From: Linyphia triangularis
Lineage: Eukaryota > Arthropoda > Arachnida > Araneae > Linyphiidae
DNA: 64,000 bases
Direction: 5' to 3'
Assembly: GCA_963978545.1 (NCBI GenBank)
Contig: OZ021721.1
Location: 113,369,280 to 113,433,279, forward strand
In this document: positions 1 through 64,000 of the stretch, piece after piece
Position numbering within the stretch: the stretch's first letter is position 1
Layout of the letters: every line of letters starts with the position of its first letter
Translations under genes and position numbers: made by a program
Notes under the pieces: generated by a model
What the model saw: only the letters and a program-made list of their open reading frames with translations
Databases searched by the model: none
What the model was told of the DNA's origin: nothing

Positions 1-600
1 GTAGAATAATAGAATGGTTGTAAAATGGCATTTTAATGATAGCCCCTAAAACTTGATAGCATGCAATAGCTTGATTCGAAGACGGAAAGTAGTTTAATTA
101 ATGCTCCGTAGAATAATAGAATGGTTGTAAAATGGCATTTTAATGATAGCCCCTAAAACTTGATAGCATGCAATAGCTTGATTCGATGACGGAAAGTAGT
201 TTAATTAATACTCTGTAGAATAATAGAATGGTTGTAAAATGGCATTTTAATGATAGCCCCTAAAACTTTATAGCATGCAATAGCTTGATTCGAAGACGGA
301 AAGTAGTTTAATTAATGCTCCGTAGAATAATAGAATGGTTGTAAAATGGCATTTTAATGATAGCCCCTAAAACTTGATAGCATGCAATAGCTTGATTCGA
401 AGACAGAAAGTAGTTTAATTAATACTCTGTAGAATAATAGAATGGTTGTAAAATGGCATTTTAATGATAGGCCCTAAAACTTGATAGCATGCAACAGCTT
501 AATTCGAAGACGGAAAGTAGTTTAATTAATACTCCGTATAGTAATAGAATGGTTGTAAAATGGCATTTTAATGATAGCCCCTAAAACTTGATAGCATGCT
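1..600. repeat. 107-bp satellite array, about 5.6 copies, cut by the window edge
   Basis: Units beginning GTAGAATAATAGAATGG start at 1, 108, 215, 322, 429 and 536, exactly 107 bp apart. Copies differ at only a few positions (for example CTCC versus CTCT before the unit start), so the array is young or homogenised. It breaks off after GATAGCATGC at about 600 and must extend left of the window. No open frame or promoter is visible in it. Confidence 0.97.
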
Positions 601-2691
601 TTGACGAATACATCTGCTAAGTTTCAACTCGCAGCAGTTTTTCCCACCTAAAAGATTCAAAACAAATCGAAGTTCATAAAAAGGGTTTGCGGTTTATAAG
701 TTAAAGATAATATAACATCGGAAACGAATTTATCACCACCAACATCACAGATTTTCTCACCACCAACAGACACAAAGAAAATCAACGTTAATATAAAGGA
801 TTTAATAAAAATCTTATTGGTTTAAAAGATAAGTCGAAAACTTCGAAGAACTTTGTATGAAAATTTAACTAGTCCAAGTCATCTTTGAAGTAATATCTGT
901 AGTTTTGATGAAAAAATTACCTTTTATATCAAATGTAAGATATTATAGTGGTTACAGAATTAAAGTCGTATTAATATTGTAAGTTTTTTCAAAGGAAAAG
1001 CTGCTTCCCAATGCTAAAGTTTACAAACAGAAATAAGATTGAATTAAAAATAAAATTTAAAAGGAAGTGCAACAGATTAACTATGTGTACATTGTACAAT
1101 GCTAAAATAATTCCACGGAAATTTATTGAAAACCTAGATAATGAAATATGCCCTATCTAGTTTTACGAAGATGCTACTTCTCGTAAAACAATATTGTATT
1201 GTTGAGTGTGTTTAAATACTGTCAGCCATTAGATGAAAGAATGCAACTATCTACAATTTTTATCCATAAAAATCAAATTCAGCATTAAATGATTCTTGTA
1301 AGGTTTACGAAACTGTACAGTACAAAGTACACGAAATTCTACGAATAAAGCATTTTATAATTGGTGTGAAGTATCAAGCATATATTTGAGTTGTTAATAA
1401 GGATAAATGAAAAAACATTTAAATTCTTCAATAAATTATCAAAATGGAAAATCAGTGCTACATTCGTATTGAAACATCAATCTAAAATATTATAGGAAAA
1501 GTTTCGCTACAATGATTGGAAAAACAATCGAAAATGAAATATGAAATTGGGATTCTTCAAACTGATGTCTGATGCACATTCCAGAAGTTGTTTAGAATCA
1601 TTAACAGATATTAAATCATCCTATTCGTGAATATAGAAAAGCCTAACCCACTTTCAAAACTATCACTTAAAACTTTAATACAGATTCCAAAAAACAACTA
1701 GATGTTTAATAAAAAAAAAAAAAGGTCAGCCAGAAAAAGATATGAAATCAAAATGTTTGCTGACAAGTGGCCACATTTAATTCATTTGGGGTACTTGTAC
1801 ACAATGAACTGAATTGGGAATATTGGGAAGAACTTCCCATAGGCAATCAGTATACTTGGCAGACTAAAGTTATTTCTAAATAATGACAGGCTAAAGTAAT
1901 TTCTAAATAATCTCATTTCATATGTTTGAACTACTTTGTACCCATTGCACTGAATTGAGATAAATTATATTATTTGAGTTGTATAGAATGAATGTGTAAA
2001 TAAATACCCTAGCATGCCAAGTAATGATAACCTATGAGGTTTCTTATAGTCTGAATTTAGTTCGTTTTATACAAGCAACTCAAAAATACGGTCACTTTGT
2101 AGCGAACATTAGATTTACTAAAATTTTCTGGCTGAACTTTATTTGGCGTTTTTTTTTTAAATACCTAGTTGTTTCTTGGGAGGTATCAATTCTTTTTGTT
2201 GCACTTGTTATGTTTGAGATGAGTAGGGTAAGATCGATGAGTATTTTAGCATGAATAATCATATTGTTGCTCTAAATACAAAATGACGTAAACTAAAACA
2301 GTGTTAGATTCAAGTATGACTCTTTATTTTGAGAGCAACAATAAATATCACGATACAATGTTATAAAGAGATTTAGGTTTACAATAAAAAATTCGGTTCG
2401 TTTCCATTAAGTAAAAATTATCCTTACCACATCAAGAAAGAATGTTTATTCATAATTTAAGATATGTACCAACTAGTTTTAACTTTAATGCAAAACATGC
2501 AAATTCAAACTAAAAATAAGTACTAATAAAAAGCTTAACATGTTAAAAAAATTAATACTTGCTTTGTATACGAAATCGTAGAGGATTATCATCTTTACAT
2601 ACAAATAGATATAAAAAAAAGTAATTTAGAACAACTTTCATCTTAACTTTGAAAAAGAACGTTTGCTATAATTTTGAGAATTACTTTAGCA
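601..2691. other. Unique AT-rich sequence without recognisable gene
   Basis: I see no long open frame, RNA gene or mobile element here. The only local structure is a 27-bp tandem doublet at 1859-1912 (a CTAAAGTTATTTCTAAATAA core, second copy with one change). A 76-codon frame at 2024-2254 has no recognisable motif and AT-rich composition like its surroundings, so I do not call it a gene. Confidence 0.6.
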
Positions 2692-2894
2692 CACTGTTAA
2701 AAATTTTGTTCCACCTTGCACCAAAAATTGGTTCCCATTTAGCTGCCACCAACATTTGGTGTTTAGTTTCACGATTTAATGGTGCAACCTCGGACCGTAA
2801 GCACCATTAAATCGCGAAACTAAGCACCAAATGTTGGTGGCAGCTAAATGGGAACCAATTTTTGGTGCAAGGTGGACAATTTTTTTTAACAGTG
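2692..2894. mobile_element. Foldback MITE, 203 bp, 94-bp arms and 15-bp loop
   Basis: Left arm 2692-2785 and right arm 2801-2894 are inverted copies with about five mismatches, separated by a 15-nt spacer. The ends are CACTGTTAAA and its complement TTTAACAGTG. The structure is that of a nonautonomous foldback/MITE with no coding capacity. The only possible target duplication is CA on each side, too short to assign a superfamily; CMC-type elements start with CACT and make 2-3 bp duplications, so that is one possibility. RNA across it would form a very stable hairpin. The two overlapping open frames here are by-products of the palindrome. Confidence 0.9.
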
Positions 2895-4630
2895 CAGTCT
2901 TCGGTGATGCAGTAATTAAGGAAGAGAATAAACCATTAGAAGATGGTAAAGAAGGTACAATACAGAAGGTACGGGATTCAAAACCAACCAGGTACCTTGA
3001 TGTGTACACATTTATTTTAAAATGAAAGTGGTTTTATAACTCAAAGTAGAAGTGCTTTCAGAGCTTGGATTGACATGCAATTTAATTTAAAATAAGTGAA
3101 TTTGATTTATTTGTAATGAGACTGTTTTAATAGTACAATATAAAATATGTAACTCACATCTTGAAATTGAGCAAAAGAAGAATATCCGAAATTCGTTGAC
3201 CTGTTTAAATCAGAATTTACCCTGGCTAAAATTCCTAAATTACGGGATCATTTCTGGGAGGGAAGTTATAAATCCTCATACACATTCAATCGTACAAGAA
3301 GCACTTCCTCTAATCAAACTGAGAGAAAAAAGAAAAAAAAAACAATGACCAGAATTAATCAAATCGTTTAAACTCCATGCTTAGCTAAAATTCATAACTT
3401 TAAGGATCATTTCCGGGGTACAGACCCTCGTTCACGTTAAATAATACAAAAGGAACTTACTTCCTCTAATCAAGCTGAGAAGAATAAAATAAAAAGGTCA
3501 AAATTCATTAAATAGTTTGACTGTAAGGGTAAAGTTTTGGTCACAACCAAAAGAATCAGGAGAATAAAATTCCGGTGACTTAGGAGATTTTCAAAGAAAT
3601 TTTGTGCCATGTTCCCTTGTTCAATGTTAACAATTATGCCGTTATTTTTCATGTACTCATCCGGGATAATGCGCTAACAAACAAATAAGTGTTCTAGTTA
3701 TAATAAAAGCTAAGTTGTGAGGTGATGAAAAGATCATTTAACGTACTATGCACTTGCTTGTCTGCGGCTTTTACATCGGTCTTGGCGGCAGATTACTACC
3801 GAGTTCCTGTAGGGTTTAAGAAGATAATTTTTTTTTATCGCATTCAACTAACATAATTTCTTTTATTAAATGCTTTCAATAATTTGAATGTTTAAAAATA
3901 ATCAATATGAAACGAATAATATTTGTGTTATTGAAATAACTTTTTTAACAATAGAGCCATACAACACAATGGTTCCTAATCAAATCAAATTTTGTTTAGC
4001 CTTTTTGGTTCTTTTATTGGCTTTAGGCTTTATGCCAGCCATTCCGTTCTTCTGTTATAACTCGAGAACAAAAAAAACTTTTATTCGGCATAAAAATTGC
4101 ATTTTGATGGGTATGAATGTTAAGATATGATATTATTTGACTGCTAATTCCATTTCAATTCCGAACAAAACGAAAAGGGTCCAGGGTTATTTGACCCATC
4201 ATTTGAGGAAAACGTAATCCAATTTTTATTTGATTAAATAGTAGGGCTAAAAAAGTTACATTTGAAACTTATGAGTGAAAGTGGGTGGGGTTCAAAACTA
4301 TGAATACAAAAAACAACTATTATAGACTAACATAACACTTTAAGAATTCCTGTCCGTACTTGCTTAAATTTATCATATAATAATATATTAATTCAGTACT
4401 GAGCTTTTTTAAGATGATTCTTTTTTCTCTTTTTATACAAAACCATTCATTGATAAATCATATACCACCTTAAGGGCTAAGACCACCACTTCTGATGAAT
4501 AGTTTATATACAATTGTACATTGGGGTTTTTTTATTTGAAAATAGGAGAAAAAATATCAGAAATAGTCAAAAATTTATGGTAATTTGTTTTACTATATGC
4601 TAGCACTAAGAAAAATAAATAATAGCAATT
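2895..4630. other. Unique AT-rich sequence with one old duplication
   Basis: A diverged tandem duplication of about 120-160 bp is visible: the stretch near 3205-3328 (GGATCATTTC, then ACTTCCTCTAATCAA) recurs near 3367-3487 with many changes. Nothing else is recognisable; short frames at 3470-3652 and 3888-4130 carry no known motif. Confidence 0.55.
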
Positions 4631-4643
4631 TAAGAATGTTGAG

Positions 4644-4829
4644 TTGATTGGTTGGTTGTTTTCAGATTATCTGGCGCTGTCAGCAACACGAGGGCTATAA
4701 TGCGCCGAAATATTCGTCATTATACAAGCCAACATACATTTACAAACACCCATGCCTAACACGGGACTCGAACCCGCAACCTCGTGGTCTAGAAGCTAGC
4801 ACACTAACCACTATACCGTTTGGTCGGCC
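4644..4829 (-). mobile_element. tRNA-derived SINE (family 1), copy 1
   Basis: Read on the minus strand, it begins GGCCGACCAAACGG, has an A-box-like TAGTGGTTAGTGTG and a perfect B box GGTTCGAGTCC, and then a non-tRNA body ending CCAACCAACC. The 13-bp target duplication TAAGAATGTTGAG is perfect at 4631-4643 and 4830-4842, showing insertion by target-primed reverse transcription. The A and B boxes would be an internal RNA polymerase III promoter. SINEs encode no protein and depend on a partner LINE, which I do not see in this window. Confidence 0.95.
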
Positions 4830-5036
4830 TAAGAATGTTGAGAAAAACTAATGAGTTTTATACCTCTCAGAGCAATTCAGTAAAATATCTAACTCTGATG
4901 AGCTTCCAAATAATGTTTTCTCTAAATAATATTAAATGCTTAGACTCATTAATAAATTAAAAGATAATCCCTTTCTTACTTTGGAAGTTTGTTTTTCGGT
5001 ATAGGAATATTTATTTCAAAATGAATCATTATAATG

Positions 5037-6361
5037 CTTAAAAAATAAACTTCGGACATCTCTTATTGTCCTTCAGTAGAACGCCATTGCACTCATTACC
5101 TATGAACAGGAATTGTCGAACCAAGAAATAGGAATCTAGGCATGGCGAAACTGGGGACGTGGAACTTCGCACAATTTTCAATTACACTATAATACTGACA
5201 TGGATTTGTGTCATTTGCCGCTTTTATATTTTCATAATTCGTTTAGCAAAAAGTAATTAGCCTTAAAAAATAAACTTCGAATATCTCTTATTGTCCTTCA
5301 GTAGAACGCCATTGCACTCACTGCCTATGAACAGGAATTGTCGAACCAAATCTAGGCATGACGAAACTAGGGGTGTGGAACATCGCACAATTTTCAATTA
5401 CACTATAATACTGACATGGATTTGTGTCATTTACCGCTTTTATATTTTCATAATTCGTTTAGCAAAAAGTAATTAGCCTTAAAAAATAAACTTCGAATAT
5501 CTCTTATTGTCCTTCAGTAGAACGCCATTGCACTCACTGCCTATGAACAGGAATTGTCGAACCAAGAGATAGGAATCTAGGCATGACGAAACTAGGGGTG
5601 TGGAACATCGCACAATTTTCAATTACACTATAATACTGACATGGATTTGTGTCATTTACCGCTTTTATATTTTCATAATTCGTTTAGCAAAAAGTAATTA
5701 GCCTTAAAATATAAACTTCGAATATCTCTTATTGTCCTTCAGTAGAACGCCATTGCACTCACTGCCTATGAACAGGAATTGTCGAACCAAGAGATAGGAA
5801 TCTAGGCATGACGAAACTAGGGGTGTGGAACATCGCACAATTTTCAATTACACTATAATACTGACATGGATTTGTGTCATTTACCGCTTTTATATTTTCA
5901 TAATTCGTTTAGCAAAAAGTAATTAGCCTTGAAAAATAAACTTCGAACATCTCTTATTGTCCTTCAGTAGAACGCCATTGCACTCACTGCCTATGAACAG
6001 GAATTGTCGAACCAAGAGATAGGCATGACGAAACTAGGGATGTGGAACATCGCACAATTTTCAATTACACTATAATACTGACATGGATTTGTGTCATTTA
6101 CCGCTTTTATATTTTCATAATTCGTTTAGCAAAAAGTAATTAGCCTTAAAAAATAAACTTCGAACATCTCTTATTGTCCTTCAGTAGAACGCCATTGCAC
6201 TCACTGCCTATGAACAGGAATTGTCGAACCAAGAGATAGGAATCTAGGCATGACGAAACTAGGGGTGTGGAACATCGCACAATTTTCAATTACACTATAA
6301 TACTGACATGGATTTGTGTCATTTTCCGCTTTTATATTTTCATAATTCATTTAGCAAAAAG
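5037..6361. repeat. Satellite array, six copies of a 216-225 bp unit
   Basis: The anchor TAAACTTCG occurs at 5046, 5271, 5487, 5712, 5937 and 6154. Full units are 225 bp; the second and fifth are 8-9 bp shorter because part of the tract around GAGATAGGAATCTAGG is missing. Apart from these indels the copies are nearly identical, except the first, which is the most diverged. The last copy breaks off at GCAAAAAGG near 6361, about 140 bp from the secD fragment. Confidence 0.95.
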
Positions 6362-6500
6362 GCGATATTTGTTGCGATAATTCTTGTACGGGTCTTTAAA
6401 AAAAAAAACTTCACCAAAATGATGATTTTGGCGATATACTTTTCGATAATTCTTATATTATCCCTTCTTATAAGTGAAACTGAGGAGAGAAGAAAAAACA
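6362..6500. other. Short spacer with a 28-bp direct repeat
   Basis: A motif of the form GGCGATAT..CGATAATTCTT occurs twice (about 6361 and 6431), separated by an A-rich tract. It lies between the satellite and the secD fragment. I could not extend the SecD reading frame into it. Confidence 0.45.
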
Positions 6501-6563
6501 ATTGTTGATGATAATCTCTCCCTCTCCATTTGAAATTGATTCGCGTATTGTAGGTACTGTTAA
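6501..6563 (-). pseudogene. secD: Bacterial secD fragment, downstream part
   Basis: This is the continuation of the secD fragment at 7285-7443 on the far side of a MITE. If the MITE and one TTAA are left out, the minus-strand frame runs straight on from DNTVL into TVPTIRESISNGEGEI. That corresponds to the SecD segment normally reading roughly SAPVIREPI..GSGxI, just after the conserved VLDN. The match ends after about 20 codons at an NN pair; the next codons (CFFSP) no longer resemble SecD and a stop follows soon. SecD with SecF forms the membrane complex that assists Sec-dependent protein export in bacteria. Animals have no homologue, so this is transferred DNA and non-functional. The frame continuity is seen; the family is recognised by memory of conserved motifs. 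Confidence 0.8.
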
Positions 6564-7287
6564 GGGGGTATGGTACCGAAATTTCTTCAAAAATCCCAAA
6601 TTATTTTTCTGATTTTAAAAAATAGTTCATACATTCCTGAAGAGAATGATGTTTTTATCTTATTCCTCCTGTGATTAGAACGCCACCAAATTACCTGTGA
6701 TTTAAACATCACTAATGGGCATAACACTTTGAAGCGTCTGCTTAAAGTGCGTTTTTCGAGCACTAGTGTTTTTCACAGATGTTGCATATTCAAATCGATA
6801 TATCTCCAGAACCATTAACAATTGGCTATTCAAATTTTTGGAGCATTTTATTTATATGGTTTTAAATATTTTGTCTTCATAGAATTTTATTTTTTCAATT
6901 CTGTTTTAAAATATAACATTTAGAGTAAAAGATAACATAAAAAAAAAGCAAAAATTTCAATATTTTAACTTTGAGAATTTTTTTAATTTTTTTTAGTTCA
7001 CCTATCAAAATTCTGTGAAGACAAAATTTTCTTTATATAATTATGTATTACAGAAAGCTTTCACTTTGAAAAAAAAAATATTTTTTCTTGACTTATATCA
7101 AAATACGCAAACATCAATTATTACGGATTTTTCTTGGTTTTTAAATTTTTTTTAAATAACAAAACACAATATTTAAAAAAACATTTTCTCAAAGATATTT
7201 AAATAGTAACTCATACATAAAATAAATTTTTGACGTAAAAATGTACATAAATAAAGTTTTTTTATTTTCGGTACCGCACCTCCTTAA
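6560..7287. mobile_element. MITE family M1, copy A, with TTAA target duplication
   Basis: The ends are TTAAGGGGGTATGGTACCGAA at 6560 and the inverted TTTCGGTACCGCACCTCCTTAA at 7287. TTAA flanks both sides and is the duplicated target. The interior is AT-rich with a long imperfect internal inverted repeat (TTTTGTCTTCATAGAATTTT near 6875 and AATTCTGTGAAGACAAAATT near 7010) and no coding frame. TTAA targets are typical of piggyBac and Kolobok DNA transposons; PIF/Harbinger (TWA) is less likely. Copy B is at 39244-39968. The insertion interrupts the secD fragment. Confidence 0.92.
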
Positions 7288-7443
7288 GACTGTGTTATCC
7301 AGAACAATTGCAAAAGGCTTCCCTACATTTTCCTTAGTGATTTTTGCGAATCTTTTATTCTCTTTACTGTCAAATTTAAAATGTACTGTCGGTTTACCTA
7401 AATTGCCGAATCTAACTGATGCGTTAACCAGCGAATCGCGTGT
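7285..7443 (-). pseudogene. secD: Bacterial secD fragment, upstream part (lateral transfer)
   Basis: A 53-codon open stretch on the minus strand contains SLVNASVRFGNLGKPTV and then ITKENVGKPFAIVLDN. The second motif is the hallmark of the SecD periplasmic domain (ITxxNVGKxxAIVLDxxVxSAP). SecD is an inner-membrane partner of the bacterial Sec translocase; full proteins have about 500-600 residues, so only some 73 codons survive here, counting the piece at 6501-6563. A TGA at 7444-7446 closes the frame upstream and similarity starts only just inside it. No membrane segment is retained. The wording of the sequence suggests an alphaproteobacterial, Wolbachia- or Rickettsia-like donor, but I cannot place it exactly. 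The MITE splitting it has a second copy in this window, so contamination is an unlikely explanation. Confidence 0.82.
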
Positions 7444-7446
7444 TCA

Positions 7447-7980
7447 ATGAAAGAAAACTCTGTGTTAAAGGCATTCGTTTTTTAACTTTTTACGCCACTA
7501 AAGCATTTTTACGGGAATTTTGGAGGTGGGGATGTTTAGAACACGCTTAGAGGCATTAATAAAGCGATTTTGAACAAAATCGTTAGGGCCGTTTCTTTGC
7601 AATTACTGAAAAACATGATTTTTTCAATGGCAGCTACCTTATGCGCATGCGCTATTTTGACGAAAACCTTAATGGTAGATCCCTGTGCCTTCACCGACCT
7701 GCACACCAAATTTGAACATCTTAGGTCAATTTGTTCAGGAGTTATGCTGACCACGTACACCCACACAGACATTTTTTCTAGATCACTTTTTTGAAATCAG
7801 GATGTCCCAAAACGTGGAGAAATGCAAAAATATCAACAACAACAAATTTACCGAATACTATATTTTCATTCCAATATGTAAACATATGGATAATTGAAAG
7901 TAAAAAAGATATATATACTTTTTATAAGTACTCAATTTTGAATTTTTATAAATCGAACCCAAGTCTAAATGTATAGAAAA
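7447..7980. repeat. Probable decayed transposon 3' region
   Basis: The tract TTTGAACATCTTAGGTCA, then TTCAGGAGTTATGCTGAC and an ACACCCACACAGAC end, is in the style of 3' untranslated tails of arthropod retroelements. The overlapping frames at 7536-7772 and 7570-7794 are on opposite strands and resemble no protein I know. Classification is inference from style only. Confidence 0.35.
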
Positions 7981-9240
7981 TAAAATCTTAATTTCAAGTT
8001 AAAATATAATCCCATTTATTCCAACTCCAAAACCTTTCAAAACATACACTCAAGACTATTCAAAATATTGCTTAATATTATTAACACTTAAACTATTCAA
8101 ATTATACCCACAATCACCTTGAAAATCAATGTAATTTGAACATAATTATCAAATATTCAATTTCAAAAATAAAAAATTAAATCTTAAGTTTTGAACTTAA
8201 GAATTAAACAGTTACATCGACACGATATATTTTATTATACTTTCGCTAAAGTCTAGATTTTGGTAAATAGTCTAAATTTGGTCTAAATGTATAGGAAAAC
8301 AAAATTATACTTTTAAAGTTAAAATCCAATCCCATATATTTCGACTCCAGAATAATTAAAAAACTGAAGCCATTTTGAAATTCAGAAACGTCCTTGACGT
8401 TTATTTGAAATAAAAATGACAAATTGCTCACTGAGTACAGAAGATCAAATACAATTTCCTTCGCTTTCCTTACATATGAATGAAGGATTGTTTTAATCTT
8501 CAAAGACGTTCTCCTATATTGCTTTATAAAAATTAAATTTTACCAAGACCTCAAGAGAGACTGTTTTAGCCACCTTAAGATATTTGTCTGGAATCTATAC
8601 TAAGTGCATTTTAACTTGAATTGTGTTTAAGATTATAGAAAAAGACACTCGATTATTTGGTGACATTTCACATTGTGTGCTTGGCACTTAGAATGGATTA
8701 TTTAAACTTGATCTGAACTAATTGAACTGTAAGTGTATTAATTTATCAAGAAGTATTTTATTTGTATGAAACTTCAATCCAAAACATTCAGTTTTCTGAA
8801 GTATTGTTGAGTTGAAAAATTTTGCTTTGAAAGGGGTCGCATTAGAACTGTTCTATATAAGAAAGTCACGAAAAATGATAAATATATTTTAAAGTGCTCC
8901 GAAGAAAATTTCTTCAAATGGTTATAGGGGATTTAATCTGAGTTTTACATTAGTTCTTGCTTAAGTTAATCATAATTATTCAAGTGAGATTTTCCTAAGG
9001 TCACTGGTTTACATTTAATGAAGTTGAATTGTTGAAAAAGAAATTAATTATTCACTAAATTCTTTTGTTGAAAAAGCTTATGTACACGACACAAAATGAA
9101 CATGTCCAAGAGAAACTTTAAATTTCCAAAAATATTGCCTAAAGTGTGTTTTAATATGCAGGTTTGATTGCCATTGAAATATTTTTTGAATTCTTTCCCC
9201 TTTGTCTGGTGAACAACTCAAAAAATATAATAAAATCTTT
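7981..9240. other. Unique AT-rich sequence
   Basis: I see nothing beyond AT-rich unique sequence. An 85-codon minus frame at 8246-8503 has no recognisable motif; its composition matches the surrounding noncoding DNA. Confidence 0.55.
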
Positions 9241-9253
9241 CCAGAATTAGACA

Positions 9254-9430
9254 GCCGACCAAACGGTATAGTGGTTAGCGTGCTAGCTTCTAGACCGCGA
9301 GGTTGCGGGTTCGAGTCCCGTGTTAGGCATGGGTGTTTGTAAATGTATGTTGGCTTGTCTAATGACGAATGTTTCGGCGCATTATAGCCCTCGTGTTGCT
9401 GACGGCGCCAGATAATCTGAATACAACCAA
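9254..9430 (+). mobile_element. tRNA-derived SINE (family 1), copy 2
   Basis: It starts GCCGACCAAACGGTATAGTGG. An A-box region lies at TAGTGGTTAGCGTG and a perfect B box GGTTCGAGTCC at 9308-9318; the body continues through GGCGCATTATAGCCC and GGCGCCAGATAATCTG. A perfect 13-bp target duplication CCAGAATTAGACA is at 9241-9253 and 9431-9443. The tRNA-like head does not fold into a convincing acceptor stem, so this is a SINE rather than a tRNA gene. Confidence 0.96.
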
Positions 9431-9443
9431 CCAGAATTAGACA

Positions 9444-10200
9444 AATAAAGTAAGAAATTTGCGACTTTTACGTATTTTAAAACGGAATTTCTACTTTTAG
9501 GCATTACAATAGTGTGTACCTTTAGTAGTAGAATTTACGTAAATGCCTAATCTTACTAATTTAAAATAATTTTTAGAATTATTTCAATTGTTTGTTAATA
9601 AATAACATTATAAAATAATAAAAAACTGTTTTCTTAGTACAAATAAATATAATATTCATTGTACATGTTTTAAACTTAATATGTTAAATCCCTTATAAAA
9701 ACAAATTCGAAAACCTCTTTTATCAAAATACTTTCCACGATTTACCCACTTCATTCAAATGCTTATAATTATTACTCAGTTTTGATAGTATATGAATTAT
9801 TTCGAGAAATTTAAAATTTCTTATCTATTCAATCAGATTCACATTATTGGTATCCCATTATATAAATCCTACATTTTTTTAAAGTACCAGATCCAAAATG
9901 CTGTAAATAATAAAAAAATTAAATTTATTAATTATGTTCTTTGACGTTACTTATTAACGTAAGGGCTCCTAAAGAGCTTTAGAATTGAAATAGAAAGAAA
10001 AGGAATTATATTAGTGATATACACCCCAATGCCCTTCTTGTCTTGGTTTAATCACGTGGTCCTTGTACCCAATCATCGAAACCTTTAGGCCCCGCCTACT
10101 ATTTCATGTCAACTCTTTGTGTGGCATTTATTCGCGAGTATTGAAATGCATCTATATTTAAGTATTTCATGTCTTATATAAAACATGAACCATCTTTTGC
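9444..10200. other. Unique AT-rich sequence
   Basis: This is mostly AT-rich. The stretch 10020-10150 is richer in G and C (GGTTTAATCACGTGG, GGCCCCGCCTAC) and may be a small noncoding element, but no coding frame or RNA gene is apparent. Confidence 0.45.
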
Positions 10201-12260
10201 ACGGCATGATAGCTTTTAAACTTATATCAAATTATACATTTTAAGATTTCGATTATATTAATTCTACAAATTGGTCAACCATCTAGTTTGACTATCCAGT
10301 ACAACGCATAACGAGAGGTTGTGTGAAATTGAAAATGAATTTGCATTATAAGATAAAATTTAATTGAATATGTAAATTAGATAACTCAGAATCTTTTCTT
10401 GGAAGTTACTAAAAATGTATTAATATCAATTCTATTATAGTTTAAATATAAAAGTAAATAAGATGATATAATGTAAGTGTAAGAGCTATAATATCACTTC
10501 AAAAGAAGTTGATATTTAATATAAATCCAAACTTAAAATATAGAGGCGGTTTAATTCTTGCTAATAACGTAAAACGTCGCAAACCCATCGTTATAAAGAG
10601 AGGTTATGTAAAATTGTGAACTAATTCGCACGAACTAAGTTTTTAAATTCAATTGGATTTTGAGATGAGAAACTTTCTTTTCAAGGGCATATTAAAAGTA
10701 TTTATATAATGTCCTTATATTAAAAATATGAAAGTATGTAAGGTGATATCACTTAATTCTAAAAGCTATAATGCCACTTCAAAAGATATGTGATGTGATA
10801 TGTGTGTTCAAAAGATATATGATATATTTGCATTAAAAGATAAAATTTAATTGAATATGTAAATTAGATAACTCAGAATCTTTTCTTGGAAGTTACTAAA
10901 AATGTATTAATATCAATTATATTATAGTTTAAATATAAAAGTAAATAAGATGATATAATGTAAGTGTAAGAGCTATAATATCACTTCAAAAGAAGTTGAT
11001 ATTTAATATAAATCCAAACTTAAAATATAGAGGCGGTTTAATTCTTGCTAATAACGTAAAACGTCGCAAACCCATCGTTATAAAGAGAGGTTATGTAAAA
11101 TTGTGAACTAATTCGCACGAACTAAGTTTTTAAATTCAATTGGATTTTGAGATGATAAACTTTATTTTCAAGGGCATATTAAAAGTATTTATATAATGTC
11201 CTTATATTAAAAATATGAAAGTATGTAAGGTGATATCACTTAATTCTAAAAGCTATAATGCCACTTCAAAAGATATGTGATGTGATATGTGTGTTCAAAA
11301 GATATATGATATATTTGCATTAAAAGATAAAATTTAATTGAATATGTAAATTAGATAACTCAGAATCTTTTCTTGGAAGTTACTAAAAATGTATTAATAT
11401 CAATTCTATTATAGTTTAAATATAGAAGTAAATAAGATTATATAATGTAAGTGTAAGAGCTATAATATCACTTCAAAAGAAGTTGATATTTAATATAAAT
11501 CCAAACTTAAAATATAGAGGCGGTTTAATTCTTGCTAATAACGTAAAACGTCGCAAACCCATCGTTATAAAGAGAGGTTATGTAAAATTGTGAACTAATT
11601 CGCACGAACTAAGTTTTTAAATTCAATTGGATTTTGAGATGAGAAACTTTATTTTCAAGGGCATATTAAAAGTATTTATATAATGTCCTTATATTAAAAA
11701 TATGAAAGTATGTAAGGTGATATCACTTAATTCTAAAAGCTATAATGCCACTTCAAAAGATATGTGATGTGATATGTGTGTTCAAAAGATATATGATATA
11801 TTTGCATTAAAAGATAAAATTTAATTGAATATGTAAATTAGATAACTCAGAATCTTTTCTTGGAAGTTACTAAAAATGTATTAATATCAATTCTATTATA
11901 GTTTAAATATAAAAGTAAATAAGATGATATAATGTAAGTGTAAGAGCTATAATATCACTTCAAAAGAAGTTGATATTTAATATAAATCCAAACTTAAAAT
12001 ATAGAGGTGGTTTAATTCTTGCTAATAACGTAAAACGTCGCAAACACATCGTTATAAAGAGAGGTTATGTAAAATTGTGAACTAATTCGCACGAACTAAG
12101 TTTTTAAATTCAATTGGATTTTGAGATGAGAAACTTTCTTTTCAAGGGCATATTAAAAGTATTTATATAATGTCCATTATATTAAAAATATGAAAATATG
12201 TAAGGTGATATCACTTAATTCTAAAAGCTATAATGCCACTTCAAAAGATATGTGATGTTT
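10200..12260. repeat. 487-bp satellite with internal dimer structure, about 4 copies
   Basis: The anchor TTGCATTA occurs at 10341, 10828, 11315 and 11801, giving a 486-487 bp period. The copies are almost identical. Each unit is itself an old dimer: GCTATAATATCACTTCAAAAG in one half corresponds to GCTATAATGCCACTTCAAAAG in the other, and AGAGAGGTTATGTAAAATTG corresponds to a diverged partner in front of the first copy. A degenerate half unit begins near 10200. The array ends abruptly near 12255 in GATATGTGATG. Confidence 0.93.
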
Positions 12261-12985
12261 TATATAAATAATGCAATAATTAAAGTATAGAAGTATTTCA
12301 GCACTCGGTAATATTAGTATAAGTAGTTTTATGTAATAAACATAAATATATTACAATTTAATTTGATTACTGAACTTCTGTATGATTGTTTAATACGATG
12401 TATTGGGGATGTTTTGGTGCAAAAGCTAGACAACATAGATCGCGGTGTATGTGAAAGGCCTTCTGGAAGGTTTTCTAAAGGGAAACTGTCTATCAGTGTG
12501 TAAAATCTAGGGAAATTTCCAACATACCTTTCACCCTAAAGTTCACTGTGTGATTTCCTTTCAGTAAATCACTTTCAACATTTTAATTCAATGACATACA
12601 TTTCAGTTCACTGTTATAGATTTATAACAGAGTGTAAAATTGCGATTGAACGCAAAAAGATTTTTAAGATGAATTTGGAATTTTCTGATAAATATTTTAA
12701 TTTGAAATATTATTTATATTTTACAATTTTATGTATCAAGTACAAAAAAGAAAATGTTAACCGCATAATTTATTTCATCGAAGTGGAATTATTTAAAAAT
12801 CCAAACCATACCTGCCAATAAATGAATAACAACATAAAATCCTTAACAATTTAATAATCTACTCCCAACTTCAGTCTTTAACTTTCTATGATATAATTGG
12901 CGTAGGAGTCCTTCAATTGAACCATAATCTATTTTTTGATATCGTTATTATATTTTTCGTTAAAAAGAGAATCAGTTATCACTCT
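12261..12985. other. Unique AT-rich sequence
   Basis: No gene is supported. A 76-codon plus frame at 12591-12821 is rich in K, I, F and Y, as expected from AT-rich noncoding DNA. Confidence 0.5.
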
Positions 12986-12989
12986 AATT

Positions 12990-13510
12990 ATCAAAGAAGA
13001 GAAGTTCCGTGGGAAAAAGCTGAGAACGTGCTAGAAAAGATCTAAAAATAACTTATTTTTATCTTCTTCCGGCAAAAAATTTTTCTTCTTCCGTTCCTCC
13101 AACATCTACTATAGGTCACTCTGGACATAGATATAAGCAGAAAAGAAAAGCTTGACAGCTTCTATACACTGAAAATGAACTGAAAGTCGTGGAAAGAAAT
13201 GGGTAAAAAATTACATATAAAATAGTTTTCGGAACAGCATTTACAAAAAAAAATCTGCGGGGGCTCTTTTAATCTTTTTTCTCCTCATTTCTTTTAGTTT
13301 CCCCGACGTGTTGGGAAAGTAAAGTTTTTATTTACTGTTTCAACAAACAAGTGAAACGTATAAATAAAAATTCTCTAATATTTTTCTCCCCATCCCAGTA
13401 TCGAAAGAATACTTTTGTTACTCATACAATAATGTTTGTGTTTTTTTCCCCTCAAATCTTTTGACTGCGTGTTTCAACAAACCGATTTAGTGTGACTTAC
13501 GCCATATAAA
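12990..13510. promoter_or_regulatory. Mixed-composition island 1, possible conserved noncoding DNA
   Basis: Sequence complexity rises compared with the flanks: CT-rich tracts (CTTCTTCCG twice), GTGGGAAAAAGCTGAG and CCCCGACGTGTTGGG. There is no long open frame, no tandem structure and no matching copy elsewhere in the window. This is what a conserved intronic or intergenic regulatory element could look like, but conservation cannot be judged from one sequence. Confidence 0.22.
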
Positions 13511-14207
13511 GTGCAGGTGGACTTCTGGTAAACAAGTTGAAAATATATATTTTTATTTTATTTAAAGAATATATTCTCAGTTTATTTCAGTCTTTCAATA
13601 TACACTCATCGGAGTTTTCAGCTTGTTATTTCAGTCTGCTAAATTAACATTTTTATGTGCTGATTCTCGTTTGATGTTCTAACTGAGAAACCGATTCTAA
13701 TTTAACCTGAAAGTAATTTTTTTTTTCTGCACTTTCATCGAGAGAATATTGTGTGATTACTCAATTCTGTATTTATTTTTGAAATTATGTCATTTTTCTT
13801 TTTTTCCAATGATTAGTTTATTTAACTTTGAACTCCCATTCAGATTCACTTGCCTTATGCAAACAATCAACAGATAGTTTTTGCTAAATGTAATTTTTTA
13901 TTTAAAGTTCTATTAATGTATAAAATATAAGTATCATTTATAGCGTGTTTGCTATTTATTAACTAAACCAAATACTGCACATTTTTAGTTTATCATTATT
14001 TTTATCGGGTCTTTTAAAGCAGTTTGTAAAACATAAACATTAGGCACTTTTTCCAACGTCATTTTTTCTCATACATTAAAGAAAAATAAAATATTATAAA
14101 GTGTAAGAATATATTCATATCATAATACATAGTGTCCGAATCAAATGTCCCAATTCGGAGAGGCCGCTATACTCAATAGAAAGTTAAAAAGCATAAAAAA
14201 AATATGT
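13511..14207. other. Unique AT-rich sequence
   Basis: I see nothing recognisable in this stretch. It is AT-rich with short T runs. Confidence 0.5.
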
Positions 14208-14715
14208 AAAATTAGATAACAGGACTCGCAAAGATTTCAGAAAAAAATGTAAAATTAGATAACAGGGCTCACAAAGATTTAAAAAAAAATGTAAAAGTAG
14301 ATAACAGGCATCACAAAGATTTTAGAAAAAAAATTAAAATTAGATAACAGGACTCGCAAAGATTTCAGAAAAAAATGTAAAATTAGATAACAGGGCTCAC
14401 AAAGATTTCAAAAAAAATTTAAAAGTAGATAACAGGCATCACAAAGATTTTAGAAAAAAAATTAAAATTAGATAACAGGACTCGCAAAGATTTCAGAAAA
14501 AAATGTAAAATTAGATAACAGGGCTCACAAAGATTTCAAAAAAAATGTAAAAGTAGATAACAGGCATCACAAAGATTTTAGAAAAAAAAATTAAAATTAG
14601 ATAACAGGACTCGCAAAGATTTCAGAAAAAAATTTAAAATTAGATAACAGGGCTCACAAAGTTTTCAGGAAAAAAAAATTTAAAATTAGATAACAGGCTC
14701 ACAAATATTTAAAAA
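14208..14715. repeat. 42-bp minisatellite organised as A-B-C trimers
   Basis: The basic unit is AAAATTAGATAACAGG, then a variable tetranucleotide, CACAAAGATTT and an A run. Three unit types alternate: A (ACTCG), B (GCTCA) and C (CATCA, with AGTAGATAAC). A units start near 14208, 14337, 14464 and 14593, so the trimer repeats every 127-129 bp. The order is ABC ABC ABC AB followed by a decayed unit. This is a higher-order repeat on a very small scale. Confidence 0.93.
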
Positions 14716-14734
14716 ATAAATAAAAAATAGTGCA

Positions 14735-14960
14735 CTTCGATGTGGGCTCCTTTAGTACCCCTATACAGCCGGTAATTCTATCCATGTTCGCAGTAGCATT
14801 ACGGTAGCCACAGTATCAATGACAGCAGTTATTGAGGTAAGAATGTCTTTAACATCATTGAAGTGCCTTTAGTAGACTTTGTCTTTGACGTAGCCCAAAA
14901 AGAACACAAAAACAGTGGAGTGAATTCTGAGATCTTGGTGATCAGATTAGGGACTTTTGA
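14735..14960 (-). pseudogene. 3' end of a DDE transposase (IS630/Tc1-mariner type), decayed
   Basis: On the minus strand, pieces in different frames read SPNLITKISEFTPL, then FLGYVKDKVY (14873-14902), then SITAVIDTVATVMLLRTWIEL and finally GAH. This order and spacing matches the carboxyl end of arthropod transposases of the DDE_3 type (SPDLTPxDFFLWGYVKDKVY, then MLxRTWxEL..R, then GAHIE), where the D of the SPDL region is a catalytic residue. At least one frameshift and several stops are present, so it is dead. No TIR was found, so it is a fragment of an old insertion. Its frames are noncoding for the host. Confidence 0.72.
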
Positions 14961-15863
14961 TTCTTATATCCTTACATTTAGTTACATGAGTCAAATGATT
15001 GGGGAAAAAAAAGAATTTAAGTACTTGAAAATTTGAATATTTCTATTTTGATTTTATCTCAACAACAGTTCTCGGTATACTACAGTTATGTGTTCAATAA
15101 CTAGAGACCAATATGTTAAATTTCCACTACTATGATTTTTTAAAACTTTTGATATGTTGTTCGAGACACTTACCTCAATCTAAAATTCATATAAGGATTT
15201 TGTTGTAATTTGTTTGATGTATGTTCTTTCTTGGCCCTAAATGATTATTATATACTAATACAAACAAAAGAAAAATCGTCCATAAACTAAAACATTTTAC
15301 ATTGAATACCTAACAAACCGTAATCATAGAAAAATAATTTTAAAAAAATATTGAGCCCCATTAACTAATACTTTATAAAAACACAAGAATAGACTTTGTA
15401 AGTTTAAAATCAATAGTGATACACAAGTTCAAAATTATAAACTTTTTGTTTGATAAGTACAATTCTGAAAATGTAATTTAAAATATTTTAATTGGATTAC
15501 ATGATTCAGTATTCAACGGCTTTAAATAAAATTAAATATTTCAATTATTTGTTTAAAAAATACTTTAAAAAAGATAAGCAAAAATATAAATATGCGTTTC
15601 AGTTCAATCGCAGCAAATCTCTCGGTTGATTTGTACACTCAAAGATCTATTTTCCTGCTCAATAATAGATAAAATAAAAAAAATACAGGCCCAATGGGAT
15701 ACCAGAGTACTTACATTCCATGCGAAGCCAGAGTACTTACCACAAAGTCATCAGGTGGACAGCAACAATTATACTTACTGAATTATAATCATCTGAGTTT
15801 TAGAGGACGTATCAACCATCTGATATACCCCGAAGGAGAAGGGAGGAGAGGGAGAACCCCTTA
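14961..15863. other. Unique AT-rich sequence, then a GA-rich tract
   Basis: Most of this is AT-rich unique DNA. At 15694-15760 CCAGAGTACTTAC occurs twice, and a purine-rich tract (GGAGAAGGGAGGAGAGGGAG) precedes the MITE at 15864. The open frame at 15694-15924 runs into the MITE end and is not a gene. Confidence 0.5.
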
Positions 15864-16450
15864 TAGTCAGAGAGGCAACTGCAATTTTTGGACCCCATCG
15901 AACATCACTCTGAATTTTTCATAGAAATTGGAGAAAAGTGAGTAGATTACGAATCCACTGGTCTGCCGTGAAAAAAATGGCCGAAACTGATCAAAGATTG
16001 ACTTGGAATGAGTTGAACTAAAATCCGATTGGCAAATATGTCATAACTTGCCAAAAAAGGAACAAATATTTTCGTATGGCAACCCACTGCATTTTGGTTT
16101 TCAATGAGAAAAAGCGCAAACGATTTCTGATCTCTGGCTCGGAAAACTTGTATCTTCTAAAAATAAGCCAAATTGGTGACATCAGTTACGTCATCAATGA
16201 CGCAATATTTTTTGCCAATTTGGGTCATTTGTGAAAGATGCAAGTAAGCCATAGCCACACATCCGAATCGTCTGCAACCTTCTTAATTGAAAATTAAAGA
16301 GTGAGGTTTACCAAATAAAAAAAATGCTCATTATTTGGCACGTTATGGTGCATTTGGCAATTGGATTTAGTTCAACTCCTTAAAAGTTGATGTTTGACCA
16401 GTTTCGGTCATTTTTGCCATGGCAGACCAGTGGATTCATAATCTATTGTG
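15864..16450. mobile_element. MITE family M2, copy A (right end eroded)
   Basis: The left end reads TAGTCAGAGAGGCAACTGC and is followed by TTTTTGGACCCCATCGAACA. Long inverted arms share the tracts CCACTGGTCTGCC and GGCAGACCAGTGG, GAGTTGAACTAAAATCCGAT and its inverse. The final 60-70 bp of the right arm are missing compared with copy B (40276-40933). No coding frame is present. Flanking duplications cannot be assigned because one end is lost. Confidence 0.88.
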
Positions 16451-16689
16451 CGAAAAAGTTACTAAATTTAAAGACAAAAACAATGCGACAATTTTTTTTT
16501 TTTTAAATCGTTTAATATTTGCCTCACCCACAAATCGTTTGAAGTTTGGAAAGTTGCATGATATTCACGGAGCATGAAATTTTAGCATGTGACAAAAATT
16601 TCCAAGTAGTGTTAAAAATCAGCATTTTGTGTAATTATAATTTCAACAGCATTTAAAATCATGAAAGGATCAGCGCTCTCCCACAAGAG
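16451..16689. other. Unclassified sequence between two elements
   Basis: Contains a T run at 16492-16503 and otherwise unique DNA; nothing recognisable. Confidence 0.4.
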
Positions 16690-16860
16690 CCCACTTGATG
16701 ACTGTGTGGTTTGTGCTCTGGTCTCGCATGCCAAAGCTGCCGGATTCGAGTCCAAAGGTTAAGCATGAATTCGTTGTGGTTCGGATTCAACGTTAAGCTG
16801 TAGGTTAATAAGCTGTAGGCCTAATTAGTTATCATTATGTATAAAAATAAATCGTTGAGT
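16690..16860 (+). mobile_element. tRNA-derived SINE (family 2), degenerate
   Basis: A tRNA-like head contains GTGTGGTTTGTGCTCTGGTC (A-box region) and GGATTCGAGTCC (B box, one base off consensus) at 16742-16753. A body follows with AAGCTGTAGG repeated twice and an A-rich end near 16855. Its body differs from family 1, so it is a separate family. No clear target duplication could be found. Confidence 0.65.
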
Positions 16861-17500
16861 GTACGAACAAACAATCTTTCCTAGAAGGAAGGAGAAGTAA
16901 TTTTCCGTTAAAATGTAAAAAGGGATAAAAAGCCATTTTTTTAGCTTGTCACAAAAAAAATCAGATTGCATAAAAAGAACTGTAATTATGCTATTATGAT
17001 GTCATTAACAGTTAAAAATTGTCATCAAAGTATTAACGCTCTTCTAGAACGAATGAGAAGAGTAATTTTTCTATAAAATTCCTAAAATCTGATAAAAATC
17101 TAATTTTTCAAACTTGTTAAATAAGTTTTCAGATTGCATTAGAAATATGTAATTTGTGTCATGATGATGACACTAAAACTTAAAAATTTTCATTAAATGT
17201 ATGACGTCCATCAAGAAGAAAGTAGGAGGAATCATTTTCAGTTCAAATGTTCTAACGGTAAAAAGATTTTTTTTTTTTTTTTTAGGTGACAAATTTGTCT
17301 TTTTGCGTTTAAAATATATAATTTTGGTCATTAAAATAATGAAAATTGTCATACCAGTGTCAATGGCCTTCGAGATAAAAAAAAAATACGGGGTCATTCT
17401 CTTTCAAAATATTCAAAAACTGATAAATAGAGTCATGGAAAAAGTAGTACTTCTCAAATCCTTTATAAATTCAACATCTAGACTCAAGGACACTTCTTAA
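16860..17500 (+). repeat. Decayed 165-bp tandem repeat, orientation 1 (about 3.5 copies)
   Basis: Successive blocks share a CTTCTAGAACGAATGAGAAG-like start, ..AGTAATTTTC..TTAAAATG, a CTTGTCACAAA-like middle, CAGATTGCAT and TGATGTCATTAACAGTTAAAA. The period is about 165-175 bp and copies are strongly diverged. Its reverse complement corresponds to the array at 18680-19700. The overlapping open frames at 17173-17500 are spurious. Confidence 0.75.
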
Positions 17501-17508
17501 AGTGAAGG

Positions 17509-18303
17509 AAGGGCCTGATTTACCATTAGGCCCGGGCCTAGGTGCCCCCAAATTTGGGGGCCCCAAAATTTTGAAAGTTTTCTGAAAATTTTAAATATAA
17601 TGGTCTTTTTATGGGTAGTAATGAACAAAAATAATAAAAATTTTTAGTTACACAACCGCAAATTCCATATTTTTTATAGTCACAGAGAGTTAAGTTAGAT
17701 AGATTAACCTAATAAAACCTAATCAAGCAAATCTTTCCTGTTCAGCCAATCATATACAACTTCTTCATATGTACACGGAGACAAAGGCTTTACGCCGTTG
17801 TTCTCCTTCTCTCCCCTCTTGTAAAAAGATGTTCACCAACCATATACAACTTCTTATATTGTGAAATGAAAGAGTCTTTGTGATTGGTTGGTTTGCAGGC
17901 TCTTCCGTGGATTTTTTAAATTTTTTTGGCCCTTCTTTTTGGTGAGATCGTGGCAAGGTTACTTTGTATTATTTACAATTATTGTTATAAAATTAAGTAA
18001 TCTTTATTATTATATAATTTGTGGATCCTGTGGTAAAATGTAAATACAGGAAAGTGTGCTTTAAAATCAGTGCTCATGGGGAGGTCTTGATTAATTTAAA
18101 AGTTTTGAGGAAATCAAGATCATACTAATTATAACAAAAAAATTGTGTGAAAGTAAACTATGAGTTTTAATTGTAAAAAGTTAGTCTTAACGAATGTAGC
18201 TTGATCTGGTAATATTGTGACGTAAGGAAATAAATATTTGCTATTGGGGGGCCCCTCTCTGAATGTTGGGCCTACAGTAAAAAAAATTCTAAATCGGGCC
18301 CTG
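17509..18303. mobile_element. Nonautonomous hAT-type element, 795 bp, 8-bp target duplication
   Basis: The 8-bp duplication AGTGAAGG is perfect at 17501-17508 and 18304-18311. The left end AAGGGCCTGATTTA and the inverted right end TAAATCGGGCCCTG (after the A-rich part) give a TIR of about 14 bp based on CAGGGCCYGATTTA, and a GGGGGCCCC block follows inside each end. An 8-bp duplication with a CAGGG-type TIR is diagnostic of hAT. There is no transposase frame, so it needs a helper. It sits between two inverted arrays of the 165-bp repeat. Confidence 0.92.
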
Positions 18304-18311
18304 AGTGAAGG

Positions 18312-18679
18312 CGAAAACTTTTGTTCCAGTCGAAAGAGTCCGGTATTTATATCCAATGTGTATGAGATAACTTCTATCTGAGTTAGTTCTGAGTCCTTTC
18401 ACTATTTCTATGTGCAAATGAACCAAAAGTTACATTTTTGAGCTTGCTTAAAATGACCATTTAGTGAATATGAGTAATGGTTAAAATGTTCTAAAACATT
18501 TTTTTCAGAAACAATATGTCCTATAATTGTTCAGAAGCAATACATCAATGAATTTGAATATAAGGCTTCCTTGACTGGAACAAAACGTCCTATATAGATT
18601 CCTTTTAAAAACTATCCCTAAAGTTCGATGTTAACAGTTTTAGAAGAATATGTTGAATTCTTCTCCTTTCATGGAGCGT
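18312..18679. other. Spacer between hAT element and inverted array
   Basis: No gene is visible. Short tracts (GAACAAAACGTCC; TTGTTCCAGTCGAAAGAGTCC) form weak inverted similarity around it, suggesting it is the centre of the larger inverted structure into which the hAT element jumped. Confidence 0.4.
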
Positions 18680-19720
18680 TTTGATCATTCTGTAAATGTT
18701 AAACAGAAATTGAGCGCTTTTCCTCTCTTTCGAATGGTCATTTTAACCGAAAATGACCTCGTCACTTGTCTTTAGGAGAGCGTTGACACTTAGTGAATTG
18801 ATGATGACACAAATTATATATTTTTAAGCAATATAAAAAATTTTATCACACGTTCGAGAAAAATTAACTTTTTATATCGTTTCGGGCATTTTAATGGAAA
18901 AGGACTACTTCCCCCATTCTTCTAGGCGGACGTTTATCCTTTCATGATGATTTTTCAATGTTAGTCACATCATATTTTGCACAAATTATAGATTTTAAAT
19001 GCACTCTGATTTTTTTTTTTTTTTTTTTTTTTCAAATTTTATAAATTCGAAAAATAAATTTTTATAATTTTTTGGACATTTCAACGGAAAGTAACCCCTT
19101 CTACTTTTTTTAAAAGGACTTTATCACGTTCATGACCATTTTTAATGTTAGTGACATTATATTGACACAAATTACAGATTTTTAATGTAATCTGAAAAAT
19201 TTCCACAAGCTTGAGAAGCTTTCTTTTTAGCATTTTTTGAACATTTCAACTGAAAATAACACCATGTCACTTCCTTTTAGAGTGGAGTTGTGCTTTAATG
19301 GAATTTTTTTAATGTTAGTAAATTCGTTATAGAGAAATTTAACACAAACTGAAAATTTGTGTCGTACGCTCAAAAAATTGAATTTTTATCATATTTTGGT
19401 CATTATAACTGAAAATGACCTCGTTACTTGTCTTTAGGAGAGCGTTGACACTTAGTGAATTTAAAATGACATAAATTATAAATTTTTATACAATATAAAA
19501 AAAATTATCACACGTTCGAAAAAAATATACTTTTTATATCGTTTTGGGCATTTTAATTGAAAATGACTTCTTTTCCCTTTCTTCTAGATGGACGTTTATC
19601 CTTTCATGACGTTTTTTAATTATTAGGGTCATCATAATGACACAAATTACTGATTTTTAACACAACTTGAAAATTTTTGTCAATTGCCAAAAAATCCTAA
19701 ATTTTCAGAAACATCGTTGT
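18680..19720 (-). repeat. Decayed 165-bp tandem repeat, orientation 2 (about 6 copies)
   Basis: Blocks carry GAAAATGACCTCGT.ACTT, CTTTAGGAGAGCGTTGACAC and ATGACACAAATTA at about 165-170 bp spacing (two near-identical blocks near 18750 and 19420). It is the reverse complement of the units at 16860-17500. A T run of about 23 lies at 19009-19031. The pair of arrays therefore forms a large inverted repeat made of tandem units. Confidence 0.75.
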
Positions 19721-20144
19721 AAACTCCCCCACCTTTAATCAATTTGCGGGATCGGTAAATACTAATTGATTTCAAAAATTGTTATTGTATTATTTTTGTC
19801 TTTAATTTTAGCAATTTTTATTGCTATTTTCAATCGATTTTAAAAAAAAAATTAAAATGTCACCTTCTCTAATGTGATTTGCCTAAAAGTCTTCCACGTT
19901 AATTATTTTGATGCCAGCATCATCACATTACTTTATTTATAGGAATATATAATATAAATATGTCTATATAAGCATACCGGTACAGTTTGGAATTTCAAAT
20001 AAGAGATTTTTTTTTTTTTTTTATGCATCCAACTATATTAGATGACCGTTTTTAGCAGGGTAACTTCAATTTTAAGACGGTCACAAACATTGTGTTGTAT
20101 ATTTTAGTCTAGAGATGAAGGCGAAAGATTTCTTTCACTATAAC
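19721..20144. other. Unique AT-rich sequence before the first LTR
   Basis: Contains CTCCCCCACC and a T run (20010-20022); no gene or repeat recognised. Confidence 0.5.
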
Positions 20145-20148
20145 ATAC

Positions 20149-20609
20149 TGTTGCACAAATTGTCTGTTTAGAGTATAAATAGTGACGTATTATTTTAAAA
20201 TTCTATTGCAATTAATTTTCTCTTATTTTATTTATTAACAGCGATTATACAGGTTAGAAAAAGGTGGCAACACCTAAAGCAATCGAGAAATTTCCAGATG
20301 TTTCTTTATCGACGAATTGGCTGAAAATTTCGCGAATGTTCTCACGCGCCTGCTATATAAAGACCGGAGATCGGGAAAGTTTTCAGATTGATTTCGGACT
20401 TCTATGTGAGTTGATCGCTTTGTTTACCTACTAAAGTGAACTTGTATAATCGCTGTATTCGAAGTTGTTCTTACTGAAGCTTGTGTTGAAGCTTGCGGGT
20501 GATTAAACTGCTGTCTGTGAATAAATGTTGTGCCTTTGAAGAGTGAATAAATAGTAGTTTTTATTTTAAAAACTGTGCCATCACTACCTCAGAGGAAAAA
20601 TTCATAACA
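20149..20609 (+). mobile_element. Solo LTR of a gypsy-like retrotransposon, copy 1
   Basis: It begins TGTTGCACAAATTGTCTG and ends TTCATAACA, with the TG..CA termini of LTRs. The 4-bp duplication ATAC is perfect at 20145-20148 and 20610-20613, so both LTRs recombined to a solo LTR. Internal control signals are visible: a TATATAA box at 20354-20360 and AATAAA polyadenylation signals near 20520 and 20547. Two related copies are at 27262-27720 and 56340-56800. A 4-bp duplication suggests Ty3/gypsy, but there is no internal coding region to prove it. Confidence 0.92.
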
Positions 20610-20613
20610 ATAC

Positions 20614-20886
20614 CCACCTACTTATCATACACATGGGGGGGAAATGGAATACTAAATCGCATTTATTCAATTAAACGCTATTTGAATCGTTGAATCTACA
20701 AGTTTCGACATTTAACTCAAACAGGAATACTCAGACTTGAGTATTTAAAAATAAAAAAGTTTGAAACTAACTATTGTATGTCACGTTTAGTCGTGATTTA
20801 CAGAGTACCCCATAACTAACATGGTTTGAATACGTTAGGTATAAAAAACACATTTATTTCAATTACTTTCTATTTTAACTACACAA
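20614..20886. other. Unique AT-rich sequence
   Basis: No recognisable feature lies between the solo LTR and the minisatellite. Confidence 0.5.
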
Positions 20887-21306
20887 TTATTTAAACTAAG
20901 CAATTATTTTTAGCAGTTATTTAAACTAAGCAATTATTTTTAGCAGTTATTTAAACTAAGCAATTATTTTTAGCAGTTATTTAAACTAAGCAATTATTTT
21001 TAGCAGTTATTTAAACTAAGCAATTATTTTTAGCAGTTATTTAAACTAAGCAATTATTTTTAACAGTTATTTAAACTAAGCAATTATTTTTAGCAGTTAT
21101 TTAAACTAAGCAATTATTTTTAGCAGTTATTTAAACTAAGCAATTATTTTTAGCAGTTATTTAAACTAAGCAATTATTTTTAGCAGTTATTTAAACGAAG
21201 CAATTATTTTTAGCAGTTATTTAAACTAAGCAATTATTTTTAGCAGTTATTTAAACTAAGCAATTATTTTTAGCAGTTATTTAAACTAAGCAATTATTTT
21301 TAGCAG
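20887..21306. repeat. 30-bp minisatellite, 14 nearly perfect copies
   Basis: The unit TTATTTAAACTAAGCAATTA plus TTTTTAGCAG repeats every 30 bp with only two substitutions in 420 bp (AACAG near 21063 and AACGAAG near 21195). Such uniformity implies very recent expansion or strong homogenisation, so copy number is probably polymorphic. Confidence 0.98.
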
Positions 21307-21631
21307 CTAAGTTCGAAGTTATTCAGTTGCCTCTTGACATATAAAATTAATATCCCATTAAAGTTTATACCTCATGGTTAACAACTGTAATGACCCTTAT
21401 TTACATTCTATGAATCGCCAGCAGAGATTTATGTTTGCATATTATGATCAATTGGACAGGATGGCAAATGAAAAAAATTTGAATTACATTTCTAAATTTA
21501 ACATGTTAAAGATTTATAGGGATATGGGACACTAAATGTATAAAAAAAAATATATTGTTTTTCTGTTTTAAAAAAGAATATTGATCGATCTGAATTGAAA
21601 TAAATCAAAAGTTAAACTCCACCTGAAATAT

Positions 21632-21804
21632 GCCGACCAAACGGTATAGTGGTTAGCGTGCTGGCTTCTAGACCGCGAGGTTGCGGGTTCGAGTCCCGTG
21701 TAGGCATGGGTGTTTGTAAATGTATGTTGGTTTGTTAAATGACGAAATGTTTCGGCGCATTATAGCCCTCGTGTTGCTGACGGCGCCAGATAATCTGAAT
21801 ACAA
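21632..21804 (+). mobile_element. tRNA-derived SINE (family 1), copy 3
   Basis: The head GCCGACCAAACGGTATAGTGG, B box GGTTCGAGTCC and tail GGCGCCAGATAATCTG match copy 2 closely. The 12-bp duplication CCACCTGAAATA lies at 21619-21630 and 21805-21816. As in copy 2 the insertion point lies next to a CCA-rich tail, so the exact 3' end is ambiguous by a few bases. Confidence 0.95.
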
Positions 21805-21816
21805 CCACCTGAAATA

Positions 21817-23747
21817 CACAAGTTTTAACATTAAATAATTAGCACCATGGTACTGTTATCTCAACTATGCCTTTTTTAAAATCCAGTTTTCTTGGTAATA
21901 ATAATTTCCCCATCTTATGAATTTAGAATATATATAATAGGATGCGTCTTATTTTCGAAGGTGTTAATTTTTTACGGAACGCCCTCTCACTTTGTTCCAT
22001 TTGATGAGAAAAAAATTCAATTTTTTTTTTATTCAAATCAAATGATATTTAGAGGTTACTACCAGCTCTGCAAAATCTGACAAATTTAGCATTACGCAAG
22101 CATTGCAATTGATGTTTTTCATGTATTCATTAGAATATTTAACTTTTTGGCCAGTAGTTATTGAATCATTTTATTATATTATGCTTCAAACAGCTATATA
22201 TTGATTTTATTCCAAGAAACTCATATCAATTTAGTAGTAGCGCATATCAATTTTAACTAAAGAACTAAAATTAGAAACGCACTCAAGATGATATTTTTTG
22301 AAAATATTTCGTTTATTGATAAGCTTAATTTTTATATCATTACTTTAAATTTTTTTCCTCTCTTTATTTATCGTCGTCGACCTTGTTTTTGTGCTAAAAA
22401 AAGCTAATACTATGTAAAAGTGCATTAATGTAGCCATTTAACTGTTTCTTAACTGTAAACGCAACCACTTCACTATTTATAATTACTTTCTTCTAATGCA
22501 ACTGCATCTGCTTTTTCTTTGCTTTCTAATGATTTTAATCAGCTTTTGTTTATTGAAAATGTATTTTAATCTTTATCACTATTTGTAAGATTAGTTTAAA
22601 ATATCTACAAATGTTCTAAATCATCAATTTAATTAGAGCAACACTATTGTTTTCATGATAAAATCTACTACAAGAAAACAAACCACGATATGTGTCATAG
22701 GCCAAGTATCATCACTAAATCATAGAAAACTTCCATACAAAAGAAAAACCATGTATATTTTTTCATTTCAAGCAGATTTTTAAGCAAACCACTAGAAATG
22801 CCTGTCATTCAGTAGCTATACTTGTAATGAAGGTGTGGGCTAATGCCTGAATACCAACGAAATTAAAACAATATGTGGTAGCTCAAATAAAATAATTGTT
22901 TTGTGATTGAGCCAACATGAAGAAGTTAAGTAGTTAGTATGTACAGGTACATTAAGGTTCGTACTCTTTTGGGGAAAGGGGGGGGGGAGGAATTCCATGA
23001 CTTTTCAATGATAACAATTTCTTTTGAAAACAAAAAATTCACGATCTCACAATTTTTCTTCATTATTAACATTTCATAGTAAAAAATATACACTATTTAT
23101 GTTTGCAATAAGTTTATTAATAATCTTGTGTAAAAAAAAAAAGCTGACAATGAAGATTTTTCTTTTTCTCACATTCTTATACATTCAAATAAAAAAACTT
23201 GATTTTTTCCATGATAGTGGTAATTTCTATTGCCGGTATCAACCCCTAAATTTTATTTAAATTACCCAAAATTTTTACACATGTGTTTTCTCCCCAAATA
23301 GGATCATTTGAAAGGGTGTCTCATTAAAATTTTTAAAAATAATGTTTAATGGCATTTAAGACGCACTCTAATATATAATTACAAAACCGTTTATAATAAA
23401 TACTTGAAATACTTTACGTTATTAATATATGAGTTTTTTAAATTTAAGAATTTTATTTTTAAATTTGGAGGACATATTATTTGAAGTTTTGGAATTAAAC
23501 TCTTTCAACAAAATATTCTAAAGATTGATAAAAAATTAAAAAAAAAATTTATTTAATAAATCTTTTTGAATTACTTAGTATAAAAAAATTATGAATTGAA
23601 TAATAAGTTTTAGAATTATATGGACTTATATCAAAAATAAAAATAATGAAAATTTTACAAAAATACAAGTTTAAAAAAAAAAGTTGTTTTTGTTGGAAAT
23701 AGTTTATCTAATTAAAATATTCACCGTACATCCATTTAAAAAATTTC
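21817..23747. other. Unique AT-rich sequence
   Basis: No gene is supported. Frames of 62 and 78 codons at 21892-22080 and 23024-23260 show only AT-driven composition. A run of ten G at 22978-22987 stands out in an otherwise G-poor region. Confidence 0.55.
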
Positions 23748-26326
23748 ATTGAGAATTATCCTTTTAAATTTGAAAATTTTATATTTTTTGCCCTATAACC
23801 ACTAAACTATACATAACTAAAAAAAGCGAGTATGTTAACGCACAAATCAGCTGTCAATTTAAATATATTTCATGAAATATCAAGGTTAAACACAAAAACA
23901 GCTTTTATTGAGAATTATCCTTTTAAAATTGAAAATTTTATATTTTTTGCCCTATAACCACTAAACTATACATAACTAAAAAAAGCGAGTATGTTAACGC
24001 ACAAATCAGCTGTCAATTTAAATATAATATTTCATGAAATATCAAGGTTAAACACAAAAACAGCTTTCATTGAGAACTATCCTTTTAAAATTGAAAATTT
24101 ATAATTTTTGCCCTATAACCACTAAACTATATATAACTAAAAAAAAGCGAGTATGTTAACGCACAAATCAGCTGTCAATTTAAATATAATATTTCATGAA
24201 ATATCAAGGTTAAACACAAAAACAGCTTTCATTGAGAATTATCCTTTTAAAATTGAAAATTTATATTTTTTGCCCTATAACCACTAAACTATACATAACT
24301 AAAAAAAGCGAGTATGTTAACGCACAAATCAGCTGTCAATTTAAATATAATATTTTATGAAATATCAAGGTTAAACACAAAAACAGCTTTCATTGAGAAT
24401 TATCCTTTTAAAATTGAAAATTTATATTTTTTGCCCTATAACCACTAAACTATACATAACTAAAAAAAGCGAGTATGTTAACGCACAAATCAGCTGTCAA
24501 TTTAAATATAATATTCCATGAAATATCGAGGTTAAACACAAAAACAGTTTTCATTGAGAATTATCCTATTAAAATTGAAAATTTATATTTTTTTCCCTAT
24601 AACCACTAAACTATACATAACTAAAAAAAGCGAGTATGTTAACGCACAAATCAGCTGTCAATTTAAATATAATATTTTATGAAATATCAAGGTTAAACAC
24701 AAAAACAGCTTTCATTGAGAATTATCCTTTTAAAATTGAAAATTTATATTTTTTGCCCTATAACCACTAAACTATACATAACTAAAAAAAGCGAGTATGT
24801 TAACGCACAAATCAGCTGTCAATTTAAATATAATATTTCATGAAATATGAAGGTTAAACACACAAAAACAGCTTTCATTGAGAATTATCCTTTTAAAATT
24901 GAAAATTTATATTTTTTGCCCTATGACCACTAAACTATACATAACTAAAAAAAGTGAGTATGTTAACGCACAAATCAACTGTCAATTTAAATATAATATT
25001 TCATGAAATATCAACGTTAAACACAAAAACAGCTTTCATTGAGAATTATCCTTTTAAAATTGAAAATTTATATTTTTTGCCCTATAACCACTAAACTATA
25101 CATAACTAAAAAAAAGCGAGTATGTTAACGCACAAATCAGCTGTCAATTTAAATATAATATTTCATGAAATATCAAGGTTAAACACAAAAACAGCTTTCA
25201 TTGTGAATTATCCTATTAAAATTGAAAATTTATATTTTTTTCCCTATAACCACTAAACTATACATAACTAAAAAAAGCGAGTATGTTAACGCACAAATCA
25301 GCTGTCAATTTAAATATAATATTTTATGAAATATCAAGGTTAAACACAAAAACAGCTTTCATTGAGAATTATCCTTTTAAAATTGAAAATTTATATTTTT
25401 TGCCCTATAACCACTAAACTATACATAACTAAAAAAAGCGAGTATGTTAACGCACAAATCAGCTGTCAATTTAAATATAATATTTCATGAAATATGAAGG
25501 TTAAACACACAAAAACAGCTTTCATTGAGAATTATCCTTTTAAAATTGAAAATTTATATTTTTTGCCCTATGACCACTAAACTATACATAACTAAAAAAA
25601 GCGAGTATGTTAACGCACAAATCAACTGTCAATTTAAATATAATATTTCATGAAATATCAACGTTAAACACAAAAACAGCTTTCATTGAGAATTATCCTT
25701 TTAAAATTGAAAATTTATATTTTTTGCCCTATAACCACTAAACTATACATAACTAAAAAAAGCGAGTATGTTAACGCACAAATCAGCTGTCAATTTAAAT
25801 ATAATATTTCATGAAATATCAAGGTTAAACACAAAAACAGCTTTCATTGAGAATTATCCTTATAAAATTGAAAATTTATAATTTTTGCCCTATGACCACT
25901 AAACTATACATAACTAAAAAAAGCGAGTATGTTAACGCACAAATCAGCTGTCAATTTAAATATAATATTTCATGAAATATCAAGGTTAAACACAAAAACA
26001 GCTTTCATTGAGAATTATCCTTATAAAATTGAAAATTTATAATTTTTGCCCTATGACCACTAAACTATACATAACTAAAAAAAGCGAGTATGTTAACGCA
26101 CAAATCAGCTGTCAATTTAAATATAATATTTCATGAAATATCAAGGTTAAACACAAAAACAGCTTTCATTGAGAATTATCCTTATAAAATTGAAAATTTA
26201 TAATTTTTGCCCTATGACCACTAAACTATACATAACTAAAAAAAGCGAGTATGTTAACGCACAAATCAGCTGTCAATTTAAATATAATATTTCATGAAAT
26301 ATCAAGGTTAAACACAAAAACAGCTT
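23748..26326. repeat. 162-bp satellite, 16 copies, with tetrameric higher-order duplication
   Basis: Units start at CATTGAGAATTATCC near 23748, 23906, 24068, 24230, 24391 and so on, with a period of 158-162 bp. Each unit includes the perfect 16-bp palindrome ATATTTCATGAAATAT in most copies. A block of four units starting near 24550 is repeated at 25198 (648 bp later) with the same private variants: ATCCTATTAAAATTG, an extra AC in AAACACACAAAAAC, AATCAACTG, and TCAACGTTAAACAC. The last three units form a separate near-identical group carrying CCTTATAAAATTG. The array ends at ACAGCTTT. Confidence 0.96.
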
Positions 26327-27257
26327 TATGCTGAAGCACTTTGTTAAAGAGTCACAAGGATTGGTGGACTCTATTGTCACGAAATTTTAATTAAAGCAAT
26401 CAGGCAGATAAGGGCAAACAGCTAAAGGCACAGTCCTTTTTTTCTGTAAAATTAACAGTATGCTCTTTTAATATAACGTTTTTTCTTCCTTGAAGACGTA
26501 GTCATAACGTCATTAATGCCTTTAACGAAGTATTAAGTACATAAACATGCTGATGCCTGATTATAAATACAATCTCTCGTAATATTACTGGGATATTTTT
26601 GAGAAATAACGTCTGTGAAAAAGAGTCGAAACACTAATATGTTCCCTTTAAGCACACACACTTTTATCAACGATCGAACTGCATATTTAAAGGCTTCATT
26701 AAATAGAGTTTTTAATTATTGGTGTAAACACTTTTTAGTGTATATTTGAGTAAAACATAAGGAGTGAGTTAAATGAGTTATTCTTAGTACATAAGAATTT
26801 AGATTTTGTCCCGAATATTTTTTGATAAATAAGTATCAAATCTATGAAAAAGAACTTTGTTTTGACTAAAAATGATAATAAGACATTAATTAAACTAAAT
26901 AAAAAGAATGTATATAATTAAACGAAAAAGTAAATTATTTATATTAAAATAAATATGCATTTCAATTTGAGGTCTATAGTTAAGTTTGCTTAAAAAAGAA
27001 TGTCGAATACATTAAATTTGTTTTCATCTTTCAGTTAATGTTATTATTTGAGTCTCATTCAGTATTGGGGATTTTTCAAATCTTTCTTCTCCTTAATGTC
27101 TTTAAAAATTTAATCAATATTTCATTTTAATGAATAATTTCTTTATTATATCTCAGTAGATGAACTTCCCGGCGTTGCCGTTGCTCAAACAGCTGTGGCA
27201 CGGCGTTCCTCGATATAACCAGGTTCAAACTGGTATAATTGATTGCAAGTCATGAAC
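26327..27257. other. Unique AT-rich sequence
   Basis: Only the short 27165-27240 stretch is richer in G and C (CCGGCGTTGCCGTTGC, ACCAGGTTCAAACTGGT with a 5-bp stem); it may be a remnant of a retroposon but is too short to name. Confidence 0.45.
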
Positions 27258-27261
27258 ATAC

Positions 27262-27720
27262 TGTTATGAATTTTTCCACTGAGACAATGATGGCACAATT
27301 TTTAATTTATAAAAATATTTATTCTCTCTTCAGAAAACTCACAAAATTTAATCAAAGGCAACGGTCACTCTCAAGCTTCAACACAAGCTTCAGCAAAAAC
27401 AACTTCGAATACAGCGATTATACAAGCTCACTCCAATAGGTAAACAAAGCGATCAGTTTTCATCGAAGTCCGAAGTCAATCTGAAAACTTTCCCGATCTC
27501 CAGTCTTATTTATAGTTGGCGCGAGAGAACATTCGCGAAAATTCCAGCCAATTCATCGAAAAAGAAACATCTCGAAATTTCTCGATTGCTTTAGGTGTTG
27601 CCACCTTTTTCTAACCTGTATAATCGCTGTTAATAAATAAAATAAGATAAAAATAAATTACAATAGAATTTTAAAATAATACGTCCCTATTTACACTATA
27701 TACAGACAATTTGTGCAACA
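27262..27720 (-). mobile_element. Solo LTR of the same gypsy-like family, copy 2
   Basis: The plus strand begins TGTTATGAATTTTTCC and ends TTGTGCAACA, the reverse complement of copy 1. The duplication ATAC is at 27258-27261 and 27721-27724. It keeps the conserved block around GGTGGCAACACCTAAAGC (reverse strand) and the AGTATAAATA-type box. About 460 bp, as in the other two copies. Confidence 0.92.
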
Positions 27721-27724
27721 ATAC

Positions 27725-28130
27725 CTCTCTCCTCTTAACCCTCTATTCTCGATTTTACCACATTAACAGCAAAACAAAGGCAGGAAATTGTGTTCTAATT
27801 ACCTGGATTAGTAAACTCAACAAAAAGAAAATAGCTGGACCAACACTGGGAAATAAATTATGGTAAATTAAGTACTCTAAAGATGCAAAAGTATATCCAA
27901 AAATTATATGATTTTCTTAAAACTTTTCACGAGGAATAGTTGATTTTTGTTTCAAGTAACTAAGATAGATGTTTCGAGTGATGAGTGAACAAGTGTAAGA
28001 AAATCAAATAGTTTCTGGAATACTTTTTTATCTTTAAACTGCCAACTCACAAATTTTTATAAAATTAAAATTTTATAATTATAAACATTTGGTTTGCATA
28101 TTTGTGTTTTAATATTTCTTTCCTAAATTA
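27725..28130. repeat. Dispersed repeat R3 piece, then unique sequence
   Basis: The stretch 27725-27830 (CTCTATTCTCGATTTTACCAC, then CCTGGATTAGTAAACTC) matches the repeat near 61305-61385 (CCTATTCTCGATTTCACCACC, CTGGATTAATGAAGAAAC). The rest is unique AT-rich DNA. Confidence 0.55.
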
Positions 28131-28569
28131 GAAGAGCTTATTGATACATCTACTTTAAATATTAATTTTAGGATCGGCTAGTCACAGTAGTACAATTACT
28201 TTTTGACCATGCGTTTTTTAATGTTTAGGAAAATATGTTTCGAATGTTTATCTTTTGATCCTTTGTCATCACTGATAGCCCATGGCGAGGATTTGTGAAA
28301 TAAATATCAACCATTTCACAAGTTGCAAAAAAATAATTCACGATACCATTGAAAAGCTAAAAAAATACAGACACACTTTGTATCTTACTTGATAAAAATC
28401 TAGTTTAAAAAGCAAACTCGCTAAATTAATTATTCTTGACATTCGAGAAAATCATCCGGGGTTCTTTTTACACCTGGGGGCATTGAGAATCGAAATATCG
28501 ATACCCGATTCAACTCCCCAAACGAAAATAACTTAAAGAGATCACTTAAGGAGCTCTGAAAATTCCAAT
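28131..28569. other. Decayed relative of the 261-bp satellite, then unique sequence
   Basis: Near 28190-28245 TACAATTACTTTTTGACCATG and GGAAAATATG match part of the 261-bp satellite unit to the right. The remainder to 28569 is unique. Confidence 0.5.
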
Positions 28570-29040
28570 GCCTTCAAGCATCATCAAGACTCGAAACAAA
28601 AACAAAAAATACAAAATAAATACAAAAGAAGCAGTATATCGAAAAGACTGTCTTGAGGGTTAAAAAATGAAAGAAAAACCAAATCTGATTTCTAGAATGA
28701 GAATGGAAATAAATGTATGAGTCAAATGGAGAGAAATATTCTTCATGGAACAATAGTAAACACTTTCGAATAATAGTGACGAAGAAAAGAGAGACTATCA
28801 ACTTAAAAATGAAAAATCTCCACTTTTAGAATTTTATAAATTATTTGTTTATTGAAAAAGTAAACAAGGCAATGTTCCTCCTTCTTTCTTTATTTTTTCT
28901 GCTAGTTGTCATCTCCATTTTAATCATTTTTGAAGCGCCCCACTCCAATGGTCGGGCTACCGGAAGATTGTTTCCGTTCTTTCTATATTTCAGATAAGAA
29001 ACACTTAAAACACAACTATACAAACCAAAATAAACTTTAA
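28570..29040. repeat. Left bracket repeat of the 261-bp array
   Basis: About 330 bp (28670-29000), including AAATGAAAAATCTCCACTTTT, TTTGAAGCGCCCCAC and CTACCGGAAGATTGTTTCC, recurs at 30590-30885 to the right of the satellite with scattered changes. The two blocks are direct repeats, so the array sits inside a larger duplicated unit. Open frames here are on the minus strand and carry no motif. Confidence 0.8.
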
Positions 29041-29090
29041 ATTTTTAATTATTATATATTTTAATATTATAAAAATTGATGAATTAGTAC

Positions 29091-30650
29091 TCTAGTGATA
29101 AGAAAGTAATACTAAAATTTATTTACATTTTCTTAGAATTGTTCACCAGTGATAATGAATTATTGTCAGAAGTTATTAAAATATGTTACAATATATACAA
29201 TAGTACAATGACTTTTTGACCATGTGTATTTAATTTTTGGAAAAATATGTCTTTCTTGTCTATGGATTTTTTTAAGGTACAAATCTGAATTCTAGAATGA
29301 GAATGTAAATAAATTTATGAATCAAATAGTAAACACTTTCGAATACTGTACTCTAGTGATAAGAAAGTAATACTAAAATTTATTTACATTTTCTTAGAAT
29401 TGTTCACCAGTGATAATGGATTATTGTCAGAAGTTATTAAAATATGTTACGATATATTCAATAATACAATGACTTTTTGACCATGTGTATTTAATTTTTG
29501 GAAAAATATGTTTTTCTTGTCTACGGATTTTTGTAAGGTACAAATCTGAATTCTAGAATGAGAATGTAAATAAATTTATGAATCAAATGGTAAACACTTT
29601 CGAATACTGTACTCTAGTGATAAGAAAGTAATACTAAAATTTATTTACATTTTCTTAGAATTGTTCACCAGTGATAATGAATTATTGTCAGAAGTTATTA
29701 AAATATGTTACAATATATACAATAATACAATGACTTTTTGACCATGTGTATTTAATTTTTGGAAAAATATGTCTTTCTTGTCTATGGATTTTTTTAAGGT
29801 ACAAATCTGAATTCTAGAATGAGAATGTAAATAAATTTATGAATCAAATAGTAAACACTTTCGAATACTGTACTCTAGTGATAAGAAAGTAATACTAAAA
29901 TTTATTTACATTTTCTTAGAATTGTTCACCAGTGATAATGGATTATTGTCAGAAGTTATTAAAATATGTTACGATATATTCAATAATACAATGACTTTTT
30001 GACCATGTGTATTTAATTTTTGGAAAAATATGTTTTTCTTGTCTACGGATTTTTGTAAGGTACAAATCTGAATTCTAGAATGAGAATGTAAATAAATTTA
30101 TGAATCAAATGGTAAACACTTTCGAATACTGTACTCTAGTGATAAGAAAGTAATACTAAAATTTATTTACATTTTCTTAGAATTGTTCACCAGTGATAAT
30201 GGATTATTGTCAGAAGTTATTAAAATATGTTACGATATATTCAATAATACAATGACTTTTTGACCATGTGTATTTAATTTTTGGAAAAATATGTTTTTCT
30301 TGTCTACGGATTTTTGTAAGGTACAAATCTGAATTCTAGAATGAGAATGTAAATAAATTTATGAATCAAATGGTAAACACTTTCGAATACTGTACTCTAG
30401 TGATAAGAAAGTAATACTAAAATTTATTTACATTTTCTTAGAATTGTTCACCAGTGATAATGGATTATTGCCAGAAGTTATTAAAATATGTTACGATATA
30501 CACAATAATACAATGACTTTTTGACTATGTGTATTTAATTTTTGGAAAAATATGTTTTTCTTGTCTATGGATTTTTGTAAGGTACAAATCTGAATTCTAG
30601 AATGAGAATGTAAATAAATTTATGAATCAAATGGTAAACACTTTCGAATA
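29091..30650. repeat. 261-bp satellite, six copies
   Basis: The anchor TCTAGTGATAAGAAAG occurs at 29091, 29352, 29613, 29874, 30135 and 30396, exactly 261 bp apart. Copies alternate slightly between two variants: units at 29091 and 29613 share GTCTATGG and ATACAATA, units at 29352 and 29874 share GTCTACGG and TTCAATAA, suggesting a past dimeric step. Each unit has the dyad TTCTAGAA. Confidence 0.96.
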
Positions 30651-30890
30651 ATAATGAAGAAAGGATGAAGAAGAAAAGACAGATTATCAACTATAAAATG
30701 AAAAATCTCTACTTTTCGAATTTTATAAATTATTTGTTTATTGAAAAGTAAACAAAGCAAAGTTCCTCCTCTTTTATTCCTTTTTTTTTCTTACAGGTTG
30801 TCATCTCTATTTTAATCATTTTTGAAGCACCCCACTGCAATAGTTGGACTACCGGAAGATTGTTTCCATTCTTTATAAGCCTAGAGTGTA
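30651..30890. repeat. Right bracket repeat of the 261-bp array
   Basis: This is the partner of the block at 28670-29000, ending with the same CTACCGGAAGATTGTTTCCA and TTCTTTAT. Confidence 0.8.
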
Positions 30891-31254
30891 GTCTTAGGGA
30901 ACCTGTTCCTAATACATCATTCTTAACGTATACGAATGCTAAAAATAAGATAGCGTAGAGGGATCAGGGAGAGAAAAGTGAAAATTCCCGTCCATCTTCA
31001 AGAATATTTTCTAAAAAAGAAAATAAAGACATCACTCAGGGATATTTTTACAGTATGCTCAGCATATTAAACATAAATTATCCATTCATTTTCTGTCTCA
31101 GCCCTATAATCATAGGAACTTTTAGCAAGTTCTATTAGTATGGATAAAACATCTTCTAATACCACAAAAAATTAGAGCTTAACTTGAACCTTAACTTTAG
31201 AACAAAACATATATATTATAAAGTGAATTGAATTGTATATGATATCAATAAGCA
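30891..31254. other. Unique AT-rich sequence
   Basis: Nothing recognisable; no frame over 60 codons. Confidence 0.5.
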
Positions 31255-31480
31255 TTTTTGTTTTCTTTGTTTCGAAATATTCCTAAATTCATTACCTTTA
31301 AATTGATAACATTTTCTTTCTGAGACTATAATTACTTTTTAAATTACAGTGGGTTTTGTGAAACTGTTTTGCATCACATTAATTAGTGTAGTTTACTTTA
31401 AAAGCGTTTTCTGAAGAATAACATTTTTGGGTTTTATGACTTTGCGCCAATGGTTATAACTTCATTATAATATAACTTTT
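31255..31480. repeat. Dispersed repeat R2, truncated copy of the nested MITE at 57126
   Basis: AATTCATTACC, TTTTCTTTCTGAGA, TTACTTTTTAAATTACAGT and GCGTTTTCTGAAGAAT align with 57190-57395, a segment of the TTAA-flanked element at 57126-57799. Here both ends are lost, and the right side abuts dispersed repeat R1. Confidence 0.75.
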
Positions 31481-32154
31481 TTTAACTAATTTTTTTAATT
31501 AATTAAGAAATATTTCATCAAACGATTTCTAATAGGGCTAAAGCTCTGAAATTTTCAACATAAGTAGTTTTGGCCTTCTAATTGGACTTTTGACAAAAAG
31601 AATGCTAAAATTTTTATTTGTTTTTTAATTAATTTTTTTAATTAATATTTTTACAAAAAGCGTCATGTAATAGGCCTAGAGCTCTGAAAATTTCAACATA
31701 AATAGTTTTGGTCTTTTAATTTTGCTTTTCACAAACACGTGTTAAAATATTCTCAAATGGGTGTTGTATTATTGTATTAACGGGGAAATTTATTTTGATT
31801 TCTCCTCAGGGGAGGGGCTTCTAGTATTAAGGGTTTACTTAGCAATTAGTTTTTAGTGAGTGAACCGAGTGTATGTTTACACAGCAATGAATGTTTCTGC
31901 GAGAGAAGCGAACCCATGCTTGCATAACAATGAACCTTTCAACGAGTGAAGTAAACCTGTGCTTATGTATCAATGTACTTTTTAGCAAGCGAAGCGAGTT
32001 TGGTTTTGCGTAGCAATGATCTTCCTGCGAACGAAGCGCCAAAAGCTGGGACCTAATACACCAATGACGAATCTCCGCAACGCAGGGCCACGCAGCTAGC
32101 TAAAAAATTGCACATGGTAAAATTTCGTAGCGAAGCATGGGTATTGAGCTAGTA
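31481..32154 (-). repeat. Dispersed repeat R1, copy 1
   Basis: The minus strand starts TACTAGCTCAATACCCATGC, TTCGCTACGAAATTTTA and continues with short alternating words (TTCGTTCGC, GGTTCATTG, TTGCTACG-like) and then units ending in TTTCAACATAAGTAGTTTTGG. Copies 2 and 3 lie at 41761-42750 and 61980-62800. The short minus frame at 31839-32042 lies inside and reads the word repeats; it is not a gene. The class is uncertain; the ends resemble those of common arthropod RTE-like or Helitron-like repeats. Confidence 0.7.
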
Positions 32155-35148
32155 TTTCTATAGAATATAAATGAATTGTATAATTATACTATTGAAACCT
32201 CATATATGTTTCAAAAAGAAGAATTTTAATTTAAATCTGATTTAACAATGTAACAAAGGAATTTAAACTACCAAGTCGCGTACTAGAGATTATTTCTAAT
32301 AGGCAACTGTTTTTCGGAAGTTCACTGACGAAAAACCACATTTTCAAATAATTGAAGAAAAAATAAAAACTATAGCATAAATGTAATTTATGACGATGCA
32401 ATAAATAAAATTGTTATTTTAAAAGCTTTCATATGTATTGTATTTTAATTCCTTTTTCATTTATTCCTGTTTTATCATATTAAAAACTAATTTAAAGTTC
32501 TGCATTAAAATTCTATAAATTAATATGTCTACTAAGATAATTTATTTTGAATATTCATTCTAAAGAATTTGTAATAGAAGACAATGTAAGATAATTTGGA
32601 AAGAACTCATTTTTTATTTTATCAACCAAATACATTACTTATTATTGAACTTAAATAAGTTTCGCAATCAGTACAATTCATGAAAAGATTACATAATGCA
32701 AATATGAACAACTAGTGGATATTTTGTATGCCTGTTTTTAATATTATGTTTAAATTTGTGTTGCATACGAAAAAATAAAAAAAATAAAAAATAAAGAAGA
32801 ATTGATCCCTCAAATTACAACTATTGTAAAGTTTGGGGAGCAGTTTATTGAAGAATTAGAATTAAAAAAAATGTAATTCACTTAATAGAAGGATATGCTT
32901 TCTTGACAAATTTGCTTTCCGTTTAATACAATAAACATAATTTTGAAAATATCTTACCTTTTCATTATTTAAAAGACAATCACAACTGTTATTAGTACTG
33001 TTATGTCCGTTACTATTGTGCTCTACTATTATTTTCGCTATTAGACTGTCTAACTAATATTGTAAAAATTGTGCTGTTACTACTCCAGTAACAGAAATAA
33101 GCTGGAAAATATCACTTGACACATCTTGATGAAAACCGTTGTAGACTTGCCGTTACTACGGATCTTGGCCTGTGCTAGGTAAAATGTAATTCACTTAATA
33201 GAAGGATATGCTTTCTTGAAATATTTGCTTTTGCTGAAATATTTGCTGACAAATACTTTGAAATCAGATGAACAAAAGCAGCAAAGTTAATAGAAGTGTT
33301 TTTGTGAAAAAGTTGTCGTGGCTTACAATTTTTTGCTGCAAAAATAATACGTAGAAATACTATATAATTTTCCTAATACTAAGGTGTGTGTGTGTGTCTG
33401 TCTATAAAATAAACTCCGTCTCGGTTTATATAACGTATTATTTCTATATACAAAGACAATTCTGATGTTACAGTATACTTTAACCAGAAGAGAAGTACTT
33501 ATTTAGAAATGATATTGATAGACGTACGTATATATTTAGAAATGTAAACGGTCAAAAAAATGCAAAAATAAATTATTTGATGCAAGTGTTTCTTTAAAAT
33601 AACCTCCGTCTCGCCTTATATAACGTGTTATTTCTTTTTACAAGGACAATTCTAATGCTCAAGGTATTGTAATCAGAAAAAAATAACTTATTTGGAAATG
33701 ATTTTGATAGATGTATATATATCTTGCAACATAGATGGTCAGATAAATGTAATTATGGAATCCTTGTGTATAAATTTTTTTTAAACATTAATTTCGCCTC
33801 TTCCTCTATTCTATCTTAGTTCTAAATATTAAAAAAAAACTTAGATACTTTAGGATATTATTATGAAAAAATAAATTTTATGAAAATTATAGTTTTAGAC
33901 GTAATTATACACTTTACAGCATTAATGGGAATTGTTGCATAACTAATTTCATTTCAATAAGCATAAGAATTCATGGTCATTATTTTAAAATCAACTGCAC
34001 TTAAATATACGCATAACAAGTTATGATGTTTAAAATTTAGTATGTATAGTGTCTTAAACTTGATTGTTATTAAAATTTTACCATCACTAAACTTCTAAAA
34101 TCGCTTGTCAGTTACTTGTATGATTTCGATGATAAATTAATTTTGGCATCAGAATTATTTGTGTCATATTCAATGGAAGGGTTATTTCCTCTTGATGTAG
34201 AATTCATTACAGTTTAATCTACTTAATAATCAAAAATTTCTTGAAATTTATACTTTAACCAAAAATTAATTAATGTTGAATTCATAAAATTGAATCAAAT
34301 TTCACAAAAATAATTATTACTAGGTCATAAAAAATATAAATTAGCAATTTGAACTAAATCATAAAAGTATTTATCTAGTTTTTATACAGATACTAACAAA
34401 TTTTATAATGAGGATAACATTTTTAAAGGGCTCAATACAATGGAAGAGATTTAGCAACAAATCATTCTATATGTTAAATTTAATGATGTGCGTGTTCTTA
34501 ATATGAATTTTTCAGACTTGATTGTTATTAAAATTTTACTATTACGAAATTTGTAAAATTGCTTGCCAGTAATTTGTATAATTTCAATTGTATGCACTTA
34601 AACAATGGTTATTGCTATCGTATGTAACATCAACCATATACTTTACAAATGTCCTACAACGAATGTTTAACTTCTTTTATACTGTCCGCAGTATATGGTA
34701 TTTTTTTACTTGAAAATTTACCATTATAAAGTTAAATGTTATTGCTGGAAAATGTGGATACTTATGTATTTAGTAACCTCTAAAATTATTAAAACTGAAA
34801 TTAAAAGCATTCCCGGTGGATTGACCAATTGAGGATTTTTACATACCCTTTTTTCAATAATTCTATAATACTTTACTTGTTTTGGAGTTGACAGAGACAA
34901 ATGGTATCAATCATTACAATTTTCCCCACCTCAATAAGTCAGAATGCCTTCTACAACCTTTTCACCTTAATTATCGACAGATGATTAATAACTTTATTTT
35001 AAAATAAGATTACACCTTAGGTGCTTAAATACCTTAACAAGTTCTCCAACGGCTTACTTATACTTTTTTAAAAGTCTTTCATCTATAATAACTAATAAAC
35101 AAAAACTTTACGACAAACTTTCAGCAAAACTCAAAGCAAGATAAGAAA
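32155..35148. other. AT-rich sequence with three old duplications
   Basis: No gene is supported in this 3-kb stretch. Three duplications are visible. A 39-bp direct repeat (TGTAATTCACTTAATAGAAG and onward) occurs at about 32870 and 33184. A diverged tandem pair of about 200 bp lies at 33400-33590 and 33597-33780 (CTCCGTCTCG.. TTATATAACGT). A diverged pair about 460 bp apart lies at 34060-34135 and 34520-34592 (CTTGATTGTTATTAAAATTT). Confidence 0.6.
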
Positions 35149-35149
35149 A

Positions 35150-35490
35150 CCCTTTAAAATCTAATTTATTCATTTTTCTGGTCAACAAAATCCGACAATG
35201 TTTTCCTCGTTTTAAACTGTCACAGAAAAGAGACCATCTCGGAATTAATTTAACTTTAATCTTCGAAATCCGAAATTTGATTTCAGACTTTTGACGCTTG
35301 TCATAACGCTTCCAACTTTTTCTTTTTAAGAATTCCGAGAGAGGCCCGTCGAATAACCATCGCCGTCAAATTCATAATTTATGACTCCTTCCAGAATTCG
35401 AGGTACTGAAGAACCCAACGTCGACGCACTGTCGCTGTCCTGCCTTTCAAAAGCTCTTCAGTCTCTTGGAATCTTTCTGTGGCAAAAAAA
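35150..35490. promoter_or_regulatory. Mixed-composition island 2, possible conserved noncoding DNA
   Basis: Higher GC than the flanks, with GAGAGAGGCCCGTCGAATAACC, GTCGACGCACTGTCGCTGTC and CAAAAGCTCTTCAGTC-type words. No coding frame of length, no tandem or inverted repeat and no second copy here. Regulatory or exonic untranslated function is only a possibility. Confidence 0.2.
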
Positions 35491-35520
35491 AAAATTCTTT
35501 TTTAAAGTGATGCGTTTAAA

Positions 35521-36845
35521 TATAGCGTGTCATTGACTGGAGCCGTGAGTACGATAATGTTAACTTCTCCCTGATTTTAAATCTTGGAGTATGTAACAAA
35601 AGCTTTTAGATTGAAGTCAATTAAGCAGATGCTTCATATTTCCAATATTTCATTAAATAGATGAGTTCAAATGTAGACTTAAAGTTCAACTTTCAGATAG
35701 CTATAATAAAATAAGAACTTGTCAGAATGACCTGAAATTTGACCTGAATAAATGCAAAGAAAGGAGGAATGGTATGACATAACAAAAAAATAGTTCTAAA
35801 TGTTTTTGTTTTTTTGTTTTTTTCGTATGTCATATCACTTTCTTCTATTAATTCTTCCAAATTCAGGTCAAATTTCCTGTCATTCTGAACAGTGGGCTTA
35901 TTTTACATCTATTGGAAAAAAGAACTTTAATTATAATCATATAGCGTGTCATTGACTGGAGCCGTGAGTACGATAATGTTAACTTCTCCCTGATTTTAAA
36001 TCTTGGAGTATGTAACAAAAGCTTTTAGATTGAAGTCAGTTAAGCAGGTGCTTCATATTTCTAATATTTCATTAAATAGATGAGTTCAAATGTAGACTGT
36101 GGCAACAAAAACATTACAGGGTGAATATAATTAAAGTTCAACTTTCAGATAGCTATAATAAAATAAAAACTTGTCAGAATGACCTGAAATTTGACCTGAA
36201 TATATGCAAAGAAAGGAGGAATGGTATGACATAACAAAAAAATAGTTCTAAATGTTTTTGTTTTTTTTGTTTTTTTCGTATGTCATATCACTTTCTTCTA
36301 TTAATTCTTCCAAATTCAGGTCAAATTTCCTGTCATTCTGAACAGTGGGCTTATTTTACATCTATTGGAAAAAAGAACTTTAATTATAATCATATAGCGT
36401 GTCATTGACTGGAGCCGTGAGTACGATAATGTTAACTTCTCCCTGATTTTAAATCTTGGAGTATGTAACAAAAGCTTTTAGATTGAAGTCAGTTAAGCAG
36501 ATGCTTCATATTTCTAATATTTCATTAAATAGATGAGTTCAAATGTAGACTGTGGCAACAAAAACATTACAGGGTGAATATAATTAAAGTTCAACTTTCA
36601 GATAGCTATAATAAAATAAAAACTTGTCAGAATGACCTGAAATTTGACCTGAATATATGCAAAGAAAGGAGGAATGGTATGACATAACAAAAAAAATAGT
36701 TCTAAATGTTTTTTTTTTTTTTTTCCCTTATGTCATACCACTTTCTTCTATTAATTCTTCCAAATTCAGGTCAAATTTCCTGTCATTCTGAACAGTGGGT
36801 TTATTTTACATCTATTAGAAAAATGAACTTTAATTATAATCACTC
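35521..36845. repeat. Three tandem copies of a 419-453 bp unit, each carrying a foldback MITE
   Basis: Units start at TATAGCGTGTCATTGACTGG at 35521, 35940 (offset by a base) and 36393. Copy 1 is about 32 bp shorter because TGTGGCAACAAAAACATTAC and the following GGGTGAATAT are absent before the MITE. The second half of each unit is a hairpin of about 240-270 bp whose arms contain CAGAATGACCTGAAATTTGA and its inverse TCAAATTTCCTGTCATTCTG, with ends ATTAAAGTTC and GAACTTTAAT. The MITE was evidently amplified with its flank by segmental tandem duplication. Confidence 0.92.
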
Positions 36846-37228
36846 AGTATATTAAAAGATATCGAAGAGATATTATAGAAAAAGAAAAATGTGTTTAATT
36901 ACTCTTTATTGTATTAAAAAAAAGGGGGGGGGGGTAGCTAAGTATAAATTACTTTGATTTTTAGGTAAAATTAAATACATATTTTTTCCATTTTTATTGA
37001 ATGAGATTTTTTTTAAATGATGAATAGGAAAAACTTGCAGACACTCAAATTCACATGGAATTTTTGTGAGTAAAACGCAAAAAAATAATTATCCCTTACC
37101 ATTACCTTACCATAAAATGCATCCTTGCCTCACAAGTATGGTTTTTTTAGTTTGATCAAAGTATGGTCTGATAAAATTCCTAAATGTTCATGAATGGCTT
37201 ATGAAGCGGTTTGGCATCTGCAAAGATA
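36846..37228. other. Unique AT-rich sequence
   Basis: Contains an 11-G run near 36924-36934 and two CCATTACCTTACC-type words; nothing else. Confidence 0.5.
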
Positions 37229-37352
37229 TGATAACCTGTTTTTGGATGGTTTTATACGAAATATCTTCATATGTATTGTAGGGAAAGTATAATAACCTGT
37301 TTTTGGATGGTTTTATACGAAATATCTTCATATGTATTGAAGGGAAAGTATG
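37229..37352. repeat. 62-bp tandem doublet
   Basis: ATAACCTGTTTTTGGATGG, then TTTTATACGAAATATCTTCA and GTATTG[T/A]AGGGAAAGTAT occur twice with period 62. The 109-codon minus frame at 37188-37517 reads through both copies and shows the same peptide twice; it is not evidence of a gene. Confidence 0.93.
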
Positions 37353-37637
37353 AGACCATGTTCTGTAAAACGGAGTTAGTTTCAATGCATTATTCACTGG
37401 TAAAATTTTCCATAAAATTATACGTAGGAGTAAACACTTCAACTTCTTTAGTTGTAAATACATTGCATAATTTTTTATAACTTCGACTCGAAATTTAACA
37501 GCAATTGTAACAATCAAACTAAAGGGAAAGTTAATAATAATCTGGCCATAAATTGAAATTTTAAGTGTGAGTAATTAATTCAATATCATAATGCTTTATC
37601 TTATTGTACAATTTTACACAAAAAAAGTCACATCCCT

Positions 37638-37817
37638 GGTTGGTTGTTTTCAGATTATCTGGCGCCGTCAGCAACACGAGGGCTATAATGCGCATAAACA
37701 TTCGTCATTAGACAAGCCAACATACATTTACAAAAACCCATGCCTAACACGGGACTCGAACCTGCAACCTCGTGGTCTAGAAGCTAGCATGCTAACCACT
37801 ATACCGTTTGGTCGGCC
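37638..37817 (-). mobile_element. tRNA-derived SINE (family 1), copy 4
   Basis: The minus strand begins GGCCGACCAAACGG; the B box here reads GGTTCGAGTCC on the minus strand and the tail ends with CCAACCAACC. No convincing target duplication is visible (TCACATCCCT left, CCGTTAAAGT right), so one flank may have been lost. The 77-codon plus frame over it is a shadow of the SINE, as is the similar frame at 4648. Confidence 0.92.
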
Positions 37818-37934
37818 CCGTTAAAGTGGGCATCTACGTGAAGGATCAGAACCAGTATGCCAAAATCCATAAGTAATAAAATATCTCATGGTGAGTCATT
37901 ATTTCAATTGCCAAGTTGAAAATGTTGGATTCCA

Positions 37935-37996
37935 ACGCGAACCGAAACCTCGAAGTTTAGAAGCTAGCACGCTAACCACTATACCGTTTGGTCGGC
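37935..37996 (-). mobile_element. tRNA-derived SINE (family 1), 5' fragment, copy 5
   Basis: Only the promoter end remains: TAGAAGCTAGCACGCTAACC, ACTATACCGTTTGGTCGGC. The part toward the B box is decayed (AACCGAAACCTCGAAG). It lies 118 bp from copy 4 in the same orientation. Confidence 0.8.
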
Positions 37997-38259
37997 TCAC
38001 ATACCTGGTGACTATACAAATTAAAACTTATTTTTTATAAATTTAACGAACACTGGTTTGCTCGATATTTCGAAGTCTCCTTAAACATTTTAAATCCAAT
38101 TTCACTATTGTATTGTAAGAATATAATGTACAGCTTTTGTCCGAAACAAATCTTGCTGGGAGTAAATTACTTATAAAAACCTAGTTTTTTATTTATTTTT
38201 TTATAAATTTCTTTTTTTAAGGTTTTCCATATTTATTGATGTTGATATATTCTTTAGTT
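37997..38259. other. Unique AT-rich sequence
   Basis: Nothing recognised. Confidence 0.45.
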
Positions 38260-39058
38260 TTGGCATCTTTTCTCATCACCCAGTGACTTTTTTATTTATG
38301 TGCGAGTTGAATGTAGACTTAATAACTTCTGACTGAATAGCTTCTTACTGACTTTTTTATTTATATAAAGCATATTTATCTAACATTTATTCTTTAGAAT
38401 GTATGAATATAATTTAGAATATGCGAGTTGAATGTAGACTTAATAACTTCTGACTGAATAACTTCTTACTGACTTTTTTATTTATATAAAGCATATTTAT
38501 CTAACATTTATTCTTTAGAATGTATGAATATAATTTAGAATATGCGAGTTGAATGTAGACTTAATAACTTCTGACTGAATAACTTCTTACTGACTTTTTT
38601 ATTTATATAAAGCATATTTATCTAACATTTATTCTTTAGAATGTATGAATATAATTTAGAATATGCGAGTTGAATGTAGACTTAATAACTTCTGACTGAA
38701 TAACTTCTTACTGACTTTTTTATTTATATAAAGCATATTTATCTAACATTTATTCTTTAGAATGTATGAATATAATTTAGAATATGCTAGTTGAATGTAG
38801 ACTTAATAACTTCTGACTGAATAACTTCTTACTGACTTTTTTATTTATATAAAGCATATTTATCTAACATTTATTCTTTAGAATGTATGAATATAATTTA
38901 GAATATGCGAGTTGAATGTAGACGTAATAACTTCTGACTGAATAACTTCTTACTGACTTTTTTATTTATATAAAGCATATTTATCTAACATTTATTCTTT
39001 AGAATGTATGAATATAATTTAGAATATGCGAGTTGAATGTAGACGTAATAACTTCTGA
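38260..39058. repeat. 121-bp satellite, about 6.5 copies
   Basis: GAGTTGAATGTAGAC recurs at 38304, 38425, 38546, 38667, 38788 (as TAGTTG), 38909 and 39030, always 121 bp apart. The unit contains an internal near-repeat TAACTTCTGACTGAATAACTTC. Copies are nearly identical; the last two share the variant TAGACGTAATAAC. Confidence 0.96.
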
Positions 39059-39243
39059 TTGGAAATAAAGCTGATTTTTTGTTTAAAAATTCCTATCAAA
39101 GTGACTTTTAATTAGACATATAGTACGTGTCTGAGTCACTTTTAGATTTTATCTACTCACTTCAACCTGAGTCTGACAAACAAACAAACACATCCACTGA
39201 CAGACTGTAAGTGTAACCTTCTCATTCCAGTGCAGTGCGAACT

Positions 39244-39968
39244 TTAAGGGGGTGCAGTACCGAAATTTCTTCAAAAATACAAAAAAAAAAATTCTGATTT
39301 TAAAAAATAGTTCATAAATTCCTGAAGAGAATGATGTTTTTATCTTATTCCTCCGGTGATTAGAACGCCACAAAATTACCTGTGATTTAAACATCACTTA
39401 TGGGTGTAACACCTTGAAGCGTCTGCTTAAAATGCGTTTTTCGAGCACTAGTGTTTTTCACAGATGTTGCATATTCAAATCAATATATCTCCAGAACCAT
39501 CAACAATTGGCTATTCAAATTTTTGTAGCATTTAATTTATATAGTTTTAAATATTTTGTCTTCACAGAATTTTATTTTTTTAATTCTGTTTTAAAATATA
39601 ACATTTAGCGTAAAAGATAACATAAAAAAAAGCAAAAATTTCAATATTTTAACTTTGAGAATTGTTTTAATTTTTTTTTAATTCACCTATCAAAATTCTG
39701 TGAAGACAAAATTTTCTTTATATAATTATGTATTACAGAAAGCTTTCACTTTGAAAAAAAAAAATTTTTTTCTTGACTTATATCAAAATACGCAAACATC
39801 AATTATTACGGATTTTTCTTGGTTTTTAATTTTTTTTAATAAATAAACACAATATTTAAAAAAAACATTATCTCAAAGATATATAAATAGTATCTCATAC
39901 TTAAGATAAATTTTTGACGTAAAAATGTACATAAAGTTTTTTTTATTTTCGGTACAGGACCCCCTTAA
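39244..39968. mobile_element. MITE family M1, copy B, with TTAA target duplication
   Basis: Ends TTAAGGGGGTGCAGTACCGA and the inverted TCGGTACAGGACCCCCTTAA, with TTAA at 39244-39247 and 39965-39968. The body aligns with copy A (6560-7287) throughout, for example TTCCTGAAGAGAATGATG and GCGTTTTTCGAGCACTAGTG. About 725 bp and noncoding. Confidence 0.93.
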
Positions 39969-40085
39969 AGATATTATAGTCGCAAAAGGTTGCATACAAA
40001 ATAATTACAAAAAAAAAAGAATGAAAATTATTGGCTTGAGGCCGACGTACAATTTACTTAAGTCCAAGCCCATCACAAAGTTGTC

Positions 40086-40128
<43 letters not shown>

Positions 40129-40275
40129 TTTTATACAACATCGATACAACTGAACGACATCATCATATATCTCTTTTTATACAAGCAGGTAGAGCAAGTG
40201 CATGCTTACACTATGCCTTTCCTGTACATGCCCAAGCATTAAGAAGGGAAAGGAGACCGGACCGGAAATGGTAAA
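39969..40275 (-). repeat. Possible retroposed 3' end with a 39-base poly(A) on the minus strand
   Basis: A T run of roughly 37-39 bases at 40086-40124 would be a poly(A) tail on the minus strand, directly after ..GTTGTATAAAACTTTA. The preceding 130 bp are unusually mixed in composition. This is the look of a retroposed transcript, but a simple T-run expansion is an alternative and no target duplication was found. Confidence 0.35.
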
Positions 40276-40933
40276 TAGTCCGAGAGGCGACTGCAATTTT
40301 TGGACCCCATCGAACATCATTCTGAATTTTTTATAGAGATTGGAGAAAAGTGAGTAGAATAGGAAACCACTGGTCTGCCGTATCAAAAATGGCCAAAACT
40401 GATCAAAAATCGACTTGGAATGAGTTGAACTAAATTCCGATTGCCAAATATGTCATAACTTGCCAAAAAGAGAACAAACTTTTTCGTCTGGCTACCCTGC
40501 ATTTTGATTTTCAATGAGAAAAAGGGCAAACGATTTTTGATCTCTGGCTGGAAAATGTGTATCTTTTAAAAGTAAGCCAAATTGGCGACATCAGTTACGT
40601 CATCCATGACGTAATGTTTATTGCCAACTTGGCTCCCTTTTAATAGATGTATGTAAACCGTCGCCAGATATCTGAATCGTATGCAACCTTCTTAATTGAA
40701 AATTAAAGAGTGAGGGTTACCAAATAAAAAAAATGCTCATTATTTGGCAAGTAATGGCCCATTTGGCAATTGGATTTAGTTCAACTCATTAAAAGTTGAT
40801 TTTTGACCAGTTTCGGCCATTTTTGCCACTGCAGACCAGTGGATTCGTAATCTACTCACTTTTCTCTAATTTCTATAAAAAATTCAGAATGATGTTCGAT
40901 GGGTTCCAAAAATTGCAGTCGCCTCTCAGTCTA
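40276..40933. mobile_element. MITE family M2, copy B (both ends present)
   Basis: Left end TAGTCCGAGAGGCGACTGCA and inverted right end TGCAGTCGCCTCTCAGTCTA. The TIR extends inward for well over 70 bp (TTTTTGGACCCCATCGAACA, GGAGAAAAGTGAGTAGA). The interior aligns with copy A at 15864-16450, including TTCTTAATTGAAAATTAAAG. No transposase frame. A duplication of AGTC is possible at the ends but overlaps the TIR, so the superfamily is undecided. Confidence 0.92.
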
Positions 40934-41760
40934 AAAGTGTAATAGTAAATCTTTCGGTACCTGTACAAATTGGAAGTAGGGGGAAATTTGGTGAAGAAAA
41001 AAAAACACTTTTTATTTTTATTTTAAAATATTCTCGAGATTGGTAGATTTAAAAGGGCACTATATTCTTTATGATATTTTGAATATTTTTAAAGCTCTGT
41101 ACATTTTCATGAAAGTACACAATGTTAAAAGATTACCACTGTAAACTTTTAACTCGATTTGTCAGAAATTCATTTTTGTCAGTGCTCTTTCAACTAGGGC
41201 TTCTTTGAATAAGCCAATTAAAAGAATAATATAATTTAAAGTGGATAATGCAGTGCATAGAAGCTACTAGGATCTAATATAATCATACAACAATTAATTT
41301 TTAACTTAAATTTGAATCTTGATGTTTTTATAAAAAGTTAGTAATTTTAAATACTTTCAAAACAAAATTCTATGAAAAAATCCCATCAAATATTGCATTT
41401 ACTTTTGTAAATACTTTTCTTAACTTCTGTAACCAAATGTTGCTAACACTTGCAGGTTATTATCTAAACATTTAAGTGTTAATTTTGTTTACAATTTTAT
41501 ACAAAAAAATACTGAAATAGACATTCATGTAATAAATTGGCAAGCGAGTGCAGAAATGATAATATAGGTACAGTAACTGATACAAAACATTTTGTTTTAA
41601 CATGAAAAGGTTAAACGATTGAGTAAAAAAAAATCAATTTTTTATAATAATAAATCTAAATTGAGTTTTGAGTTGAATTAAGTATTTCATGAAGATGGGT
41701 ATATGGTTTTTTATGGGCTGAGGACAACAAGAAGTGTTAATTTCCAATTATAATATGGTA
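40934..41760. other. Unique AT-rich sequence
   Basis: Nothing recognised; no long frame. Confidence 0.5.
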
Positions 41761-42750
41761 TACTAGCTAAATACCAGTGCTTCGCTACGAAATTTTAACA
41801 TGTGCAATATTTTAGCTGGCTGTGAGGCCTCGCGCTGCGGAAATCTTTCATTAGTGTATAAGACGCAGTTTTTGGAGCTTCGCTCGCAGGAAGGTTCATC
41901 TCTATGCAAAATCAAGCTCGCTTCGTTCGCTGGAAAGGTTCATTGCTGCGTAAGAATAAGCTTGCTTCACTCACTAAAATCTAATTGCTACGTAAAGACT
42001 TAATATTGGAAGCCTCTCCCGTGTCAAGAAAAAAAATTCCCCGTTAATACAATAATACAACACCCATTTAAAATTATTTTAACAAGTGTTTGTGGAAAGC
42101 AAAATTAGAGGGTAAAGCTACTCATGTTGAAACTTTCAGAGATCTAGGCCTATTCGAAGTCGCTTTTTGTGAAAAAATTAATTGAAAAACAAATTAAAAT
42201 TTTAACATTCTTTTTGTCAGTCCAATTAGAAGACCAAAACTACTTGTTTTGAAAATTTCAGAAATGTAGCCCAATTACAAATCGTTTTGTAAAATATTTG
42301 TTAATTAATTAAAGAAAAATTAAATTCTGCTTTTCAAAAATCCAATTAGAAGACCACAACTATTTATGTTGAAAATTTCAAAGCTGTAGCCTTAATAGTA
42401 GTCGTTTTGTGAAATGTTTATTAATTAATTAAAAAAATTAATTAAAAAAGAAAAAAATAAATTTTTTAAATTCTGTTTTTTAAAAGTCCAATTAAAAGGC
42501 CAAAACTACTTATGTTGAAAATTTCAGAGCTGTAGCCCTATTAGATATCGTTTTGTAACATATTTATTAATTAAAAAAATTAATTAAAAAGAACTAATTA
42601 AAATTTTAACATTCTGTTTATGATGCATAAAATTAGAAGGCTAAAACTACTTATGATGAAAATTTCAGAACTCTACTCCGATTTTAAGTAGGTTTCTATA
42701 GATCCACAGAGCCACAGACAGACACACAGCTTGTTTTATTATTATAGATC
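41761..42750 (+). repeat. Dispersed repeat R1, copy 2 (most complete)
   Basis: It begins TACTAGCTAAATACCAGTGC, TTCGCTACGAAATTTTA, and ends CACAGACAGACACACAGC, TTGTTTTATTATTATAGATC. The middle (42110-42690) holds about five diverged tandem units built on CCAAAACTACTTATGTTGAA, AATTTCAGAGCTGTAGCC and TTAATTAATTAAAAAAATTA. The start and the ACAGACAGACAC tail resemble those of widespread arthropod retroelements, but no reverse transcriptase is present to classify it. The 67-codon frame at 41800-42003 lies in the word-repeat part and is not a gene. Confidence 0.75.
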
Positions 42751-43479
42751 TTAATCTTACTGACTGAATCTAGAAGCATGATTTCATATTTTACCACTAA
42801 ACGTAAGCTATCTTTACAACAAGTGAAATGCATTAATTTATTTATAAAAGTATAAAAAGAATATAAAAATTATTACGAATGTTGGGAATTCATATTGAAA
42901 TTCACCATAATATGTTTATTTCGTTTACATTGTCAACACATATACACTCTTATTTCTGAGGATTTTTATTGATGACTTAAACCACAGTTACACTACATTT
43001 TTTGAAGAATGATTGTTAATTACTGTAGAAAATATGTTATTACATAGATTATTATAGTTTTTAACTATATCACGATATCTTAAATGATCAAAATAAATTT
43101 ATCATAAGAAGAATTCTGATAGCTAAAAATTAAACATTTTTATTGAAATCAATGTTTTTGTTACACATTCAGCAGATTACGTTAATTCAGTTGAGAATAA
43201 AAAAATTTACATTTAAATTCGTTACGTTGCATAAGTACTAACAATTTATTCTTATACGTAGAGCACACGAGCTGAAACTAATTACTCCTTAAGCTACAGA
43301 TAAATAAATATATTTTATTTATAGATGACAATTCAAACCTGAGTTAATAAATTCATACGGCTTTCCAACAAAAAAAATTCAAATATCATTAATAGGAAAA
43401 GTAACAGAAACTCAGACAAATTAATTTCGAAATGACAAAGAAAGATATAAAAAAACATTCGAACACTAAGCCGGAAAAA
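42751..43479. other. Unique AT-rich sequence
   Basis: Nothing recognised. Confidence 0.5.
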
Positions 43480-44045
43480 GACAACACAAAAACTCAGTAA
43501 ATCGTTTTTAGCCGCGGATCATTGTTGCATTTCCTAATCTAAGGCACTAAACGTGCAAATAGATTTGTTTTGTTGCATGCAAAACTTCGCATTTTACTCT
43601 TTTCCAACGGAAAGAAAACTTTTACTTCCATCCCAACAAGCAACCAATTGCTACAGCGCTCATTTTTTCACAGTATGCCGGAAAGTTTTTTTCTGTGCCA
43701 TTCTTTCAGTATTCTCCTGAAATTTTAATTGTGCTTTCCCACTCAAGTGCCTTCAAATGGAAACTTCATTAATTACTTCGAGCGCACAGCTGACGCATTA
43801 TTAACGCCACAGCTACGACAGCTTGGGGGTGCGTTCTTTTAACGTTTTTTAACGCCCCCTCCTCCCGTATCGGCTGTTGTTCTTGGATAGAATGTTCGAG
43901 AGAAGATGCCCAGGGGTTATGATTGCGAAAACCGCGCGATCGTTTGCGGTACAATAAGTTTATTTTTGCTGAAAACTTAGCGCCCTTAGCTGCTGAGTTT
44001 AGTTTGTTTAAAGTTTGTGACGAAGAAAATCTTTTTGCCAAGCAA
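43480..44045. promoter_or_regulatory. Mixed-composition island 3, possible conserved noncoding DNA
   Basis: The most GC-balanced stretch of the window: ACCGCGCGATCGTTTGCGG, GCGCACAGCTGACGCATT, TTAACGCCCCCTCCTCCCG. It contains a 90-codon minus frame (43769-44041) rich in R, K, S and A without a motif I know and without splice or start context that convinces. No repeat structure. Could be regulatory, untranslated exon or promoter; unproven. Confidence 0.25.
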
Positions 44046-44160
44046 CTTATATGCTAATATTTTAAGAATGTACTAGAATCTATCTTAGTATAATACTAAA
44101 ATATAATATGACTGATCATTATTAACTTCCAATTGGTTAGTATACTTTGAAATGGTGTAC

Positions 44161-44736
44161 TTACAAGGGGGTCCGGCACATGCAAATTTTTCAGATTATT
44201 GATTTCGAGTTTATTACTGTTTATTAAAATATAAATGTTTGTCTTTAAAATGATGCCACATTTGTAATTATATCTTATTTCAAAGTATTTTTAATAATTT
44301 TTTGAAGTAAACAAAATGTAGGTATTTAATGCGTGTTTTTTAACTTCAAAGCCGAATTTCTCAAAATGCCATTTTTTCGTGTTTGGAGGCACATAGCTTA
44401 AAATTTATATGACATAAATGCTTGAAATGTTTTATACATGTTTCTCTAATGTATTTAAGTACTTTAACACGAGGAATTATTGATAAGTAGCATACTTTAC
44501 TTTTTTTTTAATTTATTAGTCTAAAATTTTATAATTTTTCTTAAACATATTTTCAGAAAATCATAACTATTTTAATTTTTAAAAAATAACAAAAATCTCG
44601 TGTTAAAGTATTAAAAAGTATTCAAATATTATACTGTGAAAGTTTCATAATTATTGAAGAATCGGTTATTAAATGAGATGCCCCCAAAGTTGTTGAATTT
44701 AACATGGGCTCCTATGGAGGTGCCGGACCCCCTTAA
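44161..44736. mobile_element. MITE family M3 with GGGGGTCCGGCAC termini
   Basis: The ends AAGGGGGTCCGGCAC (44165) and GTGCCGGACCCCCTT (to about 44734) are perfect inverted repeats of 15 bp. The right flank shows TTAA while the left shows TTAC, consistent with a mutated TTAA duplication. The interior has an inverted pair AGTACTTTAACACGAG and CTCGTGTTAAAGTATT. The AAGGGGGT start is shared with family M1 but the interior is different. Noncoding. Confidence 0.9.
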
Positions 44737-44991
44737 TAATTCTATCCCGCTCAAATCAACGATAACTATTTAGACCGTTTAGAGATTAATAGGAAGTATG
44801 GAAATGCAATTCAAAAGAATATATATATATTTTTTTTTTTCGTTTTTAACATCAAAGTTAACTTTATTTATTCCCTTATAAATAAATTTCATAAGTTAAA
44901 ATTAAAGTGCATTAAATGTATCATGTAATTCACATTACGAATTAAAATAATGATACTTATTAAAACTTTTAAAAAATCAAACTGTGCAGTC
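44737..44991. other. Unique AT-rich sequence
   Basis: Nothing recognised. Confidence 0.45.
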
Positions 44992-45383
44992 GACTGTAAA
45001 TAACTAAGATTGATACAGACTCCAAATAATTATGATTGATTCAAACTGTAAATATTCATAATTGATTCAAACTGTAAATATTCATGATTGATACAAACTA
45101 TAAATAATCATGATTCATACAAGCTGTAAGTAATCATGATTCATACAAACTGTAAATAATCACGATTGATACAAACTGTAAATAACCATAATTGATACAC
45201 AAACTGTAAACAAGCATAGTTGATACAAACTGTAAATAATCATGATTCATACAAGCTGTAAGTAATCATGATTCATACAAACTGTAAATAATCACGATTG
45301 ATACAAACTGTAAATAACCATAATTGATACACAAACTGTAAACAAGCATAGTTGATACAAACTGTAAATAATCATGATGATAC
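44992..45383. repeat. 26-bp minisatellite with a five-unit higher-order repeat
   Basis: The unit is approximately GATTGATACAAACTGTAAAT plus AATCAT, about 15 copies. A block of five variant units (beginning ATGATTCATACAAGCTGTAA near 45110) is repeated once 132 bp later with all its private variants, including ATACACAAACTG and AACAAGCATAG. The left units are more diverged. Confidence 0.93.
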
Positions 45384-46559
<1,176 letters not shown>

Positions 46560-47585
46560 AAATTTATCATTTCTAAAAAGAGATCTCCAATATTTTAGAT
46601 TTTTTTTAAGTGTCGATTTTACCTTATAATAAATTGAAAAACTAACCTAGAATAGAAGGCGTAACTGCCGTTTATGTCTTCTATTGATCATTTCTTAACC
46701 TAGATCGCAATGCAATTCTTGATTTTTATATTCATTATCTATTTTTCTCATGGTAAATTGAAAAATACTAGAATATTAATCCCCCGTTTATCTCTTCTAT
46801 TTATAAATTCTAAACCGAGATCTCAATCAAATACTTTATTTTGAGATACTAAATGTCCACTTTAGCTCATTGTAAATTTAAAAAAAAAATTCTAGAGTAT
46901 TAATTTGCCGTTTTTTTCCTGCTATTTATCATTTCCAAACCGAGATCTCAATCAAATACTTTATTTTGAGATACTAAATGTCTATTTTAGCTCATTGTAA
47001 ATTTAAAAAAAAAATTCTAGAGTATTAATTTGCCATTTTTTTCTGCTATTTATCATTTCCAAACCGAGATCTCAATCAAATACTTTATTTTGAGATACTA
47101 AATGTCTATTTTAGCTCATTGTAAATTTTAAGAAAAAATTCTAGAGTATTAATTTGCCATTTTTTTCTGCTATTTATCATTTCCAAACCGAGATCTCAAT
47201 CAAATACTTTATTTTGAGATACTAAATGTCTACTTTAGCTCATTGTAAATTTAAAAAAAAATTCTAGAATATTAATTTGCCGTTTTTTTCCTGCTATTTA
47301 TCATTTCCAAACCGAGATCTCAATCAAATACTTTATTTTGAGATACTAAATGTCTATTTTAGCTCATTGTAAATTTTAAAAAAAAATTCTAGAGTATTAA
47401 TTTGCCATTTTTTTCTGCTATTTATCATTTCCAAACCGAGATCTCAATCAAATACTTTATTTTGAGATACTAAATGTCTATTTTAGCTCATTGTAAATTT
47501 AAAAAAAAAATTCTAGAGTATTAATTTGCCGTTTTTTTTCTGCTATTTATCATTTCCAAACCGAGATCTCAATCAAATACTTCAA
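46560..47585. repeat. 124-bp satellite with one decaying edge
   Basis: ACCGAGATCTC occurs at 46814, 46939, 47063, 47187, 47311, 47435 and 47560, period 124-125. Two further copies to the left (from about 46575) are strongly diverged (AAAGAGATCTCC; CTAGATCGCAATG). The array thus grades from old on the left to nearly identical on the right, then stops abruptly after AATCAAATACTT. Confidence 0.95.
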
Positions 47586-48030
47586 ATTCCGTTGACAGAA
47601 TCGTAAAACGCTGCGCGTAGCTTCCATTATACGCATTAAATCCTGCCTGCTGTCATCTAAAAGCCCTTTACTGACTTTTTCGACAGTTGTATACAAAATG
47701 AAAGGGGGAAGAAACACAAAGATATTTCCAGGGAGTTCTTTTCTTTTGCTTTTCTGTCTTTAACGCTCCCATTGAAGCAAGCGAAACGACAAATATTTGC
47801 ATTGTGTCCGAATTTCCTTCTTTTTTTCTCTTCTCAACTACAAAATAGAACGAGTATTTGACTGAGGTACAAATGTTTTCAAAAACGGATTCGAGAGAAA
47901 TATATATATATATATATATAAAAAGATATTTTCGACGAGGGATTCTGAAACTCGCTCCGGAGCGATTAGGGATAGTTCAGCGAGTTAATTTGTTCTGATT
48001 GTGGAAATCTTTTAAAGTTTTGTATTTCAA
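47586..48030. promoter_or_regulatory. Mixed-composition island 4, possible conserved noncoding DNA
   Basis: Contains AAAACGCTGCGCGTAGC, AGGGGGAAGAAACACAAAG and GGAGCGATTAGGG, plus a short (TA)n at 47901-47922. No coding frame. It begins exactly where the 124-bp satellite stops. Confidence 0.22.
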
Positions 48031-48494
48031 TACGTCAAGTAAAAAGATTTAAAAAAAAGTTTTGTGGTTACAAAAGAAAAACAATACTATATCAAGAAAA
48101 GCTTTTTTTTGTAATATTTTCGTTCATTTATTTTTCGTAGAATGTGGAATTGTTTTTTTTTTTTTTTTTTTTGTTTTTTTCAATAAAAGCAGAGACCACT
48201 CAATGACAAAAATTTTTTTCATTATTTGGACAAAATGCGAAGTGTTTCAGAAAGGACTCCTTAACTTTGAAATGACATAACTACGAAACAGTGAGAGGTA
48301 GAAAGAAGAGACCAGTGGTATGTTGGATTGACAGGTACATAATTTTAAAAACACCATTCGGCAAATTTGATTTATGGGAATAAATTCAATTGCGGCTGTA
48401 TATGTATACCGATAACTCCCATTTTCTTTTAGATGGAGCTATCAATAAACAAAACTGGTGTGTATGGGGTGCTTAAATTCCGTCTGTGTGTCTT
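48031..48494. other. Unique sequence before a TIR-bounded segment
   Basis: A T run lies at 48151-48172. The 72-codon frame at 48062-48280 reads through it and is not convincing. Confidence 0.45.
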
Positions 48495-48563
48495 CCCAGT
48501 AAAAACGAATCAGCCGAGCCAGCACTGGGTGACTGACTGTAGCCATCACCTAAACTGCTGGCA

Positions 48564-48609
48564 GGTTATGCACTGAAAAGCCTTTGCTTTTCAGTGCATA
48601 AAAGTAACC
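48564..48609. other. Strong hairpin inside the TIR segment
   Basis: GGTTATGCACTGAAAAG, loop CCTTTG, CTTTTCAGTGCATAA then AAGTAACC. The inner 15-bp arms (TTATGCACTGAAAAG) are perfect and an outer GGTTA/TAACC pair extends them. Confidence 0.85.
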
Positions 48610-48880
48610 TTTTGGTCGACAGTAGGACTAGCAGTCATTTAACTGCTGTTATCATCGTTTAAACCGTGTCCAAAACAGGCTGGTCTAAAAAATTGGCTTG
48701 CACAAGCGAGCTAGCACTGGCTTAATTGAAGCTAGCCTTATACGGTCTGCAGCGATGCGAACTATTATGCATTAGATAAAAATAAAAACAAAGCTAATAG
48801 CCAAGAGAATGAGTTCTCACTTAAAAACTAACATTTCGTAAAGGTCAATTGAAAACAGTAACAAAGAGAATATTTTTTAC

Positions 48881-49012
48881 CTTGTCTCTTCCATCATAAC
48901 TGAATTTCACTCGATATCGCGTCTGTCTTCGATTGTTCTTCGATACGTTCTTCTTCAACAGTTCAACATGACATCCATAAACAAGCGTTGTTCGCGAATG
49001 CGCGAACGACAT
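48881..49012 (-). CDS. Candidate 44-codon first coding exon, unknown protein
   Basis: The minus strand has an ATG at 49010-49012 in fair context (GTAGAGATGT) followed by 44 open codons ending AAG directly before GTAAAAAAT, a usable splice donor at 48879-48880. The peptide starts MSFAHSRTTLVYGCHVELLK and ends RQTRYRVKFSYDGRDK; it is balanced and strongly basic, with mixed codon use, unlike the K/N/I/F-only frames elsewhere. Unspliced, the frame stops 11 codons further on. I do not recognise the family; the RVKFSYDG wording suggests a beta-strand-rich domain but that is a guess. No second exon could be identified. It lies inside the TIR-bounded segment, so it may be part of a transposon gene, a captured exon or a true host exon. 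Confidence 0.35.
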
Positions 49013-49231
49013 CTCTACCAATTTGTTGCGTCAGCAATGATTCATTTGTGGCGAGCATATTAGTGGAAAATTGATGGCAACTCACTGCTGGTTCATCGAC
49101 GTATGCCAGCAAATAAACAGAATGCTGGTAAGCCAGAAATGGGCCTACATTGAGACGATGTCAGCAAAACGCTGCCGCCACCACTTCCAGCATCCAACCG
49201 TAAATCGGCCAGCATTAGGGGTTTTACTGGG

Positions 49232-51324
49232 TTGCAAAACCACTGCATTCTGCAAAAGTTACCGTTTAGGCTGCACAATCCATAAAAGTTAACATAGGGT
49301 ATTATTTAAATATGGGGAACGATAACTCTATTCCACTATTTCAGATTTTATAACAATTTGCTGCCACCTTTCAATATTCTAAAAAAAAAATTCAAACCGC
49401 AGAATTTAAAATTCCGTACCTGTTTTATCGATACACCACTTGTCGCTTCTTTATGTCGCTCATTGTTTCACAGTTATATCCTTTCAAAGTTATCGGTGTA
49501 TTCCCATCGCGTTCAAGCTGCCTAGGATTTTATTCCAGCTCCATTTGATTTGAGGCCGATGCACTAGCCAACAATATGTTATACTTAAAAATAAAAATAA
49601 GAATCTAGTCTATTCGCTTTTATCCCTAATACTTTGGTATTCAAACTCAATCGAGACTAGATGGGATAGTCTAAAAGGAAAAAGGAGGGGGGGGTGGCTT
49701 TTCTATAATTTATTTTATCATAAATTATCTAAACAACTAAAATAAAATTTTAGTCAAAGGATTTGTAACTGAAGTTCTTATCTTAGATATTATTTAAGTT
49801 TTATTCTAAGTTTTAATGCTGTTTAAGTGTGGCATTAAAATATGAAAATTATCCTAAATGAGAATGTCCTGCTCCAAAAATATTCTCGTAAAAAATTAAT
49901 GCTTCAAAACACTGAAAATATTTGTAATGTATGTTATTAGAGGGCACCAATCCATGCTCGTTAACTCACACGCTAACCCCCAAGGACTGCTTGACAACCC
50001 TCATTTATTTGCCTTGCAAATCACTTCTTTCGGTAAAAGAATTGACGTCTTCTTAGTATAAAAATAAGGTCCGTATTATAATTAATAGAAAAGTTAAACT
50101 TCAACGTATTTTCTCAGACGAATAAACTATGCATTCTTTCCCAAAATAGGGCTCCACATGAAAAGCAAAATTCCTGCATTGAATCTGTAACGTGCTCTTC
50201 AACAATACACTCTCAATACAAATTAGGCCTCTTCTACAATATCTTTCAGGTTTTCGTCTTTCAAAATCATCTACGCTCTCACTTGTTCATTAAGTAAGCT
50301 GTTTCCTATTTTTGATCTTCCTGCAGCACAACAAGTATTCATTTCAATTCAACATTTCAACAACCGTTGATTCCGGTATGCAAACAGGAGGCTAGTGTTT
50401 TCAATCATTATTAAGGCATGCGTAAGCAAAATTATATAAACAGATTACAAACAGACATTTTTTGTTGTTGTTGTTATTATTATTAAACCTAAATTAATAA
50501 AGAATAATACGAACCCATAAACTAAAATTTCCACTGCCAAAATTAAAATTATATCATAAAACACTCCAAAGAGTCACTCGCAAAAAACTTAATAGAAGCA
50601 TACTTATTATCTAATTCAAGTCAACATTGCAAAAATTAAACATTCAAAATCCTTATCACGTGCAAAAATGCATCTATCACTAACTCTTAAATACACGAAG
50701 ATATTTTTATGTTTTTCTCATAAGGCCATTTCCCCAGCATTACAAGTGCCATTTGCTTTTATCTTTATCATTTGGGGAGTTTTAGCCAAGATTTCCTCTT
50801 CCTGGTATGGACCACTGAATAACAACCTTCTACAGTAAATATGAATTGTAATGATATCCACTTCTAAGTTACAAGCACGTCTAATGGTTATCTTCCTTCT
50901 GCTACATTTTGCTCTTTTTTAAGTTTTTAAGGCTCATCGTTGAGGGTTTGTTTTGGCTAGAGTCTGTTTCTAAAATTGCAAGCTTTAAAGTCTTTTGCAA
51001 TATTTCATCGACATTCCTTTTTCTATCATTTTAAGTCACTTTTGCACGTTAACTCAAATAAAAATTCTTTAACGGGGGAAATTTTAATAATAAAGCAACA
51101 ATGTACACTTATATAGAAGAGAATTATGAAATAGTAGACTAGGAAATGATAATTAATGGATCTAAAAGTATCATCAATCAACATATATCATTTAGTTTAT
51201 TAAGGTATGATTACAAATTTTTATCTTACATATTTTAATTCAAAATTAAAAAACTTTATCTTTCTCAGATAATAATTGGTTTAAAAAAATGTCCTGAAAC
51301 AAAGTATTTTAATATAATTCAACA
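49232..51324. other. Unique sequence without recognised gene
   Basis: A two-kilobase stretch of unique sequence, mostly AT-rich, with somewhat more mixed composition at 49430-49560 and 49950-50040. A run of eight G sits near 49688. No frame, RNA gene or repeat could be supported. Confidence 0.5.
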
Positions 51325-51850
51325 CTTTTTTTATTTTACTATCAAAATATTCAGAAATGATAAATTTCTATTATATTATAAAAATACTTAGAAAATAATA
51401 AACTTCTATTCTATTTTCAAAATACTCATAAATAATTAAACTTACATTCTTTTATAAAAAAAATACTCAGGAATGCTTATACTTCTATTCCATTATCAAA
51501 ATATTCAGAAATGACTAATATTCTATTCTATTATTAAATATTACTCAGAAATTATCAAACTTCTATATTCTGCTATAGAAAAATGCTCAGAAGTCTCTAA
51601 ACTTATATCCTATTTTAAAAATATTCAGAATTGATTAAACTTCGATTATATTATGAAAGTACTCGTTAAAAATTAAACTTCTATCCTATATTGAAAGAAA
51701 TAAAAAAAATACTCAGAAATTATTGAACTTCTATTATCAAATCACTGTGAAACGATTAAACTTTTTCCTATTATTACAGTACTCAGAAAAGATTAAACTT
51801 TAATACTTTTATTAAAATACTACGAAATGGTTATAATGCATTCCGTAAAT
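51325..51850. repeat. Old degenerate tandem array, about 50-bp unit
   Basis: The phrase ATACTCAGAAATGATTAAAC plus TTCTATTCTATTATCAAA recurs roughly ten times with indels and substitutions. Spacing varies between about 45 and 60 bp. Confidence 0.75.
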
Positions 51851-51908
51851 TTACTTATTTCTTTAAAAATGAAGAAATAGTTTGAGTTGTGTGATTTTTA
51901 CATTCTTA

Positions 51909-51994
51909 ATCTCTCGAATAGTAATCTTGAAAGAACAACTATTGTTAAACTAACAATAGTTGTTGTTGTTTTTTCGAGATTAACAGTACGAGAT
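51909..51994. other. 86-bp imperfect hairpin
   Basis: AACAACTATTGTTA, loop AAC, TAACAATAGTTGTT forms a perfect 14-bp inner stem at 51934-51964. The stem continues outward imperfectly through TCTTGAAAGAAC / GTTTTTTCGAGA to ATCTC / GAGAT. The size and bulged stem fit a tiny MITE or a microRNA-like hairpin. The sequence cannot decide between them. Confidence 0.6.
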
Positions 51995-52601
51995 AAAAAA
52001 AAAATATGAAAAAGCACATATTTCAACCGATTTTATACAAAAGGCAAATGTAGAAAAAAATCTATTGATATTCCCCTGCATCTTACGTGCCATATAAAAA
52101 TATTTATAAAATGTGTTAAGACTGAATATTTTTAATAACGAATTTATGATAGATTTTCAAAATATAACTTGTCATGTTGCAATTATATATTTGTGATGCG
52201 CGTGCAATTCAGAAGTTCTCAAAAGTAAACAAACCGAGCATTATTCATCCATGATAAAATATCACCAAATTTTAATATAAAAAATTTCAGATTTTAATTT
52301 AGTTTAATATTTTTTTATAATTTTTCCCCCTTCTCGCGTTATATTTTAAACTACAATAATAAAATAAATATTTTAAATACATAAATGTCCCCTTTAAATA
52401 ATTTTCTTCATTATGTGTTGATAAATCAAACTTAAATGTTAAAAGAGCTCCATTTTATACTCTATGATGGATGCACGGGATAATGACTTATCACCAGACC
52501 AACCAACTACACAAACCATACCATGCCGAGATCTTCTTTAAAAACCAAATTCCAATATACCTCTCCTTAATAGAATAGAATATCTAACTCTGATGAACTT
52601 T
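51995..52601. other. Unique AT-rich sequence
   Basis: Nothing recognised. Confidence 0.5.
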
Positions 52602-52953
52602 AAAATAATTAATAGTTTAAAAAACTAAAAAACACGCTTTAATAGAAAAGTGAACTAAAAAGTAGAAAATAATTTTAAATAAGTTTGAAATAAGAATAGA
52701 GTGATTAATAAGAAATATTTATTTTATCGTAAAAAAGGGTGGGGTGCTTTTTAAGATATTTTCATAATGGCTCTACTTTTACCAATATATATACAACAAT
52801 TGACATTAAGCACCCCACGCTTTTTTACGATAAAATAAATATTTCTTGTTAATCACTCTATTCTTATTTCAAACTTATTTAAAATTTTTTTTTTTTTTAG
52901 TTCACTTTTCTATTAAAGCGTGTTTTTTAGTTTTTTAAACTATTAATTATTTT
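52602..52953. mobile_element. Large inverted repeat (about 147-bp arms, 58-bp loop)
   Basis: Left arm 52602-52749 and right arm 52808-52953 are inverted copies; the inner 100 bp are almost identical (AAGCACCCCAC, TTTTTTACGATAAAATAAAT, TAATCACTCTATTCTTATTT). The right arm is followed by a second partial copy of its outer end (52953-53030, TTTTTTAGTTTTTTAAACTA), so the outer arm was tandemly duplicated. Noncoding; ends do not show a clear target duplication. Confidence 0.9.
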
Positions 52954-53030
52954 CTACTTTTTAGTTTGGTTTTCTATTAAATCATGTTTTTTAGTTTTTT
53001 AAACTATTAATTATTTTTTCTGTAAACTAT

Positions 53031-53284
53031 AAATTTTTTTTAGTTAATTTTTTTAGTTAAGTGTACAAAACTCTCCAGTTGTTCTTGCCAATAGTCACAT
53101 GCTTGTCTCAAATTTAAGTCATGTGTATGCCTTAGTACACGCCGTATTACTAGGCACAAAACACTACCTTGTCTCTGAATATGAAAAATCCCTAATCCTG
53201 AAGATCCTGGTAAGGATAATGCGACTAAAAAAAACACGCTTTGTATAACCGTCATTCCCACGACAAATCTTTCAAATGTCTGCC
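53031..53284 (-). other. Mixed-composition stretch with a 98-codon minus frame
   Basis: The minus frame (53040-53336) includes LRQACDYWQEQLESF and reads better than most accidental frames, but its amino-terminal half overlaps the SINE-like sequence and I do not recognise it. It may be a decayed transposon coding piece. Not called as a gene. Confidence 0.25.
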
Positions 53285-53557
53285 TTATCAATTGTCGATG
53301 ATAGGTTATGTGATTGCTGGAATTGTAACGACACACCAGGGTTCGATTCCGGAGAAGGTTGGTTGGAATTTAACGGCGCAAAGGCAACACGAGCTAATCC
53401 TTGTGATAAAGCGACAAACTTATTGAATTATTATATTGTCATCGGTCCTTAATAAGTATGCCAAATTTCGAGTTAATCCGACGTTTTGAAGGGGGTCAAA
53501 ATCATGTTCAAAGATTCCGTTACATACTAACATACGTCTGAAGCTAATAAAAGCGTG
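53285..53557 (+). mobile_element. tRNA-derived SINE (family 3), composite
   Basis: A perfect B box GGTTCGATTCC lies at 53340-53350. A body with GGTTGGTTGGAATTTAACGG and CGCAAAGGCAACACGAGC follows, resembling the GGCGC..GCAACACGAGG core of family 1 on the opposite strand. The 3' part (GACGTTTTGAAGGGGGTCAA, then CCGTTACATACTAACATACG, CTAATAAAAGCGTGTT) looks like a LINE-derived tail. The A box is decayed. No target duplication was found. Confidence 0.6.
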
Positions 53558-54079
53558 TTAAAAAGTTATTCCTTTAAGTAATTTTAAATGTGCAAGCTGC
53601 GTACGGGCCCACTATATCTAACATTAGGTACGTCAAATATTTTTCCATAATAAAATCATGACGTACGTATCTTTGTATGCTATTCAGCTATACACTCTGG
53701 TGATGTGAAAGTGTAAAAGTCACCACTTCCAATGCATCCAATAAAAACATTAATCACCTTATCTACCCAAATATCTCTATGTTCACCATACCCAGTATGA
53801 CGTGAAATGCCTTCTTTAAAGAATTCTACCAGAATCAACACAAAAACAAGCAAACCATAGAAAAGTTATTTTATCCAAGAACAATTTATAACCATTCAAG
53901 ATGAATTTCCCGTTTCCTTCGCCTGTAAGTGCTGTCCTGGGCATGCACAAAACGACACCCCCAGCACTAATTTGGCATACCCGGTGACATTTGGTATATG
54001 CTCGCCAAACAGGTGATAAAAGTTCCATTCTTCTAAACCAGCTTTCTTTATCGAAGACGTCAAGGGTAATATCCATTCT
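53558..54079. other. Unique sequence with unconvincing frames on both strands
   Basis: An 86-codon minus frame (53816-54076) and a plus-strand stretch ending at CAG before GTAAGC (54074-54086 area) are both present in a GC-richer block (GCCTGTAAGTGCTGTCCTGG). One could be an exon, but they conflict and neither resembles a known protein. Confidence 0.3.
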
Positions 54080-54500
54080 CAGGTAAGCTTATACCCCTTT
54101 CTTTCTCATTGAATCTTTAAGAATTCCATTCAGAACCGCATATGGAAAGAGATGTCTTTTCTTTTTATGAAGGGGGTATAAAAATATACTGGCTAAATTT
54201 CTCCCGAAGTGGTGATATCCTTGGATGCATTCCCTTTCGAGTGCCAACCTGCTCTTTGGATTTGGCTCGTGAATTTCAAAGATTCTGGAGTTAGTCGAGC
54301 ATTAGTATGAAGTTTATTATGGAAGATTTTGGAGTCTCGTTGAAATAATTACATCGTTTTGTAAAGTATGCATGGATGATATTACATAAGAAGGAAACGT
54401 CCTTTCAATTCGCTTTTCTTTTCTAAAGACAAAATGATCTGAATTCGCTCGTGGAAAAAACATAATTCTAAAAGATCTGAAAATAGAGATCGCGTTTTGA
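54080..54500. promoter_or_regulatory. Mixed-composition island 5, possible conserved noncoding DNA
   Basis: GGAAAGAGATGTCTTTTC, GAAGTGGTGATATCCTTGG and CGAGTGCCAACCTGCTC stand out from the AT-rich background. There is no frame or repeat. Function is conjecture. Confidence 0.2.
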
Positions 54501-54600
54501 GTGCAGCTTTTAGATTAAATTGCTAAAGAGATTTAATTTATTTAAGTATTTCAATTGATTGTCCGATGTCTTTATTTTCAGAGAAAATGTTTAGTTTTAA

Positions 54601-55471
<871 letters not shown>

Positions 55472-55475
55472 TTAA

Positions 55476-56335
55476 CTTTAGATTCTGAATTAGGTTAATT
55501 TTGTGCGATATATTGAAGGATTTTTATAGGAGTATTTGTATCTTATACATAATATTTCTGGATAACGTTTTTTTGTGACGAGTGGTCCTTAAATCCTTTA
55601 AACTTTGATTTTGTATGCGAATTTGTCAATGGCGGGCAAACCTATGAAGGCCTAATTAGCCCTCTTGCCTTCATCCAATCGGTATGAAACTTGGCAGATA
55701 GATTCGATATCGATGACAATGCATTCTACCAAATTTTGAGGCTGTTACTGTCACTAAAAACTCGTTGTTACGGAATACTAATAAAACAACTTGCCGTCAT
55801 CCAATCCTGCTAAAATAGTATTTAACCAACCATTGAAGAAACTTTACTGTTGCCAAAACTTTTTCAATAAATAAATAATAACATTGTTTAAATCAGAATA
55901 AATATAATATATTTGAATATGAGTGTATAAATAAAAGATATTTGAATGTGAGTGCATCAATTCACTTCATTTTAATAAATAAATTTTAAAAAATAAGTTG
56001 CCGCACATTTTTCTGATAGAAATGTTTCTGATATTTAAAATTAAATGCAAACACCAAGCACGCGTTGTTTACAGAATGGGCACTGTGTTTATGAATATGA
56101 AAATTTTCAATGCATATAACGGATTTATATTAAAAACTTTGTTTTTATGAGTTCTATTATTTCTTCCTAATAATAAAAAACCAAAATTAATAAATATACT
56201 AATTTCAAGGCTATGATCACCACCTTTTACTAATACTTTATTTGCAATTGCGCAATATGTAGATTGAATGAAAATCGAAGATCTTTCTTATTTAGGTACT
56301 CTTTGAGAGTGGACTATAACAGAGTATATTGTTGC
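55476..56335. other. Unique sequence, probably with an old transposon tail
   Basis: The piece 55655-55700 (CCCTCTTGCCTTCATCCAAT, CGGTATGAAACTTGGCAG) reads like the 3' noncoding region of a retroelement, and GCCGTCATCCAATCCTGCTA follows at 55792. No gene is apparent. Confidence 0.4.
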
Positions 56336-56339
56336 ACAA

Positions 56340-56800
56340 ATTGTCTGTATATAGTGTAAATAGTGATGTATTATTTTAAAATTCTATTGTAATTTATTTT
56401 TTATCTTATTTTATTTATTAACAGCGATTATATAGGTTAGAAAAAGGGGGCAACACCTAAAGCAATCGAGAAATTTCGAGATGTTTCTTTTCCGACGAAT
56501 TGGCAGGAAATTTCGCGAATGTTCTCTCGTGCCAAGTATAAATAAGACTGGAGATCGGGAAAGTTTTCAGATTGACTTCGGACTTCGATGAAAGCTGTTC
56601 ACTTTGTTTATCTATTGGAGTGAGCTTGTATAATCGCTGTATTCGAAATTGTTGTTTTTTGTTGAAGCTTGTGTTGAAGCTTAAAAGTGATTACACTGTT
56701 GCCTTTGAATAAATTCTGTGAGTTTTCTGAAGTGAATAAATAGTAGTTTTTATCTTAAAAACTGTGCCATCATTGCCTCAGTGGAAAAAAATTCATAACA
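56340..56800 (+). mobile_element. LTR of the gypsy-like family, copy 3
   Basis: It begins TGTTGCACAAATTGTCTG and ends TTCATAACA, as in copies 1 and 2. ATAT flanks both sides (56336-56339 and 56801-56804), which fits a solo LTR. However the next bases TTTTGGCACCCTGTGAAGGG resemble a primer-binding site and leader, so it may instead be a 5' LTR whose interior was lost. A TATAAATA box is present near 56538 and AATAAA near 56707 and 56740. Confidence 0.9.
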
Positions 56801-56877
56801 ATATTTTGGCACCCTGTGAAGGGGGCTTTATTATCTATGCATTTTAGAACTCTGTGAGAGGTTACTCTTTTTATATT

Positions 56878-58444
56878 AGGGAAGACCTTTGTACCTAGGG
56901 CCGCCTTTTTTCAATGCCCAAAAAATGAGCCACTGAGCCGTTTAAAAATGTGAAACTGATATACATACATCGTTATAGTAATTACTTTCCACTGGGATTA
57001 ATATAAATACTTAAAATAATAGATTCTGTCAAATAGAAGGTTTTAAAGAAATTTCACAAATGGTCCTAGGTACAAGACCTCTTTTTACCTAGGGCCAGTA
57101 GCTGATGTATCTAGGTCCTTTCTCTTTAAGGTATACATATACATTAGGAATCGCGAAATTTGATTCAAGTCTGCGGTTTTGTTTTTTTGTTTTAAAATAT
57201 TCCCGAATTCATTACCATTAAAATGATACCATTTTCTTTCTGAGAATCAAATTACTTTTTAAATTACAGTAGGTTTTGGGAACCTGTTTTGTATCACGTT
57301 CATTAGTGTAGTAAACTTTAAACGCGTTTTCTGAAGAATGACATTTTGGTGTTATATGACTTTACGCCAACAGTCATAACTTAATAATAAATGGACCGAT
57401 TTAAAAAATTCTAATTTCATTTTGTAGACAATAGTTGTGAATGTGTTTTCTATGGAGAATCTAATATATATTGTTATAAACACATTTTTTATGCACATTT
57501 TAATCTTAATTTTTTTTAAAAACTATATTCAAAATTCTCCATAGAAACATGCCTCAATACAATATCTCTTATTTGCAATAAAAATAATACCTCTAAGTCA
57601 ATTGCAAGTTTATTTATGTATGTTCTAATAATGTCCTAATTAGTCACTTTAATTGCAATTAGCTGATTAAAAAATTGACGGAAAAAAAAGTTTATAAATA
57701 AAAGTGCATCATTTTTAATTTTGACATACTGCCAAAGAGTTTGAAATTGCAACCTAAAAATTTATAGAAAATCATCTCAATTGTATATGTATACCTTAAG
57801 TGAGGTTTCAGACCATAATGAATAGAAAACAAACATACACAGATGAATTTTATAAAAGAAACAGTATCAAGTTATTAATAGTCATTGGTTTATCATATAA
57901 TAACTATAATAAATATCAATGCGTAAAATTATTAGTGAATTACAAATATTTTCATAAGTTAAAAAACTGATTCCAAAAAAATCATCTGCATGCATAAATA
58001 TCTCTTTGAAGCACCAGCAGATTTTGGTTTTGGCAATTTGAGCACAATAAGCAACTATCTGGCCCTAGGTACACGACTTGGTAATTTCATATAAAATATC
58101 TTCTACTAAAAATGCACTTGGAGAAATGACTTATTTAAACATCTCATTTAGTACTTAATGCAACAAACAAAATTATTTACTAGAATTCAAAGAAAAGTAT
58201 TTGACTTAACTTTGTAAAACAAAAAAAGACATGAGCTGCAAAATGCTACTGCAGACCATATAAAAACGTTTTTCACCTATAACTTGTCACAGCTTTCTCC
58301 TCTAAGATTTCAAAATGGCTGTCAAAAGAGTAATTGGGTGTTGCCACTTATCCAAGTGAGTAAAAAAACTTAGAACTAAACATTATTCAATAAAAGTGGG
58401 GTGACCCTAGGTACATGGTGGCCCTAGGTACACAAGTCTCGCCT
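56878..58444. mobile_element. DNA element M5, 1567 bp, TIR with TTGTACCTAGGGCC core
   Basis: The left end AGGGAAGACCTTTGTACC, TAGGGCCGCC and the inverted right end GGTGGCCCTAGGTACA, CAAGTCTCGCCT give a TIR of about 27 bp with four or five mismatches. The words CCTAGGTAC and TACCTAGGG recur inside near 57070, 57090 and 58065 as subterminal repeats. A TTAA-flanked MITE is nested within. No transposase frame remains and no flanking duplication is evident. Confidence 0.8.
57126..57799. mobile_element. Nested MITE M6 with TTAA duplication
   Basis: TTAAGGTATACATATACA at 57126 and the inverted TGTATATGTATACCTTAA to 57799 give an 18-bp perfect inverted repeat including the TTAA. It sits inside M5. 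A second inverted pair (TTCTATGGAGAAT and ATTCTCCATAGAA) lies inside. A truncated relative is at 31255-31480. The interior is noncoding. Confidence 0.88.
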
Positions 58445-58522
58445 GTACTCAATGTAGAGGAGATTTTAGTACACTATAAGAAAAAATCAATGTAGGAGAC
58501 AAGTCAGCTTGGCCCGCCTGTC
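58445..58522. other. Short spacer
   Basis: Unique sequence between M5 and the tetranucleotide repeat; nothing recognised. Confidence 0.4.
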
Positions 58523-58668
<146 letters not shown>

Positions 58669-59935
58669 ACTCTATGTGAACGTTTACAGATGTAGCTATC
58701 CACTTTAAACAATTTCTTTCATTATTTGTTCATAAATTGAATTTAAATATTAAAAAATTTCCATTGGATACTCTATTAGGGATATACGGAATTCGATATA
58801 TTACCGGATCGACCAGCTATTTGAGTTGCATTGTTCCATCCCGTGTGAAATTCTGCTTTTTAAATCCAAATTTCATAATATCTCTCAGCAATGGAATACA
58901 CTATCTAACTCAGAAAAACTTTCAAAAAAGTAATTCCTATAAAAAGTCTTATTTGCACAGGTTACTCACAGATTCACTACTGTTTAATATTTCTATTACC
59001 AGAACAAAAATAATTATTTAAAACCAACTTAATATGAAGCAGGTGATATTTTATGGATTTTATTGTCATAAATAAAACAACAAATATTTAAATGAATTTT
59101 AAATAAAATGCAAACTTCTCTTGTTCAATTAACTTTAAGCTCTTATTCCACTCTCTATTCCATAAATATATAAAATTTGTAATATTAATAATTTAAATAT
59201 TGAATGATGATAATGATCATTTCTTAATAAAACATGTACTGCTCATCCTAAAATAACTCACAGCGTTGAGTTGGCCTTAGGGAATCCTTTCTTAGGGTAT
59301 ATCTTAAACTTTTTAACTCTGACAGTAATTCTAGAATTTTAAAAATTTTAACCTAAAATCACTCATAATCAACCAAAAACAATTTTGTTCAAATATTTTA
59401 AGACATATGTTTCCTTCACCAAATTCAAATTAGAAGACTCTTTAATCTATTTGATAGACATAAAATGTGTCTGCAAAAGTCCATTTACAGCAGATATCAC
59501 GTATCTGTAGATCCTACTTTTAAACATACACAGACATAAGTCATTCGAAGAACTCGTAAATAAAGATGCTTCTTCTTGAGAAAATAAATTTGTGATGAGA
59601 CGCCACAATTCTCATTCCAAATATTCTGTAACGGAAGGATTCATCCATTGAAACTGTCATCTATATTGTTCAGAGATGTTTGCTGTACAGGATATGCATT
59701 GTAGCTGGGCTATTTCATTTGTGTTTGACCATACTGAATATCATATTTATTGTAAGGAGATAACGATGATTTTTCATTTATTTCCTGTAGGCGATGCCTC
59801 TCAGAATTTATATTCAAAGAGAGTTGTGATTTATAACCTTACGCTATTTAGAGATGAGAGAAATCACAATCCAACAATTTGAATAGGATAATAAATTTTC
59901 TGGTAATAGAGGTCTCGCTTCCAGTTTGTAGAGCA
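58669..59935. other. Unique AT-rich sequence
   Basis: Frames of 94 and 68 codons (58737-59021 and 59676-59882) carry no recognisable motif. Nothing else is visible. Confidence 0.5.
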
Positions 59936-60560
59936 AATTATTATTATTTTAACAATATAATTATTATTTTGGTAATATAATTTTTATTTTGATAATATAA
60001 TTATCATTTTGAAGTATAACTACTATTTTAAATATATTATTAGTTTTTTGATAATGTAATTATTATTTTGACTATATAATACGATATAAATATTATTATT
60101 TTTAAATATAATTATTATTTTAACAATGTAATTATTATTTTTCTAATATAATTATTAGTTTTACAATATATTAATTATTTTAACAATATAATTATAATTT
60201 TTAAATATAACTATTATTTTAACAACATGATTATTATTTTGACACCATAATTATTTTAAAATACAATTATCATTTTTAAATAGAATTATTATTTTTAAAT
60301 AGAATTATTATTTTTAAATAGAATTATTATTTTTAAATAGAATTATTATTTTTAAATAGAATTATTATTTTTAAATATAACTATTATTTTTGCAATATAA
60401 TTATTACTTTAAAAGCACAATTATTATTTTGACAATATAAGAATGATTTTGGAACATAAATATTATTTTGAAAATATTATTGTTATTTCAGCAGTATAAC
60501 TATTATTTTGACAAACTGATTAACATTTTGACACTATAGTTATTAACTTAACAATACATT
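59936..60560. repeat. Degenerate 20-bp minisatellite
   Basis: Units like AACAATATAATTATTATTTT follow each other about 30 times with many changes. Within it, five units at 60275-60370 (TTTTTAAATAGAATTATTAT, 18-bp period) are identical and must be a recent local expansion. Confidence 0.9.
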
Positions 60561-60589
60561 GCATTCATACTCCACTTCAAATAGGCATG

Positions 60590-60735
60590 ATATTATTATT
60601 ATGACTACTACTACTACTATTAATAATAATAACAATAATAATAATAATAATAACAATAACAATAATAATAACAATAACAATAATAATAATAATAATAATA
60701 GTAATAATAATAATAATAATATTGTTGTTGTTGCT
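60590..60735. repeat. AAT/AAC trinucleotide microsatellite
   Basis: ACT, then AAT and AAC triplets run to about 60720 and flip to TTG at 60723-60732. Poly-N and poly-I frames over it are artefacts. Confidence 0.97.
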
Positions 60736-61234
60736 TTTTTTATTTATGATACAATTATTTAAAAAAATACAGTAACACCTAAAATCATATAATATTTTCA
60801 CATGCGTAATTTTTAGTAATAAATATATATTGAAGAAATTACTTTGCCAGTCGAATTCGACTTAGATTTAAAAATACTTAGATTGACTCAAAAGAAGCGT
60901 ATACTTAAGGTTTTTTTATTAATTTAGAGCAATTTGACAAAAATAAATATATGTATAATATAATAATCAATTAATTTACTACACATCAAATCTTTTTAGA
61001 ATCAAATTGTTTGGATTCAAATCTCTTTATCTTTTATTAAACCAGATCCAATACATTCAAACAATACACTGTGTATAGATACACTTTTATTATTTTCCAT
61101 AATTTTTTTTAATTAAATTTAGCACAAACATTTATATAAAAAGGAATCCCGGAAAGTTTGTTTATGCAACACTAGCTGAATTACTCTGCTCTTCCCGATA
61201 CAACCTGATGCAAATATGTTCAAAATATCTTAGA
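60736..61234. other. Unique AT-rich sequence
   Basis: Nothing recognised. Confidence 0.45.
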
Positions 61235-61979
61235 AAAAACTCCGGTTCAAATTAGTTCAGTAGATCTCAAATTAGGATCATACCCCCTTACCCTTTTCAC
61301 AACCTATTCTCGATTTCACCACCTTAACCGAAAAACATCTGTTTTAAACTACGCTCCTGATAATCTGGATTAATGAAGAAACCTATATGAAAAATCCAGG
61401 TTAAAATTGGTTTAATAAATCTCAAGTAATGATCATACCCCTTTGTCTCTTTATCTTCTATTTCACCACCTTAGTTACAAAGCATCAGAATTAAATTGTG
61501 GTCCTTATAATCTGAGTTAGTTAAGAAACCTACAGATAGAAAGCTAATTAAATCTAATAATTATTAATAGATTATAATTATTAGATTTAAGAAAGATAAA
61601 GATAATTATTAGATTAGAGAAAGCTAATAATTATTAATTAGATCTCAATTTACAATAATACAGCTTCCCCCCCCCCCCTTCTCCCCCTTGTAATTAATTT
61701 CACATCGTGAACTGCAAAGCATCGGAATGAAATTGTGTTCCCGATAATCTGGACTAGTCAAGATACCAAAAATCTGCATCAAATTAAATTAGTAGGTTTT
61801 AGATCATACCATTTAGTAGTTGAAAAGGGGGGGTAAGCGTAGATTTAAAATCATCAGTTACCTTCCGTTTGTTATGAAAATAAAGAGTGCAAAATTTCAT
61901 CAAGATCAGAACAAAACAGTTGATAATTGATAAATGACAAATGGATAATGGATAAATGACAAACAAACATTCAAAAACA
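61235..61979. repeat. Dispersed repeat R3, three or four diverged tandem units
   Basis: Units share GATCATACCCC, a CTATTTCACCACCTTA-like tract, AAAGCATC..AATTAAATTGTG and ATAATCTGGATTA; anchors lie near 61352, 61511 and 61746. A related piece is at 27725-27830. A perfect hairpin with 15-bp arms AAATCTAATAATTAT / ATAATTATTAGATTT is at 61550-61589, and a 12-C run is near 61667-61678. The style resembles tandem 3' regions of LINEs. Confidence 0.65.
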
Positions 61980-62800
61980 CTATTATTTATATATAATAGC
62001 TTCGTGGTCCCGCATTGTGGAGACCCGTCATTGCATATGAGTCCCAGCTTTTGAGGCTTTGCGAAAAGGGTCGCTTCACTTGCTGAAAAGTTAATTGACA
62101 CGTAAGCACATGCTCGCTTCATCTGTGAAAGGTTCATTGAAAAGCAAGCACATGTTTATTGAAAGGTTCATTACTAAGCAAGCATAAACTCACTTCTTTC
62201 TCTAAAAAGTTAATTGCTAATAAACACTTATTATTAGAGCCCCCCTCCTCTTTTGAGTAACAAATAAAAAAATTCCCCGTTAATACAATTGTAACCCCCC
62301 CCCCCTCCCCCAGTCCTCTGATACTATTTTAACATTATGTTTGTTAAAATCAAATTAGAAGATCAGAACTACTTACGTTTAAAATTTCAGAGTTATGAAG
62401 CACTTATTGGAAGTTATATTGTAAAGAAACTTTATAAAATTACAAAGAAATAAATGAAAAAGCAACTAATTAATATTGTAGCATTCTGTTTGTCAAAAGT
62501 CCAATTAAAAGATAAGAAGACCAAAACTACACATGTTCAAGTTTTTCAGAGCACTACGCTTATTAGTAGTAGCTTTCTATAGAAGGATTAATGAAAAATG
62601 AAAGAAAGAAAGATTAATGAAAAAGGAAATGAAAGAAATTAATGAAAAAACAAGGAATTAAAATTGAAGCATTCTATTTGTCAAAAGAAAAATTAAAAGA
62701 TTAGATAACCCAAACTACTTAAATTCAAATTTTCAGAGCACTACGCATATTAGAAGTAGCTTTCTAGACACATAGACAAACACACGCTTTGATTCAGCTG
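61980..62800 (+). repeat. Dispersed repeat R1, copy 3
   Basis: It carries the same word-repeat part (TTCACTTGCTGAAAAGTTAA, GTAAGCACATGC) followed by CCCCGTTAATACAAT, units with AAAACTAC..TTTTCAGAGC, and a tail near CACATAGACAAACACACGC. It is more diverged than copy 2. The 112-codon minus frame at 61799-62137 crosses its start and is not a gene. Confidence 0.7.
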
Positions 62801-63039
62801 AATCAAAGACCATTTTTTGGAACTATAAAATATAAAAATTTATTTTATTTAATTTACTTACAGTTTACAAGTAATGCTATTTTTTTAATTATAATAAATT
62901 ATATAGTTATATAGTAGTGTTGAGAAAAAAGAAAATGTATTAAATAGCTGCAAGGTGATACCGCCTTATATTATGCGGAGTAAATTGAAGTATTCCAAAA
63001 CTAAAGTATTTCACGAACAGGAACAATAAGTGTTTTTTT
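62801..63039. other. Unique AT-rich sequence
   Basis: Nothing recognised. Confidence 0.45.
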
Positions 63040-63400
63040 CAGCACTACCTGATTAAAATTTTCAACCATCTGATGCGAAGAAGAATCCTTTTAAATGAAA
63101 ACCTCTATTGAGACCTTATCACCATTCAGTTACAGCGAGCGCTCGCAAATTAAAAGGCGAAAAAAATCTCAAACTTTATCTTTCAAACACGTTTTCATGA
63201 TTGTTTCTCTTTCATTACACGTAGCTGTGTATGATACTCTCGATTAAAAGCCAGCTAATTTTTTGGTTCTGGTAATTAAAAATAAATTAGTATATTTAAT
63301 GAAGCTTTTTCCAATCATTAGTAAAATAAAAAGAGCTTGCTTTATTTTGGCGTAAACTTTGGGCAAAGCGTGTAAAGAACAAATCGAAGTGTGCTGAGAG
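63040..63400. promoter_or_regulatory. Mixed-composition island 6, possible conserved noncoding DNA
   Basis: CAGTTACAGCGAGCGCTCGC, CATTACACGTAGCTGTG and GCTAATTTTTTGGTTCTGG mark a block of higher complexity, with several ATTA-core words of the kind bound by homeodomains. In AT-rich DNA such words are common, so this is weak. Confidence 0.2.
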
Positions 63401-64000
63401 AGTTTTAATTTTAACCAAACGTTAATTGTTACTTCATTGGAGTGAAAATCTATTTTCAGTGGTTATTAAATTTAAAAGAGACTTTACTCAAAGGAAATCC
63501 TGAAAAAAAAATTAACTGAATCTATGAAAGTATTCACGAATTCTGAAAAAGAAATTCTATTAATATTTTAATGGAATTTCGTTATAATTTATTTAAGATT
63601 CACCTGCAAATGGTACAAGTTTTACAAACTTTTCTTTTGTTATTTATCAGCTTTAGCAGCAAAATTCATCACTCTGGCATATCGATAAAAATCTATTTAA
63701 AAAAATGGCTTATTAAGATACTTTAAACGTGGGTAGAGTCCACCACCCTTTTTTCTTGTTTTTTATATTCTATTCCATCATCCATCGTTATAAATAAACG
63801 GTCTTTCAATTAGTCTTCAAAAAAATTGAAAATTAAAATCGAACAACTGAGCTATTAACATAGCCGCGAGTTGCCTCCATTAATTAATCTATAATAACAT
63901 ACCTGCATATGAAGCTAAATATTTTTGACCGTTAAAAATTTGCTATAGAAGTTTAATCCTCATAAGTTAAAAAAGAAATCTCTAAATATATAGAAATAAT
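63401..64000. other. Unique AT-rich sequence to the window end
   Basis: Nothing recognised. Confidence 0.5.

Follow-up and report, generated by a model that had tools for sequence, protein, structure and literature searches.

A 64-kb stretch of DNA, hereafter the window, lies at 113,369,280-113,433,279 of contig C14 in a host assembly of 1.35 Gb and 369 contigs. Near one end of the window, two pieces of a bacterial secD gene are separated by a transposable element and enclosed by the two halves of a dispersed host repeat (Table 1). The secD pieces, at 7284-7439 and 6512-6563 of the minus strand, are the two halves of one fragment and have only a TTAA in common. As the initial annotation had described, a minus-strand frame through KITKENVGKPFAIVLDNTVL resumes past the 728-bp element with LTVPTIRESISNGEGEI. 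The larger piece, in a frame of 84 residues, matches the Pfam family SecDF_P1_head (PF22599; E=4e-13, 49.7 bits against a gathering cut-off of 27) and, in phmmer searches, the solved SecDF chains 3aqo and 3aqp (E=4e-5 and 2.5e-4, respectively). It also matches the NCBIfam SecD/SecDF models by E-value, with scores far under their full-length cut-offs, as is to be expected of a fragment. The smaller piece alone gave no match in Pfam and NCBIfam searches and was recognized only through the SecD of Wolbachia, in which it corresponds to the adjoining part of the protein (tblastn E=0.002). These matches, together with the host repeat on both sides, uphold the proposal that bacterial secD sequence resides in a eukaryotic chromosome.

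Table 1. Features at the secD locus and the second copy of the inserted element (window positions)
Feature	Positions	Strand	Basis
Six-copy tandem array, unit of ~225 bp, of which ~105 bp are the left terminus of the dispersed host repeat	5037..6361		tandem-array and repeat comparison
Dispersed host repeat copy, left half (6511 is the last base before Wolbachia DNA)	6256..6511	+	genome copies ending at 6511
3' part of the secD fragment, with the TTAA target at 6560-6563	6512..6563	-	blastn to Wolbachia G038
MITE of 728 bp with TTAA at each end and 22-nt TIR, within the secD fragment	6560..7287		TIR and genome copies
5' part of the secD fragment, with the TTAA duplicate at 7284-7287	7284..7440	-	blastn to G038; Pfam PF22599
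Dispersed host repeat copy, right half	7441..7906	+	genome copies starting at 7441
Second copy of the MITE	39244..39968		93% identical; 33/722 substitutions from consensus

The extent of the bacterial DNA was read from comparison of the whole window with one Wolbachia genome, G038 (blastn, E<=1e-4; 81 stretches representing 1.61 of 1.63 Mb, a comparison that Wolbachia genes absent from G038 would escape). Only the two secD pieces matched, the larger at 93.6% over 156 bp (E=3e-61) and the smaller at 90% over 52 bp (E=3e-11), and the two matches share four donor bases, exactly TTAA, which occupy 8301-8304 of L159, a stretch of 20 kb that surrounds secD in Wolbachia. The Wolbachia DNA extends from 6512 to 7439 or 7440, the latter base being unlike both the eight nearest Wolbachia sequences and the host repeat consensus, and it measures 204-205 bp, or about 68 codons, once the transposable element is removed. 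The joined translation of about 73 codons that had been put forward is SecD, as claimed, but is Wolbachia-derived only over these 68: apart from single junction bases, the residues past GEGEI at one end, and the T at the other, are host DNA, and the initial R codon lies across the right junction. A 22-base pattern taken from the fragment found nothing when scanned against viral contigs, Rfam gave no match at gathering scores within the window, and a Pfam search of 10 ORFs selected from the 42 listed (at least 78 aa; simple-repeat ORFs passed over) gave none at E<=0.01. A repeat of ~128 bp also recurs at 4701-4828, 9254-9381, 21629-21759 and 37689-37817 of the window with 92-97% identity, two of its copies lying within reading frames that contain RDSNPQPRGLEAS and RDSNLQPRGLEAS.

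The element that splits the fragment is a MITE of 728 bp when both TTAA copies are counted and 720 bp when neither is, and its 22-nt terminal inverted repeats (TIRs) are 86% complementary. Four TIR matches were found at three or fewer mismatches, where the chance expectation from 100 shuffles is 0.00, and the second copy reported at 39244 was recovered. Genome-wide, 40 of 1606 candidate places were scored, the window's included, and the best of the others is 96% identical; TTAA stands at the start and the end of the 19 best other copies among these 40 places, as it does in both copies of the window. The copy within secD differs from the consensus by 18/728 substitutions. Its left TIR starts with GGGGGT and its right one with GGAGGT, and in the 19 fetched copies the tip is GG on the left in all and GG on the right in 18, with GA in the remaining one (L113). 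MITEs of the piggyBac type also use a TTAA target and have TIRs starting with CCY, a start that the window's copy lacks. The element agrees with the Kolobok type in two features: TTAA target and purine-purine TIR tip are the features given for Kolobok-type MITEs in the account of PMC6004289, in which the T2-MITE of Xenopus has both, as does the window's element, while differing from it in a TIR of AGGRR. By these two sequence features, the MITE fits a Kolobok-type element.

On either side of the Wolbachia DNA, the host repeat provides an unusually direct view of the site before insertion. When the left flank was used as a query (6340-6559; the best 40 of 1285 first-look candidates scored, among them this locus), the match ended exactly at 6511 in 32 of the 39 others, and when the right flank was used (7288-7800; the best 40 of 9510, again with this locus included), 32 of the 39 others started exactly at 7441. 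Twenty-two other repeat copies were fetched, half of them through the right flank (L083-L093) and half through the left (L095-L105). In every one the opposite half of the repeat adjoins, so that these copies are paralogous empty sites, and none of the 22 matches SecD or Wolbachia G038 at E<=1e-6. They are paralogues from the same genome, as opposed to the orthologous site in a sister species. When the spacing of the halves was restricted to between -20 and 40 nt, the 22 loci yielded 26 junction rows, 11 with exactly 4 nt between 6511 and 7441 and 15 with 5-33 nt, because in these the local alignments end early or the copy differs at that point.

With 19 of the 22 copies aligned (all but L100, L103 and L104), the repeat takes the form ...GTTGATGA-GGTA-TGCTCAAGG..., and the window at the same site reads GATGA, then Wolbachia DNA, then TGTTCAATG. 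Approximately 4 bp (GGTA), a loss measured against the repeat consensus, have thus been exchanged for approximately 204 bp. There is no target-site duplication and no evident microhomology at the insertion, and, with the donor flanks taken from one of the nearest Wolbachia relatives (L130), donor and host have no bases in common at either junction. These features fit repair by end joining, a pathway that we infer from the form of the junctions. The satellite that had been described as flanking the fragment exists as a tandem array, but its unit consists partly of left-end sequence from the dispersed repeat itself; the other ~120 bp of the unit matched none of the own-genome loci that were fetched from elsewhere, and the array is probably a local tandem expansion over the element boundary. 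Tandem arrays are found at six further places in the window (10339-12258, 23744-26327, 29087-30650, 35679-36842, 38301-39058 and 46761-47582), with differing long units of 121-487 bp and matches of 95-99%.

The same junctions bear on how the fragment came to be so short. The initial annotation had envisaged a bacterial insertion that decayed to about 73 codons, and a larger Wolbachia insertion that shrank by deletion to the present 204 bp has precedents: some nuclear Wolbachia transfers (nuwts) are described as large and fragmented afterwards in accounts of PMC12693587 and PMC3998919, and longer Wolbachia-like stretches are present in this genome. Yet with host repeat at both ends and only ~4 bp missing relative to the paralogues, deletions would have had to halt at the original junction on each side, which makes shrinkage a very improbable history. 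Because host repeat sequence abuts both of its ends, the fragment most likely arrived at about its present size, and the claim of decay to 73 codons falls.

Endosymbiont DNA is frequent in sequenced samples according to the account of PMC9894559, so that a Wolbachia contig joined to host sequence, through contamination or a chimeric assembly, must be considered as the source of the locus. The SecD piece, however, matches the assembly only once at E<=0.001, within contig C14 at 113 Mb, and the foreign DNA is only ~204 bp long, lies between halves of one host repeat and is broken by a MITE that was also scored at 39 places elsewhere. Contamination is accordingly very unlikely, with odds of about one in a hundred in our estimation; a very local assembly error at the locus may be conceived. 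The earlier conclusion against contamination stands on the contig position and the host repeat on both sides, the second MITE copy that had been offered as its argument being weak evidence.

The identity of the donor was approached at the levels of protein and DNA. In a scan of GTDB species genomes with a 50-residue piece, in which at least 429 relatives were confirmed, the top three of the best 80 loci were Wolbachia (83, 81 and 73% identity). Among the best 120 of 7999 proteins scored, P0012 and P0015 (Wolbachia of Bemisia tabaci) agree with the larger piece at the most residues, 48/51. Matches were found in 38 of 41 genomes of the genus Wolbachia (none in G022, G025 and G031), and 205 columns of DNA were compared over 35 loci, 30 of them from the genus search together with L001-L005. 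The window is identical to two Wolbachia loci, L130 and L147, at 189/205 bases and to the next, L144, at 185/205; outside Wolbachia, Mesenet (L004) and Neoehrlichia (L005) reach 133/205 and 124/205. In the tree, the window joins L147 and L130 with support of 100/99, within a wider clade of nine rows supported at 91/91. The first protein comparison had suggested the Wolbachia of Bemisia tabaci or P0012 as donor, and the DNA shifted it to the L130/L147 clade; judged from protein alone, P0015 and P0012 (48/51) and L130 (94%) are equally close to the larger piece.

By base identity and phylogeny, then, the donor is a Wolbachia, which narrows the Rickettsiales-type endosymbiont of the original proposal. 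The SecD proteins of L143 and L148, from the same clade, are nearest to P0013, a group A Wolbachia of Colletes cunicularius according to its source, and those of L130 and L147 are nearest to P0016 and then to P0013. The donor was probably supergroup A-like, the supergroup being drawn from 205 bp of DNA. The locus combines Wolbachia-derived sequence with host DNA on both sides at 113 Mb of C14, the combination by which nuwts are recognized.

The nesting of the three kinds of DNA gives the order of their arrival. The MITE lies between the secD halves, and TTAA is present at its target in 29 of 35 relatives of the donor gene, including all eight of the putative group A clade; therefore the bacterial DNA most likely already contained the site when the MITE entered it. 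A repeat copy was followed by Wolbachia DNA and this by the MITE, in agreement with the earlier claim that the element arrived after the bacterial sequence. The host repeat differs from its consensus at 16/251 and 44/470 positions in its two parts, and the secD fragment differs from its nearest relatives at 16/205, with 11 private changes of which one is base 7440. These divergences and that of the MITE agree with the nesting, but the confidence intervals of private secD divergence (2.7-9.4%) and MITE divergence (1.5-3.9%) overlap in part, and alone the divergences are no proof of order; the secD value, moreover, mixes changes in the unsampled donor lineage with changes after insertion.

Whether the fragment has been put to use as a working host gene or exon can be judged from the same changes. 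Its 68 codons contain no stop, as such a role would lead one to expect, but the chance of remaining free of stops after 10 neutral point changes is 0.67, so that the open frame is uninformative. The fragment is, furthermore, a piece of one SecD subdomain split by the 728-bp element, and the frame of the larger piece enters the MITE and stops at 7189. The codons with private changes are synonymous in 5 of 10 cases and residue-altering in the other 5; the residue-altering share is expected to be 76% without constraint and is 17.5% among 171 Wolbachia pairs. The observed half differs from the neutral expectation with a two-sided p=0.07 and from the bacterial pattern with a one-sided p=0.02, as expected if the changes occurred partly in the bacterium and partly afterwards. 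Recruitment as a host gene seems extremely improbable, and the fragment is, from its sequence, very probably functionless.

Taken together, these observations are best explained by a small nuwt that was joined into a repeat, was later hit by a host MITE and is now a probably functionless fossil, a reading to which we assign a probability of about 0.95. A ~204-bp piece of secD from a Wolbachia, probably of supergroup A, was inserted at a break in one dispersed repeat copy, most likely through non-homologous end joining and in the germ line of an ancestor. The break cost the repeat its GGTA, and the joining added at most one filler base. A host MITE that targets TTAA later entered the TTAA carried by the Wolbachia gene, duplicating it.

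Other Wolbachia-like DNA is present in the genome. Comparison of the 20 kb of Wolbachia DNA in L159 with the host assembly gave 27 matches at 68-97% identity, distributed over C4, C5, C10, C12, C14 and C15, and two of these are the present locus. Of the remainder, many coincide with phage-portal, SppA-like, IS110 and group II intron genes, and several fall in 9221-10990 of the Wolbachia stretch, a region with no listed ORF of at least 150 aa. Clusters are found at C5:92341814-92349814, C15:19380165-19385607 and 19483596-19502295, C10:70121975-70159958 and C4:97075341-97097634; judged by similarity, they are Wolbachia-like, largely mobile DNA (phage, IS110, group II intron) in host contigs. Wolbachia has probably been present in the host lineage more than once or over a long period. 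At 98.87 Mb of C14 (98871674-98871908), two pieces of 123 bp and 117 bp that correspond to a single part of one transporter-like gene of Wolbachia (84% and 77% identical) stand adjacent in inverted order, and this is perhaps another tiny insertion. That short Wolbachia fragments have repeatedly patched germ-line DNA breaks, leaving tiny nuwts in high-copy repeats with base-exact paralogous empty sites, is a tentative idea that we hold to be possible and somewhat doubtful.

Nuwts are described as common (PMC3798261; PMC9894559), and those of arthropods and filarial nematodes, like the present one, are Wolbachia DNA in host chromosomes that is mostly non-functional and often consists of small inserts; in Onchocerca, supergroup C nuwts average 434 bp according to the account of PMC12693587. 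Host retrotransposons within a nuwt are reported from Drosophila ananassae (PMC4299567). Both kinds of event, the transfer itself and the entry of a host transposon into it, are thus already in print, and as a single locus the present case changes no view of the field: it is an ordinary event, clear and well preserved. What may distinguish it from other nuwts is that the pre-insertion site is legible at the level of single bases from the repeat paralogues, and because of this the size of the insert and its junctions are known. A tiny bacterial ORF in an animal chromosome can be explained as a small insertion, with no need for a decayed gene. Where an insertion falls inside a dispersed repeat, the other copies of that repeat serve as the empty site, and the junctions of a nuwt can be read without a sister species.
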